Below are positions 1 to 64,000 of a stretch of DNA of 64,000 bases, piece by piece. Below the pieces are notes generated by a model that was not told the DNA's origin, searched no databases, and saw only the letters and a program-made list of their open reading frames with translations. Where the stretch lies: contig NZ_CP141615.1 in the NCBI RefSeq assembly GCF_035593305.1, positions 2,573,722 to 2,637,721 on the forward strand, read 5' to 3'. The DNA comes from Limnochorda sp. L945t (GTDB taxonomy: Bacteria > Bacillota > Limnochordia > Limnochordales > Geochordaceae). The first letter of the stretch is position 1; every line of letters begins with the position of its first letter. The position numbers were made by a program, and so were the translations under genes.

Positions 1-1056
1 CCCGCCCAGGTCGACCGTTCGCACCCCTGCCCGCACCGCCTCGAGCGCCGCCTCGTAGATGGCCCGCGATGCCCTCTGGCCTGCGCCGCCGGGCACGTAG
101 CTCAACAGGGCCGCGCCGGCCAGGATCATGGCCAGGGGGTTGGCGACGTTGCGGCCCCGCAGACGAGGTGCCGTACCGTGGGGAGCCTCAGCCATGACGC
201 ACTTCACCTGCAACTGCTCATCCATCGACAACAGCAGCGACTCCGACCCGGCAATCGTGCCGAACATCTGCAGCACCAGGTCGCTCAGGCAGTCGCCGTC
301 GCGGTTGAGGGCAGGGATGACCAACGGCTCTCCCGTGTGCGACAGCAGCAGCGCGTAGGTCGCGTCGATGAGCTGCGGCTCGTACGGCACGTCAGGGTGG
401 CGGCTCGCCGCCGCATCCATCTCCTCTTTGAGCATGCCCTCGTAGATGGGGCTCACGGTGTACTTGGGCCCGCCGAAGACCTTGCCGCCGAGCCGCTTGG
501 CCTGCAAGAACGAAAACTCGGCCACCGCCCTGCACACCCTCCGGCTGATGGTTTCGGTGCGGAGCGCGATCTCGTCCTGGCCGGACCGTTCTCGCCACTC
601 CCGGGCACCGTAGGCGTCACCGACGGCCATCCGGATGACGCTGATGGGCGCGTTCACCCCCGCGACGGGCCTGACCCCCGGGATGACCCGCCCCGTCCGC
701 ACGATGACCGTGCCGTCGATGGCGGCCCGCAGGATGGCGTTGGGGCTGCCCACGTCGTCTCGCCCCTCGGGCGTGATGGTCGCCGCCTTGAGCCCCAGCC
801 CCGCCTTGCGCAGCGCCTCGGCGGCCTCCAGCACCACCTGGTTCTGGGTGAGGCGGCGGTTTTCCAGGCTCAGATCGAACCGCACGAACTCCAGAGGTAC
901 CCTGGTCACCCGGGGGTCGAGCACGCGGAGCGCCTCCTCCAGGAGCTCCTGCCCGGTCTCGTCCCCTTCCAGCACCACCATGGTGGCCAGGGGGCGGTCG
1001 CCTGCTGCCGCCTTTGCCCCGCCTCCTGCCTCGATCGTTCGCTTCGAGCCGTTCAT
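1..1056 (-). CDS. Isocitrate/isopropylmalate dehydrogenase family protein, probably isocitrate dehydrogenase (3' end cut by window)
   Basis: Read on the minus strand from an ATG at 1056 with GGAGG about 10 bases upstream; the frame stays open to base 1, so the C-terminus lies outside. The family oxidatively decarboxylates isocitrate (TCA cycle) or 3-isopropylmalate (leucine synthesis). Seen: an N-terminal VVLEGDETG segment, a substrate-loop SPNAILRAAIDGTV resembling the SPNGTIRN loop of homodimeric NADP isocitrate dehydrogenases, and late in the fragment APHGTAP followed by NPLAMILAGA, the cofactor-loop signature of the superfamily. The ATITPEG and SPN elements favour isocitrate over isopropylmalate dehydrogenase; cofactor choice is not decided. 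It runs head to tail with the ExoD-like gene upstream of it on this strand, separated by 74 bases. Confidence 0.72.
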   Translation of the reverse strand, partial: MNGSKRTIEAGGGAKAAAGDRPLATMVVLEGDETGQELLEEALRVLDPRVTRVPLEFVRFDLSLENRRLTQNQVVLEAAEALRKAGLGLKAATITPEGRDDVGSPNAILRAAIDGTVIVRTGRVIPGVRPVAGVNAPISVIRMAVGDAYGAREWRERSGQDEIALRTETISRRVCRAVAEFSFLQAKRLGGKVFGGPKYTVSPIYEGMLKEEMDAAASRHPDVPYEPQLIDATYALLLSHTGEPLVIPALNRDGDCLSDLVLQMFGTIAGSESLLLSMDEQLQVKCVMAEAPHGTAPRLRGRNVANPLAMILAGAALLSYVPGGAGQRASRAIYEAALEAVRAGVRTVDLGG

Positions 1057-1130
1057 GATCGCATGTCCTCCGTCTGCCCCGGATTGCCGAAAGAAGACCG
1101 CCGAAGAGGCCCGGCTGCCGCCAAGCGCGT

Positions 1131-1895
1131 CTACTCCTGCCACCCGGGCCACAGCCACCGCCCGAGCGGCCCCAGCACGCTCATCAACGCCCCGGACCCC
1201 ACCGCCAGCAACCCCCCGGCCACCAGCCCGACGACCACCGCCGCCAGCGCGTAGGCCGCCCCCATCCCGACCAGCACGAACACCCCGTCCCGGCGCAGGA
1301 ACCCGACCCCCACGACCAGCACCACCAGGGCGGGCAGGGTGTTGAAGAAGGGCAGGGGCGCCACCATGAGAACGCCGAGGACGGCGACCGAAAGGGCCGC
1401 CGCCCGGTACACCGGCTCGGTCAGCGCCATCGTGAGCCGCCGCTGCGAGGCCCGCTCGATCCGCTCGAGGCGGGGCAACACCCTGGCCTCCAGAAACTCG
1501 GCGGCCTGCTCCCCGAGCGTCCATCGTCGCACCCGCCGGGGAAGCCACGGGTGGCGCAGGCCCAGGGCGCGCTGCACCCCCAGCCCAACGAACAACAGCC
1601 CGACAAAGGCCGCCGTGCCCGGCGGAAGCACCGGGATCAGCGTGGGCAGCGCCAGCACCGCGAAGAGCAGGCCAAACCCTTGCTCCCGCGCCAGGTCGAC
1701 CAGCTCTCCGAGGGTCACCGGCGGGCGGCCGGGCCCCTTGCTTTCCCGGAGCCGCCGGCGCAGGGCATCCGCCACTGAAGGGACCTGGTCCCGGGCCTCG
1801 GCCTGGGCGGCAGGCGCTCGGCGCTTTCCGGCAGAATAAGAAAACAACCGGGACACCCATGTACCGGCCGCCACGGAAGGGCGGGCTTTTCCCAT
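1131..1895 (-). CDS. ExoD-like membrane protein
   Basis: Integral membrane protein resembling the exopolysaccharide-synthesis ExoD family (function poorly known; linked to exopolysaccharide production and stress in rhizobia). The conserved opening TLGELVDLAREQGFGLLFAV is followed by LPTLIPVLPPGTAAFVGL, a hydrophobic segment, the HPWLPRR motif, and three more hydrophobic segments near the C-terminus (about 200 residues of recognisable family sequence). The start is uncertain: ATG at 1895 has no Shine-Dalgarno and shares its CATG with the divergent gene at 1894; a GTG at 1775, just before the conserved domain, is an alternative. It is on the same strand as, and upstream of, the isocitrate dehydrogenase-like gene. 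Confidence 0.68.
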   Translation of the reverse strand: MGKARPSVAAGTWVSRLFSYSAGKRRAPAAQAEARDQVPSVADALRRRLRESKGPGRPPVTLGELVDLAREQGFGLLFAVLALPTLIPVLPPGTAAFVGLLFVGLGVQRALGLRHPWLPRRVRRWTLGEQAAEFLEARVLPRLERIERASQRRLTMALTEPVYRAAALSVAVLGVLMVAPLPFFNTLPALVVLVVGVGFLRRDGVFVLVGMGAAYALAAVVVGLVAGGLLAVGSGALMSVLGPLGRWLWPGWQE

Positions 1896-2757
1896 GACGT
1901 TCAGCCTGTTCGACCTGTTCTGGATCTTCTTGCTCATCTCGTCCCTATCGCCTGCGCTTCGCCAGCGCGCCATCGAGGCCCAGCGCATCCGCACCATCCG
2001 CCGCCTGGAGATGCGGCGGCACAGCCGCGTCATCACGCTCATCCATCGCCAGGAGTCGGTGGCCTTCCTGGGGATCCCCATCGCGCGCTACATCGACATC
2101 AACGACTCCGAGGAGATCCTGAGGGCCATCAAGCTCACCCCGCCCGAGATGCCCATCGACCTCATCCTGCATACACCCGGCGGCCTGGTGCTGGCCACCG
2201 AGCAGATCGCCCACGCTCTCATCAACCGCACCGGCAGGGTCACCGTCTTCATCCCGCACTATGCCATGTCCGGCGGGACGCTCCTTGCGCTCGCCGCCGA
2301 TGAGGTGGTCATGGACCCCAACGCCGTGCTCGGCCCCGTCGACCCGCAGATCGGCAACTTCGCCGCCGCCGACATCTTGAAGGTGCTGGAGACCAAGCCC
2401 GCCAGCGAGATCGACGACCAGACCCTCATCCTGGCGCAGATGGCCAGAAAGGCCCTCGCCCAGGTGCGCGATCTCGTCATCCGTCTCACCACGGCCAACG
2501 GCATGCCGCAGGAGAAGGCGGAGCGCCTCGCCGAGGTGCTCGGTACCGGGCGGTGGACCCACGACTACCCCATCACCTTCGAGCAGGCAAGAGAGCTCGG
2601 TCTGCCCGTCAGCGACGACATGCCGGCCGAGGTGTACGAGCTCATGGACCTCTTTCCCCAGCCTGCCCAGCGCAGGCCGACCGTCCAGTACATCCCCCTG
2701 CCTTACGGGGAGCGGATGCCGGCGCCTCGGCCACGGAGCAGCCGCCCGCACGGCTGA
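1894..2757 (+). CDS. ClpP-class membrane serine protease, SDH (serine dehydrogenase proteinase) family
   Basis: 287 residues. An N-terminal hydrophobic segment (residues about 5-19) anchors it, followed by a basic linker and a ClpP/crotonase-fold domain. The oxyanion region LILHTPGG (about 90-97) and the nucleophile motif AMSGGTLLALAADEVVMDP (Ser126) match the SDH/SppA-like group, and AVLGPVDPQIG is the usual following block. Proteins of this kind sit at the membrane and are thought to cleave membrane or misfolded proteins; the substrate is unknown. The start ATG has only a weak GGAAGG about 13 bases upstream. It faces the TerC gene tail to tail. Confidence 0.82.
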   Translation: MTFSLFDLFWIFLLISSLSPALRQRAIEAQRIRTIRRLEMRRHSRVITLIHRQESVAFLGIPIARYIDINDSEEILRAIKLTPPEMPIDLILHTPGGLVLATEQIAHALINRTGRVTVFIPHYAMSGGTLLALAADEVVMDPNAVLGPVDPQIGNFAAADILKVLETKPASEIDDQTLILAQMARKALAQVRDLVIRLTTANGMPQEKAERLAEVLGTGRWTHDYPITFEQARELGLPVSDDMPAEVYELMDLFPQPAQRRPTVQYIPLPYGERMPAPRPRSSRPHG

Positions 2758-2795
2758 GGCCGCTCGGTCCCCGGCGCTCCGGCCCGCTGCTGCGC

Positions 2796-3854
2796 TCATG
2801 CGGTCCCGGGCTCTCGCTGCCCGCCGGGAGCCTGCGGGGAGCCGGTCACCGGCTGCCTGCCCTGCTCGTCGCGAGCCGCGGCCGGCCCTGGGGCAGGCAA
2901 CAGTACCGAGGCGACCACGGCCACGGCCAGGACCCCGAAGATCACCCCCAGAGAGACCCCGATGGGCACCTCCAGCACGCTGGCCGCCGCCATCTTCACC
3001 CCCACGAAGGACAGGATCACGGCCAGCGCGTACTTCAGGAACCGGAACAGCGGCATGATCCCGGCGAGCAGGAAGTAGAGCGCCCGCAAGCCCAGGATGG
3101 CGAAGATGTTGGACGTGTAAACGATGAAGGGATCCGAGCTCACGGCGAAGACCGCAGGGACCGAGTCGATGGCGAAGACCACGTCGGTCAACTCGACGAA
3201 AATGAGCACCAGCACCAGGGGCGTCGCCAGCAGCCGCCCCCGCTCCCTCACGAAGAAGGCGGCCCCGTGGAACCGCTCCGTCATGGGCAGGTGACGCCGC
3301 GCCAGGCGGAAGACCGGATGCCGCTCCGGCTCGATATGGTGGTCTTTCTGCGCTGCCATCCGGATGCCCGTGTAGACGAGGAAGCCGCCGAACAGGTAGT
3401 TGACCCAGTGGAAGGCGGCGAGCAGCGCCGCTCCGGCCACCACGAACGCACCCCGGATGAGGATGGCCCCCAGGACGCCCCAGAAGAGCAGCCGGTGCTG
3501 GTACTCCCGGGGGACGGAGAAATACGAGAAGACCATGAGGAACACGAAGATGTTGTCCACGCTCAGCGACTTCTCGATGAGGTACCCGGCGAGGAACTCC
3601 AGCGCCACTCTTCTCCCCAGCCAGAAGTAGACGAGGATGTTGAAGGCCAGGGCGAGACCGATCCACCCCACCGACCAGGCGGTGGCCTCCCGGGTCGACG
3701 GGGCGTGCGCCTTGCGGTTGAACACCCCCAGGTCGAGCGCCAGGGCACCCGCCACCATGGCCAGGAAGGGGATCCACAACCACGCCTCCGAGTGCACGGC
3801 GACGGTCGCCGGGGGCGCACCCACACCGGTCTCGACGGACGGCAGCTCGGACAC
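2796..3854 (-). CDS. TerC/Alx family integral membrane protein
   Basis: About 352 residues with eight or more hydrophobic segments. Family hallmarks are visible: the acidic LALDLGVFNRK near the first helix, SLSVDNIFVFLMVF, FVELTDVVFAIDSVPA and SNIFAILGLRALYF, whose intramembrane Asp/Asn residues are thought to bind metal. TerC/Alx proteins are implicated in manganese export, metal loading of exported proteins and tellurite or pH stress. The frame is open far upstream; a GTG at 3854 preceded by GAAGGGA is chosen because upstream residues are not membrane-protein-like and overlap a hairpin. A short hydrophilic, Pro/Gly-rich tail ends the protein. No yybP-type manganese riboswitch was recognised upstream. 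Confidence 0.85.
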   Translation of the reverse strand: MSELPSVETGVGAPPATVAVHSEAWLWIPFLAMVAGALALDLGVFNRKAHAPSTREATAWSVGWIGLALAFNILVYFWLGRRVALEFLAGYLIEKSLSVDNIFVFLMVFSYFSVPREYQHRLLFWGVLGAILIRGAFVVAGAALLAAFHWVNYLFGGFLVYTGIRMAAQKDHHIEPERHPVFRLARRHLPMTERFHGAAFFVRERGRLLATPLVLVLIFVELTDVVFAIDSVPAVFAVSSDPFIVYTSNIFAILGLRALYFLLAGIMPLFRFLKYALAVILSFVGVKMAAASVLEVPIGVSLGVIFGVLAVAVVASVLLPAPGPAAARDEQGRQPVTGSPQAPGGQREPGTA

Positions 3855-3885
3855 TCCCTTCGATCGTGCGGACACCTCACGAGCA

Positions 3886-3905
3886 GGCGTTTCGTGGCAA
3901 ACGCC
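3886..3905. repeat. Inverted repeat in terC leader
   Basis: GGCGTTT and AAACGCC form a perfect 7-bp inverted repeat around a 6-base centre, about 30 bases upstream of the chosen terC GTG. It could be a leader hairpin or an operator for the divergent region; nothing else decides. Confidence 0.4.
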
Positions 3906-3954
3906 ACGGGTTAAGGGTATCCGACCAGCGACGGCCCGCGCAAGGACCGCAGGG

Positions 3955-3983
3955 TTGTGTTGCGGGGGGCTGGCGGGTATAAT
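3955..3983 (+). promoter_or_regulatory. Sigma-A-type promoter of the aminotransferase-AAR fusion gene
   Basis: A perfect TATAAT at 3978-3983 lies 17 bases after TTGTGT (3955-3960, three of six matches to TTGACA). Transcription would start near 3990, immediately before or within the inverted repeat at 3993-4022, and about 60 bases before the ATG at 4050. Confidence 0.75.
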
Positions 3984-3992
3984 GCCGCCATA

Positions 3993-4022
3993 CGGGATGT
4001 GCACAAAATCGTGCACATCCCG
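3993..4022. promoter_or_regulatory. Perfect 12-bp inverted repeat, probable operator
   Basis: CGGGATGTGCAC (3993-4004), six bases AAAATC, then GTGCACATCCCG (4011-4022). The arms are exact reverse complements and lie just downstream of the TATAAT box, so a bound dimeric repressor would block transcription; as RNA it would form a 12-bp hairpin in the 5' leader. The cognate regulator is not recognisable in the window. Confidence 0.75.
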
Positions 4023-4049
4023 TGCAAGCTCCACGTGGGAGGGTCATCC

Positions 4050-6698
4050 ATGAGTAGCCGGCCTGCCGCGTCCCACCCCTTCGTCTCGCTGGTCAACCCG
4101 GAGGTCGGCCGCTTGCTCGAGCGGCTCCGCATGGACAAGCGCTTCGTGCGGGGCGAGGGTGCCTGGCTGTGGGACGAGCACGGACGCCGCTACCTCGACT
4201 GCATCGCCAACTATGGGGCGCTTCCCTTCGGCTACAACCCGCCGGAGATCTGGGACGCCCTGATGGCGGTGCGGGACCGCCGGGAGCCGAGCTTCGTACA
4301 GCCCTCGCTGCTGGAAGCGGCGGGAGCCCTCGCCGAGCGTCTCGTGGCCCTTGCTCCGAAGCCCCTGCGTTACGTGACGTTCACCAACTCCGGGGCGGAG
4401 GCGATCGAGGCGGCCATCAAGATGTGCCGGGCGGCCACCGGCCGGCGCCGCATCCTCGCCACGTTCAACAGCTTCCACGGCAAGACCCTGGGAGCTCTCT
4501 CCGCCACGGGCAGGCCTGCCTACCAGGGGCCCTTCGGCGCACCCGTCGAGGGGTTCGACTTCATTCCTTACGGGGACGCCTCGGTGCTCGAGCAGGCCCT
4601 CGAAAGCCGCCCCAGGGAGTACGCGGCGTTCATCGTGGAGCCCATCCAGGGGGAGGGCGGGATCGTGGTGCCGCCGCCCGGCTATTTGCGGGCGGCCCGG
4701 GAGATCACGGCCCGTCACGGGGTGTTGCTCGTCTTCGACGAGATCCAGACGGGGCTGGGACGCACGGGAAGGCTGTTCGCCTGCGAAGAGGAGGGCGTCA
4801 CGCCCGACGTCATGACCCTGGCGAAGGCGCTCGGCGGGGGGCTGGTGCCCATCGGCGCCTGCCTCGCCACCGAAGCGGCGGCGAGCGAGGCCTTCTTCAC
4901 CAAACACTCTTCCACGTTCGCAGGCGGGGCGCTCGCCTGCCGGGCGGGGCTCGCCGCGCTCGATCTGCTCACCAGGGACGATGGCGCCCTGCTGGCCCGG
5001 GTGCGGGAGCGGGGCCGCCAGCTCGAGCAGGGGCTCCGGGCCATCGCCGCGCGCTACCCGCACGTGGTGCGAGAGGTGCGCGGGCGAGGGCTCATGCTCG
5101 GCATCGAGTTTCACGTCGCCCCGGGCACTTTCTCCGGGCGCACCCCTGGCACGCTCCTGCCCGTGATGTCGGAGCAAGAGCTCCTGACCCCGGTCATCGC
5201 CAGCCACCTCCTGGACGTCGAAGGCGTGCGGGTCGCCCCCACCCTCAACGGCCAGAGCGTGATCCGCATCGAGCCGCCGTTGACCTTGACCGCAGAGCAG
5301 GCCGGCATCGCCCTCGAGGCGATCGAGCGGGTCGTGGCCCTGGTAGCAGCCGGCCGCACCGGCGAGTTGCTGCGCCACCTGCTCGGTGAGGGACCTTCGC
5401 GGCACGCCGGACCTGCCGGCGTCCCGACGCACCAGGCCGCGAGCGGCACTTCCGCTGAGGCAGGCAGCTCAAAGGAGCAGCCTCCCTGGCACGATCCGTC
5501 GTTCCCGGCCGGGGCGGCCGGCGCTTTGCCGGCTCCCAACGGGCACCTGGCGCACCCTTCGGGAGACGCCGAGGAAGGCCGCTTCGCCTTCCTGGTGCAT
5601 CCGCTCGACGTCGACAACTACCGGGAGTTCGACGAGGCGCTGGCGGCGCTGTCGCAGGAAGAGCTGGAGCAACTCGCCGACCGGTTCAACCCGATGCTGG
5701 AGCCCTTCGTCATCGGGAGGACCCGCTTCACCTCGTCGGCCGGCCGGAGCGCTTACGGCGAGTTCATCGTGGTGCCCCGCACCACCGGGCAGATCATCGG
5801 GGGCAACCGGGCCGAGGTGCTGGATCTCATCCGCCAGGCGGTCTTGCTCGGCCGGGACCGGGGAGCCCGCATCGTCGGGCTGGGGGCTTACACGGCCATC
5901 GCATCCCGGGGCGGGCTGCAGGTCACCGACCTGGGCGTCGCGGTGACCACGGGCAACAGCTATACCGTGGCCGCGGCCATCGAGGCGCTGATGGAAGGGG
6001 CTCGGCGCCTCGGGGTGGACGTGCGCCGGGCACAGGCCGCGGTGGTCGGGGCCGGCGGCGCGATCGGGCGGGCCACGGCGCTGTTGCTCGCCCCCCACGT
6101 GGCCGGCCTGACGCTGGTCGGTAACCCCACCTCGGGCCAGCGCGGCCTGCAGCGTCTCGTGGCGGTGCGCGACGAGGCGGCCGGCTACCCGGGGAGCGAC
6201 CCCGAGCGGCAGGTCACGGTGACCACGGACGCCGCCGCTGCCCTGTCCGAAGCGCAGCTCGTGGTGATCGCCACCAACTCGGCCGAGGAGTTCGTGGGGC
6301 CGGAGATGCTGGCGGCGGGGGCGGTGGTGTGCGACATGTCCCGGCCGCCCAACGTGAGCCGCCGGGTGGAGCGGGAGCGCCCGGACGTGCTGGTCATCGA
6401 TGGCGGCGTGATCGAGGTGCCGGGGCGCCCCGACTTCGGATGGTACTTCGGCTACGAGCAGGGCCTGGCCTACGCCTGCATGTCCGAGACCATGATGCTG
6501 GCCCTAGAGCACCACTACCACCACACCAGCCTGGGCGCCGACCTCACCATCGAGACCATCCGGTGGATGCAGGAGCTGGCGCGCCGCCACGGCTTCCGCC
6601 TGGCCGAGCTGCGCAGCTTCGACCGGCCCATCACGCCGCCGCGGTGGGAAGAGCTGCTTGCCGCCCGTGGGCAACGGGCGGCCGCGCCTGCTCGATGA
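4050..6698 (+). CDS. Fusion protein: class III PLP aminotransferase plus acyl-ACP-reductase (AAR)-like dehydrogenase
   Basis: 882 residues from an ATG with GGGAGGG 7 bases upstream. Residues about 15-435 are a complete class III aminotransferase: NSGAEAIE (113-120), VFDEIQTG with Asp230, and TLAKALGGG with the PLP-binding Lys259. A low-complexity linker (about 440-510) joins a second domain (about 511-880) that resembles long-chain acyl-ACP reductase: GLGAYTAI, TTGNSYTVAAAIEAL, the Rossmann motif VVGAGGAIGRA (665-675), and Cys761 in VVCDMSRPPN, which aligns by eye with the acyl-accepting Cys of cyanobacterial AAR. If both halves act in series, an activated acyl group would be reduced to an aldehyde and then transaminated to a primary amine; this is inference. 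Alternatives are ornithine/GABA-type transamination linked to another dehydrogenation. It is monocistronic, with its own promoter and operator. Confidence 0.8.
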   Translation: MSSRPAASHPFVSLVNPEVGRLLERLRMDKRFVRGEGAWLWDEHGRRYLDCIANYGALPFGYNPPEIWDALMAVRDRREPSFVQPSLLEAAGALAERLVALAPKPLRYVTFTNSGAEAIEAAIKMCRAATGRRRILATFNSFHGKTLGALSATGRPAYQGPFGAPVEGFDFIPYGDASVLEQALESRPREYAAFIVEPIQGEGGIVVPPPGYLRAAREITARHGVLLVFDEIQTGLGRTGRLFACEEEGVTPDVMTLAKALGGGLVPIGACLATEAAASEAFFTKHSSTFAGGALACRAGLAALDLLTRDDGALLARVRERGRQLEQGLRAIAARYPHVVREVRGRGLMLGIEFHVAPGTFSGRTPGTLLPVMSEQELLTPVIASHLLDVEGVRVAPTLNGQSVIRIEPPLTLTAEQAGIALEAIERVVALVAAGRTGELLRHLLGEGPSRHAGPAGVPTHQAASGTSAEAGSSKEQPPWHDPSFPAGAAGALPAPNGHLAHPSGDAEEGRFAFLVHPLDVDNYREFDEALAALSQEELEQLADRFNPMLEPFVIGRTRFTSSAGRSAYGEFIVVPRTTGQIIGGNRAEVLDLIRQAVLLGRDRGARIVGLGAYTAIASRGGLQVTDLGVAVTTGNSYTVAAAIEALMEGARRLGVDVRRAQAAVVGAGGAIGRATALLLAPHVAGLTLVGNPTSGQRGLQRLVAVRDEAAGYPGSDPERQVTVTTDAAAALSEAQLVVIATNSAEEFVGPEMLAAGAVVCDMSRPPNVSRRVERERPDVLVIDGGVIEVPGRPDFGWYFGYEQGLAYACMSETMMLALEHHYHHTSLGADLTIETIRWMQELARRHGFRLAELRSFDRPITPPRWEELLAARGQRAAAPAR

Positions 6699-6747
6699 AC
6701 TGATGCGCGTGTGAAGCCCGTGGGGCAGGTACCGGGCTTGGCGGCCC

Positions 6748-7845
6748 TCACGGCCGCGGCCGCGCCGCCAGCCGGCGCACCAGCACCGGCAACGCCAGGA
6801 GCTGCAGGGCGAAGCCCGGAAGGCCGGAGAGCAGGGCTCCTTGCACGTAGGCCAGCCCGGGCACCTTCAGGCCGATCCACGGCCCGAGCCCTATGGCCGC
6901 TGCGCCCAGGGCCACTCGCCCGGCCAGGATGGCTGCGGCCAGCCACAAATATTCGGCCCCCAGGCTGGCCCGCCCCGCGGCCTGCCGGGCCGCAGCCAGA
7001 CTCCGTACCCATCCTGCCACCCACCCGGCCGCCGCCAGCTCGATGGCCATGAGCGGGGCTATCGGCGGCACCAGGGGCGGCATGCCCGTCAGGAAATACG
7101 ATAGCAGCGGCGCCAGGGCGCCGGCGACCAGGCCGACCGCCGCCCCGCCCAGCGCGCCCCCTACCAGCACGGGCCAGTGCATGGGCAGGAAAACCGGGCC
7201 TACCCCCAGCGGGTGCAAGAGCACCGGCACCAACACGGCCAGTGCCGTCCAGAGGGCGGCCCGGGTGATCCACTGCACCCCGGGACGGCCTCGCGCCCGA
7301 AGGCGGCCCCCGGCCGCCCTCTCGGCCCCGGCCCGCTGCCTTCCCATGCGCTCGGCCGCCCGCTCCAGAGCGCGCAGCGCCGCCTCGGGCTCCTCGACGT
7401 CTCGTACTGCCGCCTCGAACGGGCAGAGGTCGGTGCCGGCCTGGTTGAGGACCCGGGGAATGGCCACTCCATAGCTGAACGGCACGCGGCGCCGGGTCGC
7501 TTCCTCGATGGCCGCCTCGCTCATGAACTCCCCATGGACGGCTCTGACACCGGTGGCAAGGGCGGCCATCAAGGCGGCTCGCCCCACGACCTTGTCGGCG
7601 AGCGAGGCGCCCGCGAGCTCGCCCCGGCCCACGCGCCGGATGGTGGCCACCAGGGGCAGCACCCCGTGGCCTTCACCGGACGCCACGATGCGGCCGTCGC
7701 GGGCGAAGACGTGGCTCCAGCGCCCTTCCCGGAGCACCTGCACGGCCAGCTCGAGGTCGCTGCCGAGCGCCTCCTGCTGCCTACGCCGGGAGGGGGAAGA
7801 GAGGGACGAGTCCTTCGGCTCGCCGGTAAAGTCGATCACGTTCAT
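6748..7845 (-). CDS. DUF1893 (deaminase-fold) domain fused to an ECF transporter S-component-like membrane domain
   Basis: 365 residues. Residues about 30-165 match DUF1893/TM1506-like proteins: LELAVQVLREG, VLPLVATIRRVG, GASLADKVVGRAALM, MSEAAIEEA and a final GTDLCPFEAAV block; this domain has a cytidine-deaminase-like fold of unknown role. A basic linker leads to five or six hydrophobic segments (about 190-360) with the compact, Ala/Gly-rich look of ECF transporter substrate-binding (S) subunits such as FolT/QueT, including FLPMHWPVLVGG and MPPLVPPIAPLMAIE. Such subunits capture a vitamin or base and work with a shared ATPase module, which is not encoded nearby. Start ATG at 7845 follows GAGCGAGG and overlaps the upstream aldo/keto reductase by 65 bases. 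The substrate is unknown. Confidence 0.75.
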   Translation of the reverse strand: MNVIDFTGEPKDSSLSSPSRRRQQEALGSDLELAVQVLREGRWSHVFARDGRIVASGEGHGVLPLVATIRRVGRGELAGASLADKVVGRAALMAALATGVRAVHGEFMSEAAIEEATRRRVPFSYGVAIPRVLNQAGTDLCPFEAAVRDVEEPEAALRALERAAERMGRQRAGAERAAGGRLRARGRPGVQWITRAALWTALAVLVPVLLHPLGVGPVFLPMHWPVLVGGALGGAAVGLVAGALAPLLSYFLTGMPPLVPPIAPLMAIELAAAGWVAGWVRSLAAARQAAGRASLGAEYLWLAAAILAGRVALGAAAIGLGPWIGLKVPGLAYVQGALLSGLPGFALQLLALPVLVRRLAARPRP

Positions 7846-8632
7846 CCTCGCTCACCGGGGTGAAGTGGTCTGCCGTGTCCAGTGCCCACCGCCAGAGCTG
7901 GACCTCACCCGGCGGGATGGCCGCGGTCACCGGCTGCGACAGCGTGAAGCGCAGGGCAACAGCTGCCTCTTCCCGGTCGGTGATGGGCTCGTACCAGCAC
8001 TTCTCCATGACCCGGGGCTGCCCCGGGGCAAGCCGCGCCCGGGCCAGCGCCTTCAGCGCCAACCGGGCGGCTCCTACCTGCTCGGCTCTCTCCATGATGG
8101 CCTTCCCGAAGCCGGCCACCAGGTAGCTCACCCAGTTGACCGGGAAGAGCACGCTGTCGAACGCGAAGGCGTCCAGCAGGCGCAGCGCGACCTGCTCCGA
8201 GTGAGCCGAAAAGCCGATGTACCGCACGAGGCCCTGCTCGCGAGCCTCGACGATGGCCTCGAGCGCGCCCCCCGGCCCCATGGCCTGCTCGAAGTCCTCG
8301 CCGGTGGTCATGGCGTGCAACTGGTAGAGATCGATGCGGTCCGTCTGGAGCAGGCGCAGCGACTCCTCCAGCTCTCGGCGCGCTCCGTCGCGCTTGCGCT
8401 CGAGCGTCTTGCACGCGAGGAAGACCTTGTCCCGGTAGGGCCTCAGCGCCGGCCCCAACCGCTCCTGGGCGTTGCCGTAGCTCGGGGCCACGTCGAAGTA
8501 GTTGATGCCCCGGTCGACCGCCTCTGCCACCAGGGAGGCGGCCTGCTCGGGCGTCACCCCGTCCACCAGGATGCCGCCGAAGCCGATGATGGAAAGCCTT
8601 TCACCCGTACGGCCGAACGGTCTGCGCTCCAT
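7781..8632 (-). CDS. Aldo/keto reductase
   Basis: 283 residues, a TIM-barrel NAD(P)H-dependent oxidoreductase. Visible family signatures are the N-terminal GRTGERLSIIGFGG, DVAPSYGNAQE with the catalytic Tyr, the catalytic Lys in LACKTLERK, and the HAM turn after DLYQL carrying the active-site His. The C-terminal part lacks the usual GxxxPxQ cofactor helix wording but has an ITDREEAAVALRFTLSQPV block seen in a subgroup of bacterial AKRs. Start ATG at 8632 has a G-rich SD (GGGGGG) upstream. Substrate unknown. Its 3' end overlaps the start of the DUF1893-ECF gene, so the two are probably cotranscribed. Confidence 0.85.
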   Translation of the reverse strand: MERRPFGRTGERLSIIGFGGILVDGVTPEQAASLVAEAVDRGINYFDVAPSYGNAQERLGPALRPYRDKVFLACKTLERKRDGARRELEESLRLLQTDRIDLYQLHAMTTGEDFEQAMGPGGALEAIVEAREQGLVRYIGFSAHSEQVALRLLDAFAFDSVLFPVNWVSYLVAGFGKAIMERAEQVGAARLALKALARARLAPGQPRVMEKCWYEPITDREEAAVALRFTLSQPVTAAIPPGEVQLWRWALDTADHFTPVSEDERDRLYRRAEGLVPLFPLPA

Positions 8633-8724
8633 CGCCAACGGCCCCCCTACGCGGGGCTTCGTCGCCCTGCGTAGGGAGAATTGGTCGCAAGGGGGAAGGC
8701 TCCCTCTTTCTTGCCCGCCCCTCC

Positions 8725-9186
8725 TCACCCGCCGCGCTCGATGGGGATCCGGCGCCGGAAACCCTCCTTCTTGGGAAGACGGAGCTTCAGCACTCCCTGC
8801 TGCATGGTGGCCCTGGCCTGCTCCAGGTCGACCTCGTCGGGCAGGCTCACGGTTCGCACGAACGAGCCGAAGCGCCGCTCTCGCCGGTAGACGCCCCGGT
8901 CATGGCGTTGCTCGGAACGGCGCACCTCCCCCCGGATGCGCAGCTGGTGGTCGACCACGTCGACCTCCACGTCCTCGGGCTCCACGCCCGGCAGCTCCGC
9001 CTCGACGACGACGTCTTTCTCCGTCTCGTAGACGTCGAGCGCCGGGAAGTCCACCCCCCATCCCTGGAGCGGTCCTCGCTCCCACAGGTTTCGCAGGGGC
9101 TCCCAGACCAGTCCCCAGTCCCAGGGGCCGGCCGGCTCCCGCCGGTCCTCGAGCTGGTGGCCGCGCCGGAAACGCTCGATGGCCAT
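8725..9186 (-). CDS. Small heat-shock protein, Hsp20/alpha-crystallin family
   Basis: 153 residues, an ATP-independent holdase chaperone in the cytoplasm. A short N-terminal arm rich in Trp and Arg (about 1-42) precedes the alpha-crystallin domain (about 45-140): PALDVYETEKDVVVEAELPG, the strand LRIRGEVR, GVYRRERRFGSFVRTVSLP, and ATMQQGVLKLRLPK. The tail holds the I-x-I dimer-docking motif as IPI. GGAGGG lies 7-12 bases before ATG 9186. No CIRCE (HrcA) element was found in the 142 bases upstream. It is followed on the same strand by the aldo/keto reductase gene. Confidence 0.93.
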   Translation of the reverse strand: MAIERFRRGHQLEDRREPAGPWDWGLVWEPLRNLWERGPLQGWGVDFPALDVYETEKDVVVEAELPGVEPEDVEVDVVDHQLRIRGEVRRSEQRHDRGVYRRERRFGSFVRTVSLPDEVDLEQARATMQQGVLKLRLPKKEGFRRRIPIERGG

Positions 9187-9328
9187 GGCCGTTCCCTCCC
9201 TCGAAAAGGTTGCGGGCGCCGCCTGTGGCGTCCCGGCTGTACGTTTTCCAGAGGGGAGGGGGTCCATACCGGCAGCGAGAGGGGATGAACGGCACCTCAG
9301 CACCCGCTGCACTCTGGTGGGCGCAGGC

Positions 9329-10339
9329 TCACCGCTGCCGGGCCGCCGTCCAGTTGTTGAGCAGCACACCGGCGATGAGCACCGCACCCAGCATGCCGAC
9401 CTGCCAGATGGGATGCACCATGGCCAGGTCGAGCCCGTTGGAGAGCAGCGTGATGAGCAAAATGGCCATCACGGTGCCGGCCACGCTGCCGCGGCCCCCG
9501 AAAATGTCGGTGCCTCCCAGCACCGCGACCGTGATGGCCCGCAGCTCGTACCCGAGCCCGGCGTCCGGTTTGGCCGTCGCCACCCGCGAAGTCATGATGA
9601 CCGCTCCGAGCGCCGCCAGGAAGCCCGCCACCACGTACACCCAGAACCGTACCGCCCGGACGTCGATCCCGGCAAATCGCGCCGCCGTCTCGTTGGCGCC
9701 GACGCCGAAGAGGTGACGACCCAGCACCGACCGGTGGGCGAGCAGCCCGAGCAAGACGACCACCGGCAGGAAGATCCAGAGCACCTGGTTGGGGATGCCC
9801 ACAGCGGTGCCCTGGCCGATCCCGAAAAACTCCGGCGGGAAACCCGACACCGGGATGCCACCCGTGAGCACCAGGGCCAGGGAGCTGTACACGTACATGG
9901 TGCCGAGGGTGGCCAGGAGCGGCGGGATACCCACGTACGCCACCATGCCGCCGTTGACGGCGCCCATCAACAGTCCCAGCAGCATCACGGCCGCCACGGA
10001 CAGCCACAGGTCCTGGTGCAGCCGGATGACGAGCACGCCCAGCACGATGCTGGCCAGGCTGACCTGGGATCCGACCGAGAGGTCGATGCCGCCCCCGCCC
10101 GAGATGATGACGAGCGTCTCGGCGATGGCGAGCAGCCCGATCTCCACCCCGTACTGCAGCGTGTTGAGCAGGTTGTAGCCGTTGAGGAAGCCGGGCACGA
10201 TGGCGCCCTGCACGATCAGCGTCAGCACGATGAGCAGCACCAGCAGCCACACCCGCTCCGCGAGCAGCGCCCGCACCACGGCCACCCTGGGAGCAGCCGC
10301 CGCACCCGGCGCCGCCGGGGCCGGCGAAGAGCCGATCAT
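9329..10339 (-). CDS. rhaQ: Rhamnose ABC transporter permease, second subunit
   Basis: 336 residues, about ten hydrophobic segments, of the monosaccharide ABC permease (RbsC/RhaP/RhaQ) family. Diagnostic blocks are ISGGGGIDLSVGSQVSLASI, the sugar-permease loop around GRHLFGVGANETAARFAGI, and ITVAVLGGTDIFGGRGSVAG. It would form a heterodimeric channel with the adjacent permease and bind the ATPase encoded two genes upstream. ATG 10339 overlaps the stop codon of the preceding permease (ATGA), which indicates translational coupling. It is the last gene of the rhamnose operon. Specificity for rhamnose is inferred from the operon. Confidence 0.9.
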   Translation of the reverse strand: MIGSSPAPAAPGAAAAPRVAVVRALLAERVWLLVLLIVLTLIVQGAIVPGFLNGYNLLNTLQYGVEIGLLAIAETLVIISGGGGIDLSVGSQVSLASIVLGVLVIRLHQDLWLSVAAVMLLGLLMGAVNGGMVAYVGIPPLLATLGTMYVYSSLALVLTGGIPVSGFPPEFFGIGQGTAVGIPNQVLWIFLPVVVLLGLLAHRSVLGRHLFGVGANETAARFAGIDVRAVRFWVYVVAGFLAALGAVIMTSRVATAKPDAGLGYELRAITVAVLGGTDIFGGRGSVAGTVMAILLITLLSNGLDLAMVHPIWQVGMLGAVLIAGVLLNNWTAARQR

Positions 10340-11340
10340 CCGTGGATCCCCCCTCGGCGCATCACGTCGGCCACCACGGCAGCCACCACGAGGCCTCCGA
10401 TGATGGCGCCCTCCCACAGGGCCGGGATGTTGAGCAGGATGAGGCCGTTACGCACCACGCTCACGAGAAAAGCTCCCAGAAGCGTCCCCACCGCGGTCCC
10501 CTTCCCGCCCAGGATGCTGGTGCCGCCCAGCACGGTCGCAGCGATGGCCTGCAGCTCGAGGCCGGAGCCGGCGTTGGTCTGCACGAGGCCGCCCCGTCCC
10601 ATGAAGACGAAGCCCGCCAGACCCGCCAGCATCCCGTTGAGCGCGTACACGGCGAAGAGGATCCGCCGCACCCGGATGCCGGCCACCGTGGCCGCCTCGG
10701 CGTTACCCCCCACCGCATACAGGTGACGGCCCTCGGGCCGCAGGCTGAGGACGTAAGTCAGCACCGCCACCAAGCCCAGCACGACCCAGAACGGGTATGG
10801 GATGCCCAGCCATCGCCCCAGGGCGAACTGGCGCACCTCGTACGGGATGCCGGCAATCCACTTGCCGCCCAGGAGGCCGAAGATGAGGGCGCGCAGGAGG
10901 TTCATCGTGGCCAGGGTCGCGATGATGGGAGGAAACGAACCAGCCGTCACCAGGGCCCCGTTGACGGCGCCGAGCGCCGCACCGGCCGCCAGGCCGACGA
11001 GCACCAGCACGAGGGGGTGGAATCCCATCAGGGCCGCCTGCCCCATCAACACGGCGGAGACGCCCAGGATCCCCCCGACGCTCACGTCGATCCCGGCCGT
11101 GATGATGACGAGCGTCATGCCCATCGCCGGGATGGCCACGCTCGCCACCTGCAGCAACAGGTTTTGCACGTTGCCCCACGCAAGGAACTGAGGCCGCATC
11201 CAGGCGAGCACGGCGCTGATGGCCACCAGCACCACCAGGATGGTGAACTCCGTCGAAGCCGCGGCCCGCCGCAGCCCCCGAGCTGCCGCCGGCGAGCCGT
11301 GAGCAGGTGCCGCCACTTGAGCCGGGCTGAGAGTACGCAT
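10336..11340 (-). CDS. rhaP: Rhamnose ABC transporter permease, first subunit
   Basis: 334 residues, polytopic, same permease family as its downstream neighbour: IITAGIDVSVGGILGVSAVL, GNAEAATVAGIRVRR (the periplasm-binding/EAA-like loop of sugar permeases) and IAATVLGGTSILGGKGTAVG. An N-terminal Ala/Pro-rich cytoplasmic extension of about 28 residues precedes the first helix. It lies 14 bases after the ATPase gene and overlaps the next permease by four bases. Confidence 0.9.
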   Translation of the reverse strand: MRTLSPAQVAAPAHGSPAAARGLRRAAASTEFTILVVLVAISAVLAWMRPQFLAWGNVQNLLLQVASVAIPAMGMTLVIITAGIDVSVGGILGVSAVLMGQAALMGFHPLVLVLVGLAAGAALGAVNGALVTAGSFPPIIATLATMNLLRALIFGLLGGKWIAGIPYEVRQFALGRWLGIPYPFWVVLGLVAVLTYVLSLRPEGRHLYAVGGNAEAATVAGIRVRRILFAVYALNGMLAGLAGFVFMGRGGLVQTNAGSGLELQAIAATVLGGTSILGGKGTAVGTLLGAFLVSVVRNGLILLNIPALWEGAIIGGLVVAAVVADVMRRGGIHG

Positions 11341-11354
11341 GCCCTACCACCACT

Positions 11355-12887
11355 TCATGCGGGCTGCACCGCGGCCGCCCGCCCCATGGCGGCGGCGAGC
11401 ACCAGCTCCTCGCTCGCCTCCCGCCGGTCGAACGTGCCGCTGATGCGTCCTTCGTGCATGACGACGATGCGGTCGGCGAGCTTCAGGATCTCCGGGAGCT
11501 CGGAGGAGATGACGACGACGGCCACCCCTCCCCGGGCCAGGGCCCGGATACGCTGGTGGATTTCCTCTTTCGAAGCGACGTCGATACCCCGGGTGGGCTC
11601 GTCGAGGATGAGCACCCGCGGCCGTACCGCGAGCCACCGGGCCAGCACCACCTTTTGCTGGTTGCCCCCGGAGAGGGAGAGGACGGGCGCGCTCAGGCCG
11701 GGGATGCGGATGTTGAGATCGGCAACGAACCGCCGGCTCGCCTCGGCCTCCTTCGAGCGGTCGACGAAAAGCCCGAAGCGGGCGAGGCTCTTGAGGATGG
11801 CCACGCTCAGGTTGTAGCGGACGGGCAGCACGCCGAACAGGCCCTGACCCTTGCGATCCTCGGGCACGTAGGCGATCCCGAGCCGCATGGCCTCGGCGGG
11901 CGACCGGGGCCGCACGGGACGGCCGTCGACCTCGATGCGGCCTGCCACGGCCAGAGCGCTCACGCCCACGATCTCCTGCATCACTTCGCTCCGGCCCGAT
12001 CCGACGAGTCCGAAGAATCCGAGCACTTCGCCCGCCCTCGCTTCGAAGGCGATCCCCTCGAAAAGCCCGGGGCGGCTCAGGCCTCGCACCCGCAAGACGA
12101 CGGGCCCGCCCGCGGGAGCGCCGTCCGGCGCCTGCCGGTGCAGCTCCCTCCCCGCCATGAGCTCGATGATGGACTCCTCCGTCACCTGCCCGACGGGGAA
12201 CGTCCCCCGCACCCGCCCGTCCCGCATCACCGTCACCCGGTCGGCCAGCTGGAAGATCTCCTCGAGCCGGTGGCTGATGTAGACGATGCCCACCTGGCGC
12301 CGGCGCAGCCCCCGGATGACGGCAAACAGGCGGTCCGCCTCCTGGTCGCTCAGGATGGCCGTCGGTTCGTCGAAGATCAGCACCCGGGCCTGGTGGATGA
12401 GGGCCTTGGCGATGAGCACGAGCTGCTTGTGCGCCAGGCTCAGCGAGCGCATGGGACGTTCCAAGAGTGCCTCCGACAGGCCCACCTCCAGGTCGCCGAA
12501 CGCCCGGACGGCCATCTCCCGCTCCTTGCGGCGGTCGACGTTGCCGGCGCGGGTGAGGACCTCCCGGCCCGCGAACATGTTGTCGAGCACCGACAGGTCA
12601 GGAAACAGCAGCGGATCCTGGTACACGGTCGCCACCCCGAGGCGCTGGGCCGCGCTCGGGTCGGGGATTTCGACAGGCCGGCCCTCCCACTCGATGCGGC
12701 CGGCGTCCGGCCGCACGACGCCCGACAGGATCTTGATCAGCGTGGACTTGCCGGCCCCGTTTTCGCCGACCAGCGCGTGTACCTCTCCGGGCAAGAGCTC
12801 GAAGTCGACGTCCTGGAGCGCCCGGATGCCGCCGTAGCTCTTGCAGATGCCCGACGCCCGGAGGATCGATTTGCCGTTGGCCGTCAC
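11355..12887 (-). CDS. rhaT: Rhamnose ABC transporter ATP-binding protein (tandem nucleotide-binding domains)
   Basis: 510 residues, an RbsA/RhaT-type double ATPase. The first domain has Walker A GENGAGKSTL, the signature SLAHKQLVLIAKAL (a variant of LSGGQ) and Walker B VLIFDEPTAIL; the second has a degenerate Walker A (GLVGSGRSE), signature LSLSGGNQQKVVLARWL and Walker B VLILDEPTRGID. This asymmetry is normal for the family. Start chosen as GTG 12887 because GAGGAGG lies 8 bases upstream, while the ATG at 12935 has no SD. It powers the two permeases encoded downstream; the binding protein is encoded upstream. Confidence 0.92.
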   Translation of the reverse strand: MTANGKSILRASGICKSYGGIRALQDVDFELLPGEVHALVGENGAGKSTLIKILSGVVRPDAGRIEWEGRPVEIPDPSAAQRLGVATVYQDPLLFPDLSVLDNMFAGREVLTRAGNVDRRKEREMAVRAFGDLEVGLSEALLERPMRSLSLAHKQLVLIAKALIHQARVLIFDEPTAILSDQEADRLFAVIRGLRRRQVGIVYISHRLEEIFQLADRVTVMRDGRVRGTFPVGQVTEESIIELMAGRELHRQAPDGAPAGGPVVLRVRGLSRPGLFEGIAFEARAGEVLGFFGLVGSGRSEVMQEIVGVSALAVAGRIEVDGRPVRPRSPAEAMRLGIAYVPEDRKGQGLFGVLPVRYNLSVAILKSLARFGLFVDRSKEAEASRRFVADLNIRIPGLSAPVLSLSGGNQQKVVLARWLAVRPRVLILDEPTRGIDVASKEEIHQRIRALARGGVAVVVISSELPEILKLADRIVVMHEGRISGTFDRREASEELVLAAAMGRAAAVQPA

Positions 12888-12994
12888 GTGGCCGCCTCCT
12901 CGTACTGCCTCGTCGACGCCAGGGAGCCAGCGCAAGGGCGGCCCTCCTCGCGAGCCGCCCCTGCCCGCTCACCGAAACGGCGCCTGCCCCACCA

Positions 12995-13972
12995 TCAGAA
13001 GTCGTAGTTGTCCACGTTGTTGATGTCGAACACCGTCGGCGGCCCCAGCACGAGCATCTTCTGGTCCGCCAGGTACTTCACCTTGCCGACGTTGGGCACG
13101 TCCATCTCCGGCTGCAGCTTCTTGCCCTCCGCCAGCTGCTTGCCTGCCCAGACGGTGAGGTACCCGAGCTTGACGGGATCCCACAGCACGAAGTGCTTCA
13201 CGGCCCCGTTCTTCACGTACGGGCGCATGAGCGACGGCACGCTGACCCCCGTCGCCACGACCTGCCCGATCTTCCCCGCCTGGGTCACGGCCTCGGCCAC
13301 CCCGGGGCCCGACGTGCTGCACTGCCCGATGAGCCCCTTGAGGTCGGGGAAGGCGGTCATGAGGTCAAGCCCGACCTCCACGGCCCGCTGGATGTCCTCC
13401 CCGGCGTACCGGATGGTCACCAGCTCCATCTTGGGGTACTTGGAGAGGCGCTGCTGCTCGTAGAGGATCCAGGTGTTGAGGTTCCACGCGGTGGGGCCGC
13501 AGGAGACGATGGCGAACTTGCCCTCGTAGTTCATGTCCTTGGCCAGGCTGTCCATGACCGCATACCCGATCTCGTCTTGCAGCGCCTGGTTGACGAAGAG
13601 CTGGCGTACCGTGTTGGGAGCGTCCGTGTCGGAGGTCATGACCACGATGCCGCGGCTCTTGGCCTTCTCCAGGATGGGCCCGATGGAGCCCGGGTCGTTG
13701 GGGGCGACGGCGATGACGTCGACGCCACGGGTGATGAGGTTATCGATGATCTCCACCTGGCGGGCCGGGTCGTCCGAGGTCGGCCCCGTGTAAATGAACT
13801 CGACGCCCAGGTCCTTGGCCGCCTGCTTGCCGCCCTTCTCCATCGCGTTGAAGTACGGGATACCTACCAGCTTCGGCACGAAGGCGATGCGAAGGGTCTT
13901 CGCGGCTACCGGAGCGGCCAGGAGCGCCGCCACGACAAGCGCTGCTACCAGCACAACCAGCCAGCGTCGCAT
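12995..13972 (-). CDS. rhaS: Rhamnose ABC transporter substrate-binding protein
   Basis: 325 residues. A Sec signal peptide (about 1-24: two Arg, a long hydrophobic core, AAPVAA) has no lipobox Cys, so the protein may be released or held by other means. The mature part is a periplasmic-binding-protein-like fold of the RbsB/RhaS family: FVPKLVGIPYFNAMEKGG, GVDVIAVAPNDPGSI, VVMTSDTDAPNTVRQLFVNQ. It delivers the sugar to the RhaPQT complex. GGGGAGGG precedes ATG 13972. The gene lies between the isomerase and ATPase genes. Confidence 0.92.
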   Translation of the reverse strand: MRRWLVVLVAALVVAALLAAPVAAKTLRIAFVPKLVGIPYFNAMEKGGKQAAKDLGVEFIYTGPTSDDPARQVEIIDNLITRGVDVIAVAPNDPGSIGPILEKAKSRGIVVMTSDTDAPNTVRQLFVNQALQDEIGYAVMDSLAKDMNYEGKFAIVSCGPTAWNLNTWILYEQQRLSKYPKMELVTIRYAGEDIQRAVEVGLDLMTAFPDLKGLIGQCSTSGPGVAEAVTQAGKIGQVVATGVSVPSLMRPYVKNGAVKHFVLWDPVKLGYLTVWAGKQLAEGKKLQPEMDVPNVGKVKYLADQKMLVLGPPTVFDINNVDNYDF

Positions 13973-14043
13973 GCTCTTGCCCTCCCCTATCCTGAGTGGA
14001 AAACTCCCGCGCCGCGCTTGTGTCGCTCGTGAAAGCCCGGCTC

Positions 14044-15249
14044 TCACCCCCTTGCTCTGGCCGCCGACTCCGCATACCCGCTGCGGCGAAACGCCTCGAG
14101 CGGATCCTCCGGCACGCCGAGCTCCCGGCGCACCTGGACGAGAAGAGGCGTGACGTCCCGGCGGAAGGCCTTGAGCAGCTCCTCCTCGGCCGCGACCACG
14201 TCCTGAGCCTGCTGCGCTGCCTCGAGGCGCTTGCGGTTGATGAGCAAGGCCCGGGCGTAGGCCTCCTGCAGCGCGACGACCGACTGGATGGTCGCCTCCA
14301 CTTTGGGCTTGGTGTTGTGGCTCTGGTCGATCATGTAGGCCACGTCCAGCCGGCCACCGTTACGCTCCTCGGCCGCCGCCAGCTCGGCGTAGATGAGGAA
14401 GAGCTCGTACGGGTTGATGGAGCCGGTAGTCAGGTCGTCGTCGGCGTACTTGCGCGCATTGAAGTGAAACCCGCCGAGCCGCCGTTCGTCCAGGAGAAAC
14501 GCCACGATCTGCTCGACGTTGACCCCGTGCGCGTGGTGCCCCAGATCCACGAGCACGTAAGCTTGCGGCCCGAGCCTGGTGACGTGCAAAAACGCCGTGC
14601 CCCAGTCCGGTACGTCGGTGGAGTAGAAGGCGGGTTCGAAAAGCTTGTACTCGAGCAGCAGCCGCATATGGGGATCGAGGCCGCGGTAGATCTCCGCCAG
14701 GCTCTCCTCGAGCCGGCGCTTGCGAGCACGCAGGTCGTCCTGGCCCGGGTAGTCCGTGCCGTCGGCCAGCCACAAGCTCAAGTCCCGGGAGCCGGTCTGG
14801 CGCATGATGTCGATGCACTCGAGCACGTGAGCGATGGCCTTCTTGCGCACCTTCTCGTCAGGGTGTGCGAGGCTGCCGAAGCGGTAGTCATCGTCCTGGA
14901 AGAGGTTGGGGTTGACGGCGCCGATGGCGATGCCGAGCTCCTCGGCGCGGCGCTTGAGCGCCGCGTAGTCGTCGACCTTGTCCCACGGGACGTGGATGGC
15001 CACGCTGCGGGCGATGCCCGTGTAGCGCATGACCTGGGCGGCGTCCTCGAGTTTCTCGAACGGCGTGCGGGCCGCACCTGCCTGGTGGAACACCTTGAAC
15101 CGCGTGCCGCTGTCGGCATACCCCCACGAAGGGGTCTCTACGTGCTGGCGCAGCAGGCGCTCCCGGGCCACGTCCACCTGGACGCCGTCGGCCTCCAGCT
15201 CTTCGACCAGCATCCGGTAGCGCGCGTTCCAGTCGGTGGTTTTAGACAT
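14044..15249 (-). CDS. rhaI: L-rhamnose isomerase
   Basis: About 401 residues; interconverts L-rhamnose and L-rhamnulose in the cytoplasm with a divalent metal. It is of the Pseudomonas stutzeri RhaI type (TIM barrel, xylose-isomerase-like), not E. coli RhaA. Metal and substrate residues are in LLLEYKLFEPAFYSTDVPDW, VLVDLGHHAHGVNVEQIV, GGFHFNARKYADDDL and YMIDQSHNTKPK. Start: ATG 15249 with GGGGTG 9 bases upstream; a GTG four codons earlier (15261) is possible. First catabolic step of the operon; the product goes to the kinase encoded immediately upstream. Confidence 0.92.
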   Translation of the reverse strand: MSKTTDWNARYRMLVEELEADGVQVDVARERLLRQHVETPSWGYADSGTRFKVFHQAGAARTPFEKLEDAAQVMRYTGIARSVAIHVPWDKVDDYAALKRRAEELGIAIGAVNPNLFQDDDYRFGSLAHPDEKVRKKAIAHVLECIDIMRQTGSRDLSLWLADGTDYPGQDDLRARKRRLEESLAEIYRGLDPHMRLLLEYKLFEPAFYSTDVPDWGTAFLHVTRLGPQAYVLVDLGHHAHGVNVEQIVAFLLDERRLGGFHFNARKYADDDLTTGSINPYELFLIYAELAAAEERNGGRLDVAYMIDQSHNTKPKVEATIQSVVALQEAYARALLINRKRLEAAQQAQDVVAAEEELLKAFRRDVTPLLVQVRRELGVPEDPLEAFRRSGYAESAARARG

Positions 15250-15289
15250 ACCCTGTGACACCCCGCATCCCGTCTCGGTCGCGTGAACT

Positions 15290-16828
15290 CTACAGGCTAC
15301 CGGGCTTCTCTCGAACCGGCTCCCCCATTACGGCCGACAGGAAGCGACGGTACGCGTCCTCCCACCCGCCGCCCGCGGCCGGCTCGTACAGCCGGGTCCG
15401 AAACGACGTGCGCACCACGCTCCGGAGCTCCTCCAGTCCGGAGAGCTCCCGGAGAGCGACGGCCTGCACCAGCAGGTTGCCGGCCGCGGTCGCCTCCGCC
15501 GGCCCCGCCACCACCGGCCTGCCGGTCACGTCGGCCGTCAGCTGGCACAAGAGCTCGTTGCGGGAGCCCCCTCCCACCACGTGGATGCGGTCGATGGCGA
15601 CGCCCGCCGCCCGTTCCAGCTGCTCGACGACCCACCGGTACTTGAGGGCGAGGCTCTCGAGAATGGTGCGGGCCACCTCGCCCCGGCTCTCGGGCGCCGG
15701 CTGGCCCGTGCGGGCGCAAAACTCCCGGATCCCCGAGACCAGGTCCCCGGGCCGCAGGAAGCCCGGGTCGTCCGGATCGATGAAGCAGCGCCGGGGCGGT
15801 GCGGCAGCCGCCTCCCTCACCAGCTGGTCATAGGAGACGTCCGCACCCTCTCGCGCCCACCGGCGCCGGCACTCCTGCAACAGCCACAGGCCCATGACGT
15901 TCTTGAGGAAGCGAAAGGTCCCGAACGCCCCGCCTTCGTTGGACAGGTTGCCCTGGAAAGCGGCATCGGAGATGACCGGCCGGGAAAGCTCCAGTCCTAC
16001 GAGCGACCACGTACCGGAACTGATGAACGCCCACGTGCGCCCGGTGCCCTCGGAGGGTGCGGCCGGCACGGCCACCACGGCGCTGGCGGTATCGTGCCCG
16101 GCCGTGAGAGCCACGGGAACCGGCTCTACTCCGAGCTCTTGCGCGATCTCCGGCGTGAGCCTCCCCACGAGGGTCCCGGGCTGGAGAACGCTTCCAAAGA
16201 GGTCCCGGGGAAACCCGAAGGCGTCCAGCACCTTGCCGGACCAGGTCCGGGTGTGAGGATCCACCATCTGGGACGTGCTCGCGATGGTGAATTCGTCCAC
16301 CATCTCCCCGCTCAAGAGGTACGAAAGGGCCGCCGGCATCATGAGCAGGTGCCGGGCCGAGGCGAGCTGCGCCGATTGCTCCAGCTTCATCGAAAGAAGC
16401 AAGTAGAGGGTGTTGATCGGCATGAGCTGGATGCCGGTCCACTCGAAGAGGGTGCGCGCGGGCACCACGGCAAACGCCTTCTCCATGATGCCCTCGACGT
16501 AGCGGTCCCGGTAGTGGTATGGGTGGCCCGCCAGCTCGCCCTTCTGGTCGAAGAGCGCGAAGCTCACCCCCCACGTATCGATCGCCAGCGACTGCAGGGG
16601 GCCCCCCGCGGCCCGCCGCGCCGCCACCAGCCCTCGCTCGATCTCCAGGAACAGCCGCAGCACGTCCCAGTACAACCGCCCCGAAGCTGCCACCGGCTCG
16701 TTGGCGAAGCGGTAGACCTCTTCGAGCTCGAGCCGCCGCCCGTCGAACCGCCCCAGGACGGCCCGGCCGTTTTCGGCGCCCAGGTCGAACGCGACCAGGC
16801 AAAGCGTGCGATCCTTCCCGCCGCTCAC
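15290..16828 (-). CDS. rhaB: Rhamnulokinase
   Basis: 512 residues, FGGY carbohydrate kinase family; phosphorylates L-rhamnulose to L-rhamnulose 1-phosphate. ATPase-fold motifs are VAFDLGAENGRAVLG at the N-terminus, LAIDTWGVSFALFD, ALTAGHDTASAVVAVP, FISSGTWSLVGLE and HVVGGGSRNELLCQ, the last being typical of RhaB-like FGGY kinases. GTG 16828 overlaps the stop of the upstream aldolase-dehydrogenase gene (GTGA), indicating coupled translation. Confidence 0.93.
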   Translation of the reverse strand: MSGGKDRTLCLVAFDLGAENGRAVLGRFDGRRLELEEVYRFANEPVAASGRLYWDVLRLFLEIERGLVAARRAAGGPLQSLAIDTWGVSFALFDQKGELAGHPYHYRDRYVEGIMEKAFAVVPARTLFEWTGIQLMPINTLYLLLSMKLEQSAQLASARHLLMMPAALSYLLSGEMVDEFTIASTSQMVDPHTRTWSGKVLDAFGFPRDLFGSVLQPGTLVGRLTPEIAQELGVEPVPVALTAGHDTASAVVAVPAAPSEGTGRTWAFISSGTWSLVGLELSRPVISDAAFQGNLSNEGGAFGTFRFLKNVMGLWLLQECRRRWAREGADVSYDQLVREAAAAPPRRCFIDPDDPGFLRPGDLVSGIREFCARTGQPAPESRGEVARTILESLALKYRWVVEQLERAAGVAIDRIHVVGGGSRNELLCQLTADVTGRPVVAGPAEATAAGNLLVQAVALRELSGLEELRSVVRTSFRTRLYEPAAGGGWEDAYRRFLSAVMGEPVREKPGSL

Positions 16829-18900
16829 CGCACGTACGCCCCCGCCACGCCGCCGTCGACCGTGATGGTGCACCCGGTGGTGCGGGAAGACCGGGCGGAG
16901 GCCAGGAAGAGCACCGCCTGCGCCACGTCCTCGGGCCGGACGTTGACCTTCAACGTGGTCCGCTGGCGATAGTACTCGGGTAGCTCCTCGGGGCGGATGC
17001 CGTAGGCAGCCGCCCGTGCCTCCCGCCACTCCGAGGACCAGATGTGGGACCCTTCGAGCACCGCGTCCGGCGCCACGGAGTTGACCCGGATGCCGTACGC
17101 GCCGCCCTCCTCCGCCAGGGAGCGCGCCAGGTGCTGCTCGGCCGCCTTGGCCGCGTTGTACGCGGCGGCCCCCTTGCCGGCCAGCAGGGCGTTTTTGGAG
17201 GTGATGAAGACGATACTGCCCCCGAGCCCCTGCGCCTTCATGACCCGGAAGGCTTCCCGGGCCACGAGGAAGTAACCCCTGGCCAGCACGCCGAAGATCC
17301 GCTCCCACTCCTCGAGCGGCGTCTCTTCCACGGGCGCGGAGTAGGCGAGCCCGGCCGAGGCCACCACGACGTCCATCCCGCCGTACGCCACGGTCGCCGC
17401 CTCGAACACCCGCCGCACCGCCGCCTCGTCGGAGACGTCCGCCGGCTCGGCCAGCACCCGGTCGGGCCCGTGCCGCTCCCGCAAGGCGGAGGCCGCCTCG
17501 TGCAGGCGGGCTTCGTCGATGTCGGTGAGCACGACGTGCGCCCCCTGGGCCGCCAGGAGGTCGGCCGTGGCCCGGCCGATGCCTCCTGCCGCCCCCGTGA
17601 TCAGCGCCACGTGGCGGGACAGTTCCCGCTCGGGGGGCGCCAGCGTCAGCTTGTAGAGCTCGAGCGGCCAGTACTCGACGTCGTACGCCTGCTCGGGGCT
17701 CAAGGAGACGAAGCGCCCGAGCGCCGATGCGCCGCGCATGGTCTCGATCGCCCGGTGGTAGAGGCCGGCGGCCTGGCGCGCCTCGGCCTTCTCCTTGCCC
17801 GTCGCGATGAGCCCGATCCCCGGAATGAGCACGATGCGGGGGTACGGGTCTCCGTCCGGATCGCCGGGCCTCCGAAAACGTGCCTGATAGGCCTGGTAGG
17901 CCGCCTTGTACTCCGCGAGGCCGCTCCGAAGGCGCGCGAGGAGCGCCTCCTCGGTCTCCTTGCCCGGGTCCCACTCCACCCAGAGCGGCAGGTGCTTCGT
18001 ATGCACCAGGTGGTCGGGGCAGGCCGAACCGACCTGGGAAAGCTCCCGGCCCTCGTACGAGCCGGCGAACTCCATGACCGCCGGCGAGTCGTCGTAGTGG
18101 AGGACGACCCTCCGTCGCTCGCTCATCACGCCCCTTGCCACGGGCATGAGCCGGCCGAGCAGCCGCCTGCGCGCTGCCTCGTCCATGGCCCGGATCCGGG
18201 CGCCGCCGAACGAGACCGGTGCCTTTGCCCGCTCCCGGACGAAGGCGTAGGCGTCGTTGACGATGGCCAGGGTGTTGTCGTACGCCTCCCGGTGGGTCCG
18301 CCCCCAGGTCACCAGGCCGTGGCGGGCCAGGAAGACACCCCGGAGCCGGTCTCCTCCTCTGCGAACCGCCTGCAGGACCTCCTTGGCCAGCGAGAAACCC
18401 GGGCGGCGATACGCCACCCAGGCGATGCGGTCGCCGAACGCCTCCCGCGCCAGCCGCTCGCCGTCCTCGGTGTTGCAGAAGGCGAGCACCGCGTCCGGGT
18501 GGGTGTGGTCCACGTGAGGATAAGGGATGAAAGCGTGCATGATGGTCTCGATCGAGGGGCGCGGCGCTCCGGGCAGCAGCACGCAGCGGGTGAGGTACTC
18601 CACCATCTCCTCGTCGCTCATGGCGTCCCGGTTTTCGAGCAGCAGCACGTCCTCCAGCCGCAGGGGGGTGAAGGCCTCCTCCCGTATGGTCGCCAGGTCC
18701 GAGCCGCTGCCCTTCACCCACAGTACCGTGAGCGGGCGCCCGGCCACGTCCGTGCCGGGCAGCTTGGACGACGTGTTGCCACCCTTCCAGTTGACGATGG
18801 CCCGCTCGGCTCCGAGCAGGCGGGATCGGTAGACCAGAAGCTCCAGGTCGGAGAGGGAGGCTGTCTCGTGATCGCTCCATCGGCTGGCGATGACCGGCAT
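16825..18900 (-). CDS. rhaEW: Bifunctional rhamnulose-1-phosphate aldolase / short-chain dehydrogenase (RhaEW type)
   Basis: 691 residues. The N-terminal part (about 1-425) is a class II aldolase/adducin domain with NWKGGNTSSK, WVKGSGSDLATI, HAFIPYPHVDHTHPDA (metal-binding His) and FLARHGLVTWG; it splits rhamnulose 1-phosphate into dihydroxyacetone phosphate and L-lactaldehyde. The C-terminal part (about 432-691) is a classical SDR: ALITGAAGGIGRA, a Ser-containing FITSKN block, and YNAAK catalytic motif. In characterised RhaEW proteins (Chloroflexus) the SDR half oxidises lactaldehyde to lactate. ATG 18900 follows GAGGGCGAGG. It is the first gene of the rhamnose operon, divergent from the DeoR regulator. 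Confidence 0.92.
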   Translation of the reverse strand: MPVIASRWSDHETASLSDLELLVYRSRLLGAERAIVNWKGGNTSSKLPGTDVAGRPLTVLWVKGSGSDLATIREEAFTPLRLEDVLLLENRDAMSDEEMVEYLTRCVLLPGAPRPSIETIMHAFIPYPHVDHTHPDAVLAFCNTEDGERLAREAFGDRIAWVAYRRPGFSLAKEVLQAVRRGGDRLRGVFLARHGLVTWGRTHREAYDNTLAIVNDAYAFVRERAKAPVSFGGARIRAMDEAARRRLLGRLMPVARGVMSERRRVVLHYDDSPAVMEFAGSYEGRELSQVGSACPDHLVHTKHLPLWVEWDPGKETEEALLARLRSGLAEYKAAYQAYQARFRRPGDPDGDPYPRIVLIPGIGLIATGKEKAEARQAAGLYHRAIETMRGASALGRFVSLSPEQAYDVEYWPLELYKLTLAPPERELSRHVALITGAAGGIGRATADLLAAQGAHVVLTDIDEARLHEAASALRERHGPDRVLAEPADVSDEAAVRRVFEAATVAYGGMDVVVASAGLAYSAPVEETPLEEWERIFGVLARGYFLVAREAFRVMKAQGLGGSIVFITSKNALLAGKGAAAYNAAKAAEQHLARSLAEEGGAYGIRVNSVAPDAVLEGSHIWSSEWREARAAAYGIRPEELPEYYRQRTTLKVNVRPEDVAQAVLFLASARSSRTTGCTITVDGGVAGAYVR

Positions 18901-19068
18901 CCCGCTCGCCTCGCCCTCGTGGGATGTTGACCGATGATGTGACTCTCTGGTGTTTTGTGACCGCTTACTTCGGCGGCACCCCAGATTCTCCTTCCGGGTT
19001 TGCGAGATCTTGCGAGGAGCTTGCGCCGCGGGCGGCGAACATGAGCCCGCGAAGGACAGGAGGCATCC
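18901..19068. promoter_or_regulatory. Divergent control region of the rhamnose regulon
   Basis: 168 bases between rhaEW and rhaR. Two direct copies of TTGCGAG (19000-19006 and 19010-19016) are spaced 10 bp, one helical turn; nearby, TGTTGACC (18925), TGTGACT (18939) and TGTGACC (18956) repeat a TGTGAC-like core. Either set could be the DeoR-family operator. No -35/-10 pair stands out clearly on either strand. Confidence 0.5.
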
Positions 19069-19944
19069 ATGGCGACCTCGCGCCACACGGACCGGGCCGA
19101 CCGCGAGCAGGCGCGCGGCACCCGCCTCGGATCTCCCACCCCGGGCACGGCCGACGGGCTCTTGCCCAGGGGCCGCCCTATCCTGGCATCCGAGCGGCGT
19201 AACGTCATCCGGCGCATCCTGCAAAGAGACGGGGCCGTGAGGGTGAGCGAGCTGGCCCCCGCCCTCGGGGTCTCCGAGGAAACCGTCCGGCGGGATCTCG
19301 AGTACCTGGCCCGGGCGGGGCTGGCCGAACGGACCTACGGGGGAGCCGTCGTCACCCAGTCGGCTTCACCCGAGCTGCCGTTCGCCCGGCGCGAGGCGGA
19401 GCACCGGGAAGAGAAGGAGCGGATCGCCCGCGCCGCCCTGCAATTCGTCCGAGAGGGCGACAACATCGGGATGGATGCCAGCACCACCGTGCTCTACCTG
19501 GCGCGTGCCTGGCCGCAGGACCTGCAGGTGACGGTGCTCACCAACTCGGTGCCCATCGCGGTGGAGATGCTCAAGCACCCCGCCGTGACCGTGGTCTGCA
19601 CGGGGGGCATCATGCGGGAGGCATCGTGGTCGTTCGTGGGCCCGCTGGCCGAGAGGGCCGTCGGATCGTACCACCTCGACCGGGTGTTCATGTCGTGCCG
19701 GGGGTTCACCGTGGAGCGAGGGCCCACCGAGTCCAACGAGCTCGAGGTCCAGGTGAAGCGGCGGCTGATGGAGGCCGCCGAGCAGGTCATCGTGCTGGCG
19801 GACAGTTCCAAGCTGGGGGCGGCCGGCTTCGTCTCCATCAGCCCGGCCACCGCGGTGCAGGCGCTCGTCACCGACGCAGGCGCCGACCCCGCCTACGTGG
19901 AGCGGCTGCGGAGGTTGGGGATCGAAGTGGTGCTGGCGGAGTAG
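19069..19944 (+). CDS. rhaR: DeoR-family transcriptional regulator of rhamnose use
   Basis: 291 residues. After a flexible 35-residue N-terminus comes the DeoR winged helix-turn-helix (about 40-95): ERRNVIRRILQRDGAVRVSE, then LAPALGVSEETVRRDLEYL and ERTYGGAV. The sensor domain (about 105-265) is the DeoR C-terminal isomerase-like fold with GMDASTTVLYLA, VTVLTNSVPIAVEML, VCTGGIMREASWSFVGP and VIVLADSSKLG, where a sugar phosphate would bind. GGAGG lies 6 bases before ATG 19069. Being divergent from the rhamnose operon, it most likely represses it and responds to a pathway intermediate; the name is assigned by context only. Confidence 0.85.
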   Translation: MATSRHTDRADREQARGTRLGSPTPGTADGLLPRGRPILASERRNVIRRILQRDGAVRVSELAPALGVSEETVRRDLEYLARAGLAERTYGGAVVTQSASPELPFARREAEHREEKERIARAALQFVREGDNIGMDASTTVLYLARAWPQDLQVTVLTNSVPIAVEMLKHPAVTVVCTGGIMREASWSFVGPLAERAVGSYHLDRVFMSCRGFTVERGPTESNELEVQVKRRLMEAAEQVIVLADSSKLGAAGFVSISPATAVQALVTDAGADPAYVERLRRLGIEVVLAE

Positions 19945-20046
19945 GCGGAAAAGGCCGCAGTGCACCGTCCCGGCCTCCCTGCCGAGCGGGCCCGGCGATG
20001 CGCCCGGCTTCGGCGGCAGCCGGCCTGAAGCCGGCGCCGGCCCGGG

Positions 20047-21204
20047 TCACGAGAAATAGCTGCGGGCGATGATCACTTTCTGGATCTCGTTGGTGCCCTC
20101 GTAGATCTGGGTGATCTTGGCGTCTCGCATCATGCGCTCGACGGGGTGGTCCTTCACGTACCCGTAGCCCCCGAGCAGCTGGACCGCGTCCGTGGTCACC
20201 CGCATGGCCGTGTCCGAGCAAAACATCTTGGCCATGGCCGCGTACCGGTTGACCTCCGCAGGCAGCCGGCCGTAGCCATGGTCGTGGATGAGCCGCGACG
20301 CGTAGTACAACAGCTGCCGGGCCGCCTCGATCTGGGTCGCCATCTCCGCCACCATGAACTGCAGCCCTTGAAACTCGGCCAAAAGCCGCCCGAACTGGCG
20401 CCGCTCCTTCATGTACGCCACCGCGTAATCGAAAGCCCCCTGGGCGATCCCCAGCGCCTGCGCCGCCACGCCGGGCCGGGACCGGTCGAAGGTCATCATG
20501 GCGATCTTGAAGCCCTCGCCCACTTCCCCCAGGCGGTGGTCGTCCGGTACCTCGCACCCGTCGAAGACCAGCTCGGCCGTGGGCGAAGCGTGCAGCCCCA
20601 TCTTCTCCTCCAGGCGGCTCACCCCGAAGCCGGGCGTGCCCTTCTCGACGACGAACGCTACGATGCCCTTGTGTCCCCGGGCCGGGTCGACCGTGGCGAA
20701 GGTGGTCAGGACATCCGCCACGCTGCCGTTGGTGATGAACCGCTTGGTCCCCTCCAGCACCCAGCGGTCCCCGCGCCGCTCGGCCCGGGTGCGCAGGCTC
20801 GCCGGGTCCGAGCCGGCCTCGGGCTCGGTCAGCGCAAACGCCACCAGCTTCTGCCCTGAGGCGATCGGCGGCAGCCAGCGCTGCTTCTGCTCTTCCGAGC
20901 CGCCCAGGACGATGGGCAGCGCCCCGAGCTCCTGCACCGCCAGGATGAGCGCCGCCGTGGCGTCCACCCGGGCGAGCTCCTCGATGACGACGACGAGCGT
21001 CAGGAGGTCGGTGCCCGCCCCGCCGTACGCCTCGGGCACGACGAGGCTGAAGAGACCCTGTTCCCGGAAGAGCTCGACGATGTCCCACGGAAATTCTCCG
21101 GTGCGGTCGTACTCTGCCGCTCGCGGCGCGATCTTCTCCTCCGCCAGCTCCCGCGCCAGCTTGCGAAACGACTCCTGCTCCTCCGTCAGGCGCCAGCCTT
21201 CCAT
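20047..21204 (-). CDS. Acyl-CoA dehydrogenase (short/medium-chain type)
   Basis: 385 residues, FAD flavoprotein introducing the alpha-beta double bond into acyl-CoA and passing electrons to ETF. Domain blocks: N-terminal helices, FALTEPEAGSDPASL (FAD/substrate binding), GTKRFITNG, RRQFGRLLAEFQGLQ, QLLGGYGYVKDHPVERMMRD and the C-terminal QIYEGTNEIQKVIIAR, in which Glu369 is the expected catalytic base (as in YEGT of short-chain enzymes). ATG 21204 has only a weak SD; GTG 21216 (with GAGGGG upstream) is an alternative start. It is the last gene of the acyl-CoA operon, converging with rhaR across 102 bases in which I see no clear terminator. Confidence 0.93.
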   Translation of the reverse strand: MEGWRLTEEQESFRKLARELAEEKIAPRAAEYDRTGEFPWDIVELFREQGLFSLVVPEAYGGAGTDLLTLVVVIEELARVDATAALILAVQELGALPIVLGGSEEQKQRWLPPIASGQKLVAFALTEPEAGSDPASLRTRAERRGDRWVLEGTKRFITNGSVADVLTTFATVDPARGHKGIVAFVVEKGTPGFGVSRLEEKMGLHASPTAELVFDGCEVPDDHRLGEVGEGFKIAMMTFDRSRPGVAAQALGIAQGAFDYAVAYMKERRQFGRLLAEFQGLQFMVAEMATQIEAARQLLYYASRLIHDHGYGRLPAEVNRYAAMAKMFCSDTAMRVTTDAVQLLGGYGYVKDHPVERMMRDAKITQIYEGTNEIQKVIIARSYFS

Positions 21205-21269
21205 CACCTGGGCCACGTTGGCCGCCCCCCTCGCCCCCGGGGTTGGGAGAGCGCCCGCCTCGAAACGCC

Positions 21270-22496
21270 TCAGGCCGTCTCGCGGTTCCGGCTCGGGCGC
21301 AGGCCCATTTCCCGGGAAATGACCTCGCGCAGCATTTCGTCGGTGCCGCCGCCGATGCGGTAAAGCCGGAGATCTCGCCAGATCCGCTGCACGTCGTACT
21401 CCATCGTGTAGCCGTAGCCGCCGTGCATCTGCAGTGCCTCGTCGGCCACCTCGAACGCCGTCCGGGTGGCGACGAGCTTCGCCATCATGATCTCCTTGAC
21501 CGCACGCCGGCCCTGCTCCACTCGCCACGCCGCCGCGTACACCAGCTGCCGGGCCGCCTCCAGCGCCGCCGCCATCTCCGCGATCCGGTGCTGCAGCGCC
21601 TGGAAGCGCCCGATGGGCTGGCCGAAGGCGTGGCGCGTCCTGACGTACTCGAGCGTTTGGTCCAGCGCCTCCTGGCCCATGGCCACGGCCGCCGCCGCGA
21701 TGGCGAGCCGCTCTCCCTCCAGCTCCCACATGAGGTGATAGAAGCCCCGGTGGAGTTCGCCCAGGAGGTGGCCGTCCGGCACGAAGCACTGGTCGAAGAG
21801 CAGTTCGCCGGTGTCCGACGACCACATGCCGACCTTGTCGAGGGTGCGCACGGTACGGAAGCCCGGCATGCCCCGTTCCACCAGGAAAAGGCTGATGCCC
21901 GAGCGCCCCGCGGGCGGGTCGGTCTTGGCGGCCACCACCAACAGGTCGGCGATGGCACCGTTGGTAATGAACGTCTTGCTCCCGTCCAGCACCCAGCCTC
22001 CCTCGACCCGGCGCGCCACCGTGCGGATGCCGGCGAGGTCCGATCCGGCCCACGGTTCCGTCATGGCGATGGCCAGCACCTTCTTCCCGGTCAGCGCCGC
22101 CGGCAGGTAGCGCCGGTGCTGCTCGGGCGTCCCGAAGCGCACGAGCACCGGTAGCGCCATGTCCGTGTGAACCATGACCCCCATCGGAAGCCCGCCCATG
22201 CCGCACCGGTGCAGCTCCTCGATGAAGACGATCTCCGAGAACCAGTCGAGCCCCGCCCCGCCCAGGATCTCCGGTACCCGCAGCCCCAACAGCCCGTACT
22301 CGCCCAGGGTGCGGAAGACGTCGGGAGGAAAGCCCCCCGCCTTCTCCCACTGCTGGGCGTGGGGCTTGAGGTGGCGCTCCACCACCTCGCGCACCGTCTC
22401 TCGCAACGCCCGGTGCTCCGGCCGGAAGTACGGCCCGAAGCGCTCCTCGAGGCCCGGCGCGTACTCCGCTCCGGCCTCCTGCGCCGCCAGTGCCAT
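21270..22496 (-). CDS. Acyl-CoA dehydrogenase, second paralogue
   Basis: 408 residues. All acyl-CoA dehydrogenase blocks are present: AMTEPWAGSDLAGIRT, GSKTFITNGAIADLLV, VGMWSSDTGEL, RHAFGQPIGRFQALQHR, LQMHGGYGYTMEYDVQRIWR and a C-terminal YRIGGGTDEMLREVI. In this last motif the residue after Tyr-Arg-Ile is Gly rather than the Glu of the YEGT motif, so the catalytic base may sit elsewhere, as in long-chain and isovaleryl-type enzymes. GGGGGG precedes ATG 22496 by 8 bases. Chain length and branching specificity cannot be read from the sequence. Confidence 0.92.
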   Translation of the reverse strand: MALAAQEAGAEYAPGLEERFGPYFRPEHRALRETVREVVERHLKPHAQQWEKAGGFPPDVFRTLGEYGLLGLRVPEILGGAGLDWFSEIVFIEELHRCGMGGLPMGVMVHTDMALPVLVRFGTPEQHRRYLPAALTGKKVLAIAMTEPWAGSDLAGIRTVARRVEGGWVLDGSKTFITNGAIADLLVVAAKTDPPAGRSGISLFLVERGMPGFRTVRTLDKVGMWSSDTGELLFDQCFVPDGHLLGELHRGFYHLMWELEGERLAIAAAAVAMGQEALDQTLEYVRTRHAFGQPIGRFQALQHRIAEMAAALEAARQLVYAAAWRVEQGRRAVKEIMMAKLVATRTAFEVADEALQMHGGYGYTMEYDVQRIWRDLRLYRIGGGTDEMLREVISREMGLRPSRNRETA

Positions 22497-22537
22497 CTCG
22501 TACGCCCCCCGTGCGCTGACGCCCCGGCGCTCGAATC

Positions 22538-23362
22538 CTAGCGGCCCCGGAAGGACGGCGGGCGCTTTTCGAGGAAAGCCCGCACCCCTTCCGCCCGATC
22601 CTCCGTCGCCAGGGTCATCGCAAAGGCCTGCCGCTCCCACACCAGCCCCCACGACAGCGGCCCTTCGAGCCCACGCCGGGTCACCTCTTTGATGAGCCGC
22701 AGGGCCACGGGTGCCTGCCGCGCAAGCTCGCCCGCCAGCTTCTCCGCCTCGCCCAGCACCTGGCCGTCGGGCACGACCCGGTTGACCAGCCCGACCCGCC
22801 ACGCCTCCCGAGCATCCATGCGGGCCCCCGTCATGAGCCACTCCAGAGCGCGCCCGAGCCCGACGAGGCGCGCCAGCCGCTGCGTGCCACCGGCGCCCGG
22901 CATGATCCCGAGCCGGATCTCGGGCTGGCCGAAGGCGGCGCTCTCCCCGGCGATCCGGATGTCGGCCTGCATCGCGATCTCGAGGCCCCCGCCCATGGCG
23001 GCGCCCTGGATGGCCGCCACCACCGGCTTCTCGCAGGCGCTCACCCGCTCGAACAAGGGTGCGCGCCGGCGGATCCACGCTTGCGCCGCGGCCGCCCCGT
23101 CGATCCCTTCCATCTCCGTGATGTCCGCCCCGGCGCAGAAGTGCTTGCCCGCCCCCGCCAGCACGATGGCCCTCACCGCCGGCTCCTGCTCGGCCCTGTC
23201 CAGGGCCACGGCCAGGGCCGAGAGCAGGGCGTAGCTCAACGCATTGTACTTGTCGGGCCGGTTGAGGGTGATGACGGCGTACCCCTCCCGGGGCTCGTAG
23301 CGCACGAGCCCTTCCCCGGCCTCCTCCGGGACGGTCTTTGCCGCGTCATCTCGGGACTCCAT
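22538..23362 (-). CDS. Enoyl-CoA hydratase (crotonase family)
   Basis: 274 residues; hydrates trans-2-enoyl-CoA in beta-oxidation. Both catalytic glutamates of true hydratases are present: Glu128 in GGGLEIAMQADIRIAGE and Glu148 in FGQPEIRLGIMPGAGGTQRL (rat mitochondrial Glu144 and Glu164). The oxyanion segment KHFCAGADITEM is also complete. It follows the carboxyltransferase gene by 20 bases and precedes an acyl-CoA dehydrogenase gene, in the usual order of a beta-oxidation or branched-chain acid operon. Confidence 0.93.
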   Translation of the reverse strand: MESRDDAAKTVPEEAGEGLVRYEPREGYAVITLNRPDKYNALSYALLSALAVALDRAEQEPAVRAIVLAGAGKHFCAGADITEMEGIDGAAAAQAWIRRRAPLFERVSACEKPVVAAIQGAAMGGGLEIAMQADIRIAGESAAFGQPEIRLGIMPGAGGTQRLARLVGLGRALEWLMTGARMDAREAWRVGLVNRVVPDGQVLGEAEKLAGELARQAPVALRLIKEVTRRGLEGPLSWGLVWERQAFAMTLATEDRAEGVRAFLEKRPPSFRGR

Positions 23363-23382
23363 CGCTCTCACCCACTCCCCCT

Positions 23383-24957
23383 TCACACCGGGTAGACGGG
23401 GTTGCGACGGTGGGAGAACGCCGGCACCGGGCGGTGCCCGTAGAGCTCGAGGCGTTCCACGATCTCCTGCCGCAACCGCTCGGGGGGCACCACGGCGTCG
23501 ACGATGAGCTGGGAGGCAAGCCGGACGACATCGACGTCCCGGGTGTACTCCTCGCGCTTTTCCTCGACGAACGCGCCCCGCTCCGCCTCGGGCAGCTGCA
23601 TGATGCGGTTGTAGTAGACCGCATTCACGGCCGCCTCGGGCCCCATGACCGCGATCTGGGCGGTGGGCAGGGCCAGGGTGCAGTCCGGTTCGAAGGCGGG
23701 CCCCGCCATCGCGTAGAGCCCTGCCCCGTAACACTTGCGGACGATGACGGCGATCTTGGGCACCGTCGCCTCGCTCGTGGCGCAGATCATCTTGGCCCCG
23801 TGCCGGATGATGCCCTGGCGCTCCACCCGGCTTCCGATCATGAAGCCGGGCACGTCGGCCAGGTACAACAACGGGATGCCGTACGCGTTGCACAGCCAGA
23901 CGAAGCGCGCCGCTTTGTCCGAGGAGTCCACGAAGAGCACGCCGCCCTTGACCTTGGGCTGGTTGGCAACGATTCCCACCGCCCGCCCCTCGATGCGGGC
24001 CAGCGCCGTGATGATCTCGGGCGCGTACAGCCTCTTGATCTCGAGCAGCGACCCCTCGTCGACCAGCGCCTCGATGAGCTCCATCATGTCGAAAGGCGTG
24101 TTGGGGCGCAGGGGCACGATCTCCGCGACCGGCCGGCCCGGGCGCGGCGGCACCGGCGCAGCGGCGGGCGGCTTCGCCTGCCAGTGGTCGGGCATGTAGG
24201 CGAGGTAACGGCGCACCAGGGCGATCGCCTCGTCCTCGCTGCTCGCCAACCAGTCGCCCAGCCCGCTCTCGGTGCAGTGCATGCGGGCGCCGCCCATCTC
24301 CTCGAGGCTCACCTTCTCGCCGATCACCATCTCGGCCATCCGGGGCGAGCCGAGGAAAGCGCTCGCGTTGGCGTCGACCATGATGGTCACGTCGGACAGC
24401 GCCGGGACGTACGCCGCCCCGGCCGGCGACGGCCCGAAGAGGACGCAGACCTGGGGAACGACGCCGGACATCTTCACCTGGTTGTAGAAGATGCGCCCGG
24501 CATGGCGCCGCCCCGGGAACATCTCCACCTGGTCGGTGATGCGCGCCCCGGCCGAGTCGACCAGGTAGATCATGGGCACCGCCATGCGCATCGCGGTCTC
24601 CTGGATGCGCACGATCTTCTCGACGGTGCGGGCGCCCCACGAACCCGCCTTCACCGTGGAATCCGACGCCATGAAGCAGACCGGCCGCCCGTGGATGCGG
24701 CCGATGCCCGTCACCACCGCGTCGGCGGCGAGTTCCGGGCTCTCGGCGGCCGCGAGCAACCCGTCTTCCACCATGGCGGAGCCGGGGTCGAGCAGCCGAC
24801 GCAGCCGTTCCCGCACGAAGAGCTTGCCCTGGGCCGCCGCCGACTCGTGGTAGCGCCGGGGGCCTCCGGCCAGGGCCCGCGCTTCGGCCTGGCGCACCCG
24901 CTCGTGCACGTCGGCCGGCGCCTGAGAAGGCGCAAGGGGGAGTGACTCGTCCGCCAC
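23383..24957 (-). CDS. Acyl-CoA carboxylase, carboxyltransferase (beta) subunit
   Basis: 524 residues, PccB/MccB-type carboxyltransferase with two crotonase-fold halves. Visible are YLVDSAGARI, VCVLFGPSPAGAAYVPALSD, MHCTESGLGDWLASS in the N-half and VLFVDSSDKAARF, LADVPGFMIGSRVERQGIIR, YGAGLYAMAGPAFEPD in the C-half, binding biotin and acyl-CoA. It would carboxylate a short-chain acyl-CoA such as propionyl- or methylcrotonyl-CoA together with the biotinyl protein encoded two genes upstream. GTG 24957 (GAGG five bases upstream) is chosen. A biotin carboxylase gene is not present in the operon. Confidence 0.9.
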   Translation of the reverse strand: MADESLPLAPSQAPADVHERVRQAEARALAGGPRRYHESAAAQGKLFVRERLRRLLDPGSAMVEDGLLAAAESPELAADAVVTGIGRIHGRPVCFMASDSTVKAGSWGARTVEKIVRIQETAMRMAVPMIYLVDSAGARITDQVEMFPGRRHAGRIFYNQVKMSGVVPQVCVLFGPSPAGAAYVPALSDVTIMVDANASAFLGSPRMAEMVIGEKVSLEEMGGARMHCTESGLGDWLASSEDEAIALVRRYLAYMPDHWQAKPPAAAPVPPRPGRPVAEIVPLRPNTPFDMMELIEALVDEGSLLEIKRLYAPEIITALARIEGRAVGIVANQPKVKGGVLFVDSSDKAARFVWLCNAYGIPLLYLADVPGFMIGSRVERQGIIRHGAKMICATSEATVPKIAVIVRKCYGAGLYAMAGPAFEPDCTLALPTAQIAVMGPEAAVNAVYYNRIMQLPEAERGAFVEEKREEYTRDVDVVRLASQLIVDAVVPPERLRQEIVERLELYGHRPVPAFSHRRNPVYPV

Positions 24958-24964
24958 GGCCGCC

Positions 24965-25753
24965 TCAGCGCCCCTTCCACTGCGGCGCCCGCTTTTCGAG
25001 GAACGCGCGCACGCCTTCCTGGAAATCGTCGCTCCCGGCGAGCACGAGCCGCAGCGCGTGCAGGTACTCGATGGCGCTCCCCACCGGGAGATCCCGGCTC
25101 TCGGCCCACCCCCGCAGGCCCACTTCGACGGCCAGCGGGCTCCAGCCGGCGATCTGGCGGGCCACCGCGCCGGCCTCTTCCGGCAGCCGGTCGTGGGGCA
25201 CGACCCGGTGGACGAGCCCCATCGCCTGGGCCTCGTGGGCATCGAAGAGGCGCCCGGTCAGGCCGAGCTCCAGGGCGCGCCGCTCCCCCACCGCCCGGGC
25301 CAGCGCCGGCATCACCACCATGGGAAACATGCCGAGGCGTACCTCGGTCGCCCCGAAGCGGGCCCGGTCGGAGGCCACCGCCACGTGAGCGAGCGCCACC
25401 AGCCCCAGGCCGCCCCCCAGCGCCCACCCGTTGACCGCGGCCACCAGCGGCCGGCGAAGCCCGGCTCCCAGCTTGAACAGCCGCACCAGCGCCTCTCCAC
25501 CGGCGAAGGCCTCCGGGGCCGGCCGGCCGCCCGTGGCGGCGAACTCCCGCAGGTCCGCCCCCGCGCAAAACGCCTCGCCGCTGCCGGTCAGCAGGATCGC
25601 CCGGACCGCGGGCAACCGTTCGGCCTGCTCGAGGGCATCCGCGAGCGCCGCAGCCGCCTCTCCGGTGAGGGGATTGCGCCGTTCGGGGTCGCTCAGGGTG
25701 AGGCGCAGCACCCCGGCCTCGTCGGGCCCTTCGCGCACCACGTGGCCGCTCAT
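24965..25753 (-). CDS. Enoyl-CoA hydratase/isomerase family protein with one catalytic Glu missing
   Basis: 262 residues, crotonase fold: EAFCAGADLREF forms the oxyanion hole and GRLFDAHEAQAMGLVHRVVP is the usual following block. The position of the first catalytic Glu is Gly (WALGGGLGLVALAHVAV), while the second is kept in FGATEVRLGMFPM. This pattern occurs in methylglutaconyl-CoA-hydratase-like and isomerase-like members, so simple beta-oxidation hydratase activity is doubtful. With the carboxyltransferase next to it a leucine-type pathway is conceivable, but no HMG-CoA lyase is seen. ATG 25753 overlaps the biotinyl protein gene by four bases. Confidence 0.85.
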   Translation of the reverse strand: MSGHVVREGPDEAGVLRLTLSDPERRNPLTGEAAAALADALEQAERLPAVRAILLTGSGEAFCAGADLREFAATGGRPAPEAFAGGEALVRLFKLGAGLRRPLVAAVNGWALGGGLGLVALAHVAVASDRARFGATEVRLGMFPMVVMPALARAVGERRALELGLTGRLFDAHEAQAMGLVHRVVPHDRLPEEAGAVARQIAGWSPLAVEVGLRGWAESRDLPVGSAIEYLHALRLVLAGSDDFQEGVRAFLEKRAPQWKGR

Positions 25754-25962
25754 TCCAGCACCACCAGCACGTCGCCCTCCTGCACGAAGTCGCCCGGCCT
25801 CACCCGTACTTCCCGGACCTGCCCTCCGGCCGGCGCCGTCACAGGGATCTCCATCTTCATGGACTCCAGCACCACGACCTCGTCGCCCGGCCGCACCGAA
25901 GCCCCCGGCTCCACCGCGACCCGGGCCACCATCCCCGTCATCTCAGCTTTGACCGGCGTCAT
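25750..25962 (-). CDS. Biotin carboxyl carrier (biotinyl/lipoyl attachment) protein
   Basis: 70 residues, just one biotinyl domain. The attachment motif VVLESMKMEIPV places biotin on Lys36, and paired glycine turns EPGASVRPGDEV and RPGDFVQEGDVL complete the flattened beta-barrel. It shuttles carboxyl-biotin between a biotin carboxylase (not in the window) and the carboxyltransferase downstream. ATG overlaps the end of the FadF-like gene by 20 bases, and its stop overlaps the next start (ATGA). Confidence 0.9.
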   Translation of the reverse strand: MTPVKAEMTGMVARVAVEPGASVRPGDEVVVLESMKMEIPVTAPAGGQVREVRVRPGDFVQEGDVLVVLE

Positions 25963-28051
25963 GCTCCTTCACGACCTGCCCCCCGTGCGGGGCGGCGGCA
26001 GCAGCGCTGCCCGTCCCGGCCCCGTCCGTCTCCATCCAGCGGGTCGCCTCCTCGACCAGCTCGGCCACGTCGCGCACCTGGACCTCCCGCTCGCCGGCCG
26101 CCGCCTTGACGGCGTCGTCCAGCATCGCCATGCAAAACGGGCAGCCCACCGCCACGGTCTCGGCGCCGGTGGCGATGGCCTCCCCGGCCCTGAGCCGGCT
26201 GACCCGCTGCCCTTCCGGCTCCTCCACCCACATGCGCCCGCCGCCGGCCCCGCAGCAGAGGCTCTTGGTACGGTTGCGGGGCATCTCCACCAGCTCGGCG
26301 CCGCCCAGCTCCTCCAGGACGAGCCGCGGTGGCTCCAACACGCCGTTGTGCCGCCCCAGGTAGCACGGATCGTGGAAGGTCACCCGCTGCTCGCGCGCTT
26401 CGGACGGCCGGGCTTTCAGGCGTCCTTCGCCCGCGAGCTTCGCGAGCATCTCGGTGTGGTGGGTCACCTGGTAGCGGCCGCCGAACGCGGGGTATTCGTT
26501 CTTGAACGTGTTGAAGCAATGCGGGCACGTCGTGACGATGCGCCGCACGCCCAGCCGCTCGAAGGTCTCGATGTTGGCCCGGGCCAGCTGCTCGAAGAGG
26601 AACTCGTTGCCGATCCGCCTCGCCGGGTCGCCCGTGCACTGCTCTTGCGCCCCCAGCACGCCCACGCGCACACCGGCCCGCAAGAGCGACGTGACGAACG
26701 CCCGCGCCACCTTCTGGTTGCGTTCGTCGAAGGCGGCGGCGCACCCCGCCCAGTACACCACGTCGACGGAGGCGGCCTGGCCGGGCTCGGTCAGTTCCAC
26801 GATCCCGAGGCCCTGGTACCAGCCGGTGCGGCTGGCCGTCGCCCCCCGGAACGGATGGCCCCGGGCCTCCAGGCTCCGCAGCGCGTCCTGCATGGTCTCG
26901 GGGAACTCTGACTCTTCCATCACCAGGTACCGGCGCATCTCCACGATCTTGGGAACGTGCTCGATGAAGACGGGGCACGCCTCCATGCACGCCATGCAGG
27001 TGGTGCACGCCCACAGCGCCTCGGGCCGGACGACTTCGCCGGCCAGCTTGCGGGGCGCGGCGCCGTCACCCGGGCCGTCTCTCAGCTCGTTGCGCAGGTC
27101 GAGGATGAGGTCCATCGGCGAAAGCGGCTTGCCGGTCATGCTGGCCGGGCAGACCGCCGTGCAACGCCCGCACTCGGTGCAGACGTCGAGGTCGAAGAGG
27201 TCTTTCCAGCGCAGATCCGACGGAGCCGAGGCTCCCAGCCGCTGCGCCTTCTCGAAGTCGATGGGAGCCGGGCTGGCCGGCGCCCGCAAGGGCTGCAAGT
27301 ATACGTTGGCCGGCGCGAGCACCAGGTGCAACAGCTTGGAGTACGGGACGTAGGCGATGAAGGCCATGGCGAGCGCGAAGTGCAGCCACCACAGCCCGGC
27401 GTGCCACGCCCGCAGCGTCGCTTCGCCGAGCCCGAGGGCCCAGGCTCCCCGGGCCACGGCCAGGCCGGCGAAGCTCCACGGGGCCCACGGGTCGTGGGTC
27501 GCCGCGATGCGCAGCCCCTCGACGAGATACCCGGTGACCAGGATGAGCTCGAAGAGCACGAGGATGGCCGCGTCGGACCAGATCCCCCGGCGCAGGCGGG
27601 GATTTTTCGCCACGTACCGCTGCCACAAGGCGGCCCCCACGCCGGCGATGGCTGCCAGGCCCATGGCGTCCAGCGCCGCCGACTGGAAGTAGAGGTAGAA
27701 GCGCCCCTGCATGATGCGCAAGCCGAAGTCCTGGTGGATGAACACGACGACGGTGCCGGCGAAGAGGAACACGAAGCCCCAGAAGAACGCGAAGTGATAC
27801 AGCCCCGCCACCCGGTCCGCCAGCAGCCGGCCGTGGGCGGCCACGTGCCGCAATACCAGCAGGAGGCGCGGCCAGACGGGGGTCAGGCGCGCGACCGGGC
27901 GCCCCTGCCGCCACACCCGCCAACGGCGCCAGATACCGTAACCGAAGATCCCCGCGGCGACGGCGGCCAGGACGTACATCACGATGACGCCGGCGTGGGG
28001 AATGTTCCAGAAGACTTCTCGGGTCGCCTCGTTCACCGGCGGCGTGGGCAT
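25943..28051 (-). CDS. Membrane iron-sulfur oxidoreductase, FadF/EtfQO-like (ETF:quinone electron transfer)
   Basis: 702 residues. Residues about 15-270 contain five or six hydrophobic segments of the nitrate-reductase-gamma-like type with conserved His for heme b. A ferredoxin-type 2x[4Fe-4S] domain follows (CTECGRCTAVCPA and CTTCMACMEACPV), then two cysteine-rich CCG domains (about 440-680: WAGCAAAFDERN, CPHCFNTFKNEYP, FHDPCYLGRHNG, SLCCGAGGGRMW, VGCPFCMAML). This arrangement matches proteins that pass electrons from ETF to menaquinone in Bacillota (FadF-like) and relatives of heterodisulfide reductase. Position directly after etfBA supports the role. ATG 28051 has GGGGGGG upstream; the frame opens slightly further. 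The C-terminal tail is low complexity and overlaps the next gene. Confidence 0.88.
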   Translation of the reverse strand: MPTPPVNEATREVFWNIPHAGVIVMYVLAAVAAGIFGYGIWRRWRVWRQGRPVARLTPVWPRLLLVLRHVAAHGRLLADRVAGLYHFAFFWGFVFLFAGTVVVFIHQDFGLRIMQGRFYLYFQSAALDAMGLAAIAGVGAALWQRYVAKNPRLRRGIWSDAAILVLFELILVTGYLVEGLRIAATHDPWAPWSFAGLAVARGAWALGLGEATLRAWHAGLWWLHFALAMAFIAYVPYSKLLHLVLAPANVYLQPLRAPASPAPIDFEKAQRLGASAPSDLRWKDLFDLDVCTECGRCTAVCPASMTGKPLSPMDLILDLRNELRDGPGDGAAPRKLAGEVVRPEALWACTTCMACMEACPVFIEHVPKIVEMRRYLVMEESEFPETMQDALRSLEARGHPFRGATASRTGWYQGLGIVELTEPGQAASVDVVYWAGCAAAFDERNQKVARAFVTSLLRAGVRVGVLGAQEQCTGDPARRIGNEFLFEQLARANIETFERLGVRRIVTTCPHCFNTFKNEYPAFGGRYQVTHHTEMLAKLAGEGRLKARPSEAREQRVTFHDPCYLGRHNGVLEPPRLVLEELGGAELVEMPRNRTKSLCCGAGGGRMWVEEPEGQRVSRLRAGEAIATGAETVAVGCPFCMAMLDDAVKAAAGEREVQVRDVAELVEEATRWMETDGAGTGSAAAAAPHGGQVVKEHDAGQS

Positions 28052-28094
28052 GTGCCCCCCCTCTGCTCCCGCCTTCAGCCGTATCGGGGCCGGG

Positions 28095-29123
28095 TCAGGA
28101 GGCCCGGGCCGCATCGCCGCCTCGCCCGAGCGCCTGTGCCAGGCGATCGGTCAGGAGCGGCAGCACCTTGCGGTAGTCCTCCACGAGGCCCAACTCGGCC
28201 GCCCGGAATATCGGGGCCTCCGGGTCCTTGTTGATGGCCACCACGTGGCGCGCCCCGGAGACTCCCGCCAGGTGCTGGCTGGCGCCGCTGATCCCGACCG
28301 CCACGTAGAGGTCCGGTGCCACGATCTTGCCGGTCTGTCCGATCTGCAGGTGAGCCGGCGCCCAGCCGGCGTCGACCGCGGCCCGGGACGCACCGACGGC
28401 CCCTCCCAGCACCTCGGCGAGACGCCGCAGCGCCTCGAAGCCCTCTGGCCCGCCGACGCCCCGCCCGCCCGAAACGATGACCCTGGCATCTTCGAGCTTC
28501 TGCCCCTCGGAAGAGCCGGCACGCCGCTCCACGACGCGCGGCCGCGCCCCTCCGAGCGCGCCGGCCGGCAGCGAGAGGTGCACCACGGCGTCCGCGGGGA
28601 CGGGCCCCTCCTGCATCGCGGCAGGCGCGCGAAACACCCTGGGCCGCACGACCGCCACCGTGCGGGGCCGCCGGGCCCGGACGGCCGCCATGGCCTTGCC
28701 GCCGTAAATCGGGCGCACCCACAGGATCTGGCCGTCCACCCCTCGGACCTCCACCACCTCGGTGACGGAGGCCGCCCCCAGCCGCATGGCAAGCCGGGGC
28801 CCCACCTGGGCGCCCAGGGGATCCCCGTCGAGGACGGCCACGGACGCCCCCGTCTCCGGCACCAGCCCGGCCAGGGCCGCTACCAGGGCGCCCGCGTCCG
28901 AGTCGCGCAGGGCCGGGTCCGCGGCCGCAAACACGCGCCGCGCCCCCAGCCGCCAGAGCCGTTCGGCGGTGGGGGCGAGCGCAGTGCGCTCCGTGCCGGC
29001 GAGCACCAGGGCCAGGAGTTCGCCTCCCGTTGCCCGGGCCGCCTCGACGGCGCAGCCCATCAGTTCGTCGACCCCCGAGCCGGGGGTGCCTTCCGGAGCC
29101 AGCACGACGGCGACGACGCTCAT
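28095..29123 (-). CDS. etfA: Electron transfer flavoprotein alpha subunit
   Basis: 342 residues. The C-terminal FAD domain carries VIVSGGRGVGGPEGFEALR, GASRAAVDAGWAPAHLQIGQ, TGKIVAPDLYVAVGISGASQ and VVAINKDPEAPIF, all standard EtfA blocks that bind FAD. The N-terminal domain pairs with EtfB. It collects electrons from the acyl-CoA dehydrogenases of the same operon and hands them to the FadF-like protein encoded downstream. It follows etfB by 27 bases. Confidence 0.95.
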   Translation of the reverse strand: MSVVAVVLAPEGTPGSGVDELMGCAVEAARATGGELLALVLAGTERTALAPTAERLWRLGARRVFAAADPALRDSDAGALVAALAGLVPETGASVAVLDGDPLGAQVGPRLAMRLGAASVTEVVEVRGVDGQILWVRPIYGGKAMAAVRARRPRTVAVVRPRVFRAPAAMQEGPVPADAVVHLSLPAGALGGARPRVVERRAGSSEGQKLEDARVIVSGGRGVGGPEGFEALRRLAEVLGGAVGASRAAVDAGWAPAHLQIGQTGKIVAPDLYVAVGISGASQHLAGVSGARHVVAINKDPEAPIFRAAELGLVEDYRKVLPLLTDRLAQALGRGGDAARAS

Positions 29124-29150
29124 GGCGATCTCCCTTCTCCCCGGTGAGGT

Positions 29151-29951
29151 TCACAGGACCTTGAGGTCGAGGATGGCCCTGACGAGGGCGTCGACCCGGG
29201 CCTCGACGGAGTCGCCTTCCATCATCCGGCACCGGTGATCCTGGGCCGGAACGAACAGGTCCGCGATCTCCGCCCAGGACTGCCTCGACTCCTCGGGCAC
29301 GGGCAGCGCCGGCAGCTCGACCACGTCGATGGGCTTGCGGTGGGCCGCCATCACGTCCTTCACCTTGGGGATGCGGGGCACGTTGGAGGGCGCGTTGGTG
29401 ACGGTCACCACGACCGGAGCCGCCACCTCGACGACCTCGACGCCGTCGCGAGTCTCCCGCTCGACCAGGAGCTTGCCACCCTCCCCGGGGCGAACCCCAA
29501 TCGCGTGGGTCACCACGGGCAGGCCCAGGATCTCCGCGACCATCAGGCCGACCTGGCCGCCGTCGGTGTCGCCGGCCTGCCGGCCGAAAAAGACCACGTC
29601 GGCCGGCCACAGCCGCTCCCGGATGGCCGCCGCCAGGGCGGAGGCCGTCTGGACGGCATCGGGCTCACCCAGGCTGCCGGGCTCGATGCGCACGGCCCTG
29701 TCGGCCTGCATGGCCATGGCCTTGCGCAGCACCTCGTCGGCGCTCTTGGGGCCCAGGCTGAGGGCGCTCACCGTGCCGCTACCGGCCGCCTCCCGCAGCT
29801 TCAGGGCCACCTCGACGGCGATCTCGTCGAACGTGCTGATCACGAGCGGCGCCTTCCCGGCTACCGGGCGTTTCGTGGCGGGATCGATGGCGAAGTCGCG
29901 CGGCGACATCTCGGGGTCCAGGACCTGCTTGACGCAGACCACCAGGTGCAT
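29151..29951 (-). CDS. etfB: Electron transfer flavoprotein beta subunit
   Basis: 266 residues, AMP-binding partner of EtfA. Family landmarks: CVKQVLDPE near the start, DEIAVEVALKLRE, VSALSLGPKSADEVLRKAMAM, FFGRQAGDTDGGQVGLMVAEILG and the recognition-loop region TNAPSNVPRIPKVKDVMAA. It is the first gene of the acyl-CoA operon; its leader carries the inverted repeat at 29960-29985. The SD is weak (AGGTTA). Confidence 0.95.
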   Translation of the reverse strand: MHLVVCVKQVLDPEMSPRDFAIDPATKRPVAGKAPLVISTFDEIAVEVALKLREAAGSGTVSALSLGPKSADEVLRKAMAMQADRAVRIEPGSLGEPDAVQTASALAAAIRERLWPADVVFFGRQAGDTDGGQVGLMVAEILGLPVVTHAIGVRPGEGGKLLVERETRDGVEVVEVAAPVVVTVTNAPSNVPRIPKVKDVMAAHRKPIDVVELPALPVPEESRQSWAEIADLFVPAQDHRCRMMEGDSVEARVDALVRAILDLKVL

Positions 29952-29959
29952 CGGGAGCT

Positions 29960-29985
29960 TAACCTACCTTCCGTTTGGCAGGTTA
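29960..29985. promoter_or_regulatory. Inverted repeat in the leader of the acyl-CoA operon
   Basis: TAACCTACC and GGCAGGTTA are reverse complements except for one position, separated by TTCCGTTT, 9 bases upstream of the etfB start. The location suits a repressor operator controlling the whole operon, or translational control because it covers the SD. No TetR or GntR gene adjoins it, so the regulator is unknown. Confidence 0.45.
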
Positions 29986-30130
29986 CCGGGCAAAGGCCGG
30001 CCCGGGTCATCACCGCCACCATACTCCGTGCTCCAGGAGTACGCCGCAGGCGAGAGGGTTCCTCCGGCACTTCGCAATCGCTATCAAACCCATCTGCAGC
30101 GGCCCGCCCCGGAGCCCTGCCGGCATCCCC

Positions 30131-30736
30131 TCAGCGAGCGTAAAACTCGACCACGAGGCTTTCGTCGACCTTGACCGGCATCTCTTCACGGGACGGCACG
30201 CGCAACAGCCGCCCGCGCAGCCGTTCGCGGTCGAGCTCCATGTAAGGCGGAGGAGCGGCCCGCTGCTCCAGGCCCTGGGTGACAGGCTGGAGGGTCTTGC
30301 TGCGCTCCCGCACGGTGATCTCGTCGTTGGGCCGCACGGCAAAGCCCGGTCGATCGACCTTGCGCCCGTTGACCCGGATGTGACCGTGCACCACGAGCTG
30401 GCGGGCAGCCGGCAGCGTGGGCGCCAACCCCAGCCGGTAGACCACGTTGTCCAGGCGGGTCTCCAGGTACTGCAGCAGCCGTTCGCCCGTGCGCCCGCGG
30501 GCGCGGGTGGCCCGCTCGAAGTAGTTGCGCAGCTGCCGTTCCGTGACGCCGTACAAAAACTTGAGCTTCTGCTTCTCCATGAGCTGCAGCCCGTACTGGC
30601 TGGCGCGCCTGCGGGCGATGCGCCCGTGCTGTCCGGGAGGATAGGGACGCTTCAGCGCAGGGCAGTCGGGCAGCCCGCACAGGGGCTCCCCCACCCGCCT
30701 GCACATCCGATGACGGGCCGCAACGGTCCGGGCCAT
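30131..30736 (-). CDS. rpsD: 30S ribosomal protein S4
   Basis: 201 residues; a primary 16S rRNA-binding protein that nucleates assembly of the 30S body. Seen: ALKRPYPPGQHG, RRRASQYGLQLMEKQKLKFL, YGVTERQLRNYF, and the S4 RNA-binding domain RLDNVVYRLGLAPTLPAARQ followed by VVHGHIRVNGRKVDRPGF. The N-terminus has His9-x2-Cys12 and Cys20-x4-Cys25, a shortened zinc-knuckle-like set in which His replaces the first Cys of the usual C+ form. It stands outside any ribosomal-protein operon, downstream of asnB; whether another copy exists elsewhere is unknown. GGAGGG precedes ATG 30736. Confidence 0.96.
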   Translation of the reverse strand: MARTVAARHRMCRRVGEPLCGLPDCPALKRPYPPGQHGRIARRRASQYGLQLMEKQKLKFLYGVTERQLRNYFERATRARGRTGERLLQYLETRLDNVVYRLGLAPTLPAARQLVVHGHIRVNGRKVDRPGFAVRPNDEITVRERSKTLQPVTQGLEQRAAPPPYMELDRERLRGRLLRVPSREEMPVKVDESLVVEFYAR

Positions 30737-30761
30737 GGATACGATCCCTCCTGAGCGCGCC

Positions 30762-30790
30762 GGCGGCTCCCCTCGTGGGTGGGAGCCGCC
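30762..30790 (-). promoter_or_regulatory. Strong hairpin in the rpsD leader
   Basis: GGCGGCTCCC (30762-30771) and GGGAGCCGCC (30781-30790) form a perfect 10-bp stem with a 9-base loop, ending about 15 bases upstream of the rpsD SD. No U-tract follows, so it is not a standard terminator. S4 often represses its own mRNA by binding a leader structure; this hairpin is a candidate part of such a site. Confidence 0.5.
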
Positions 30791-30851
30791 AGCACCTTGC
30801 CCGTTTCCTGGGCCGGCTATGCGCGCGGGCGATGGGCGGGCCGGCCCGGCC

Positions 30852-30889
30852 GGCTCAGGCCACCTCGCCCGGCTCAGGCCACCTCGCCC
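30852..30889. repeat. 19-bp perfect tandem duplication across the asnB stop codon
   Basis: The 19-base unit GGCTCAGGCCACCTCGCCC occurs twice in direct succession (30852-30870, 30871-30889). The second copy contains the last codons and stop of asnB; the first copy would encode an alternative end. It looks like a recent slippage duplication. Confidence 0.8.
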
Positions 30890-32595
30890 GGGACCACGCT
30901 CAGGGTCGTGCCCATGATGGCGCGGGCCGCCTCCTCCGGGAAGTAGTCGAGGAAGATGCGCAGGTAGAGGGCTTGCTCCCGCGAGCCGGCCACCTCCTCG
31001 GGATAGCGCGCCTGGAGCCGGCGCCACTCACCGTCGCTCAGCATCTCCTGCGCCAGGTGCCGCAGCAGGCCCGCCGCCCCGCTCCCCTGAGAAAACTTGG
31101 CCTTCGGGCGGTGGGCAATCCCGGGCGGCAGAGGCGCTCGTTCGGCCACGGCCCGCACCACCCACTTGTCGACCACCCGGTCGCCCACGCGGCGGCGCTT
31201 CAAGTGCGCCGGGAGCCGGAAGGCGTAACGGACGACGTCCATGTCCAGAAACGGCACCCGCGCCTCGACGCCGAAGGCCAGCCCCATGCGGTCTGCCCTC
31301 TGCAGGTTGGTGTGGTGCAGGTTTCCCACCAGCCGGCCGAGCTCCGCGTCGAGCCGGGCACCCTCCAGGCCGGCGAGGCTCTCGTACCCGGCGAACAGCT
31401 CGTCGCTGCCCTCCCCGCTCAGCGCCACCTTCACGTGGTCCGAGACCGTCTCGAAGACGAAGTAGTTGGCCACGGCGCTGCGCACCAGCGGTGCGTCGAA
31501 GCTCTCCAGGTGATAGATGATCGAGGGCAACGCCCTTCGGGCCTCGGCCTCGGCGAAGGTCCGGACGTGATGGCGCGTCTGCAGGATCCGGGCGACCTCC
31601 CGGGAAGCCTCGAGGTCCGGACTCCCTTGCGTGCCGGCGGCGAACGAATGCAGGGGCCCCGTGTGGTGCTCGCGGGCGAGCGCCGCCACCAGGCTCGAGT
31701 CGAGCCCGCCGCTGAGCAGCACTCCGACCGGTACGTCTGCCATGAGCCGCCGCAGGACCGCCAGGCTCAGGAGTTTGTGAAGGCGGGCGGTCGCCCGCTC
31801 CGGCGTCCACATGGCGGCACCTGAGCCGTCCTCCCCATGCACTGCGGCCTGATGGTGACCGTCTTGCCGGCCGGATCGGTGGGCCGCCTCCCAGGGCAGG
31901 TCATGGGGCATGGCCCACGCCGGCCCCTGCACGTTGCCCGCGCCGTCGACGGCGAAGACCGCCACGGCACCAGGCGGGAACTCCCGGTACTCCCGGGAGA
32001 CGATGCGGATGGCCTTGATCTCCGAGGCAAAGTAGACGCTGCGTCCTCCGGCGGTGGCCCAGTAAAGCGGCCGGATGCCCACGGGGTCCCGGGCGAGTAC
32101 GAGGTACCCGCCCCGGCCGGTCCCCAGATCCCGCCAGGCCCCGATGGCGTACATCCCGTGCAGCCGGGCGATTTGCGCGGCGACCCGGCGTGCCAGCCGC
32201 TCCGCCGGGGCCGGGAAGCCGTCATCTGCCCTCCCCGGTGCCTCTTCCGGGACGGGCCCGTCCAGCGCCTCTTCCAGCAGGTGCGCCACGACCTCCGTAT
32301 CGGCGCCGGTGGCAAAGCGGTGCCCCCGTCCTTCGAGCAGGCGCCGCAGCTGCTGGTGGTTGTAGATCTCGCCGTTGGCCACGACCCAGGTGCGGCCCGT
32401 CTCATCGGAGATCGGCTGGGCGCCCCGTTCCACGTCGACGATGGCTAGGCGGGCGTGGCCCAGCACGACCACGGGTCTCGATGCCGGCGCCCGGTAGAAG
32501 CCCTGCCCATCGGGCCCCCGGTAGGCCGTTCGCAGGATCATCTCCCGGACCGCCCCCTGGGAGGGAATGCCCACCCCACCTGCGACGCTACACAC
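30874..32595 (-). CDS. Asparagine synthetase (glutamine-hydrolysing)-like amidotransferase
   Basis: 573 residues. Met1-Cys2 gives the N-terminal glutamine-amidotransferase nucleophile; RGPDGQGFY, GHARLAIVD and NGEIYNHQQL follow. The synthetase domain (about 260-570) has the PP-loop LLSGGLDSSLV, SGEGSDELFAGY and ARVPFLDMDVVRYAFRLP. It transfers ammonia from glutamine to an AMP-activated carboxylate, normally aspartate. It overlaps the end of the B12-binding gene by 8 bases and belongs to the riboswitch-led operon, so an amide other than asparagine is possible. An insertion of about 30 residues (Gly/His/Asp rich, about 228-258) separates the two domains. Confidence 0.9.
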   Translation of the reverse strand: MCSVAGGVGIPSQGAVREMILRTAYRGPDGQGFYRAPASRPVVVLGHARLAIVDVERGAQPISDETGRTWVVANGEIYNHQQLRRLLEGRGHRFATGADTEVVAHLLEEALDGPVPEEAPGRADDGFPAPAERLARRVAAQIARLHGMYAIGAWRDLGTGRGGYLVLARDPVGIRPLYWATAGGRSVYFASEIKAIRIVSREYREFPPGAVAVFAVDGAGNVQGPAWAMPHDLPWEAAHRSGRQDGHHQAAVHGEDGSGAAMWTPERATARLHKLLSLAVLRRLMADVPVGVLLSGGLDSSLVAALAREHHTGPLHSFAAGTQGSPDLEASREVARILQTRHHVRTFAEAEARRALPSIIYHLESFDAPLVRSAVANYFVFETVSDHVKVALSGEGSDELFAGYESLAGLEGARLDAELGRLVGNLHHTNLQRADRMGLAFGVEARVPFLDMDVVRYAFRLPAHLKRRRVGDRVVDKWVVRAVAERAPLPPGIAHRPKAKFSQGSGAAGLLRHLAQEMLSDGEWRRLQARYPEEVAGSREQALYLRIFLDYFPEEAARAIMGTTLSVVPGEVA

Positions 32596-34327
32596 CGGGC
32601 ATCGACCCCCTGGCCGCGACCCTACCCTGCCGGGCCACCCGGTCGAGCAGGCGGCGGACCCTGTCCGCTTCGGGCATGACGCGCTCGGTCGACGGGTCGA
32701 CGGCCCTGCAGGCGCCGCCGATGATCCGGGTGACGACCTCGCCGCGCGCCTCGGGATTGTTGCGAAGGTGCGGCGCGTCGATGATGCCGGCGTGCACCGC
32801 CCGGGCGAGCGTGCCCGCGTCGGCCCACGGGTCTTTCGTCCCCTGCGGGGCCAGCTCCCGGATGGCCTCCAGGATCACCCCGGCCTCTGCGACGAGCTCC
32901 TGCTTGCGCTCCTGCACCCTGGGGTCGGCCGCCATGTCCGGAAGGCCGCCCAGCGCGTCCTTGATGGCGCCCCTGGCGATCTTGACGCTCTCCACGATCT
33001 CCGCCGGCGTGGCCGCGTGATCCGCTTCGCAGAAGGCCACCACGTGCACGATGTGCGGCCGCAGTGCCATCTGCAGCAGCACCGAGGCCCCCAGGTGCCC
33101 TTTGGCGACGAGCAGGTCGGCAGGGTGGCTGGACAGCCCGACGCGCGTCTCCCGCAGCGTGGCGAAGCGCTCGTCGTGCAGCGACTCGATCAGCTCGACC
33201 TTGGCCAGCATCTTGGCGAGGTCCATGGCCGGGGAGGTCGCCGGAGGCGTGTTGAACATGTACTGGGCCACGTAGTGGCGTACGCCGGCCGCCTTCGCGT
33301 TGTACGCGGCCAGGAACGCCATGGCCACCGCCACCGCGTCCGGCGCGTCCCGCAGGCTCCAGTGGTGCGACTCGTTCGACTCCACCGCGATGCCCCTCTG
33401 GGCGTGCCAGGCGAAGGCCTCCTGCGCCTCCCGGATGGTTTGATCCAGAGGCCGGTTGCTGCGGCCGTCCAGCGCGCTGTACCAGGTCAGGGGCACCGCT
33501 GCCCAGGCGTTGTGAATGGTCGCGGCGAGCACCTCCGCCATGCGCAGGATGTCGCGCGTGCCGCTGTAGGCCCGCAGCAGGGGATAGTTGCCCCGCCGGC
33601 TCGCCTCGTAGATGCGGCGCAGGTCCTCCTCCGTGCGGACAGGGGCTCCTCCGGCCCCGTCCTGCTCGGGATCCATCTCCTCCGGGCGGAAGAAGCACTC
33701 CTGGCAGTTTTGGTCGGTGGCGATCGAAATCACGTCCAGCACCCTCGACTCGGCGAGCTCCGCCACCCCCCGTATCGTGGCCTCGAGGTCGGGAAGGCCG
33801 AAGTGGTGCCGTAGGATGGGATAGGGCCGCTGCCACTCGACCCGCTCGGGCAGGGTCTCGGGGTATTCCACCCGGCCGTCCAGGCCGCCGTCATCGACCA
33901 CGAGAGCCCGGGTGCCCTCCACGCCGTGGTCCGATAGCGCCCGGTACAGCCGCCTCAGGTAGATGGCGGTCTCCCGGTCGTCCCCGGTGCCGTCGAATAC
34001 CCGCTCGAAGTACCCGGCTTCCCGGGCCACGGCCGCCACGGGCGGTGTACCGCCGAACAGGAAGAGACGCCCCTCCTTCAGCCCTTCCTCCTCGAGCCGG
34101 CGCCCCAGCTGCCGGAGCACGCGCCGGCCGGCCTCGGGGGTGAGACGGTAGCTCAGGGCTACCACCTCGGGCCGTTGGGTGCGGATCGCCTCGAGCAGCC
34201 TCTCCACCTTCACGGCAGGCCCCAGGAAGTGCACCGTGAAGCCTGCCTCCTGCGCCATCTGGGTGAACCGGTAAACGCCTGCCACGTGGACGCACTCGCC
34301 CACGGCGGCGGCCAGCATGCGCACCAT
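32588..34327 (-). CDS. Cobalamin-binding-domain protein, mutase-like, function unknown
   Basis: 579 residues. The first 125 or so resemble a B12-binding Rossmann fold: CVHVAGVYRFTQMAQEAG keeps the His and Gly of DxHxxG (Asp is Cys here), then PEVVALSYRLTPE and LFLFGGTPPV. The rest (about 170-480) looks like a TIM-barrel catalytic region reminiscent, weakly, of glutamate-mutase epsilon or aminomutase subunits: DVISIATDQNCQECFF, NAWAAVPLTWYSALDGR, AVESNESHHWSLRDAPDA, QYMFNTPPATSPAMDLAKML. I do not recognise an exact family. It lies between the opine-dehydrogenase-like gene (57 bases) and asnB (8-base overlap). GGGGTG precedes ATG 34327. Confidence 0.65.
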   Translation of the reverse strand: MVRMLAAAVGECVHVAGVYRFTQMAQEAGFTVHFLGPAVKVERLLEAIRTQRPEVVALSYRLTPEAGRRVLRQLGRRLEEEGLKEGRLFLFGGTPPVAAVAREAGYFERVFDGTGDDRETAIYLRRLYRALSDHGVEGTRALVVDDGGLDGRVEYPETLPERVEWQRPYPILRHHFGLPDLEATIRGVAELAESRVLDVISIATDQNCQECFFRPEEMDPEQDGAGGAPVRTEEDLRRIYEASRRGNYPLLRAYSGTRDILRMAEVLAATIHNAWAAVPLTWYSALDGRSNRPLDQTIREAQEAFAWHAQRGIAVESNESHHWSLRDAPDAVAVAMAFLAAYNAKAAGVRHYVAQYMFNTPPATSPAMDLAKMLAKVELIESLHDERFATLRETRVGLSSHPADLLVAKGHLGASVLLQMALRPHIVHVVAFCEADHAATPAEIVESVKIARGAIKDALGGLPDMAADPRVQERKQELVAEAGVILEAIRELAPQGTKDPWADAGTLARAVHAGIIDAPHLRNNPEARGEVVTRIIGGACRAVDPSTERVMPEADRVRRLLDRVARQGRVAARGSMPGV

Positions 34328-34384
34328 GTCGTCACCCCACCATCTCGATTGCTGCCGTCGTCTGGATCCACGCAACGTCTTGCC

Positions 34385-35506
34385 CTATCGGGCCTGGAGC
34401 AGACCCTCGCGCGGCTCCGGCAGCCCGGCGGTCACCATCTCGCGCAGCTCCTCGGGGCCGGCACCATGCCAGCCCAAATTGGCGAGCGTCCTCCCGCCGT
34501 GCTCCCGCAGGTCGACGCCCACCAGCTCGCAGGCCATGTCGATGACCGCGTGCATGAGCGGAGTGCGCACGCCTGCCATCCGGCCGAGCTCGGTGAGCGG
34601 TACGAGCCCCGTCGGCACGTCTTCCAGCAGGTAGCGGTGATGCAGCGTCGTGGGCGCCATCACCCCGGCGTACGCCGGGTTGGCCGCCACCAGGGACTCG
34701 AGCGTGCGAAGCGAGCGCGGCAGGCCGTAGCTTTGCCGCAGCCACGACTCGACCGGTTCGGCCTGCACGCCCCAGGCCCGGGCCACGGCGAGCCGCTCCC
34801 GGTCGAGGCCCCGCACCAGCGACGCCACCGCCGGGGTGATCCCCTCACGGTAGTACTCGAACGACTGCCCCGACTGGATCCGCCCCGCGTTGAGCACCAT
34901 GGGCGCCGGGTGGAACATCGCGCCGATGTTGTTGAGGCTCGTCACGAGCACGCTTCTCGCCGGCACGCACCGGCCCAGGTAGCGCATCAACGCCAGCGCT
35001 TCCCCGACGTGCCAGGGCGGGATGGCCGCCAGGCGCACCCGGCGCTTGAGCCCGCTGACGCGCACGCGCCCCGGCGCAGGGCTCCTGCTGGTGTACAAGA
35101 GCGTGTCGGTCTCCGCCACCGCCCGCACGCAGGTGCCCAGGCGCTGGAGACGGCTGGCGAACTCCAGAGCCCCGAGGGTGCGGCCCGGATGCAGGATGAC
35201 CACGTGATGCGCGTCCAGGAACGGGGCCATCCGCTCGGCGAGCTCCCCATGAGCGGTGGCCGGCGTGGTCACGATGACCACGTCCACATTGCGCAGCTCG
35301 TCGAAGCCCGTCGAGGCGCGCGCGATGGGCGCGACGCCCTGCCAGATGCCTTCGACCTCGATGACGGGCCGCTCCAACAGCGGCCGTAGCCGGTCGGCGC
35401 TGCGGTTGATGAGCACCGGGCGCATGCCTATCCGGCTGAGGCTCACGGCCGTGGCCAGCCCTCCGGGACCGGCTCCTACCACGGCCACTCGGACCATCGG
35501 TACCAT
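34385..35506 (-). CDS. Opine (octopine/nopaline)-dehydrogenase-family protein
   Basis: 373 residues. N-terminal NAD(P) Rossmann fold VAVVGAGPGGLATAVSLSRI (about 7-26), DVVIVTTPATAHGELAERM, and a C-terminal octopine/nopaline dehydrogenase domain (about 185-345) with LNNIGAMFHPAPMVLNAGRI, whose His is the expected catalytic residue, and a FEYYREGITPAVASLVRGLD helix. Family enzymes reductively condense an amino acid with a 2-keto acid, or run in reverse. Start ATG 35506 has GGGAGG 12 bases upstream; ATG 35497 is an alternative. First gene of the operon led by the c-di-AMP riboswitch, with a 5' leader of about 470 bases. Confidence 0.82.
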   Translation of the reverse strand: MVPMVRVAVVGAGPGGLATAVSLSRIGMRPVLINRSADRLRPLLERPVIEVEGIWQGVAPIARASTGFDELRNVDVVIVTTPATAHGELAERMAPFLDAHHVVILHPGRTLGALEFASRLQRLGTCVRAVAETDTLLYTSRSPAPGRVRVSGLKRRVRLAAIPPWHVGEALALMRYLGRCVPARSVLVTSLNNIGAMFHPAPMVLNAGRIQSGQSFEYYREGITPAVASLVRGLDRERLAVARAWGVQAEPVESWLRQSYGLPRSLRTLESLVAANPAYAGVMAPTTLHHRYLLEDVPTGLVPLTELGRMAGVRTPLMHAVIDMACELVGVDLREHGGRTLANLGWHGAGPEELREMVTAGLPEPREGLLQAR

Positions 35507-35730
35507 GGCTGTCGTGCCGCCTCCCTCGTGGAGATGGAGTCGCCAGAGCGGCAAACGAGACTCGGCCGAAAGCCGGACACCTTCCCGCCCGCGCGCTCCC
35601 GCGCTGGGTCACGTCGCCGGGAGGGCGCGCGAACGCAGGCGTCCTGGCGAGGGAGCCCGGCTCGGGTGAGACGAAGCGGTCCGGAGGTTAGAAAGCAGCG
35701 ATCCATGCCACGCCGGGCCCACCTCCTCCT
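35507..35730 (-). other. Leader between riboswitch and opine-dehydrogenase-like gene
   Basis: 224 bases without a convincing gene. It contains the hairpin GCGCGC...TCCCG / CGGGAGCGCGC (about 35596-35633), which has no U-tract. An expression platform should lie here, but I could not identify an obvious terminator or anti-SD pairing. Confidence 0.4.
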
Positions 35731-35915
35731 CCCACGCTTGCGGGGTTAGCTGACGGGCTCGGATCGAAGGAGTCTGACCCGTCCGGCCGGCACCCGGGGT
35801 GACGACCCCGGATGAGGGAGGATGCCGTCGTGCCGGCCAGATTCGCCCCGGTAACGGAGTGGGTCCCCCGCTTCCCCGGAAGCCCCAGGGCATCCGGAGA
35901 ATTCAGCGTTCAAGT
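35731..35915 (-). ncRNA. Cyclic di-AMP riboswitch (ydaO-yuaA class)
   Basis: Read on the minus strand, the sequence carries the class's conserved blocks in order: GGGGAAGCGGGGGACCCA, then GGGGCGAATC, a long GC stem (CTGGCCGGC pairing with GCCGGCCGG), ACGGGTCAGACTCCTTCGAT, CCGAGCCCGTCAGCTAACC and CCGCAAGCGTGGG; ACGC near the 5' end pairs with GCGT near the 3' end to close P1. These match the ydaO/rpfA consensus (compare the well-known GGGG-UAAUC and CCCGACAGCUAAC elements). In other bacteria this class usually turns genes off when c-di-AMP is high and controls osmolyte, potassium and cell-wall genes. Here it heads the opine-dehydrogenase/B12/asnB operon. Confidence 0.9.
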
Positions 35916-35979
35916 GGGCCGGTCGGCCTGTCATCGGCCAACCGCTGGCGCTATTAGGTTGTAGGAGCCATCTGCCCGT

Positions 35980-36009
35980 AGTCTAGCAGGGCTCGAAACG
36001 CGATGTCAA
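35980..36009 (-). promoter_or_regulatory. Promoter of the riboswitch-led operon
   Basis: On the minus strand TTGACA (36009-36004) and TAGACT (35985-35980) are separated by 18 bases. Transcription would begin near 35973, about 58 bases before the riboswitch core. Confidence 0.75.
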
Positions 36010-36165
36010 GCGCAGCTCGTGCGTTCCCACTACGGGCTGTCCATGGTCGGTGTGGTCTCACAGGCTCGCTCGAGCGCTTTCTTGCTCGTCGGCACGCCCA
36101 CACACGACCCGTTTGGGATGGGCGACCCTGTCCGCCGGGGCCCGGCTGCGAAGACCGGCCTGAGG

Positions 36166-36171
36166 TACAAT
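36166..36171 (+). promoter_or_regulatory. Possible -10 box of the gamma-glutamyltransferase gene
   Basis: TACAAT at 36166-36171, 80 bases before the GTG start. No good -35 hexamer is seen 16-18 bases upstream, so this is tentative. Confidence 0.35.
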
Positions 36172-36251
36172 GGTGCCGTTACCGTGGTGCTGTCGTTCGG
36201 CGTGGCTGCCCGCTCGCAGCCGTCGCCCGCCAGGCAGGGAGGTCACGGAAC

Positions 36252-37874
<1,623 letters not shown>

Positions 37875-37890
37875 CCACCGGAGGCGACCG

Positions 37891-38643
37891 CTACGGCCGC
37901 CTGAAGACTGCCACGAGCCTCCGGGACTCCAGGGTCAGCGGCTCTTCCCCGTTGAGCGTCCCGTACGCCCCCGCCAGCTCGAAACCGACCTCCCTGGCCA
38001 TCCTGGCCAGCTCCACCAGGCTGTACTGGCGGATGGAGAAGCGGCGGCGCTCCACCCGGCCGCCGTCCAGGATGACGACCCGGTCCGTCTCGGTGCGGTC
38101 GGTGAGCACGTTGTACCGTACCCTCTCCAGCGTGAAGGCACCCGGTGTCTCCACCCAGACCTGCTCGCTCCCCGACCGGATCAGCCAGTACTTGTGGATC
38201 ATCTCCATCACGAGCCGGCCGCCCGGCCGCAGGCTCTCGTAAAACGCCGCCATCACCCGGGCGTCCTCCGCCTCGTCTTCCAGGTACCCGAAAGAGCTGA
38301 ACAGGTTGATGGCCACGTCGAACGCCTGCGGCCGCCGGAAGTCGCGCATGTCCTGGCGCACCCACTCGACGGCCTCCTCGCGCAGCCCCGCCTCCTCCGC
38401 CCGCCTGCGCGCCACGTCGAGCAGGTAGGCCGACAGGTCGACCCCGGTCACCCGGTACCCGCGGCGGGCGAGCTCGATGGAGTGGCGCCCCTGCCCGCAC
38501 GGCATGTCCAGGATGTCGGCCGGCGGGCTCAGCTCCAGCAGCCGCTCGAGGCCATCCACCTGCTCGGAGGTGTACTCCGCGGTCAGGAGCGGGTCATAGG
38601 TCGCGAGGTACGTCTCGTCGAAGAGTTCCTCGTACCAGGCCAT
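37891..38643 (-). CDS. SAM-dependent methyltransferase, class I
   Basis: 250 residues. Rossmann-like fold with the SAM-binding motif ILDMPCGQGRHSIELARRGY, then TGVDLSAYLLDVARRRA, WVRQDMRDF and AINLFSSFGYLED; GRLVMEMIHKYWLIR is post-motif III. The C-terminal half forms a beta-rich substrate region (TDRVVILDGGRVERRRFSIR). Such FSSFGY proteins act on small molecules or proteins, but no substrate can be named. It lies downstream of ttuA on the same strand (30 bases) and converges with the gamma-glutamyltransferase gene. Confidence 0.85.
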   Translation of the reverse strand: MAWYEELFDETYLATYDPLLTAEYTSEQVDGLERLLELSPPADILDMPCGQGRHSIELARRGYRVTGVDLSAYLLDVARRRAEEAGLREEAVEWVRQDMRDFRRPQAFDVAINLFSSFGYLEDEAEDARVMAAFYESLRPGGRLVMEMIHKYWLIRSGSEQVWVETPGAFTLERVRYNVLTDRTETDRVVILDGGRVERRRFSIRQYSLVELARMAREVGFELAGAYGTLNGEEPLTLESRRLVAVFRRP

Positions 38644-38673
38644 GGCGCACCTGCCTTCGCTGGGGCTTTGCCG

Positions 38674-39606
38674 TCACCGGCCGTTCCCCGAGGAGGCGCT
38701 CCTCCCCGAGGCTGCGGCCCTGGCCCGCTCCGTCAACCGGCAAAAGGCGCATACCTCGCCGGGGGTCGGTTCGCCGCAGACACGGCACGCCTGCAGCCGC
38801 ACGGGCTCCTTGGGGAAGTGGCGCCGGCCCCGCTCGTAGAAGCCGAAGACGAACTGCTGCTTGGTGCCCGGCGCCACGTGCTCCAGGCGGTTGAGCACCT
38901 CCTTGTACAGGTGAGAGGTGGCACCGGCCGCCATGGGGCACTCGTCCACCTCGTAGTCGATCCCCTGAAGCACGGCGTAGGCGGCCACTTCCCGCTCGGC
39001 CAGGCGCACCAGCGGCTTCACCTTCTTCACCAGCCCCTCTTCGGTCGCCGGCATGACCGCCGACTGGCGGGCCATGTAGTCGAGCTGCCAGTGGAGGACG
39101 TTGCCGAGCAGCGTGGCGGCCTCGTCGTCCAGGTTGTGTCCCGTCGCCACCACGGTGTAGCCGTGCTCCCGGGCGAAGCGGTTGAACAGGTGCCGCTTGG
39201 TCATGCCGCACGCCGAGCAGGGGATGCGGCGGGTGCGCCGGGCGAGCTCCCCGATGCCGAACCCGATCTCCTCGGCGACGGAGACCACGTGCAGGGTCAG
39301 CCCCCGCTCCCCGGCGAACGCCCGGGTCCTGGCCGCCGACTCCTCCGAGTACGCTCCGATCCCGAGCTGGACGTGCAGCCCGTCGGGCCGGTATCCCAGG
39401 CGGTGGAGGATGTCCCACAGCGCCAGGCTGTCCTTACCGCCCGAGACGGCCACCAGGATCCGGTCGTCGGGGGCGAGCATCCCCTCGTCCTCGATGGCCC
39501 GCTGCACCTGGCGCAGCACGTGTTCCACGAAGTGGTCCCGGCAAAACGCGGCGTGATGGCGAGACACCTCGACCACCGCCGGGCCGCGGCACTTGACGCA
39601 CTTCAT
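38674..39606 (-). CDS. ttuA: tRNA 2-thiouridine synthase TtuA (TtcA/TtuA family)
   Basis: 310 residues. N-terminal zinc finger Cys3, Cys6, Cys22, His25; ATP-PPi loop VAVSGGKDS (52-60); catalytic/iron-sulfur cysteines in PCSACG (Cys130, Cys133) and Cys223 in DECPMA; TGHNLDDEAATLLGN; C-terminal zinc finger CRVCGEPTPGEVCAFC. In Thermus TtuA adenylates U54 of the tRNA T-loop and makes 2-thioribothymidine, which stabilises tRNA at high temperature, using a [4Fe-4S] cluster and the sulfur carrier TtuB. The two zinc fingers distinguish it from TtcA. A ubiquitin-like carrier gene lies directly upstream (42 bases), which supports the call. Confidence 0.9.
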   Translation of the reverse strand: MKCVKCRGPAVVEVSRHHAAFCRDHFVEHVLRQVQRAIEDEGMLAPDDRILVAVSGGKDSLALWDILHRLGYRPDGLHVQLGIGAYSEESAARTRAFAGERGLTLHVVSVAEEIGFGIGELARRTRRIPCSACGMTKRHLFNRFAREHGYTVVATGHNLDDEAATLLGNVLHWQLDYMARQSAVMPATEEGLVKKVKPLVRLAEREVAAYAVLQGIDYEVDECPMAAGATSHLYKEVLNRLEHVAPGTKQQFVFGFYERGRRHFPKEPVRLQACRVCGEPTPGEVCAFCRLTERARAAASGRSASSGNGR

Positions 39607-39648
39607 CCGATGGCACCACCGCTTCTCACGACCCCTTGGGCGCCGGCT

Positions 39649-39849
39649 TCAGCGGCCGCCCGACAAGGCAGGCCGTACCTCGATCTCGTCGGCGTCTTCC
39701 ACGACGCTGTCCCGGGTGAGGAGGCTCTGCCCCCGGATGACGATGACCGTCTCGGGGTTGATGCGCAGCTCTTCCAGGATGCTCTGAACCGTACGCGGTC
39801 CTCGCATCACGTGCTCCTGCCGTTTGGGAATGCGGATGAGCACTTTCAA
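39649..39849 (-). CDS. ttuB: Ubiquitin-like sulfur carrier protein (ThiS/MoaD/TtuB type)
   Basis: 66 residues from a TTG start with GGAGGG about 10 bases upstream; the ATG at codon 15 would remove the first beta strand. A beta-grasp pattern is visible: KVLIRIP, VQSILEELRINPETVIVIRG, a short loop, then VVEDADEIEVRPAL. The C-terminus is SGGR, so the Gly-Gly pair needed for thiocarboxylation is followed by one Arg instead of being terminal. It would carry activated sulfur to TtuA after activation by an E1-like enzyme not in the window. Its start is divergent from folE. Confidence 0.82.
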   Translation of the reverse strand: MKVLIRIPKRQEHVMRGPRTVQSILEELRINPETVIVIRGQSLLTRDSVVEDADEIEVRPALSGGR

Positions 39850-39921
39850 GAGCCCGCCTCCCTCCTTCTGGCGATTCAAACAATAGCCTTCATCACCTGG
39901 CCCGTCAAACGAGCCGTGGCG

Positions 39922-39930
39922 TGCTACAAT
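39922..39930 (+). promoter_or_regulatory. Extended -10 promoter for folE
   Basis: TGCTACAAT at 39922-39930 is an extended -10 element (TG-N-TACAAT). There is no clear -35, as is common for extended -10 promoters. Predicted start of transcription near 39937. Confidence 0.55.
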
Positions 39931-39979
39931 GCCTTGTCCGGCCGAGACGAGGGGGCGGGTGGGAGGCGTCACGAGCACG

Positions 39980-40606
39980 ATGGACACCGCCATGGAAGCG
40001 ACCACCGGAGGCCGAGGGGCCGGGTCCAGGCAGCCGCCCGGGCTGAAGCGGCGGCTCAGGCGGCTGGAGGAAGCCGTGAAAACCATCCTGGCCAACATCG
40101 GCGAGGATCCGGGCCGCCCGGGCCTGGCCCAGACGCCTGAACGGGTGGCCCGCATGTACCTGGAGCTCTTCTCCGGGCTCGGCTCCGATCCGGCCGAGCA
40201 GCTCACCGTGCTCGAGGAGGAAGGAGCCGGGGATCTGGTGATCGTGCGCGACATCCCCCTCTACTCGATGTGCGAGCACCACCTGATCCCGTTCATCGGG
40301 CGCGCCCACGTGGCGTACCTGCCCGACCAGGGGCGCATCACCGGGCTTTCCAAGATTGCACGCCTCGTGGAGGGTTATGCGCGCCGGCCGCAGGTACAGG
40401 AGCGCCTGACCCGCCAGCTCGCCGACGCCATCGAGGCGCGCCTTGCGCCGCGCGGCGTGGCGGTGGTCGTGGAGGCGGAGCACCTGTGCATGGTCATGCG
40501 CGGCGTGCGGGCTCACGGCTCTCGAGTCGTGACGGTGGCGGTGCGCGGGCTGTTCGCCTCGGATCCTGCCGAGCGGGAACAGGTCATCGCCCAGCTGCGC
40601 TCCTGA
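39980..40606 (+). CDS. folE: GTP cyclohydrolase I
   Basis: 208 residues; converts GTP to dihydroneopterin triphosphate, first step of folate (and queuosine) synthesis. Conserved residues: [20 protein letters not shown], zinc ligands Cys98 and His101 in [12 protein letters not shown] and Cys170 in [10 protein letters not shown], plus [20 protein letters not shown]. The N-terminal 20 residues are low complexity. ATG 39980 has GGGAGG 13 bases upstream; GTG 39959, with a closer GAGGGG, is an alternative start. The folate role is family knowledge; no other folate gene is nearby. Confidence 0.94.
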
Positions 40607-40658
40607 GGCGTGCTGTCCCGCGCGGGCGCTTCACGGCCCGCGCACCGGCGCCGCCGGC

Positions 40659-41987
40659 TCAGCCTGCGGCTGCGGCGAACGCTGCCCGGGCAGCCTCCGT
40701 CACTTCGCCGGTGACCCGCTCGTCGTGGGCCGTGGACAGGAAGATGGCCTCCAGCATGGCCGGGGCCAGGTGCACCCCGCGCTCCAGCATGGCGTGGAAA
40801 AAGCGCGCGTAAGCGCCGGCGTCGCCTTCCTGCGCCTCGGTGAAGTCCTGGGGCGCCTGGGCGCGAAACGATAATCCCAGCATCGCGCCGACCTGGACGA
40901 CGGAGACGCAGGCCCCGGCCTCCTTCGCTGCCTGGCGCAGCCCGTCCGCCAGCCGCCGCGCACGGGCCTCCAGGCACTCGTAGATCCCTTCCTCCCTCTG
41001 GAGTTCCCGGAGCGTCGCAAGCCCCGCCGCGACCGCGATGGGGTTGCCCGAGAGGGTGCCGGCCTGGTACACGGGACCCTGCGGGGCGACCAGCTCCATG
41101 AGCTCCCGGCGGCCCGCGTACGCGCCGGCGGGAAGCCCACCCCCCATGATCTTGCCGAGGCAGGTGAGATCCGGTTGGACGCCGAAGCGGCCCTGCGCTC
41201 CGCTCCATCCCACCCGGAAGCCCGTGATGACCTCGTCGAAGATCAGCAGGCTCCCGTTACGGCGCGTGATGGCGCGCAGGCCCTCCAGGAAACCCGGTTT
41301 GGGCAGGACGACCCCCATGTTGGCGGCCACCGGCTCCACGATCACGGCGGCGATCTCCTGGCCCCAGCGGGAAAAGAGCGCCTCCACGTCTTCGAGGTGA
41401 TTGTAACGTGCAAGCAGCGTCTCACCGGCCGCGCCGGGGCTCACTCCGGGGGAGGCCGGCGAGACGGAGGTTGCTCCCGCCCAGGTGGGGGCTGCTCCTC
41501 CGCCGGCCGAGTACAGGGCCGCCCCGGAGCCGGCCTTGACCAGCATCGCATCCGAGTGGCCGTGGTAGCACCCCTCGAACTTCACCACGTAGCGGCGGCC
41601 GGTCGCTGCCCGGCTCAACCGCACGGCGCTCATGACGGCCTCGGTGCCGGAGTTGACCAGCCTCACCATCTCGACGGACGGTAGCGCCGAGGCGATCAGC
41701 TCGGCGAGCTCCACCTCGGCGGTGGTCGGCATCCCGAAGCTGGTGCCCGACGCGGCGGCCCGCTGCACCGCCTCCACGACGGCCGGGTGGGCGTGGCCCA
41801 GGATGAGCGCCCCCCACGACTGCACCAGGTCCACGTAGCGGCGGCCGCTCACGTCCCAGACGTAAGGCCCCTCGCCTCGTGCGGCGAACACCGGGGTACC
41901 CCCTACCGCCCGAAACGCCCGGACCGGGCTGTTGACGCCACCCGGCATGACTCTGCGGGCTCGTTCCCACCACTGTGGGGTTTCCAC
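40659..41987 (-). CDS. hemL: Glutamate-1-semialdehyde 2,1-aminomutase
   Basis: 442 residues, PLP enzyme converting glutamate-1-semialdehyde to 5-aminolevulinate. Typical blocks: MPGGVNSPVRAFRAVGG, SWGALILGHAHPAV, NSGTEAVMSAVRLSRAATGR, GCYHGHSD, LLIFDEVITGFRVG (Asp251) and CLGKIMGGGLPAGAY with the PLP Lys279. A Gly/Ala/Pro-rich stretch (about 153-187) is slightly longer than usual. GTG 41987 with GGGAGGGGG upstream. Last gene of the heme operon; follows hemB by 50 bases. Confidence 0.95.
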   Translation of the reverse strand: METPQWWERARRVMPGGVNSPVRAFRAVGGTPVFAARGEGPYVWDVSGRRYVDLVQSWGALILGHAHPAVVEAVQRAAASGTSFGMPTTAEVELAELIASALPSVEMVRLVNSGTEAVMSAVRLSRAATGRRYVVKFEGCYHGHSDAMLVKAGSGAALYSAGGGAAPTWAGATSVSPASPGVSPGAAGETLLARYNHLEDVEALFSRWGQEIAAVIVEPVAANMGVVLPKPGFLEGLRAITRRNGSLLIFDEVITGFRVGWSGAQGRFGVQPDLTCLGKIMGGGLPAGAYAGRRELMELVAPQGPVYQAGTLSGNPIAVAAGLATLRELQREEGIYECLEARARRLADGLRQAAKEAGACVSVVQVGAMLGLSFRAQAPQDFTEAQEGDAGAYARFFHAMLERGVHLAPAMLEAIFLSTAHDERVTGEVTEAARAAFAAAAG

Positions 41988-42037
41988 GCGCGTCCCCCTC
42001 CCCGCCGTGCGGCTTCTCCCCCTCGGCGGCGCGGGCT

Positions 42038-43078
42038 TCAGCCTTCCCGCAGCCACCGCGCCGCCTGCGATGCGTAGTACGTGATGATCAGGTCGGCGCC
42101 GGCCCGGGCCATGGAGGTCAGCATCTCGAGCACGATCGGGCGCCGGTCGATCCAACCCCGGGCGGCCGCCGCCTCGACCATCGCGTACTCGCCGCTGACG
42201 TTGTAGGCCGCCAGCGGCACGGTCGTCCGGTCGCGAAGCTGCCGCAGCACGTCCAGATAGGCCAGAGCCGGCTTGACCATCACGATGTCGGCCCCCTGCG
42301 CCAGGTCCAGGTCCACCTCCCGCAGCGCCTCCCGGGCGTTGGGCGGGTCCATCTGGTAGGCCCTCCGGTCGCCGAAAGCGGGCGCAGACCCCGCGGCCTC
42401 CCGGAACGGCCCGTAGAACGCCGAGGCGAACTTGGCCGAATAACCCATGATGGCGACGTCTTCGTACCCTTCGGCGTCCAGCGCCTCCCGGATGGCCGCC
42501 ACCTGGCCGTCCATCATGGCGCTCGGCGCCACGACGTCGGCTCCCGCACGGGCGTGCGAGAGGGCGGTAGCCGCCAGGCGGGGCAGAGTCGCGTCGTTGT
42601 CCACCTCCACCTGGCCGCGGCGCTCCCGCAGGATGCCGCAGTGGCCGTGCTCCGTGTACTCGCAGAGGCAGACGTCGGTGATCACCACCAGCTCCGGCAA
42701 GCGCTGCTTGAGGCGGCGCACCGCCTGCTGCACGACGCCCTCGGGGTCGTCCGCGCCGCTCCCGCGCGGGTCTTTGCTCGCGGGGATCCCGAAGAGCAGC
42801 ACGGCCTGCACGCCCGCCTCGAGCGCCTCGGATGCCGCCTGCTCCACCCGGTCGACCGGCCAGCGCATCACGCCGGGCATCGACTCCACCGGCTCCGGGG
42901 GGATGCCCGCCGGATGCACGAAACAGGGCTGGATCAGTTGCTCCGGAGAAAGGCGCACCTCCCGCACCATCGACCTCAAGGCTGCCGTGCGGCGAAGCCG
43001 CCGGGGGCGCACCGCCGCGCCCCTGGCCCGCGCCCCGTCGCCGGGCCGGCTGCCCGGGCTTCCCGTCCACACGCTCAT
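42038..43078 (-). CDS. hemB: Porphobilinogen synthase (5-aminolevulinate dehydratase)
   Basis: 346 residues; condenses two 5-aminolevulinates to porphobilinogen. Opening RPRRLRRTAALRSMVRE is typical. The active-site zinc cysteines are Cys137, Cys139 and Cys147 in DVCLCEYTEHGHCGIL, so this is the zinc-dependent type. Schiff-base lysines are Lys216 (MGYSAKFASAFYGPFR) and Lys269 (MVKPALAYLD). An extra basic N-terminus of about 20 residues precedes the domain. ATG 43078 overlaps the hemD stop (ATGA). Confidence 0.96.
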   Translation of the reverse strand: MSVWTGSPGSRPGDGARARGAAVRPRRLRRTAALRSMVREVRLSPEQLIQPCFVHPAGIPPEPVESMPGVMRWPVDRVEQAASEALEAGVQAVLLFGIPASKDPRGSGADDPEGVVQQAVRRLKQRLPELVVITDVCLCEYTEHGHCGILRERRGQVEVDNDATLPRLAATALSHARAGADVVAPSAMMDGQVAAIREALDAEGYEDVAIMGYSAKFASAFYGPFREAAGSAPAFGDRRAYQMDPPNAREALREVDLDLAQGADIVMVKPALAYLDVLRQLRDRTTVPLAAYNVSGEYAMVEAAAARGWIDRRPIVLEMLTSMARAGADLIITYYASQAARWLREG

Positions 43079-43917
43079 CGCCCTTGCCCGTCCCCTTCCA
43101 TCCGAAGCTCTTGCCAGGCTCGCGCGCACGCCGCCGCCAGCGCCTCGGGCGATGGCGACGTGGCCTGCTCGACCCGCCACCCCGCGCCGAGCGCCGCGCC
43201 CGCCGTCGTCGGCCCGATGGCCACCACCCGCACGCGCCCGGGCGGCGGGCCTTTGAGGTGGGCCGTGACGGCACAGACGGCGCTCGGGGATGCCGCCACC
43301 AGCACGTCGACCTCGCCCGAGCGCACCAAGGCGGCGGCCCGCGCTGCGTTGGCCGGGTCGTCCAGGGTGCGGTACGCTTCGACGCGCACCACTGTGGCGC
43401 CGCCCGCGGCGAGCTCTCGCTGCAGCATCTCGTCCGCCCGATCCCCGACGGCCAGCAGGATCCGGGCCCCCTGCAGGTGCCCGCACCGGGCCAGCGCGGC
43501 AGGTATGGCAGCCGCCCGGGGCTCGTCCGGCATGCAGTCGACCCGTACGTGCGCCGCTTCCAGCGCCCTGCGGGTCGCCGCCCCCACCGCGCAGACCCGA
43601 GCCGGCAGCTGCCCGCCGGCGCCTCCTGCGGGAGCCGCTTGCTCGCCCGCGGCGGCCGCTCCCCTGCCGGGAGCCACCGCCCGCAGGGCCTCGGCCAGGG
43701 CCTGGGCGCCGTTGGGGCTCGTGACCACGATCCAGTCGAAACAGCCCTCCCATGCTTCCCGGCACGCCCGCCGCAACGCCTCCGGGTCATCGGGGGGAGC
43801 GATCCGCAGCACCGGGACAGGAGTCACCCGCGCCCCCTCCGCTTCCAGGGCCGCAACCGCCGGGCCGGCCTGGTGGGCGGGCCGCGTCACCAGCACCCTA
43901 CACCCCGAAAGGCGCAT
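43075..43917 (-). CDS. hemD: Uroporphyrinogen-III synthase
   Basis: 280 residues; closes hydroxymethylbilane with inversion of ring D. The family is poorly conserved, but the two-domain pattern is clear: RVLVTRPAHQAGPAVAALEAEG, DWIVVTSPNGAQALAEAL, RVCAVGAATRRALE, ILLAVGDRADEMLQREL, VRVEAYRTLD, VDVLVAASPSAVCAVTAHL and VVAIGPTTAGAALGAGW. ATG 43917 (GGGGAGG seven bases upstream) is preferred over TTG 43920. It overlaps the hemC end by 20 bases. Confidence 0.93.
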   Translation of the reverse strand: MRLSGCRVLVTRPAHQAGPAVAALEAEGARVTPVPVLRIAPPDDPEALRRACREAWEGCFDWIVVTSPNGAQALAEALRAVAPGRGAAAAGEQAAPAGGAGGQLPARVCAVGAATRRALEAAHVRVDCMPDEPRAAAIPAALARCGHLQGARILLAVGDRADEMLQRELAAGGATVVRVEAYRTLDDPANAARAAALVRSGEVDVLVAASPSAVCAVTAHLKGPPPGRVRVVAIGPTTAGAALGAGWRVEQATSPSPEALAAACARAWQELRMEGDGQGR

Positions 43918-45010
43918 CAACGGCCTCCCCCTGCCCTGACTGCACCCGGGCGAGCAGCCGTTCTGCCAGTGTTTCTCCTGCCCGGGCGGCCGAGCCGACG
44001 AGCGCCTGGGGCTCTTCCCCCGGCGCCTCCGCCTCGAGCGAGCCCCGGGCCGCCATCCAGCCCTGGGGCCGGCCGTCGCCTGCCGGCAGCGCCAGGAAGC
44101 CCGTGATGCGAATGTGCCGCCCGCGTACCGACGCGAGCGCCCCGACCGGCCACCGGCAGCCCGCGCCCGTGCGCGCCTGAAACGCCCGCTCCGCCTCGGC
44201 CTGCGCCCGCAGCTCCGGGCGGTCCAGGAGGCCCAGCACCGCCAGCACCTCGGGGTCGTCCCGGCGGCACTCCACCGCCAGGATGCCCTGCCCCGCTGCC
44301 GGCACCATCGCCTCCGGAGCGAAATAGGCGCTCACCCGCCCTGCGAGCCCCAGGCGATGCAGGCCGGCCGCCGCCAGCACCAGCCCGTCGGCGCGGCCCT
44401 CCTCCAGGCGGCGCAGCCGGGTCTCCACGTTGCCCCGCACCTCGACGGCGCGCACCTCCGGATGCAGCATGCGCACCTGCACCCACCGCCGCATGGACGA
44501 CGTGCCGATCCTTGCCCCGGCTCCGAGGCCCCGCAGGCGTCCGGCCGCGTCATCGACCGGCGCACGCCCCGCCGCCGGCCACTGCCCGCCTTCCGCCACG
44601 GCCAGCACCAGCGCGTCGCGCGGGTCTTCCCGGGCGGGAAAGGCCGCGAGCACCAGGGCGTCGGGGAGTTGCGTCGGTACGTCCTTCAGGCTGTGAACGG
44701 CGAGGTCGCAGCGCCCCTCCAGCAGCGCGTGCTCGAGTGCCTTGACGAACGCTCCCACCGTCCCCCCTGGCCCCACCAGCAGGTCGGCCGGCGCCCCCTC
44801 GCCGGGCCGCTCCCCCCCACCGCCCGCACCGGCCCCGGCCGGCCGGTCACCGGCCCACCGCGCCGAGGCCACGTCCCCGTGGGTCGTGACGGGCACCACC
44901 TCGAACTCCAGGCCGCCCGCCCGCCGGCGCAGCATCTCCACCACCAGCGCCGTCTGCTGCATCGCCAGCCGGCTGCCACGGGTCGCCACCCGAAGCGTGC
45001 GTCCCATCAT
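43898..45010 (-). CDS. hemC: Porphobilinogen deaminase (hydroxymethylbilane synthase)
   Basis: 370 residues, longer than the usual ~310. It polymerises four porphobilinogens on a dipyrromethane cofactor attached to Cys285 (ARTGAGCRWPVGA). Other blocks: RVATRGSRLAMQQTALV, CDLAVHSLKDVPTQLP, ARIGTSSMRRWVQV, VEVRGNVETRLRRLEEGRAD, MVPAAGQGILAVECR. The extra length comes from Gly/Ala/Pro-rich insertions at about 47-83, just before the FVKALEHALL helix, and about 141-163, plus a longer C-terminal domain. Start ATG 45010 overlaps the hemA stop by one base (TGATG). Confidence 0.95.
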   Translation of the reverse strand: MMGRTLRVATRGSRLAMQQTALVVEMLRRRAGGLEFEVVPVTTHGDVASARWAGDRPAGAGAGGGGERPGEGAPADLLVGPGGTVGAFVKALEHALLEGRCDLAVHSLKDVPTQLPDALVLAAFPAREDPRDALVLAVAEGGQWPAAGRAPVDDAAGRLRGLGAGARIGTSSMRRWVQVRMLHPEVRAVEVRGNVETRLRRLEEGRADGLVLAAAGLHRLGLAGRVSAYFAPEAMVPAAGQGILAVECRRDDPEVLAVLGLLDRPELRAQAEAERAFQARTGAGCRWPVGALASVRGRHIRITGFLALPAGDGRPQGWMAARGSLEAEAPGEEPQALVGSAARAGETLAERLLARVQSGQGEAVDAPFGV

Positions 45011-46362
45011 CAGCCAGCCGCCCTCGCCGCATCGGCGCCGCCGCTTCCCTGCGCTTCCGTGCGCGGCGGCCCGGCGACGAGCTCCTTGAGGTAGACGGTG
45101 GGGAGGTGCATGAGCTTGTTGGTGAGCCGGCGGGTGAGATGTTCCACGACTTCCCTCGCCCGGGGCGAGAGCTCCCCGTCCAACCTGCCGAGCGCCCACT
45201 CGAGCTCGGCGAGGCGGACCTCCTCCGCCTGCCGGCGCATCGCTACCACCTCCGGAGCGGCCTGGCGCTGGCGCAGCCACTCCACGAAGTGGGCCACCTC
45301 CTGGCCGACGATGTGGTGGGCCGCCTCGAGGTCGGCCGCCCCTGGCGGCCCGGAGAAGGCCCCGCCGCCGGCCCCCAGGTCGTCGATGTGCAGCACGATC
45401 AACCCCGGCGGCATCGGGTCGGGCACCTCCACGTCCCGGGGCACGGCCAGGTCGATCACCCAGAGCGCGCCCTTACCGTTGCGCCGCTGCGCGGCGCTCG
45501 CCAGGGAGGCCGCGTCGATCACGGCGCCCGGCGCCGCCGTCGCCGACACGACCAGGTCGGCCGCCCGCAGCACGGCGGGAAGGGCCTGCAGGCCCTCCGC
45601 CCTGAGCTCGACCTCCCGGTGGAGCCCCCGCCGCCCTTCGATCACCGCCTGTGCGGCGTCCCGGGCCCGTTCGGGGCGCCTCGCGCAGACGGTAAACCGG
45701 CGCACGCCCCGCTCGAGCGCCTCCTGCAGGGCCAGCATCGCCATGCTGCCGCTGCCCACCACCGCGAGATGGGCCTGGTCCCACCGCACGCCGCCCTCTT
45801 CCGCCCGCCGCAGCGCCGCCCGGACCAGCGAAGGGCTCCCGCGGCCGAGGCCGGTCTCCGCCCGCACCCGCTTGCCGGCCCGCACGGCCCTCTCCCACAG
45901 CGCGCTCAGCACGCCGCCCACGGGCCTCACCCGCCGGGCCATCTCCATGGCGTCGCGCACCTGCCCCAGGATCTGGGGCTCCCCGACGATGGCCGACTGC
46001 AGCCCCGCCGCCACCTCGGCGAGGTGGCGTGCGGCATCCTCGCCGGCTCGCTGCACGGCGTGTACCCGGATGGCGCGCTCGCTCATCCCGGAGCGGTGCG
46101 CCAGGCTCCGTACCACCCCGTTGAGGGCGCCCGCCTCTTCCACGTACACCTCGATCCGGTGGCAGGTGGAGAGCACCACGGATCCCGCTCCTTCGGTCCT
46201 CAGCCACTGCTCCACTTGCTCGGGGGTAGACAAGCGCAGGCGCTCTCTCACCTCGAGGGGCGTCGTGCGGTAGTCGAATCCTACCATTGCCGGCCGGGTG
46301 CCCTCGCCCGCTCCCGGGGTGCCACTCCGCCCGGCGGCAGCAATCCGGTACGCAGCGCGCAT
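45010..46362 (-). CDS. hemA: Glutamyl-tRNA reductase
   Basis: 450 residues; reduces glutamyl-tRNA to glutamate-1-semialdehyde, the committed step of C5 heme synthesis. Catalytic Cys67 lies in LSTCHRIEVY; the residue after Cys is His where most enzymes have Asn. Further blocks: IVGEPQILGQVRDAM, the NADPH-binding AVVGSGSMAMLALQEALERG, ADLVVSATAAPGAVI, IDLAVPRDVEVP and the C-terminal dimerisation helices with LTNKLMHLPTVYLKEL. A 24-residue N-terminal extension is present. ATG 46362 shares a base with the preceding stop (TGATG). Often the regulated step by heme feedback. Confidence 0.94.
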   Translation of the reverse strand: MRAAYRIAAAGRSGTPGAGEGTRPAMVGFDYRTTPLEVRERLRLSTPEQVEQWLRTEGAGSVVLSTCHRIEVYVEEAGALNGVVRSLAHRSGMSERAIRVHAVQRAGEDAARHLAEVAAGLQSAIVGEPQILGQVRDAMEMARRVRPVGGVLSALWERAVRAGKRVRAETGLGRGSPSLVRAALRRAEEGGVRWDQAHLAVVGSGSMAMLALQEALERGVRRFTVCARRPERARDAAQAVIEGRRGLHREVELRAEGLQALPAVLRAADLVVSATAAPGAVIDAASLASAAQRRNGKGALWVIDLAVPRDVEVPDPMPPGLIVLHIDDLGAGGGAFSGPPGAADLEAAHHIVGQEVAHFVEWLRQRQAAPEVVAMRRQAEEVRLAELEWALGRLDGELSPRAREVVEHLTRRLTNKLMHLPTVYLKELVAGPPRTEAQGSGGADAARAAG

Positions 46363-47018
46363 CAGCCGGTCGCCTCCTTGTCGGGCAGCGCCGGGGCATG
46401 CCCGCCAGGACCGTAGCGCTCGAGCGTCGCGACCAGGAGCTCGTCGAAAAAGCGCCCCGCCCGCTGAAGGATCTGCCACCCTTCGGGGTCTCCGGCCGGC
46501 GGCCGGTCGAGGGACTGGGCGAGCGCCTGCATGATGCTCTGGCGGAAGACCAGGAAGGCCCGCGCCGTCTCCGCGGCCGACAGCCCCATCTGCACGGCTT
46601 CCTCGCCGTAGCGCCGCATGATCTGCCGGGCGCTGTGCAGGTACGACTCCCCGTCGCCCGGTCGCGCCGCGAAGTGCACGAGCAGCCCCAGCAGCTGCCG
46701 GCCGCTCGCCCGCAGCGCCTCCTCCCGGGTGCGGTAGCGCGCTCTCCACGGTTCGCCCGGCAGCCTCCTCCCCAGCTCCTGCCGGGTCGCAGACAGCGCC
46801 AGGCGGGCCAGATGGTCCACTCCGCCTTCTGCCGGCACGTTCTGCCCCCTGGCCAAAAACGCCAGGAGATCGGCCCGCCGGTAGCGCCGGTGGCCACCAG
46901 GGGTGCGGAAGGCGCTGATGCGCCCCTCGTCGGTCCACCGCCGCAGGGTCGTCTCGTGGACGCCCAGGATCTGGCAGGCCTCTTTGACGCTCACCCAGTC
47001 CACGGCCAACCGGGTCAC
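46362..47018 (-). CDS. MerR/excisionase-type HTH protein with a helical sensor-like domain, inside the heme operon
   Basis: 218 residues. Residues 8-60 form a MerR-type winged helix: VSVKEACQILGVHETTLRRW, TDEGRISAFRTPGGHRRYRR, ADLLAFLARG. The rest (about 80-200) is all-helical with YLHSARQIMRRYGEEAVQMG, LSAAETARAFLVFRQSIMQA, resembling the globin-like N-terminal region of RsbR/RsbRD stressosome proteins, a fold able to hold a small ligand. GTG 47018 overlaps the hemQ stop (GTGA) and its stop overlaps hemA (TGATG). Translational coupling to hemA suggests a regulator of heme synthesis; that role is inference. Confidence 0.78.
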   Translation of the reverse strand: MTRLAVDWVSVKEACQILGVHETTLRRWTDEGRISAFRTPGGHRRYRRADLLAFLARGQNVPAEGGVDHLARLALSATRQELGRRLPGEPWRARYRTREEALRASGRQLLGLLVHFAARPGDGESYLHSARQIMRRYGEEAVQMGLSAAETARAFLVFRQSIMQALAQSLDRPPAGDPEGWQILQRAGRFFDELLVATLERYGPGGHAPALPDKEATG

Positions 47019-47716
47019 CCCATGTCCGCCACGGCGTCGCGCAGGCTCTTGCGCACGCCCGTCACGAACGGCGTCTCGACCTTGACGTAGCGCCGGGCCC
47101 CTGCGGCCCGCAGTGCCCGGATCATCTCCACCAGGCGCGGGAGATGGTCCGTCTCGAAGGCCAGGATCCACTCCCAATCCCCGAGCCCGAAGGCCATCAC
47201 GGTGTTGGCCCGCACGTCCGGATAGGGCCGGGCCAGCTCTCCGTGCTCCCGCAAGAGCGCCGCCCGCTCGGCCGGCGCCAGCAGGTACCACTCCGGCGTG
47301 CGGACGAACGGATAGATGCAGAGGAACCGGCGCGGCGGCTCCCCCTGCACGAAGGCCGGGATGTGCTCGGGGTTGAACTCGGCCGGCCGGTGCAGCCCGA
47401 GAAACGCCCACGTGAGCTCGAGGTGCCGGCCCAGCTGGCTGCGGCGGAAGCGCACGAAGGCCTCCTGTAGCGCCTCGGCCGACGGCCCGGTCCACCACAT
47501 CATGAGGTCCGCATCGGTCCGGAAGCCCGCCGTCGAGTAAACGCCCCGGACGCTCACCCCGCCAGGCGCCGGCTCGTGCTCGAGGCCCAGCAGCGGCTCG
47601 GCCGCCTCCACGGCCCGTTGCCGGTCCGCCTCTGCGAGCGCGCTCCAGCCCGGCGCTCCCTTCCAGATCGTGTAGTAAGCGAAGGTGTCCGCCTGTTGCT
47701 CGGCCATCGCCAGCAC
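47015..47716 (-). CDS. hemQ: Coproheme decarboxylase HemQ/ChdC (chlorite-dismutase family)
   Basis: 233 residues; decarboxylates two propionates of coproheme to give heme b, the last step of the coproporphyrin-dependent pathway. The expected catalytic Tyr is Tyr135 in CIYPFVRTPEWYLL (YPFxR as in actinobacterial-type enzymes rather than the YPMxK of many Bacillota), and His158 in LLREHGELARPYP is the likely proximal heme ligand. FGLGDWEWILAFETDHL and the KVETPFVTG end are standard. GTG 47716 directly follows the hemY stop with AGGAAAGGGG upstream; ATG 47707 is possible. Confidence 0.93.
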   Translation of the reverse strand: MLAMAEQQADTFAYYTIWKGAPGWSALAEADRQRAVEAAEPLLGLEHEPAPGGVSVRGVYSTAGFRTDADLMMWWTGPSAEALQEAFVRFRRSQLGRHLELTWAFLGLHRPAEFNPEHIPAFVQGEPPRRFLCIYPFVRTPEWYLLAPAERAALLREHGELARPYPDVRANTVMAFGLGDWEWILAFETDHLPRLVEMIRALRAAGARRYVKVETPFVTGVRKSLRDAVADMG

Positions 47717-49231
47717 TCATGCCCCTTTCCTGACCGCGTGGCTCGCCCGGGCGAGGCAGCGCTGCGCCGCCTCCTGCCCCTGGCGCACGCAGTCCGAGAT
47801 CCCCATGCCCCTCCACGCGGCGCCCGTGACGAAGAGCCCGGGCCACCGCGAGACCTGTCGCTGCACCTGCTCCACCAGCCCCAGATGCCCGACCCGGTAC
47901 TGGGGCATGGCCCGGGGCCAGCGGAACAGCTGCCGCCAAAGCGGTGGCTGCTCGATCCCTGCGATCTTCGCGAGGTCCTCCTGAAGCGCCTCCAGGAGCC
48001 GATCGTCGGGCAACTCGAGCGCCGCGTCGTCCCCGTGACGCCCCACGAAGCAGCGGATCACCACCAGGCCCCTCGGGCTGGTATGCGGCCATTTGGACGA
48101 CGCCCACGTGCACGCGGTCAGGTGCAGGCCCATCCGCCGCGCCTCGACCGAGGGCACGAGCACCCCCGACGTGCGGCGCACCGCCGACCCCTCCTCCACG
48201 GCGCCCGCGGGGTAGACCAGGGCGGCCACGGCCGTCGAGGCGAAGACGAACTGATCGAGCCCCGCGGCCATGCCCGGATCCCAGGGCCGGACCAGCCTGG
48301 CGGCCGCCGGGGGCGGCACGGTGACCACCACGGCGTCGAACGGCCCCGAGGCCCGCCCGCCTGCCAGGAGCACCCGCCATCCGCCCGCGCTGCCCGGCGG
48401 CTCGAGCCCCGTGACCGCCGCGCCCGTGTGAAGGAGGACTCGCGGCCGCAGATATGCCTCCAGCGCCTGGACGAGCTGCGACAGCCCGCCCCGGAAAGTG
48501 GCGAACGGAGAGGAAACCCCCGCACCGTTGGGAGAGGTGCCGCGGCCTGCCGCAGCGGGCGTGCCTCGCCCCGGGTGCCTTCCGTCGCGCCGGGCCAGCA
48601 TGGCCCGCACCAGCCCGCCGTAGCGCAGTTCGTCCTGGCGCAACGAAGGGTAGGTCGCGAGCAGGCTGAGCTCCCACGGGTCGCCGGCGTGGATGCCGGC
48701 AAGCAGCGGTTCGGCCAGGTACCGGACCGCCTCGGCGCCCAGGCGCCTGCGCACGAAGGCGCCGAGCGACTCGTCGGAATCGCCGGGACGAGGCGGGATC
48801 ACGACGTCCAGACCCATCCGCACCTTGCCCGCCCAGCTCACGATGGGGCTGCGCAAGAACGGCCCCACGCGGGTCGGCATCAGGGCGAACAACCCGTCGG
48901 GCAGCTCCACCAGCCGGCCGCCCCGCATCACGAGGGTCTTGCGCCTGGCCGGGTCGGGGGTCACCACCTGGTCGCCGAGCCCGAGCATCCGGGCCAGCTC
49001 GAGCGCCCAGGGCTTGAACGTGTAAAGCGAGTCGGGGCCGGCCTCCACCATCGCGCCCTCGAAGGCCGGGCCGGCCTCGTCCAGACGCACGGTGCGTACC
49101 TTGCCGCCCAGACGGCCGGCCGCCTCGAAGAGCTCCACGCTGGCGCCGGGCCCTTCGGCCCGCCCCTGCCGCACCAGCTCATGGGCGGCCGCAAGGCCCG
49201 TGATCCCGCCGCCGATGATCGCCACCCTCAT
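47717..49231 (-). CDS. hemY: Coproporphyrinogen III oxidase, oxygen-dependent HemY/CgoX
   Basis: 504 residues, FAD enzyme oxidising coproporphyrinogen III to coproporphyrin III in bacteria with HemQ. The N-terminal dinucleotide-binding motif VAIIGGGITGLAAAHELVRQ and FEAAGRLGGKVRTVRLD bind FAD; PDSLYTFKPWALELARMLGL, PFATFRGGLSQLVQALEAYL and the C-terminal PGLFVTGAAWRGMGISDCVR are typical of protoporphyrinogen-oxidase-like HemY. No signal peptide or transmembrane helix. It lies 22 bases after hemH and abuts hemQ. Confidence 0.94.
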   Translation of the reverse strand: MRVAIIGGGITGLAAAHELVRQGRAEGPGASVELFEAAGRLGGKVRTVRLDEAGPAFEGAMVEAGPDSLYTFKPWALELARMLGLGDQVVTPDPARRKTLVMRGGRLVELPDGLFALMPTRVGPFLRSPIVSWAGKVRMGLDVVIPPRPGDSDESLGAFVRRRLGAEAVRYLAEPLLAGIHAGDPWELSLLATYPSLRQDELRYGGLVRAMLARRDGRHPGRGTPAAAGRGTSPNGAGVSSPFATFRGGLSQLVQALEAYLRPRVLLHTGAAVTGLEPPGSAGGWRVLLAGGRASGPFDAVVVTVPPPAAARLVRPWDPGMAAGLDQFVFASTAVAALVYPAGAVEEGSAVRRTSGVLVPSVEARRMGLHLTACTWASSKWPHTSPRGLVVIRCFVGRHGDDAALELPDDRLLEALQEDLAKIAGIEQPPLWRQLFRWPRAMPQYRVGHLGLVEQVQRQVSRWPGLFVTGAAWRGMGISDCVRQGQEAAQRCLARASHAVRKGA

Positions 49232-49253
49232 ACGGGCCCGCCACCCCTGGCCG

Positions 49254-50258
49254 TCATGTCCACCCGCCGTCCTCCGGCCCGGCCTCGATCACGAGCCGGG
49301 CCAGGGCCTCGATGAAGTCCTCGGCGTCGTTGAGCGAGGCGGTTCTCACCATGGCGATCCCGAGCCGGCGGGCCTGGGCGGCCGCCTCGACATCGAGGTC
49401 GTAGAGCACCTCCAGGTGGTCGGCCACGAAACCCACGGGGCAGACCACCACGCGGCCCACGCCTTCTCCGGCCAGCCGCTCGAGCGCCTCGCTCACGTCG
49501 GGCCCCAGCCAGGGCTCAGCGGTGCGGCCCCGGCTCTGGTAGGCCAGCTCCCAGCGGCCGGCGGCCAGGCCGAGCGAACCGGCCACCGCCTGGCACGTGC
49601 GCTCCAGCTCAGACGGGTAGGGATCGTTCCACGTCCGGATCCTCTCCGGCAGGCTGTGGGCCGTGAAGAGCACCCGGGTGTCCGGAGCGAGGGCCAGCGT
49701 GCCTTCGGCCGTCTGCTCCACGGCATCCCCGGGCAGCCGCCGCGCCGCCTCCCGCACGCGCCGGGCCACCGCCAGCACGAAGGGCTGCAGGGTCGCCCAG
49801 CTCTCGATCCACCGGAAGGAGGGCCGCCTCGACGGCTCGATCGCCTGGAGCGCCTCCCGGGCCGCCTGCACGTAAGCCCCGCTGCTCATGCGAGAGGCAT
49901 GCGGCGCAAGCGCCAGGCCCACCGCTTCCCTGACCCCGTCCCGGGCCATGGCCTCCACGGCTTCGGCAATCCAGGGGTGCCAGTGCCGCATCCCGACGTA
50001 GACGGGCCACCCGAGCCTGCGCTCCAAGGCCCGGGCCTGACGCCGGGTGATTGCGGCCAGGGGCGAGACGCCCCCGATGGCGAGATATCGTGCCTTCAGC
50101 TCCTCCAGGAGCTCGGGGGCCGGGGGCCGCCCGCCCCGGATGTGGGTATAGTACGCCTCGATCTCCTCGAGGCGCTCGGGGCTGCCGTACGCCATCAGCA
50201 GTACCCCACGGCGCGCCGCCCTGCCGGCCGTACCGCCCGCCGGCGTCTCAAGAGGCAT
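49254..50258 (-). CDS. hemH: Coproporphyrin ferrochelatase
   Basis: 334 residues; inserts Fe(II) into coproporphyrin III in this pathway type. Landmarks are GVLLMAYGSPERLEEIEAYY, the RPPAPELLEELKARY loop, YVGMRHWHPWIAEAVE, the metal-binding His in VLFTAHSLPERI and the distal Glu in FVADHLEVLYDLDVEA. No [2Fe-2S] C-terminal extension is present. ATG 50258 has GGGGGG eight bases upstream; ATG 50276 is the alternative. It overlaps hemE by 11 bases. Confidence 0.94.
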   Translation of the reverse strand: MPLETPAGGTAGRAARRGVLLMAYGSPERLEEIEAYYTHIRGGRPPAPELLEELKARYLAIGGVSPLAAITRRQARALERRLGWPVYVGMRHWHPWIAEAVEAMARDGVREAVGLALAPHASRMSSGAYVQAAREALQAIEPSRRPSFRWIESWATLQPFVLAVARRVREAARRLPGDAVEQTAEGTLALAPDTRVLFTAHSLPERIRTWNDPYPSELERTCQAVAGSLGLAAGRWELAYQSRGRTAEPWLGPDVSEALERLAGEGVGRVVVCPVGFVADHLEVLYDLDVEAAAQARRLGIAMVRTASLNDAEDFIEALARLVIEAGPEDGGWT

Positions 50259-51309
50259 GGCCGTCGCCCCCCGCATCCCCGGTCCAGGCGTGCACCCGCT
50301 CGACCAGCCGCTCCAGGTGCGACGGGTCGGCGTCCGGCGGCACGCCGTGGCCGAGGTTGAAGATGTGCCCCGGCCTGCCCGCGGCCGCCTCCACGATGGC
50401 TCGCGCCCTGGCCTCGACCAGCGGCCACGGCGCCCGCAGCAGAGCCGGGTCGAGGTTGCCCTGGATGCCGTGCCGCGCGGGGTCGACGCGCCGCCAGGCC
50501 TCGGCCAGCTCGACCCGCCAGTCGACGCCGATGACGTCGGCCCCCAATCCTGCCAGGCGATCGAGCAGCCCCGCCGTCTCCACCCCGAAGTAGACGACGG
50601 GCACGCCGAGAGCCCTGACGCGCCCCACGAGGCGCCTCAAAGACGGCGCCACCCACTCGTCGAAGTCGGCCGGCGACAGCGCCCCCACCCAGCTGTCAAA
50701 GATCTGCACGGCCGAGGCGCCGGCCCGCACCTGGGCCTCCAGGAACGACGCGACCGCCTGCTCCAGGCGGTCTATGAGCGCGCTCCACAGGCCCGTATCG
50801 GCGTGCATCAAGCGCTTGGTCTCCACGAACGTACGGGAAGGGGCGCCCTCGATCAGGTACGAGGCCAGCGTGAAGGGGCCGCCCGCGAACCCGATGAGCG
50901 GCACGTCGAGCTCCCCGACCAGGAGCCGGATCGTCTCGCCGACGAAGGGCAGGCGCTCGGCCACCTCCTCCGGCCTCAGCGCCTCCACCTGCGCCGCCGA
51001 GCGCACCGGCTCGTCCACCACGGGGCCCCGGCGCTCCTCGAGCCGGAAGCCCACGCCCAGCCCCTCGAACAGCACGCTGATGTCGGAGAAGAGGATGGCG
51101 GCATCCACGCCGAGCCGCCGCACCGGCTGCAGCGTCACCTCGGCGCACACGTCAGGGCGGTGCACGATGTCGAGCAGCGACAGGCGGGCGCGCACCGCCC
51201 GGTACTCCGGCAGGTAGCGCCCCGCCTGTCGCATGAACCACACGGGCGTGGGCCGGGCCGGCTCTCGCCGGCACGCCCGTACGAAACGATCGTCCCGCAC
51301 GCTCCGCAT
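50248..51309 (-). CDS. hemE: Uroporphyrinogen decarboxylase
   Basis: 353 residues; removes four acetate carboxyls from uroporphyrinogen III. Signature segments: PVWFMRQAGRYLPEYRAVR (substrate-binding Arg residues), DAAILFSDISVLFEGLGV with the catalytic Asp, GFAGGPFTLASYLIEG, IFDSWVGALSPADFDEWV, GVDWRVELAEAW, GIQGNLDPALLRAP and HIFNLGHGVPPDADP. GAAGGGG is upstream of ATG 51309. First gene of the heme operon, behind the promoter at 51386-51415. Confidence 0.96.
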   Translation of the reverse strand: MRSVRDDRFVRACRREPARPTPVWFMRQAGRYLPEYRAVRARLSLLDIVHRPDVCAEVTLQPVRRLGVDAAILFSDISVLFEGLGVGFRLEERRGPVVDEPVRSAAQVEALRPEEVAERLPFVGETIRLLVGELDVPLIGFAGGPFTLASYLIEGAPSRTFVETKRLMHADTGLWSALIDRLEQAVASFLEAQVRAGASAVQIFDSWVGALSPADFDEWVAPSLRRLVGRVRALGVPVVYFGVETAGLLDRLAGLGADVIGVDWRVELAEAWRRVDPARHGIQGNLDPALLRAPWPLVEARARAIVEAAAGRPGHIFNLGHGVPPDADPSHLERLVERVHAWTGDAGGDGHAS

Positions 51310-51344
51310 GAGCCCCTTCGTGCCGCAAGGCGAGTGCCGAGGCC

Positions 51345-51377
51345 ACGCAAACCTGAGGAAAAGTGCGTAAACCTCAG
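51345..51377. repeat. Direct and inverted repeats in the heme operon leader
   Basis: On the minus strand AGGTTTACGCA and AGGTTTGCGTG (one a near copy of the other) are spaced about 20 bases, and CTGAGG with CCTCAG form an inverted pair between them. They lie just after the predicted transcription start of the heme operon, a plausible operator site. Confidence 0.5.
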
Positions 51378-51385
51378 CCCCCCGG

Positions 51386-51415
51386 ATTATAGGCCGCGGG
51401 GCTCCTGCGTGTCCA
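51386..51415 (-). promoter_or_regulatory. Promoter of the heme operon
   Basis: Minus strand TGGACA (51415-51410, five of six matches to TTGACA), 18 bases, then a perfect TATAAT (51391-51386). Predicted start near 51379, about 70 bases before hemE. It lies just downstream of the aldo/keto reductase gene, so the two are separately transcribed. Confidence 0.75.
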
Positions 51416-51498
51416 CCGCGCGTTCATCCCGAAATCGACCCGACGAACGTCCCGGAACGCATCCCCCTGCGGGGCGGGGCAGGTCCGCCCCCTCCGGC

Positions 51499-52443
51499 TT
51501 ACTCCGGTCGCATGATCGCCTCGATCTTCTGGCGTACGTCGTCGGTCAGCGTCCACCCGGCCACGCCCGCCGCCTCGGCGATCTGCCCCGGTCGCCGCGC
51601 ACCCCACAGCGCCACCGTGACGCCGGGCTGGTCGAGCACCCACCGCACGGCCAGCTGCGCCACCGTCTTGCCGAGCTCGGCGGCGAGGGACTTGAGCTGT
51701 TCGACCTTCCGCAGGTTGCGCCGGAACGCTTCCCCCTGGAACCGGGGCTCGTCCGCGCGGCTGTCGCCGGGCGGAAACGTGGTGGCCTCGGTGAACTTTC
51801 CCGTCAACAGCCCGCGGGCCAGCGGGCTGTAGGCGAGCACCCCGATCCCGTGTTGCCGGCAGTAGGGCAGCACGTCGGCCTCGATCCGCCGGTCGAAGAG
51901 GCTGTACGGCGGCTGGTTGGAGTGGAGCGGCGCCACCTTGCGCCACTCGTCCATCTGCTGCACGTCGTAGTTGCTCACGCCGAGCGCCCGGATCTTCCCC
52001 TCCCGCTGCAGCTGGACGAAGACCTCGGCCGTCTCGGCGATGGGTGTCTTCGGGTCCGGCCAGTGCACCTGGTAGATGTCGATGGTCTCCACCCGCAGCC
52101 GCCGCAGGCTCTCCTCCACCTCTTTGCGGATGCGCGAAGGGGAGGAGTTGCGCCAGACGTTTTCCTTGTCGTCCCACTCCATGCCGCACTTGGTGGCGAT
52201 GACGACCTGGTCGCGCGCCACCTTCTTCTCCGCCAGTGCCCGCGCGACGATCTCCTCCGACAGGCCAAACCCATAGACCGCTGCGGTGTCGATGGTGGTG
52301 ATGCCCATGTCCAGCGCCTCGTGAATGGCCCTCACCGCGTCACCCACGTCGGTGCCGCCCCAGAGCCACCCACCGATGGCCCACGTGCCGAGCGCCACCC
52401 GGGAGACGCGAATCCCCGTGCCGTCCAGGATCGTGTACTCCAA
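51499..52443 (-). CDS. Aldo/keto reductase
   Basis: 314 residues, NADPH-dependent TIM-barrel oxidoreductase of the YhdN/general-stress type. Motifs: RVSRVALGTWAIGGWLWGG, TIDTAAVYGFGLSEEIV (catalytic Asp and Tyr), VIATKCGME (catalytic Lys), YQVHWPDP (catalytic His), LGVSNYDVQQM, and the C-terminal cofactor block QLAVRWVLDQPGVTVALWGA followed by RPGQIAEAAGV. Monocistronic, upstream of and on the same strand as the heme operon. The substrate is unknown. Confidence 0.9.
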   Translation of the reverse strand: MEYTILDGTGIRVSRVALGTWAIGGWLWGGTDVGDAVRAIHEALDMGITTIDTAAVYGFGLSEEIVARALAEKKVARDQVVIATKCGMEWDDKENVWRNSSPSRIRKEVEESLRRLRVETIDIYQVHWPDPKTPIAETAEVFVQLQREGKIRALGVSNYDVQQMDEWRKVAPLHSNQPPYSLFDRRIEADVLPYCRQHGIGVLAYSPLARGLLTGKFTEATTFPPGDSRADEPRFQGEAFRRNLRKVEQLKSLAAELGKTVAQLAVRWVLDQPGVTVALWGARRPGQIAEAAGVAGWTLTDDVRQKIEAIMRPE

Positions 52444-52592
52444 ATGCCTCTACCTCCGCTCACGTGCATGGTACCATCCAGCAATCGCCTCCGGCCGCTG
52501 CGTGCGGCATCCCCTTGCCCCGCCCAGAACCTTTCGCGACATTTGAGCTACTCACCGGCGAGGGAAAAACCTGTCGTGGACCGGGAGGTGTC

Positions 52593-53993
52593 GTGACCGC
52601 CATGCTGTGGGATCGTCGGACCAGGCGGGCCGGCAGGCTGCGGGGGGCTCTCGCCCTTGCGACGGGGGCGCTCCTCGCCGCTTTGCTCGTCCTGGCGGCC
52701 CTGCCCGCCCTGGCCCAGGAGCAGGCTCCGAAAGTCGAGCACAGCCGCCTGCCCAACGGCCTGGACATCTACGTGTACGAAGACCATACCGCCCCCCTCG
52801 TCTCGGTCAACCTGTGGTACCGGGTAGGTTCCCGCGACGAGCCGGTGGGCTTGCGGGGCATGGCCCATCTCATGGAACACATGATGTTCAAGGGTTCGAC
52901 CCGGGTGGGGCCGGAGCAGCACGCCCGGCTCATCCAGGCCGCCGGCGGGATCTCCAATGCGTTCACCACGACCGACGCCACGGTGTACTGGGAGAAGGTG
53001 CCGTCGTCGCAGCTGGAGCTGGCGCTGGCGCTCGAGGCGGAGCGGATGGCGCACCTGGCCATCACCCCTGAGAAGCTCGCCTCCGAGCGGGAAGTCGTGA
53101 AAGAAGAGTACCGGGCCAGGCTCCAAAACGACCCCATCGGCGTCGCCTTCGACCGGTTCCACTCGTTCATGTTCGAGGGCACCCCGTATGCGTGGACGCC
53201 CGCCGGCTTCCTGGACGACCTGGATCGCATCACCGTGAACGACCTCGACCGCTTCTATCGCACCCACTATGTCCCGTCCAACGCGGTGCTGGTCGTGGCC
53301 GGCGATACGACCCTCGCGGAGGTCGAACGGCTCGCCCGCATCCACTTCGGGCCCATCCCGCCCGGCGAGGTGCCCGAGCGGCAGGCCATCCGCTTCGCCG
53401 CGCCGGCCCTGGGCCAGCCGCGCCGCGAGCAGCTCGCCCTGCCCGTCCAGGTGCCCGGCGTGCTCGCCGGCTTCGCGGTGCCCGGCGCCCGCAGCGAGGA
53501 TCGGTACGCGCTGGCGGTGGCGTCGAGCATCCTGAGCGGCGGGGAGAGCGCCCGGCTCTACCAGCGGCTGGTGAAGGAGCGGCAGCTGGCGGTGTACGCG
53601 GGCGGGGCGCCGCTCGACTACGCACACGCCGGGGCTTTCCTCGGCATCAGCTTCTTCCTGCCGCCCCACACGCCCGAGCAGGAGGTGGAGGCGCTCCTGG
53701 CGGAGATCGGGCGGCTGGCCGATGAGCCGCCGACCCCGGAGGAGCTCGCCGCCGCTCGCAACCAGGTGGCGGCCGCCATGGCCTTCCAGATGGACTCCCT
53801 GGACGGCGTGGCCGGGCTGATCGGCGGGGCCGTGGTCGTCGAGGGGGATCTCGGGGCGTTCACCCGGGGCATCGAGCCGTACCTGCAGGTGAGCGCCCAG
53901 GACGTGCAGCGGGTAGCCCGGCGCTATCTGCAGCCGGCCCATGCGACCGTGGTGACCCTGGTACCCGCACAAGGGGGTGCTGCTCGGCCATGA
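52593..53993 (+). CDS. Exported zinc protease, M16 family (active subunit)
   Basis: About 466 residues. A Sec-type signal peptide (basic RRTRRAGRLRG, long hydrophobic core, ALAQE) directs export. The mature N-terminal domain has the inverted zinc motif HLMEH (about 92-96 from the GTG start) and the third ligand Glu in ALALEAERM, so it is catalytically competent; the C-terminal domain begins near residue 240 and has GESARLYQRLVKERQLAV. M16 proteins of this type act as heterodimers with an inactive partner, supplied by the next gene (ATGA overlap). Start: GTG 52593 (GGGAGG four bases upstream) or ATG 52602 (13 bases); both give a workable signal peptide. Confidence 0.9.
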   Translation: MTAMLWDRRTRRAGRLRGALALATGALLAALLVLAALPALAQEQAPKVEHSRLPNGLDIYVYEDHTAPLVSVNLWYRVGSRDEPVGLRGMAHLMEHMMFKGSTRVGPEQHARLIQAAGGISNAFTTTDATVYWEKVPSSQLELALALEAERMAHLAITPEKLASEREVVKEEYRARLQNDPIGVAFDRFHSFMFEGTPYAWTPAGFLDDLDRITVNDLDRFYRTHYVPSNAVLVVAGDTTLAEVERLARIHFGPIPPGEVPERQAIRFAAPALGQPRREQLALPVQVPGVLAGFAVPGARSEDRYALAVASSILSGGESARLYQRLVKERQLAVYAGGAPLDYAHAGAFLGISFFLPPHTPEQEVEALLAEIGRLADEPPTPEELAAARNQVAAAMAFQMDSLDGVAGLIGGAVVVEGDLGAFTRGIEPYLQVSAQDVQRVARRYLQPAHATVVTLVPAQGGAARP

Positions 53994-55552
53994 ACCAGCC
54001 CTGCCGTATCCGCGAGGCGCTCCGGCGCCGGTCGCTGTGGTTGCTGGCTGCCATCCTGACGTTGGGCGTGGCCCTCGAAGCAGCCGGGCAGCCGGCCGCC
54101 GCTCCTTCGCCGTCCTCCCCTGCCCCGGCCCCCGTGGAGCTGCCGCCCATCCCGCCCATCACGCTTCCCGAGGCGGTCGAGCCGGTGTCGCTGCCGCCCA
54201 TCACCCGGGAGACGTTGCCCAACGGCCTCGAGGTCGTGGTGGTGGAGCGCCACGGGCGCCCTCTCGCCTATGCGCTGCTCTCCTTGCCGGTCGGCGACGT
54301 GGATAGTCCCGTATCCAACCCGGCCGTCGCCACCGTCACGGGGGACATGTTGACGAAGGGGACCATCACCCGCACTGCTCTCGACATCGCCCGTGCCATC
54401 GAGTCGGTGGGCGGCAGACTCGGCGCCTCCGTGGGCCCGGAGCGGACCCAGGTGTACGCGGCCACGCTCGCCCGCCACCTGCCGCTCGCCCTGGAGCTGA
54501 TGGCGGACGTGGTGCGCCACCCCGTGTTCCCGGAGGACGAGCTCGTCATCTACCGCCGCCAGGTCGAGGCGAGCATCAAGCAATCCTGGGACGACCCGGC
54601 GACGCTGGCCGGCCTGCACGCCGAGGAGCTGCTCTACGGCAACCGCCACCCGCTGGGGCACTTCACGACCCCGGCGGAGGTCGACGCCGTCAGCCGCGAG
54701 CAACTGATCGCCTTCCACCGGGAGCACTACTCGCCGAAAGGTGCGCGCCTGCTCGTGTCGGGCGACGTCGAGCCCGCCGAGGTGCTGGAGCTGGCGCGCC
54801 GGTGGCTTGGCGACTGGGAGGCGGCGGCACGGGCCGCCGGCAACGGCGCTTCCGCAGCCGCGGCCTCGGAGCCCCGAATGGCTCCGGTCCTCCCCGCCCT
54901 GGAGAAAAGCCGCATCCGGTTCGTCGAGTGGCCCGGGCAAACCCAGGTGCGCATCGAGTTGCGGCAGCCGGGGCCGCCGGCGACCGTCGACGACTGGCTG
55001 GCCCTCAGCGCGTACAACTACGTCCTGGGCGGCGGGGGGTTCGCCTCTCGCCTGATGCGGACGGTACGCTCCGAGCTCGGCCAGACCTACGACATCCACA
55101 CATACTACGAGCGGCAACGCTTCCCGGCCGCGTTCGTCCTGTCGACCTACACCCGCAACGCCGAGGTGTGGAAGACTCTCGAGGTGATCCGCGCCGAGCT
55201 CGAGCGGTTCGCCCGGGAAGGCGTGCGGCCGGAAGAGCTGGACGACGCCCGGCAGTTCATGATCCTGAGCTACCCGTCCGGCCTGGAGACACTGAGCTCT
55301 CTCACGGCGAGCGTGGACAGCGCGCTGTACCTGGGGCGCGGGCTCGAGTGGGTTTCGCAGTTCCCGGTCAAGGTCAGTCAGCTCACGCCCGAAGAGGTGA
55401 ACGCGGCCATCCGCCGGTATTTCCATCCGGAGCGGTTCGCCATCGTGCTGCTCGGCGACCCGGAAGTCCTGCAGCACGCTCCCCCCACCATCTGGGGAGT
55501 GCCGGCGAGCGCCATCGAGAAGGTGCCGAAGAGCTTCGTGCCGGACTCGTGA
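53990..55552 (+). CDS. M16 family peptidase-like protein (inactive partner subunit)
   Basis: 520 residues. An N-terminal signal/anchor (LWLLAAILTLGVALEAAG) is followed by a Pro/Ala/Ser-rich linker (about 34-65) and two M16 domains. At the position of the HxxEH zinc motif it has VTGDMLTKG, so the zinc site is lost, but the second domain keeps the substrate-binding Arg and Tyr pair in RTVRSELGQTYDIHTYYERQ. This matches the non-catalytic chain of two-subunit M16 proteases. The ATG overlaps the stop of the active chain, consistent with 1:1 synthesis. Substrate unknown. Confidence 0.9.
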   Translation: MNQPCRIREALRRRSLWLLAAILTLGVALEAAGQPAAAPSPSSPAPAPVELPPIPPITLPEAVEPVSLPPITRETLPNGLEVVVVERHGRPLAYALLSLPVGDVDSPVSNPAVATVTGDMLTKGTITRTALDIARAIESVGGRLGASVGPERTQVYAATLARHLPLALELMADVVRHPVFPEDELVIYRRQVEASIKQSWDDPATLAGLHAEELLYGNRHPLGHFTTPAEVDAVSREQLIAFHREHYSPKGARLLVSGDVEPAEVLELARRWLGDWEAAARAAGNGASAAAASEPRMAPVLPALEKSRIRFVEWPGQTQVRIELRQPGPPATVDDWLALSAYNYVLGGGGFASRLMRTVRSELGQTYDIHTYYERQRFPAAFVLSTYTRNAEVWKTLEVIRAELERFAREGVRPEELDDARQFMILSYPSGLETLSSLTASVDSALYLGRGLEWVSQFPVKVSQLTPEEVNAAIRRYFHPERFAIVLLGDPEVLQHAPPTIWGVPASAIEKVPKSFVPDS

Positions 55553-55584
55553 GCCTGGCACGACGAAGGAAGGGGACGGAGCCC

Positions 55585-56694
55585 GTGAGAGATCCGAGAG
55601 TGTCCCGGATGGCCGAGGTCCTGGTCCGCTACAGCGTGGAGGTGAAGCCGGGGGACCTCGTGCTCGTGCAGGGCAGCGACCTGGCCTCACCCCTCATCGC
55701 CGAGGTGTACCGCGAGGTACTGCGGGCCGGCGGCCACCCCGACGTGGTGACGGGCGTGCCGGGGCTCAGCGAGATCTTCTACAAGGAAGCGTCGCAGGCG
55801 CAACTCGAGCACGTCTCGCCGCTGGCGCAGCTGAGCGTGGAGAAGTACCAGGTGCACGTCAGCATCGGCGGCGCCCACAACGTCAAGCACCTCGCCGGCG
55901 TCGACCCCAAGCGCCAGGCGGTACGCAGCAAGGCGCTGGCTCCTCTCAACACCCTCTTCATGCAGCGGGCCGCCCGGGGCGAGCTCCGCTGGGTCTACAC
56001 CGAGTTTCCGACCAACGCGCTCGCCCAGGAGGCGGGCATGTCGCTCGCCGACTTCGAGGAGTTCGTCTTTGCGGCGTGCAAGGTCGACCGGCCCGACCCC
56101 GTCGCCGCCTGGCGCTCGGTTCACGGCGACCAGGAGCGGATATGCCGCTTCCTGGAGCGGTTCGACGTGCTCCGGATCGTCGCCCGCGACACGGATCTGA
56201 CGCTGCGGGTCGGCGGCCGCAAGTGGGAAAACGCCGACGGCAAGGCTAACTTCCCCGACGGCGAGGTGTTCACCGGGCCGGTGGAGGACTCGGCCAACGG
56301 GTACATCCGCTTCAGCTTCCCCGGCATCTATGCGGGCAAGGAGATCGAGGACATCCGGCTCGAGTTCCAGGACGGCAAGGTCGTGAAGGCCACCGCCCGC
56401 CGGGGGGAGGAGCTGCTTCACGCCCTGCTCGACTCCGACCCCGGGGCCCGGTATCTGGGCGAGCTCGGCATCGGCACCAACTTCGAGATCCAGCGCTTCA
56501 CGCGGGAGATGCTGTTCGACGAGAAGATCGGGGGCACGGTGCACCTGGCGGTGGGTGCCGGCTACCCCGAGACGGGCAGCAAGAACGAGTCCGGCGTTCA
56601 CTGGGACATGCTGTGCGACATGCGGGACGGCGGCGAGATCTACGGCGACGGCCGGCTCATCTACCGGTCGGGGAAGTTCCTGCTCGAGGCCTGA
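55585..56694 (+). CDS. Aminopeptidase, M29 family (AmpS/PepS type)
   Basis: 369 residues, cobalt- or zinc-dependent broad-specificity leucyl-type aminopeptidase of thermophiles and other bacteria. Residues about 5-130 form the N-terminal domain (KPGDLVLVQGSDLASPLIAE); the catalytic domain has FPDGEVFTGPVEDSANGYIR, LGELGIGTNFEIQRFTREML, FDEKIGGTVHLAVGAGYPET, and SGVHWDMLCDM, containing the conserved Glu, His and Asp metal ligands. GTG 55585 is chosen, with GGGGACGGA upstream. It follows the M16 pair by 32 bases and may be cotranscribed, making a small peptide-degrading unit. Confidence 0.93.
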   Translation: MRDPRVSRMAEVLVRYSVEVKPGDLVLVQGSDLASPLIAEVYREVLRAGGHPDVVTGVPGLSEIFYKEASQAQLEHVSPLAQLSVEKYQVHVSIGGAHNVKHLAGVDPKRQAVRSKALAPLNTLFMQRAARGELRWVYTEFPTNALAQEAGMSLADFEEFVFAACKVDRPDPVAAWRSVHGDQERICRFLERFDVLRIVARDTDLTLRVGGRKWENADGKANFPDGEVFTGPVEDSANGYIRFSFPGIYAGKEIEDIRLEFQDGKVVKATARRGEELLHALLDSDPGARYLGELGIGTNFEIQRFTREMLFDEKIGGTVHLAVGAGYPETGSKNESGVHWDMLCDMRDGGEIYGDGRLIYRSGKFLLEA

Positions 56695-56760
56695 CGCAGC
56701 GGCCGCCGACCCGTGGCAGCCGGCCGCGCTCGACCAGCGGCGCCGGCCGCCCTCGACGGC

Positions 56761-56804
56761 CGGCCGTAAGCCGCCGATGAACCCGGCCGTGAGCCGCCGA
56801 TGAA
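56761..56804. repeat. Two near-identical 21-bp direct repeats
   Basis: CGGCCGTAAGCCGCCGATGAA (56761-56781, given here as a 21-base unit) recurs at 56784-56804 with one change (A to G at position 8 of the unit), a 23-bp period. The region is noncoding, between the aminopeptidase and TPR genes. Confidence 0.7.
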
Positions 56805-56820
56805 ATAGAGCGGAAGGTCC

Positions 56821-56867
56821 GGGTTTGCCGCCGGGAGCAGGACGAGGCTCTCCCCGGCGGCGAACCC
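56821..56867 (+). repeat. Long hairpin upstream of the TPR gene
   Basis: GGGTTTGCCGCCGGG (56821-56835) pairs with CCCGGCGGCGAACCC (56853-56867), 15 pairs with one T-G wobble and a 17-base loop containing AGGACGAGG. It ends 4 bases before the GTG at 56872. No U-tract follows, so a terminator is unlikely; a leader regulatory structure or a remnant mobile repeat is possible. Confidence 0.55.
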
Positions 56868-56871
56868 TCCT

Positions 56872-57564
56872 GTGAAGCAGCGTCCCGGAAGCGTGGCGAC
56901 GAGCGGGATGGACAGGCGCACGTCGCACGACGAGTTGGGCCCGAGGGCCATCGCAATCCTGTTGGTGCTCCTGGCCGTGCTGGGCGCAGGAGCCTCCACC
57001 CACGCCCGGGTAGGCTACGACTGGGCCGCGCTGCTCCGCGCGGCCGGCTCGCGGCAGGACCCCGAGAGCCTGTTGATGCAGGCGACGGCCTACCTCAACC
57101 TCGGGCGCGTGGTCCAGGCGGTCACCATCATCGACGAGCTCGGCCGGATGGGCGGCCGGGAGATGGTACCGCCCGTGCTCGCCTCGTGCGCCGAACGCCT
57201 GCGCACCGACCCCGCGGATCTGCCCGCTCTCTACTGCCTGGCCGCCGGCCACTTCACGCTGCAGGAGACGGGGCCGGCCCTGGCCCATCTGCGGCGGGTC
57301 ATCGAGCTGGATCCGTCCAACCCGTGGCCGCTCGTGCTGATGTCGCTGGCCCAGCTCAGCGGCGGCGACGAGGCCGGGGCGCGCGCGAGCGCCGAGCGGG
57401 CGCTGGCGGTCGATCGGGGCAACCAGTACGCGCACCTGATCCTGAGCCAGATCGACCTGCGGCAGCACAACTACTGGGGGTTCGTGGTGCACTACCTCGC
57501 AGCACCGGACGCAAGCCGCGAGATGCTCGACTACCTACGCCGCAAGCAGGAGGCCTCCCGCTGA
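56872..57564 (+). CDS. Membrane-anchored TPR-repeat protein
   Basis: Up to 230 residues. One transmembrane segment (AIAILLVLLAVLGAGAS, about 26-42) is followed by helical repeats of the tetratricopeptide type: ESLLMQATAYLNLGRVVQAV, PALYCLAAGHFTLQETGPAL, WPLVLMSLAQLSGGDEAGAR, each ending in a conserved Pro/Asp turn. Such repeats bind partner proteins; no enzymatic function is visible. The start is unsure: GTG 56872 lacks an SD and abuts a hairpin, while ATG 56908 would still keep the anchor. It converges with the Crp-like gene 9 bases away. Confidence 0.72.
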   Translation: MKQRPGSVATSGMDRRTSHDELGPRAIAILLVLLAVLGAGASTHARVGYDWAALLRAAGSRQDPESLLMQATAYLNLGRVVQAVTIIDELGRMGGREMVPPVLASCAERLRTDPADLPALYCLAAGHFTLQETGPALAHLRRVIELDPSNPWPLVLMSLAQLSGGDEAGARASAERALAVDRGNQYAHLILSQIDLRQHNYWGFVVHYLAAPDASREMLDYLRRKQEASR

Positions 57565-57573
57565 GTACCGGCC

Positions 57574-58320
57574 TCACCCCACCCACGGGTCGGCGGGCAG
57601 GGCGGCGGCGAGCCGCCCCCGATCCACCCAGAGCCGGCCACGGCCCCGCCGTACCACGATCCCCTGGCGCTGCAGGCGCTGTAAGCCCCGGTTGACGGAT
57701 TCGCGGGTCGTACCCGCCAGGTTGGCGAGCTCCTGCTGGGTGACGCGAAGGGAGACGACGGCCGCCGAGGCGGGTGACCCGCCGGACATACGCTGCAGGA
57801 GACGGGCAAGACGCACCACCACCGGGCCGCCGGCCGCCTCCTCGAGGCGCCGGTCGGCCTCCCGGAGCCGGCGCGCCAGCAGCTCCAGGAGCTCCACGGC
57901 AAGCCGCGGGTCCTCCTGCAGCACCCGGGTGAACGCCTGCCGGTCGAGCCGCCACAGGCGCGAGGGCTCGAGGGCCTGCACCGAGGCAGAACGCTCCAGC
58001 CCGTCGAGAAGGGCCATCTCCCCGATGATGTCCCCCGCGGACAGGTGGGCGAGGCTCACCTCCCGCCCGTCGGGGGTCGTGCGGAAGACCCGCAGCCGGC
58101 CCCGCTCGACCAGGTACAGGGAGTCTCCGGGCTCTTCCTGCAAGAAGAGGTACGCCTCGGACTCGAGGTCGACGGGCCGCATGTGGGACGCCAGCTCCAG
58201 CAGGCGCTCGTAGGGCAGCACGCGCAGGATGCCGGATCGGCCCAGCATTGCCGCGACATCCCGGGCGCCGACCGTCGCCGGCGGCCGCGTGCCTGGAGCT
58301 AGTTGCGACGTCGTAGCCAC
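57574..58320 (-). CDS. Crp/Fnr-family transcriptional regulator
   Basis: 248 residues. The cyclic-nucleotide-binding-like domain (about 30-140) shows FLQEEPGDSLYLVERGRLRV and HLSAGDIIGEMALLDGLERS; the GE-ALLDG stretch resembles the phosphate-binding cassette but lacks the RxA arginine-plus-Ser pair of true CRP, with RSAS here. The C-terminal helix-turn-helix (about 190-230) is VTQQELANLAGTTRESVNRG, LQRLQRQGIVV. No N-terminal cysteine cluster, so it is not an FNR oxygen sensor. GTG 58320 has GGGGGG upstream. Targets unknown; the peroxiredoxin gene lies immediately upstream on the same strand. Confidence 0.92.
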   Translation of the reverse strand: MATTSQLAPGTRPPATVGARDVAAMLGRSGILRVLPYERLLELASHMRPVDLESEAYLFLQEEPGDSLYLVERGRLRVFRTTPDGREVSLAHLSAGDIIGEMALLDGLERSASVQALEPSRLWRLDRQAFTRVLQEDPRLAVELLELLARRLREADRRLEEAAGGPVVVRLARLLQRMSGGSPASAAVVSLRVTQQELANLAGTTRESVNRGLQRLQRQGIVVRRGRGRLWVDRGRLAAALPADPWVG

Positions 58321-58382
58321 GGGCCCGCCCCCCGGGCTCAGGGTTGGCGGCGGGCCCGCGCTCTTCCTTTCAGCGGATCCCG

Positions 58383-58994
58383 TCAGTCGACGCGCTTTTT
58401 GAGGATGTACCAGGTGGAGGCGCCCTCCTGCAGCCGCCGGTCGGCCTCCTCCAGCGTCTTGGGCGCGCCCACGACGACCTCCTCCCCCGGCTGCCAGTTG
58501 GCCGGGGTGGCCACGCCGTACTTGTCCGAGGTCTGCAGCGCCTTGATGATGCGCAGAAACTCGGGGATGTAGCGCCCGAGCTCGATGGGATAGTAGGCGG
58601 CGAAGCGGAGGATCCCCTCGGGGTCGATGACGAAGACGCCCCGGATGGTCTGGCCGGTCCGCTCGTCCACGAGATCGTACAGGCGCGCCACGACTTTGTC
58701 CGGATCGGCGATCACCGGGAACGGGATCTTGATGCCGCTCGTCTGCTCGATGTCACGCAGCCACGCGATATGGGAGAAGATGGTGTCGATGCTGAGCCCG
58801 ATCAGCTTGGTGTTGAGCTTGACGAACTCGTCGTGCTTGCGGGCGAAGTCCATGAATTCGGTCGTGCACACCGGGGTGAAGTCCCCGGGATGCGCGAACA
58901 ACAGCACCCATTGTCCCCTCAGCTGCGACAGCTGCATGGGGCCCTGAGTCGTCTGGGCCGTGAAGTCCGGTGCCGGGGTACCGACCTTGACCAC
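58383..58994 (-). CDS. Peroxiredoxin, 1-Cys (Prx6) type
   Basis: 203 residues; reduces peroxides with the peroxidatic Cys in HPGDFTPVCTTEF (Cys43). WLRDIEQTSGIKIPFPVIAD, RGVFVIDPEGILRFAAYYP, RNTMD-like IELGRYIPEFLRIIKALQ and a C-terminal extension TPANWQPGEEVVV mark the archaeal/thermophile Prx6 subfamily. No second resolving Cys is evident in the usual place. A perfect AAGGAGG stands seven bases before GTG 58994. Located upstream of the Crp-like regulator. Confidence 0.94.
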   Translation of the reverse strand: MVKVGTPAPDFTAQTTQGPMQLSQLRGQWVLLFAHPGDFTPVCTTEFMDFARKHDEFVKLNTKLIGLSIDTIFSHIAWLRDIEQTSGIKIPFPVIADPDKVVARLYDLVDERTGQTIRGVFVIDPEGILRFAAYYPIELGRYIPEFLRIIKALQTSDKYGVATPANWQPGEEVVVGAPKTLEEADRRLQEGASTWYILKKRVD

Positions 58995-59448
58995 TCTGCC
59001 GAACCTCCTTCGAGTAGGGAGCCCGTCTGGCCGGAGGCGTTCACCGGTCCTTCGTCGCGGGAACCGTACCGGGCGGAAACCAGTTCTGTGTTAGGAACGC
59101 CTCCGGTTATTGTCGACTGCATTGTAGCGGAACCGGACGCAAAGCGAGTAGGTATACCTGTCATTTTCCCTACTGGACATTCGTACCTCGCGGGCCGCCC
59201 ACGCGGGCCGCCACCCGCCCTAAAGGTCTCGCCCGGGCGGCCGGCTGTCCGGGAGGGACGGCGCCACCGGCGCTTCTTTGGGGGCACCGGCGCGCCCGCC
59301 GGCGGAAGGTCCTGCCGTGGTTTCGGCGTACGTGAGACTGCCCGAGTCTCTTTCCAGCAGCCGGGACTCTGAACGGCTCCGGAGCCCGCGCAAAGGGCCG
59401 CAAAGCCGCGCAAGCGGCCAGACGAGACGAGGGGGAGGGTCGAGGAGT
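58995..59448. promoter_or_regulatory. Divergent control region between peroxiredoxin and SDR genes
   Basis: 454 bases with no convincing gene. On the minus strand a TACAAT (59126-59121) could be the -10 of the peroxiredoxin gene; it is flanked by a perfect 7-bp inverted repeat TCCGGTT (59102-59108) / AACCGGA (59131-59137). A 10-bp palindrome AGGTATACCT lies at 59150-59159. GCGGGCCGCC occurs twice (59190-59199, 59203-59212). A small GC stem (GCGCC/GGCGC near 59250-59262) is followed by TTCTTT. No -35 is clear for the SDR gene. Confidence 0.4.
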
Positions 59449-60213
59449 ATGGATCTCCAGGGGCACAGCGCCATCGTCACGGGGGGCGCCTCGGGTCTGG
59501 GAGAGGCAACCGTGCGGCGGCTCATCCGCATGGGCGCCCGGGTGGTCATCGCCGACGTCAACGCAGCCGCCGGAGAGGCGCTGGCCGAGCGGCTGGGCCA
59601 CGGCGCGGCCTTCGTGCCCACGGACGTGACCGACGAGGCTTCCGTGCAGCGCGCCGTCGACCGCGCGGCAGCCATGGGGCCGCTTTCGGCGCTGGTCAAC
59701 TGCGCGGGGGTGGCCATCGCCAGGCGGGTGCTCGGCCGGCAGGGACCGCACGATCTGGAGTCGTTCGTACGGGTCATCCAGGTCAACCTGATCGGGACGT
59801 TCAACAGCGTCCGGCTGGCCGCCGCCGCGATGGCGCAAAACTCGCCCGACGACGAGGGACAGCGGGGCGTCATCGTCAACACGGCGTCCGTGGCGGCGTT
59901 CGAGGGGCAGGTCGGGCAGGCGGCCTACTCGGCATCCAAAGGCGCCGTGGCCGCCATCACGCTGCCGCTCGCCAGGGAGCTGGCCGAGCACGGGATCCGG
60001 GTGGTGGCCATCGCCCCCGGCATCTTCGACACGCCGATGATGGCCGGCCTGCCGGAGAAAGCCCGGGCCTCGCTGTCGCAGCAGGTGCCGTTCCCGCCCC
60101 GCTTGGGGCGGCCGGACGAATACGCGGCGCTCGTCCAGCACATCATCGAGAACCCCATGATCAACGGGGAGGTCATCCGCCTGGACGGGGCCCTGCGGAT
60201 GGGGCCTCGGTGA
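59449..60213 (+). CDS. Short-chain dehydrogenase, 3-hydroxyacyl-CoA dehydrogenase type-2-like
   Basis: 254 residues, classical SDR. Cofactor motif [17 protein letters not shown] with IADVNAA (acidic residue after strand 2, suggesting NAD), VNCAGVAIA, the catalytic Ser in [17 protein letters not shown] with Tyr and Lys, and [10 protein letters not shown]. The wording [20 protein letters not shown] matches the HSD17B10/3-hydroxy-2-methylbutyryl-CoA dehydrogenase group, giving a possible link to branched acyl-CoA oxidation, but its substrate is not proven. GGGAGGG...GAGGAG precedes ATG 59449. Confidence 0.9.
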
Positions 60214-60401
60214 GGATGGAGGCCCGCACCGGCGGCAGGTCGATCGAGGCTACGAGGCGGTGCCGGGTCGCCGCGTGCTCCCTGCCGGCCACTTCCCTCC
60301 GGGAATCGACGCGTCGGTGACGAAGATCTCTCGGCGGTGAAGAAGGAGAGTCGAGGGCTGTCTCTTCTGCTCCAGCCCTGCGGAAGGGAGAGGGGTATGC
60401 G

Positions 60402-61169
60402 GTGATGGGGGCCGCGGCATCGAAGGCGGCGGGAAAGAGCCCGGTCTGGCTCGCCGCGACCGTGGCGACGGTCGCAGTGATCGGGGTTTTGGGATGGCCG
60501 GCCATGGCGCAGGACAAGCCGTTCACCCTGACCCAGACCGTTCCCAGGGATGGTGCACGCCAGGCCTACGTGCGGCTCGACATGGGAGCCGGAGAGTTGC
60601 GCGTCAGCGGGGGCGCGGCCGGGCTGCTCGAGGGCCGCTTCGAGTATCGCCCGGAGCACTGGCGGCCGGAGGTGGCCTACCAGACGTACGGTTCCCGGGC
60701 AGACGTGCGCATCACCCAGCCGCCGCTGTGGCGGTGGCCGTGGACGCTCGACGTTCACAACGTGTGGGCCATCCGGCTCAACGACGATGTGCCGACCGAG
60801 CTCGACGTGCGGCTGGGGGCCGGTGGGAGCCGCCTTCACCTCGGTAACGTGACGCTATCCCGGCTGGACGTGCGGGTCGGGGCCGGCGAGGTGACCCTGG
60901 ATCTGCGGGGCCCGTGGCGCCAGGACCTGTCCGGCTACGTCCACGGCGGGGTCGGCCGCCTGATCGTGCGCCTGCCCGATCAGGTCGGGGTGAGGGTGGA
61001 CGTGTCGAAGGGCCTGGGGAGGGTGGAGGCCAGGGGGCTGCGCCAGGAAGGCGACCAGTCGTTCCTCAACGAGTGGTTCGGCAAAGCGCCCGTCAACATC
61101 CACCTCCAGGTCGACGCGGGCGTGGGCGAGATCGTCCTGGAGAGCGGCTCAGACAGCGCGACCGCCTGA
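60402..61169 (+). CDS. Exported LiaF/DUF2154-like (toast-rack) protein
   Basis: 255 residues. An N-terminal signal/anchor (VWLAATVATVAVIGVLGWPAMA) precedes a repetitive beta-solenoid-like region: VRLDMGAGELRVSGGAAGLLE, ELDVRLGAGGSRLHLGNVTL, SRLDVRVGAGEVTLDLRG, GVGRLIVRLPDQVGVRVDVS, IHLQVDAGVGEIVLESG. The repeated GAGEL / GAGGSRLHLG / GAGEVTLDL pattern resembles the toast-rack domains of LiaF-type envelope stress proteins. No histidine kinase pair is adjacent. Start GTG 60402 or ATG 60405, with AGGGAGAGGGG upstream. Followed 32 bases later by the TetR promoter. Confidence 0.7.
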   Translation: MMGAAASKAAGKSPVWLAATVATVAVIGVLGWPAMAQDKPFTLTQTVPRDGARQAYVRLDMGAGELRVSGGAAGLLEGRFEYRPEHWRPEVAYQTYGSRADVRITQPPLWRWPWTLDVHNVWAIRLNDDVPTELDVRLGAGGSRLHLGNVTLSRLDVRVGAGEVTLDLRGPWRQDLSGYVHGGVGRLIVRLPDQVGVRVDVSKGLGRVEARGLRQEGDQSFLNEWFGKAPVNIHLQVDAGVGEIVLESGSDSATA

Positions 61170-61201
61170 GCCCGGCGAAGCCGTGCCGCTAACCCCGAGC
61201 C

Positions 61202-61230
61202 TTGACTGCGCTCCGAGGCAACCGTATCAT
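61202..61230 (+). promoter_or_regulatory. Promoter of the TetR-family gene
   Basis: TTGACT (61202-61207), 17 bases, TATCAT (61225-61230). Predicted start near 61237. It overlaps the earliest ATG of the open frame, which argues that translation begins further downstream. Confidence 0.78.
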
Positions 61231-61239
61231 GCCCCCAAA

Positions 61240-61255
61240 GACCGACCGGTTGGTC
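61240..61255. promoter_or_regulatory. Palindromic TetR-type operator
   Basis: GACCGACCGGTTGGTC is a near-perfect 16-bp palindrome (one mismatched pair) placed just after the predicted transcription start. Sites of this form (GACCNACCGGTNGGTC) are common autoregulatory operators of TetR proteins, so the gene is probably self-repressed. Confidence 0.8.
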
Positions 61256-61276
61256 TGTCGTCCTATGCCACCTGCG

Positions 61277-61906
61277 ATGTCGTCGCGACACAACGGCGAG
61301 GCCACCCGCCGGCGGCTGATCGACGCCGCTATCCGGGTCATCGCGCGCAAGGGTTACCACCAGGCCACGGTGGACGAGATCGTGGCCGAGTGCGGCAGCT
61401 CCAAGGGCGCGTTTTACTTTCACTTCGAGAGCAAGGACGCCCTCTTCGTCAACCTCCTCGAGGAGTTCGCCGGCCGGCTCGCCTCCGCCGTGGAGCAGGC
61501 CGTTCGCTCGTCGCCGGTGCCGGGGGCAGGGCGTGTCGAGGCCGCGGTGAAGGCGGCGCTCGAGCTCTTCGCCGCCCACGAGGAGCTCGCCCGGGTCTTC
61601 CTGGTAGAGGCCGTGGGGGTGAGTCCCGAGCTCGAGGCCAGGCGGCGGGCCCTGGTCGACCGGTTCACGACGCTCATCCAGCTCTACCTCCAACAGGCCG
61701 CTCGCCGGCACCCGCTGGCGGTCGTCGACACCCGCGTGGCCGCCAGCGCGGCACTCGGCGCCATCAACGAGGTGGTCGTCCAGTGGCTGAACGCCCCCCG
61801 CAGCCGGCCGCTCGCTGAGCTTGCGCCCGAGCTCGCACGTTTCGTCCTGCGGGGCGTGGGATGGCCCGAAGAACCCGTTTCCGTAACGGAGGTTCCCGGG
61901 CCATAG
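61277..61906 (+). CDS. TetR-family transcriptional regulator
   Basis: 209 residues from ATG 61277 (ATG 61265 is possible); no SD is visible and the leader is short. The N-terminal TetR DNA-binding domain (about 8-55) reads ATRRRLIDAAIRVIARKGYH, QATVDEIVAECGSSKGAFYF, HFESKDALFVNLL. The ligand-binding domain resembles YfiR/FadR-like fatty-acid regulators (ELFAAHEELARVFLVEAVG, LIQLYLQQAARR). The promoter and palindrome upstream imply autoregulation. The ligand and other targets are unknown. Confidence 0.9.
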   Translation: MSSRHNGEATRRRLIDAAIRVIARKGYHQATVDEIVAECGSSKGAFYFHFESKDALFVNLLEEFAGRLASAVEQAVRSSPVPGAGRVEAAVKAALELFAAHEELARVFLVEAVGVSPELEARRRALVDRFTTLIQLYLQQAARRHPLAVVDTRVAASAALGAINEVVVQWLNAPRSRPLAELAPELARFVLRGVGWPEEPVSVTEVPGP

Positions 61907-61950
61907 CACTCTTACCTCTCGTGCTGCTTCCCTCTACGGCCGCCCGGCGC

Positions 61951-62421
61951 TCAGGCCTCGCCCGTGGCGACCCACTCGATCTGGACGTCCACGCCCGCCG
62001 CCTGGAGCATCGTGTAGACCGGGCAGCGCCGCTCCACCTGTGCTGCTACCGCATCGAGCACCGGCTGCGCCGCCTGCGTGTGCACCCGGATGCTGCCCTT
62101 GACCGTGTCGAAGTACGGGCGAACGCCCTCGACGCCCTCGAGGCCGCGCACGTCGAGCGTGCCTCGCACGTCGAACTCGACCCCGGAATACTGCAACCCC
62201 TGCTCCTTGGCGACGACCGCCAGCATCACCGACGCGCACCCGATGAGCGAACTCAGGACGTACTCCATGGGATTGGGGCCCTGGTCGGAGCCGCCGAGAT
62301 CTGCCGGCTCGTCCAGCACGATGGGCACGAAGTGGCGCACCCGCACCTCGGTGCGGACTCCGCCCTTCCACTCTCCCCGCGCCCGCATGGTGAACAGCTT
62401 GGGCTGCTGGGCTACTGCCAC
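61951..62421 (-). CDS. OsmC/Ohr-family protein
   Basis: 156 residues from GTG 62421, which has GAGGGGG eight bases upstream; an earlier GTG at 62466 sits inside the predicted -10 box and is rejected. OsmC fold: FVPIVLDEPADLGGSDQGPN, PMEYVLSSLIGCASVMLAVV with the peroxidatic Cys, and a C-terminal block RRCPVYTMLQAAGVDVQIEW containing the second Cys. Members reduce organic hydroperoxides or sulfur species; substrate not assigned. Converges with the TetR gene. Confidence 0.88.
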   Translation of the reverse strand: MAVAQQPKLFTMRARGEWKGGVRTEVRVRHFVPIVLDEPADLGGSDQGPNPMEYVLSSLIGCASVMLAVVAKEQGLQYSGVEFDVRGTLDVRGLEGVEGVRPYFDTVKGSIRVHTQAAQPVLDAVAAQVERRCPVYTMLQAAGVDVQIEWVATGEA

Positions 62422-62464
62422 TCGAAACGCCCCCTCGCGAGGATCTGTGATTGTGCCCACTAGC

Positions 62465-62493
62465 ACGATACATGCCGCACATCCTCATGGAAA
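62465..62493 (-). promoter_or_regulatory. Promoter of the OsmC-family gene
   Basis: Minus strand TTTCCA (62493-62488), 17 bases, TATCGT (62470-62465). Predicted start near 62458, about 37 bases before the GTG at 62421. This supports the shorter protein. Confidence 0.6.
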
Positions 62494-62545
62494 GGGATGA
62501 CCGCCCTGCCATACGGGGACGTTTGCACCTGTCCACCCCCTTCCC

Positions 62546-62574
62546 TTGACCGCCGCGCGGCAGGCGGATAGCAT
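62546..62574 (+). promoter_or_regulatory. Promoter of the purE operon
   Basis: TTGACC (62546-62551), 17 bases, TAGCAT (62569-62574). Start predicted near 62581; a 6-bp stem, 4-base loop hairpin (GCTCAG GTTG CTGAGC, 62592-62607) opens the transcript. Confidence 0.7.
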
Positions 62575-62607
62575 GGGGATGTCTGGACATAGCTCAGGTT
62601 GCTGAGC

Positions 62608-62795
62608 GAGGGAAAGCGTGCCTAGGGTTCCGCGGGCGACGACGGCCGGGAGCTCGGCTCCGGCCGGCGGGCCTGCCCGGTCAGGTCCAAGCGGCACGGG
62701 CGCTCCACGGACGGGGCGGCTCTCCTCGGAGTCCACGGGAGCCGCCGGGCCCGTGGGGGCGCTACACCGGTGGGACAAAAGCCCAGGTGGGTAGG
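62608..62795 (+). ncRNA. ykkC-class riboswitch, probably the PRPP-sensing subtype (2b)
   Basis: The class's core is visible: GGAAAGCGTGCCTAGGGTTCC at 62611-62631 (ykkC signature GGAAAG..GU..CUAGGGUUCC), then GGTCCAAGCGGCACGGGC (62683-62700) and CACCGGTGGGACAAAAGCCC (62765-62784) near the 3' end. Two GC-rich stems fill the middle. ykkC subtypes sense guanidine, ppGpp, PRPP or nucleoside diphosphates; PRPP subtypes stand before purine biosynthesis genes, and purE is the next gene here. Subtype assignment therefore rests mostly on context. Its 3' end overlaps the terminator. Confidence 0.82.
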
Positions 62796-62839
62796 TTTCA
62801 CCTCGCCGTGGTGAAGCACCCGCCTGGGCTCTGCTTTTT
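62780..62839 (+). terminator. Intrinsic terminator, expression platform of the riboswitch
   Basis: AGCCCAGGTGGGT (62780-62792) pairs with ACCCGCCTGGGCT (62818-62830), with an inner TTCACC/GGTGAA stem; CTGCTTTTT follows. The left arm overlaps the riboswitch 3' strand (AAAAGCCC), so ligand binding could prevent terminator formation and allow purE transcription. Confidence 0.85.
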
Positions 62840-62881
62840 GGGGCAGGGCCCGGGCGGCTCCGGGCGGGGGCGAGACGAGCG

Positions 62882-63415
62882 ATGCAGGGCGAGCCGCGCC
62901 GTACGGCGCGCGTCGGGCTCGTCATGGGCAGCGACTCCGACTGGCCCGTGATGAAGGCGGCCTGGGACCAGCTCCACGCACTGGGGATCGAGGCGGAGCT
63001 GGCCGTGGCCTCCGCGCACCGTACTCCCGAGCGGGCCATGACCTGGGCCCGCACCGCCGCGGAGCGCGGCCTGCGCGTGATCATCGCGGCGGCAGGCGGC
63101 GCCGCCCATCTTCCCGGCGTCATGGCAGCCTGGACCACCCTTCCGGTCATCGGCGTGCCCATCGCCGCCTCCCTCGAGGGGCTCGACGCCCTGCTGAGCA
63201 TCGCTCAGATGCCACCGGGCGTGCCCGTCGCCGCGGTGGGCATCAACGGCGCCCGCAACGCCGCCCTGCTCGCCGCCGAGATCCTGGCCCTCTCCGACCC
63301 GGAGTTGGCCGGCCGCCTGCACGAGCTGCGCCGCCGCCAGGCCGACCAGGTGGCGGAGCGGGAACAGCGCCTGCTCCAGACCGTCGAGCACTCTCCGGAG
63401 GGGGAACGTCCATGA
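62882..63415 (+). CDS. purE: N5-carboxyaminoimidazole ribonucleotide mutase
   Basis: 177 residues; moves the carboxyl of N5-CAIR to carbon 4, making CAIR in purine synthesis. Signature segments: VGLVMGSDSDWPVMKAA (GSDSDWP, substrate phosphate binding), VASAHRTPERA with the catalytic His, IAAAGGAAHLPGVMAAWTT, PVIGVPI and SLEGLDALLSIAQMP. Homologous to class I PurE, which needs PurK; purK is not next to it in the window. ATG 62882 follows GGGGGCGAGA; its stop overlaps the purB start (ATGA). Confidence 0.95.
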   Translation: MQGEPRRTARVGLVMGSDSDWPVMKAAWDQLHALGIEAELAVASAHRTPERAMTWARTAAERGLRVIIAAAGGAAHLPGVMAAWTTLPVIGVPIAASLEGLDALLSIAQMPPGVPVAAVGINGARNAALLAAEILALSDPELAGRLHELRRRQADQVAEREQRLLQTVEHSPEGERP

Positions 63416-64000
63416 TCGCCCGCTACACCCGGCCGGCCATGGCCGCCTTGTGGTCCCAGGAGAACCAGTACCGCCGGTGGCTCGAGGTCGAGCTCCTGGC
63501 CGCCGAAGCCTGGGCCGAACTGGGCCGCGTCCCCCGCGACGCCGCCCGCCGCCTGCGGGAGCGAGCCACGTTCCGCGTCGAGCGCATCCGGGAGCTCGAG
63601 CAGGTCAACGACCACGAACTCATCGCGTTCTTGTCGGCGGTCTCGGAGACGGTGGGCGACGACGCCCGCTACCTGCACCTGGGCCTCACGTCGTCGGACG
63701 TGATGGACACCGCTCTGGCGTCGCTCGCCGCCGAAGCGATGGGGCACGTCATCGCCGGCGTCGAGGAGCTCCGCCAGGCCCTGGCCGCGGAGGCGATCCG
63801 TCACCGTCGCACCCCCATGATCGGCCGCACCCACGGGGTACATGCCGAGCCGATCACCTTCGGCCTCAAGCTGGCCCGCTGGTGGGACCAGCTCGGGCGC
63901 GACCTGGAACGCCTGCTCCGAGCTCGTGACGCGATCGCCGTCGGCAAGCTGTCCGGCGCGGTCGGCACCTTCGCCCACGTCGACCCCTTCGTCGAGGCGT
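63412..64000 (+). CDS. purB: Adenylosuccinate lyase (5' part, cut by window end)
   Basis: 196 residues seen before the window ends. Fumarase/aspartase superfamily: N-terminal ARYTRPAMAALWSQENQYRR, LEVELLAAEAWAELG, VNDHELIAFLSAVSETVG, YLHLGLTSSDVMDTALA (substrate Ser/Thr motif) and the catalytic-His region PMIGRTHGVHAEPITFGLK. It cleaves SAICAR and adenylosuccinate. ATG 63412 overlaps the purE stop by four bases, so it shares the riboswitch control. Confidence 0.95.
   Translation, partial: MIARYTRPAMAALWSQENQYRRWLEVELLAAEAWAELGRVPRDAARRLRERATFRVERIRELEQVNDHELIAFLSAVSETVGDDARYLHLGLTSSDVMDTALASLAAEAMGHVIAGVEELRQALAAEAIRHRRTPMIGRTHGVHAEPITFGLKLARWWDQLGRDLERLLRARDAIAVGKLSGAVGTFAHVDPFVEA

What the first reader, a model, noticed from the sequence alone, without database searches (positions are those of the whole stretch)
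4050..6698. Class III aminotransferase fused to an acyl-ACP-reductase-like domain: a possible one-protein route from acyl thioester to primary amine
The N-half has an intact PLP site (Asp230, Lys259). The C-half has the AAR-like GLGAYTAI, TTGNSYTV and Rossmann VVGAGGAIG motifs and a Cys (761) at the position of the AAR acyl-accepting Cys. Reduction of an acyl thioester to an aldehyde followed by transamination would yield an amine, chemistry usually split over two enzymes.
Basis: partly seen in the sequence, partly recalled or inferred. Interest (0 to 1): 0.75.

Follow-up and report, generated by a model that had tools for sequence, protein, structure and literature searches.

The report
Acyl-reductase/aminotransferase fusion, TamH type
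This bacterial gene encodes a two-in-one enzyme of an already characterised kind (TamH, KecF, Thermaerobacter fusions) that probably turns a carrier-bound acyl chain into an aldehyde and then an amine; what is new is that here it looks like a core gene under its own small switch, not part of an antibiotic cluster, and its product is unknown.

Summary
The ORF at 4050-6698 (+, 882 aa) is real. Its N-half is a class III aminotransferase. Its C-half is a homologue of cyanobacterial acyl-ACP reductase (AAR) and matches AAR and PigE far better than shikimate or ornithine-type dehydrogenases. The arrangement is not new. PtTamH (same domain order, acyl-ACP to aldehyde to amine shown in vitro), KecF/PpKTFusion, PigE (reverse order) and Thermaerobacter/Thermincola fusions are published. 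New here is the setting. The gene is outside any biosynthetic cluster, in a genome with one full-length ketosynthase hit. An AAR-like domain occurs in 57 of 61 genomes of the class, fused (34) or standalone (23), never both. The standalone form sits in an HTH-X-AAR operon. A palindromic operator, GTGCAC-N6-GTGCAC, occurs exactly twice in the 3.31-Mb genome: before this gene and before the distant HTH-X operon. In a sister family with separate genes, near-copies precede the standalone aminotransferase in 3 of 3 genomes. Most likely a TamH-type acyl-thioester reductase/transaminase in a small dedicated regulon. Product and acyl substrate are unknown; nothing was assayed.

The parts
4050..6698 (+). 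Fused class III aminotransferase / AAR-like acyl-thioester reductase, 882 aa
   Evidence: orthologous fusions in L039-L058 and L066-L145
4146..5336 (+). Class III PLP aminotransferase domain (residues 33-429)
   Evidence: Pfam PF00202 E 1.6e-91; AlphaFold model matches YgjG 4uox and PigE 4ppm
4737..4739 (+). Asp230, PLP ring-N contact by homology
   Evidence: conserved in all 32 fusions, PigE, standalone and own paralogous aminotransferases
4824..4826 (+). Lys259, PLP Schiff-base lysine by homology
   Evidence: conserved in all 32 fusions
5394..5540 (+). Interdomain linker, predicted disordered (residues 449-497)
   Evidence: pLDDT < 50 for residues 449-497; PtTamH and PpKTFusion also have 36-50 aa linkers (PMC9594044, PMC10829540)
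5580..6629 (+). AAR-like thioester reductase domain (residues 511-860)
6042..6068 (+). Rossmann NAD(P)H-binding motif VVGAGGAIG (residues 665-673)
6477..6479 (+). Cys810, aligned with AAR acyl-accepting Cys294
   Evidence: alignment; invariant 51/51
6330..6332 (+).
3992..4023 (.). Palindromic operator ACGGGATGTGCAC-AAAATC-GTGCACATCCCGT; core GTGCAC-N6-GTGCAC at 3999-4016
   Evidence: perfect 13-bp arms; exact core found only twice in the genome; conserved upstream of the fusion and of the HTH gene in relatives
3978..3983 (+). TATAAT, possible -10 box 8 nt before the operator
   Evidence: read directly from the sequence; the promoter scan found no pair reaching its threshold
4037..4043 (+). Likely ribosome-binding site GGGAGGG
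   Evidence: read directly from the sequence

Best explanation
A TamH-type bifunctional enzyme. The C-terminal AAR-like domain takes an acyl group from a phosphopantetheine carrier (ACP, possibly CoA) onto Cys810 and reduces the thioester with NAD(P)H to an aldehyde. The N-terminal class III aminotransferase (PLP on Lys259, amino donor probably L-Glu) converts that aldehyde to a primary amine. In this lineage it is not part of a natural-product cluster. It belongs to a small regulon with an HTH regulator and a conserved Rossmann-like protein X, joined by the operator GTGCAC-N6-GTGCAC, and is a core gene of the class. Shown: domain homology, conserved active-site residues, shared operator, distribution. 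Inferred: catalysis by this protein, that the HTH protein binds the operator, that X acts in the same pathway. Unknown: acyl chain, cofactor preference, fate of the amine.
For: Both domains match PigE over most of their length (NCBIfam PigE model E 1.3e-169, below that model's own cut-off); C-domain homology to AAR with Cys810 = Cys294. PtTamH, same order, converts C12-ACP to C12-amine via the aldehyde (PMC9594044). Thermaerobacter and Thermincola homologues transaminate aliphatic aldehydes with L-Glu (PMC10829540). Exact operator at two places in the whole genome, reversed-pattern control 0; the same two sites in G001 and G002. Operator with <=1 mismatch in 37/77 fusion promoters and 22/26 HTH promoters against 0/147 pooled control promoters. 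X and AAR-like domain co-occur in 128 of 199 phylum genomes, 3 AAR-only, 24 X-only. In family f4, with unfused genes, the standalone aminotransferase has the operator with one mismatch in 3/3 genomes. One full-length ketosynthase hit in the genome, so no sign of a PKS.
Against: No activity of any kind has been measured for this protein. Prout et al. showed only transaminase activity in the Bacillota homologues and did not test acyl-ACP reduction. No dedicated ACP or acyl-activating gene adjoins the fusion here. About half of the other fusion promoters lack a recognisable operator (for example L092, L081). The distribution counts are not independent of phylogeny. L066 is nearly identical to the window, and some loci are the same genome fetched twice. 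Families f5 and f9 lack the operator at their standalone aminotransferase.
Confidence: 0.8

Rival explanations
1. The two active sites act on a small, non-lipid acyl group (for example an amino-acid or dicarboxylic thioester), so the product is a short diamine or amino acid and not a fatty amine. (This is a variant of the main mechanism, with a different substrate.)
For: The aminotransferase fold is closest to the putrescine aminotransferase YgjG and to PigE. Thermophilic homologues also take alpha-keto acids and 6-aminohexanoate (PMC10829540). The gene is near-universal in the class, which suits a primary metabolite.
Against: PtTamH prefers C12 (C7-C14 accepted), and AAR acts on long chains. 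Prout et al. found linear aliphatic aldehydes to be good acceptors.
Confidence: 0.3
2. It makes the amine precursor of a secondary metabolite (prodiginine- or tetrahydropyridine-type alkaloid), as Prout et al. suggest for Thermaerobacter and Thermincola.
For: TamH, KecF and PigE all serve alkaloid clusters; the plasmid PigE-type loci L060, L063 and L065 lie in such clusters.
Against: Only one full-length ketosynthase hit in the whole genome. Neighbours are TerC and a TM1506/ECF protein on the opposite strand. Near-universal, single-copy distribution and a two-site operator suit a core function better.
Confidence: 0.08
3. Only the aminotransferase is active and the C-domain is a structural or regulatory remnant, so the protein merely transaminates aldehydes or amino acids.
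For: Prout et al. measured only transaminase activity; purified PigE gave no thioester reduction in vitro (PMC8341465).
Against: GxxGxxG, GLGxxT, TGN, DGG and Cys810/Glu813 are invariant or nearly so across fused and standalone domains. A standalone, presumably self-sufficient AAR-like gene replaces the fusion in 23 genomes of the class.
Confidence: 0.07

Closest known systems
PtTamH (Pseudoalteromonas tunicata tambjamine pathway; PMC9594044)
   Same: N-terminal class III transaminase, roughly 50-aa linker, C-terminal AAR-family thioester reductase with GxxGxxG and catalytic Cys; acyl-ACP to aldehyde to amine shown
   Different: Lies in a tambjamine cluster with its own ANL-ACP partner TamA; about 30% identical to the thermophilic fusions according to PMC10829540. 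The window gene has no such partner nearby
TmFusion / TsFusion / TfFusion (Thermaerobacter marianensis, T. subterraneus, Thermincola ferriacetica; PMC10829540)
   Same: Bacillota fusions of the same order; transaminase activity on aliphatic aldehydes with L-Glu; AAR Cys294 mapped to C909/C815/C824. Probably the same family, but their sequences were not in hand for alignment
   Different: Reductase activity not tested there; authors suggest a secondary-metabolite role, which the present distribution and operator data speak against for this lineage
KecF / PpKTFusion PP_2782 (koreenceine cluster; PMC6498172, PMC10829540)
   Same: Same domain order and proposed two-step chemistry
   Different: Part of a type II PKS/FAS cluster; makes a tetrahydropyridine alkaloid
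PigE (prodigiosin; PDB 4ppm, PMC8341465)
   Same: Same two domains; thioester reduction plus transamination supported in lysate
   Different: Domains in reverse order; sits in the pig cluster; lacks Cys761
Cyanobacterial AAR (PDB 6jzq, 6jzu, 6jzz)
   Same: C-domain homologue, acyl-accepting Cys294 = Cys810
   Different: Standalone; aldehyde goes to a deformylating oxygenase, not to a transaminase

Membership tests
TamH/KecF-type transaminase-AAR fusion | N-terminal class III PLP aminotransferase with Schiff-base Lys | tested here: met
   PF00202 E 1.6e-91; Lys259 and Asp230 conserved
TamH/KecF-type transaminase-AAR fusion | C-terminal AAR-family domain with GxxGxxG and the Cys294-equivalent Cys | tested here: met
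   G667/G670/G673 and Cys810
TamH/KecF-type transaminase-AAR fusion | Reduces acyl-ACP to aldehyde and transaminates it | not testable with these tools
   needs an enzyme assay
Alkaloid-pathway members of that kind (TamH, KecF) | Encoded in a natural-product cluster with its own acyl carrier or PKS | tested here: not met
   neighbours TerC and TM1506/ECF; one full-length ketosynthase hit in the genome. A feature of the published alkaloid members, not of the enzyme kind
PigE (NF053554 equivalog) | Score above the model cut-off of 850 bits and reductase-first domain order | tested here: not met
   566 bits; order reversed
Acyl-ACP reductase (AAR) | Sequence homology over the whole domain including the Cys294 column | tested here: met
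Shikimate or ornithine-type dehydrogenase | Better match than AAR, no acyl Cys | tested here: not met
   Pfam Shikimate_DH 21.0 bits, below its 24.3 cut-off; ornithine cyclodeaminase E 0.002, no shikimate dehydrogenase among the 60 listed hits, against AAR 1.6e-36

The most novel reading that the evidence does not exclude
Limnochordia and many other Bacillota carry a conserved, dedicated regulon (HTH regulator, Rossmann-like protein X, and an acyl-thioester reductase plus aminotransferase, fused or split) that makes an as yet unknown acyl-derived amine as part of core physiology, such as a membrane or cell-envelope amine, and not as an antibiotic.
Probability: 0.5. Interest if true: 0.62.

Novelty: new member of a known kind. 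Interest (0 to 1): 0.4.

Why it matters
The enzyme type is known from alkaloid pathways and is wanted for making amines from fatty acids. Finding it as a near-universal, specifically regulated gene in a class without an evident alkaloid cluster suggests a so far unseen core amine or lipid in Bacillota, and names the genes (HTH, X, fusion) and the DNA site needed to test it.

Tried and rejected
Exosortase link: two plasmid-borne relatives lie near VPLPA-CTERM/XrtD genes, but the window genome has no exosortase, so it was dropped for this organism. A simple Rosetta-stone reading (standalone AAR and aminotransferase fused in place) was not upheld: the standalone and fused C-domains form separate clades (support 91 and 89), and the standalone aminotransferase clade coexists with the fusion in f3 and L099. 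I therefore read the f2 loci as displacement of the resident AAR by the fusion. Strict one-per-genome exclusivity holds in the class but not in the wider phylum (for example G071, G128). Protein X: no Pfam, NCBIfam or PDB sequence match; its model (pLDDT 85) gives only weak fold matches to AAR, malic enzymes and sugar-binding proteins, TM about 0.3-0.5, so no function is assigned. The loose operator search with one mismatch gave as many hits as its control and was not used; its list also did not show the exact sites that one search found. The whole-protein Foldseek search lists only aminotransferases, so it says nothing about the C-domain.

Full report
What is there. Window 4050-6698 (+) holds one uninterrupted gene for an 882-residue protein. 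ATG 4050 is preceded by GGGAGGG. Residues 33-429 are a class III aminotransferase (PF00202, E 1.6e-91) with Asp230 and Lys259 in place. Residues 511-860 are homologous to cyanobacterial acyl-ACP reductase (AAR 6jzq E 1.8e-13) and to the reductase half of PigE (4ppm E 5e-26) by single sequence; as a family profile the values are 1.7e-36 and 1.6e-54, while FolD, ornithine cyclodeaminase and malate dehydrogenases trail at 5e-6 or worse. The AlphaFold model is confident for both domains (mean pLDDT 85.6) with a disordered linker at 449-497.

The catalytic cysteine. The alignment puts AAR Cys294 opposite Cys810 in YACMSE; the C294S mutant chain 6jzz shows Ser in that very column. Cys810 is identical in 51 of 51 fused, standalone and PigE domains. 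Cys761 is Ile in AAR and PigE and Leu in two fusions.

Prior art. The fusion and its chemistry are published. PtTamH has the same domain order, an AAR-family reductase and a catalytic Cys, and converts C12-ACP to C12 aldehyde and amine (PMC9594044). KecF is a fusion of the same order in the koreenceine cluster (PMC6498172). PigE has the two domains reversed (PMC8341465). Prout et al. 2024 (PMC10829540) studied Thermaerobacter and Thermincola fusions, showed transaminase activity on aliphatic aldehydes and mapped AAR Cys294 onto them, but did not test acyl-ACP reduction. The window protein is therefore a new member of a known kind.

Distribution. The window genome is 3.31 Mb in one contig; the closest named record is a Limnochordaceae MAG, Bu05 (99% identity over the C-domain). 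In 61 genomes of the class, 57 have an AAR-like domain: 34 fused, 23 standalone, none both, 4 with none found (sorted by reading frame and by the aminotransferase hits). The G001 gene is split by a frame change in the linker and was counted as fused. In the wider phylum 131 of 199 genomes have the domain, and some there have both forms. Fused C-domains fall on one side of a branch (support 89) and standalone ones in another clade (91).

The HTH-X operon. The standalone AAR-like gene lies in a conserved operon, DusB - HTH regulator - X - AAR - GreA - LysS (L146-L160; gene names DusB, GreA and LysS are my reading of the sequences, not a family search). In family f2 the fusion occupies that slot: DusB - HTH - X - fusion - LysS. 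In the window genome HTH-X sits next to GreA-LysS with no AAR gene between them, and the only AAR-like domain in the genome is in the fusion, about 100 kb away. X (about 305 aa, no family match) occurs in 60 of 61 genomes of the class. In the phylum sample X and the AAR-like domain occur together in 128 genomes, AAR without X in 3, X without AAR in 24, neither in 44 (Fisher p 5e-23, not corrected for shared ancestry).

The operator. A perfect palindrome, ACGGGATGTGCAC-N6-GTGCACATCCCGT, lies at 3992-4023, 8 nt after a TATAAT. With at most one mismatch in the core GTGCAC-N6-GTGCAC, it stands upstream of the fusion in 37 of 77 loci and upstream of the HTH gene in 22 of 26, against 0 of 147 pooled promoters of other conserved genes; a gene set divergent from the fusion (c6), which shares its promoter region, was left out of that pool. 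Some loci are the same genome twice, so these counts overstate independence. Exact copies in the whole window genome: two, before the fusion and before HTH-X, with none for the reversed control pattern. G001 has the same two plus one other, and G002 the same two. In family f4, where aminotransferase and AAR are separate genes, the standalone aminotransferase has a one-mismatch copy upstream in 3 of 3 genomes (L164, L225, L228), and one f4 HTH promoter has an exact copy (L159). The simplest reading is that the HTH protein represses its own operon and the fusion. That is inferred; binding was not tested.

What it probably does. Acyl thioester + NAD(P)H -> aldehyde (Cys810), aldehyde + amino donor -> amine (Lys259). 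The genome has one full-length ketosynthase hit and no alkaloid-type neighbours, so the acyl group most likely comes from ordinary fatty-acid or CoA metabolism. The chain length, cofactor and fate of the amine are open. Prout et al. proposed a secondary-metabolite role for related enzymes; the core distribution and dedicated operator argue for a housekeeping role here.

Limits. Nothing was assayed. TamH, KecF and TmFusion sequences were not in hand, so their relation to the window protein rests on the papers and on PigE/AAR. Trees were quick builds without bootstrap. The count of standalone aminotransferases in split against fused genomes (18 of 23 against 2 of 34) was read from a truncated list and is approximate.

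Noticed in passing
window 3992-4023; G000:C1:2474392-2474409 (L170/L204): Palindromic operator GTGCAC-N6-GTGCAC shared by the fusion and a distant HTH-X operon; only two exact copies in the genome.
   Followed up: yes
L170:7872-9367 (-): HTH regulator and protein X (no Pfam match), a near-universal gene pair of the class next to GreA-LysS; function unknown.
   Followed up: partly
window 40659-43790 (-): A second class III aminotransferase in the window; the C-terminal part reads like glutamate-1-semialdehyde aminomutase. The long upstream extension is probably a spurious high-GC frame.
   Followed up: partly
window 6748-7845 (-): Protein with a TM1506 (DUF1893) domain joined to an ECF-transporter-like membrane part.
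   Followed up: no
L061:9959-14146: Leisingera plasmid fusion of 1395 aa with about 500 extra C-terminal residues, beside an MMPL transporter and adenylate-forming genes.
   Followed up: no
L059, L062: Alphaproteobacterial relatives of the fusion lie beside VPLPA-CTERM/exosortase or VPLPA-CTERM genes on plasmids.
   Followed up: partly
L039:7871-10539 (-): In G001 the gene is split into two overlapping frames in the linker; sequencing error or real split not resolved.
   Followed up: no
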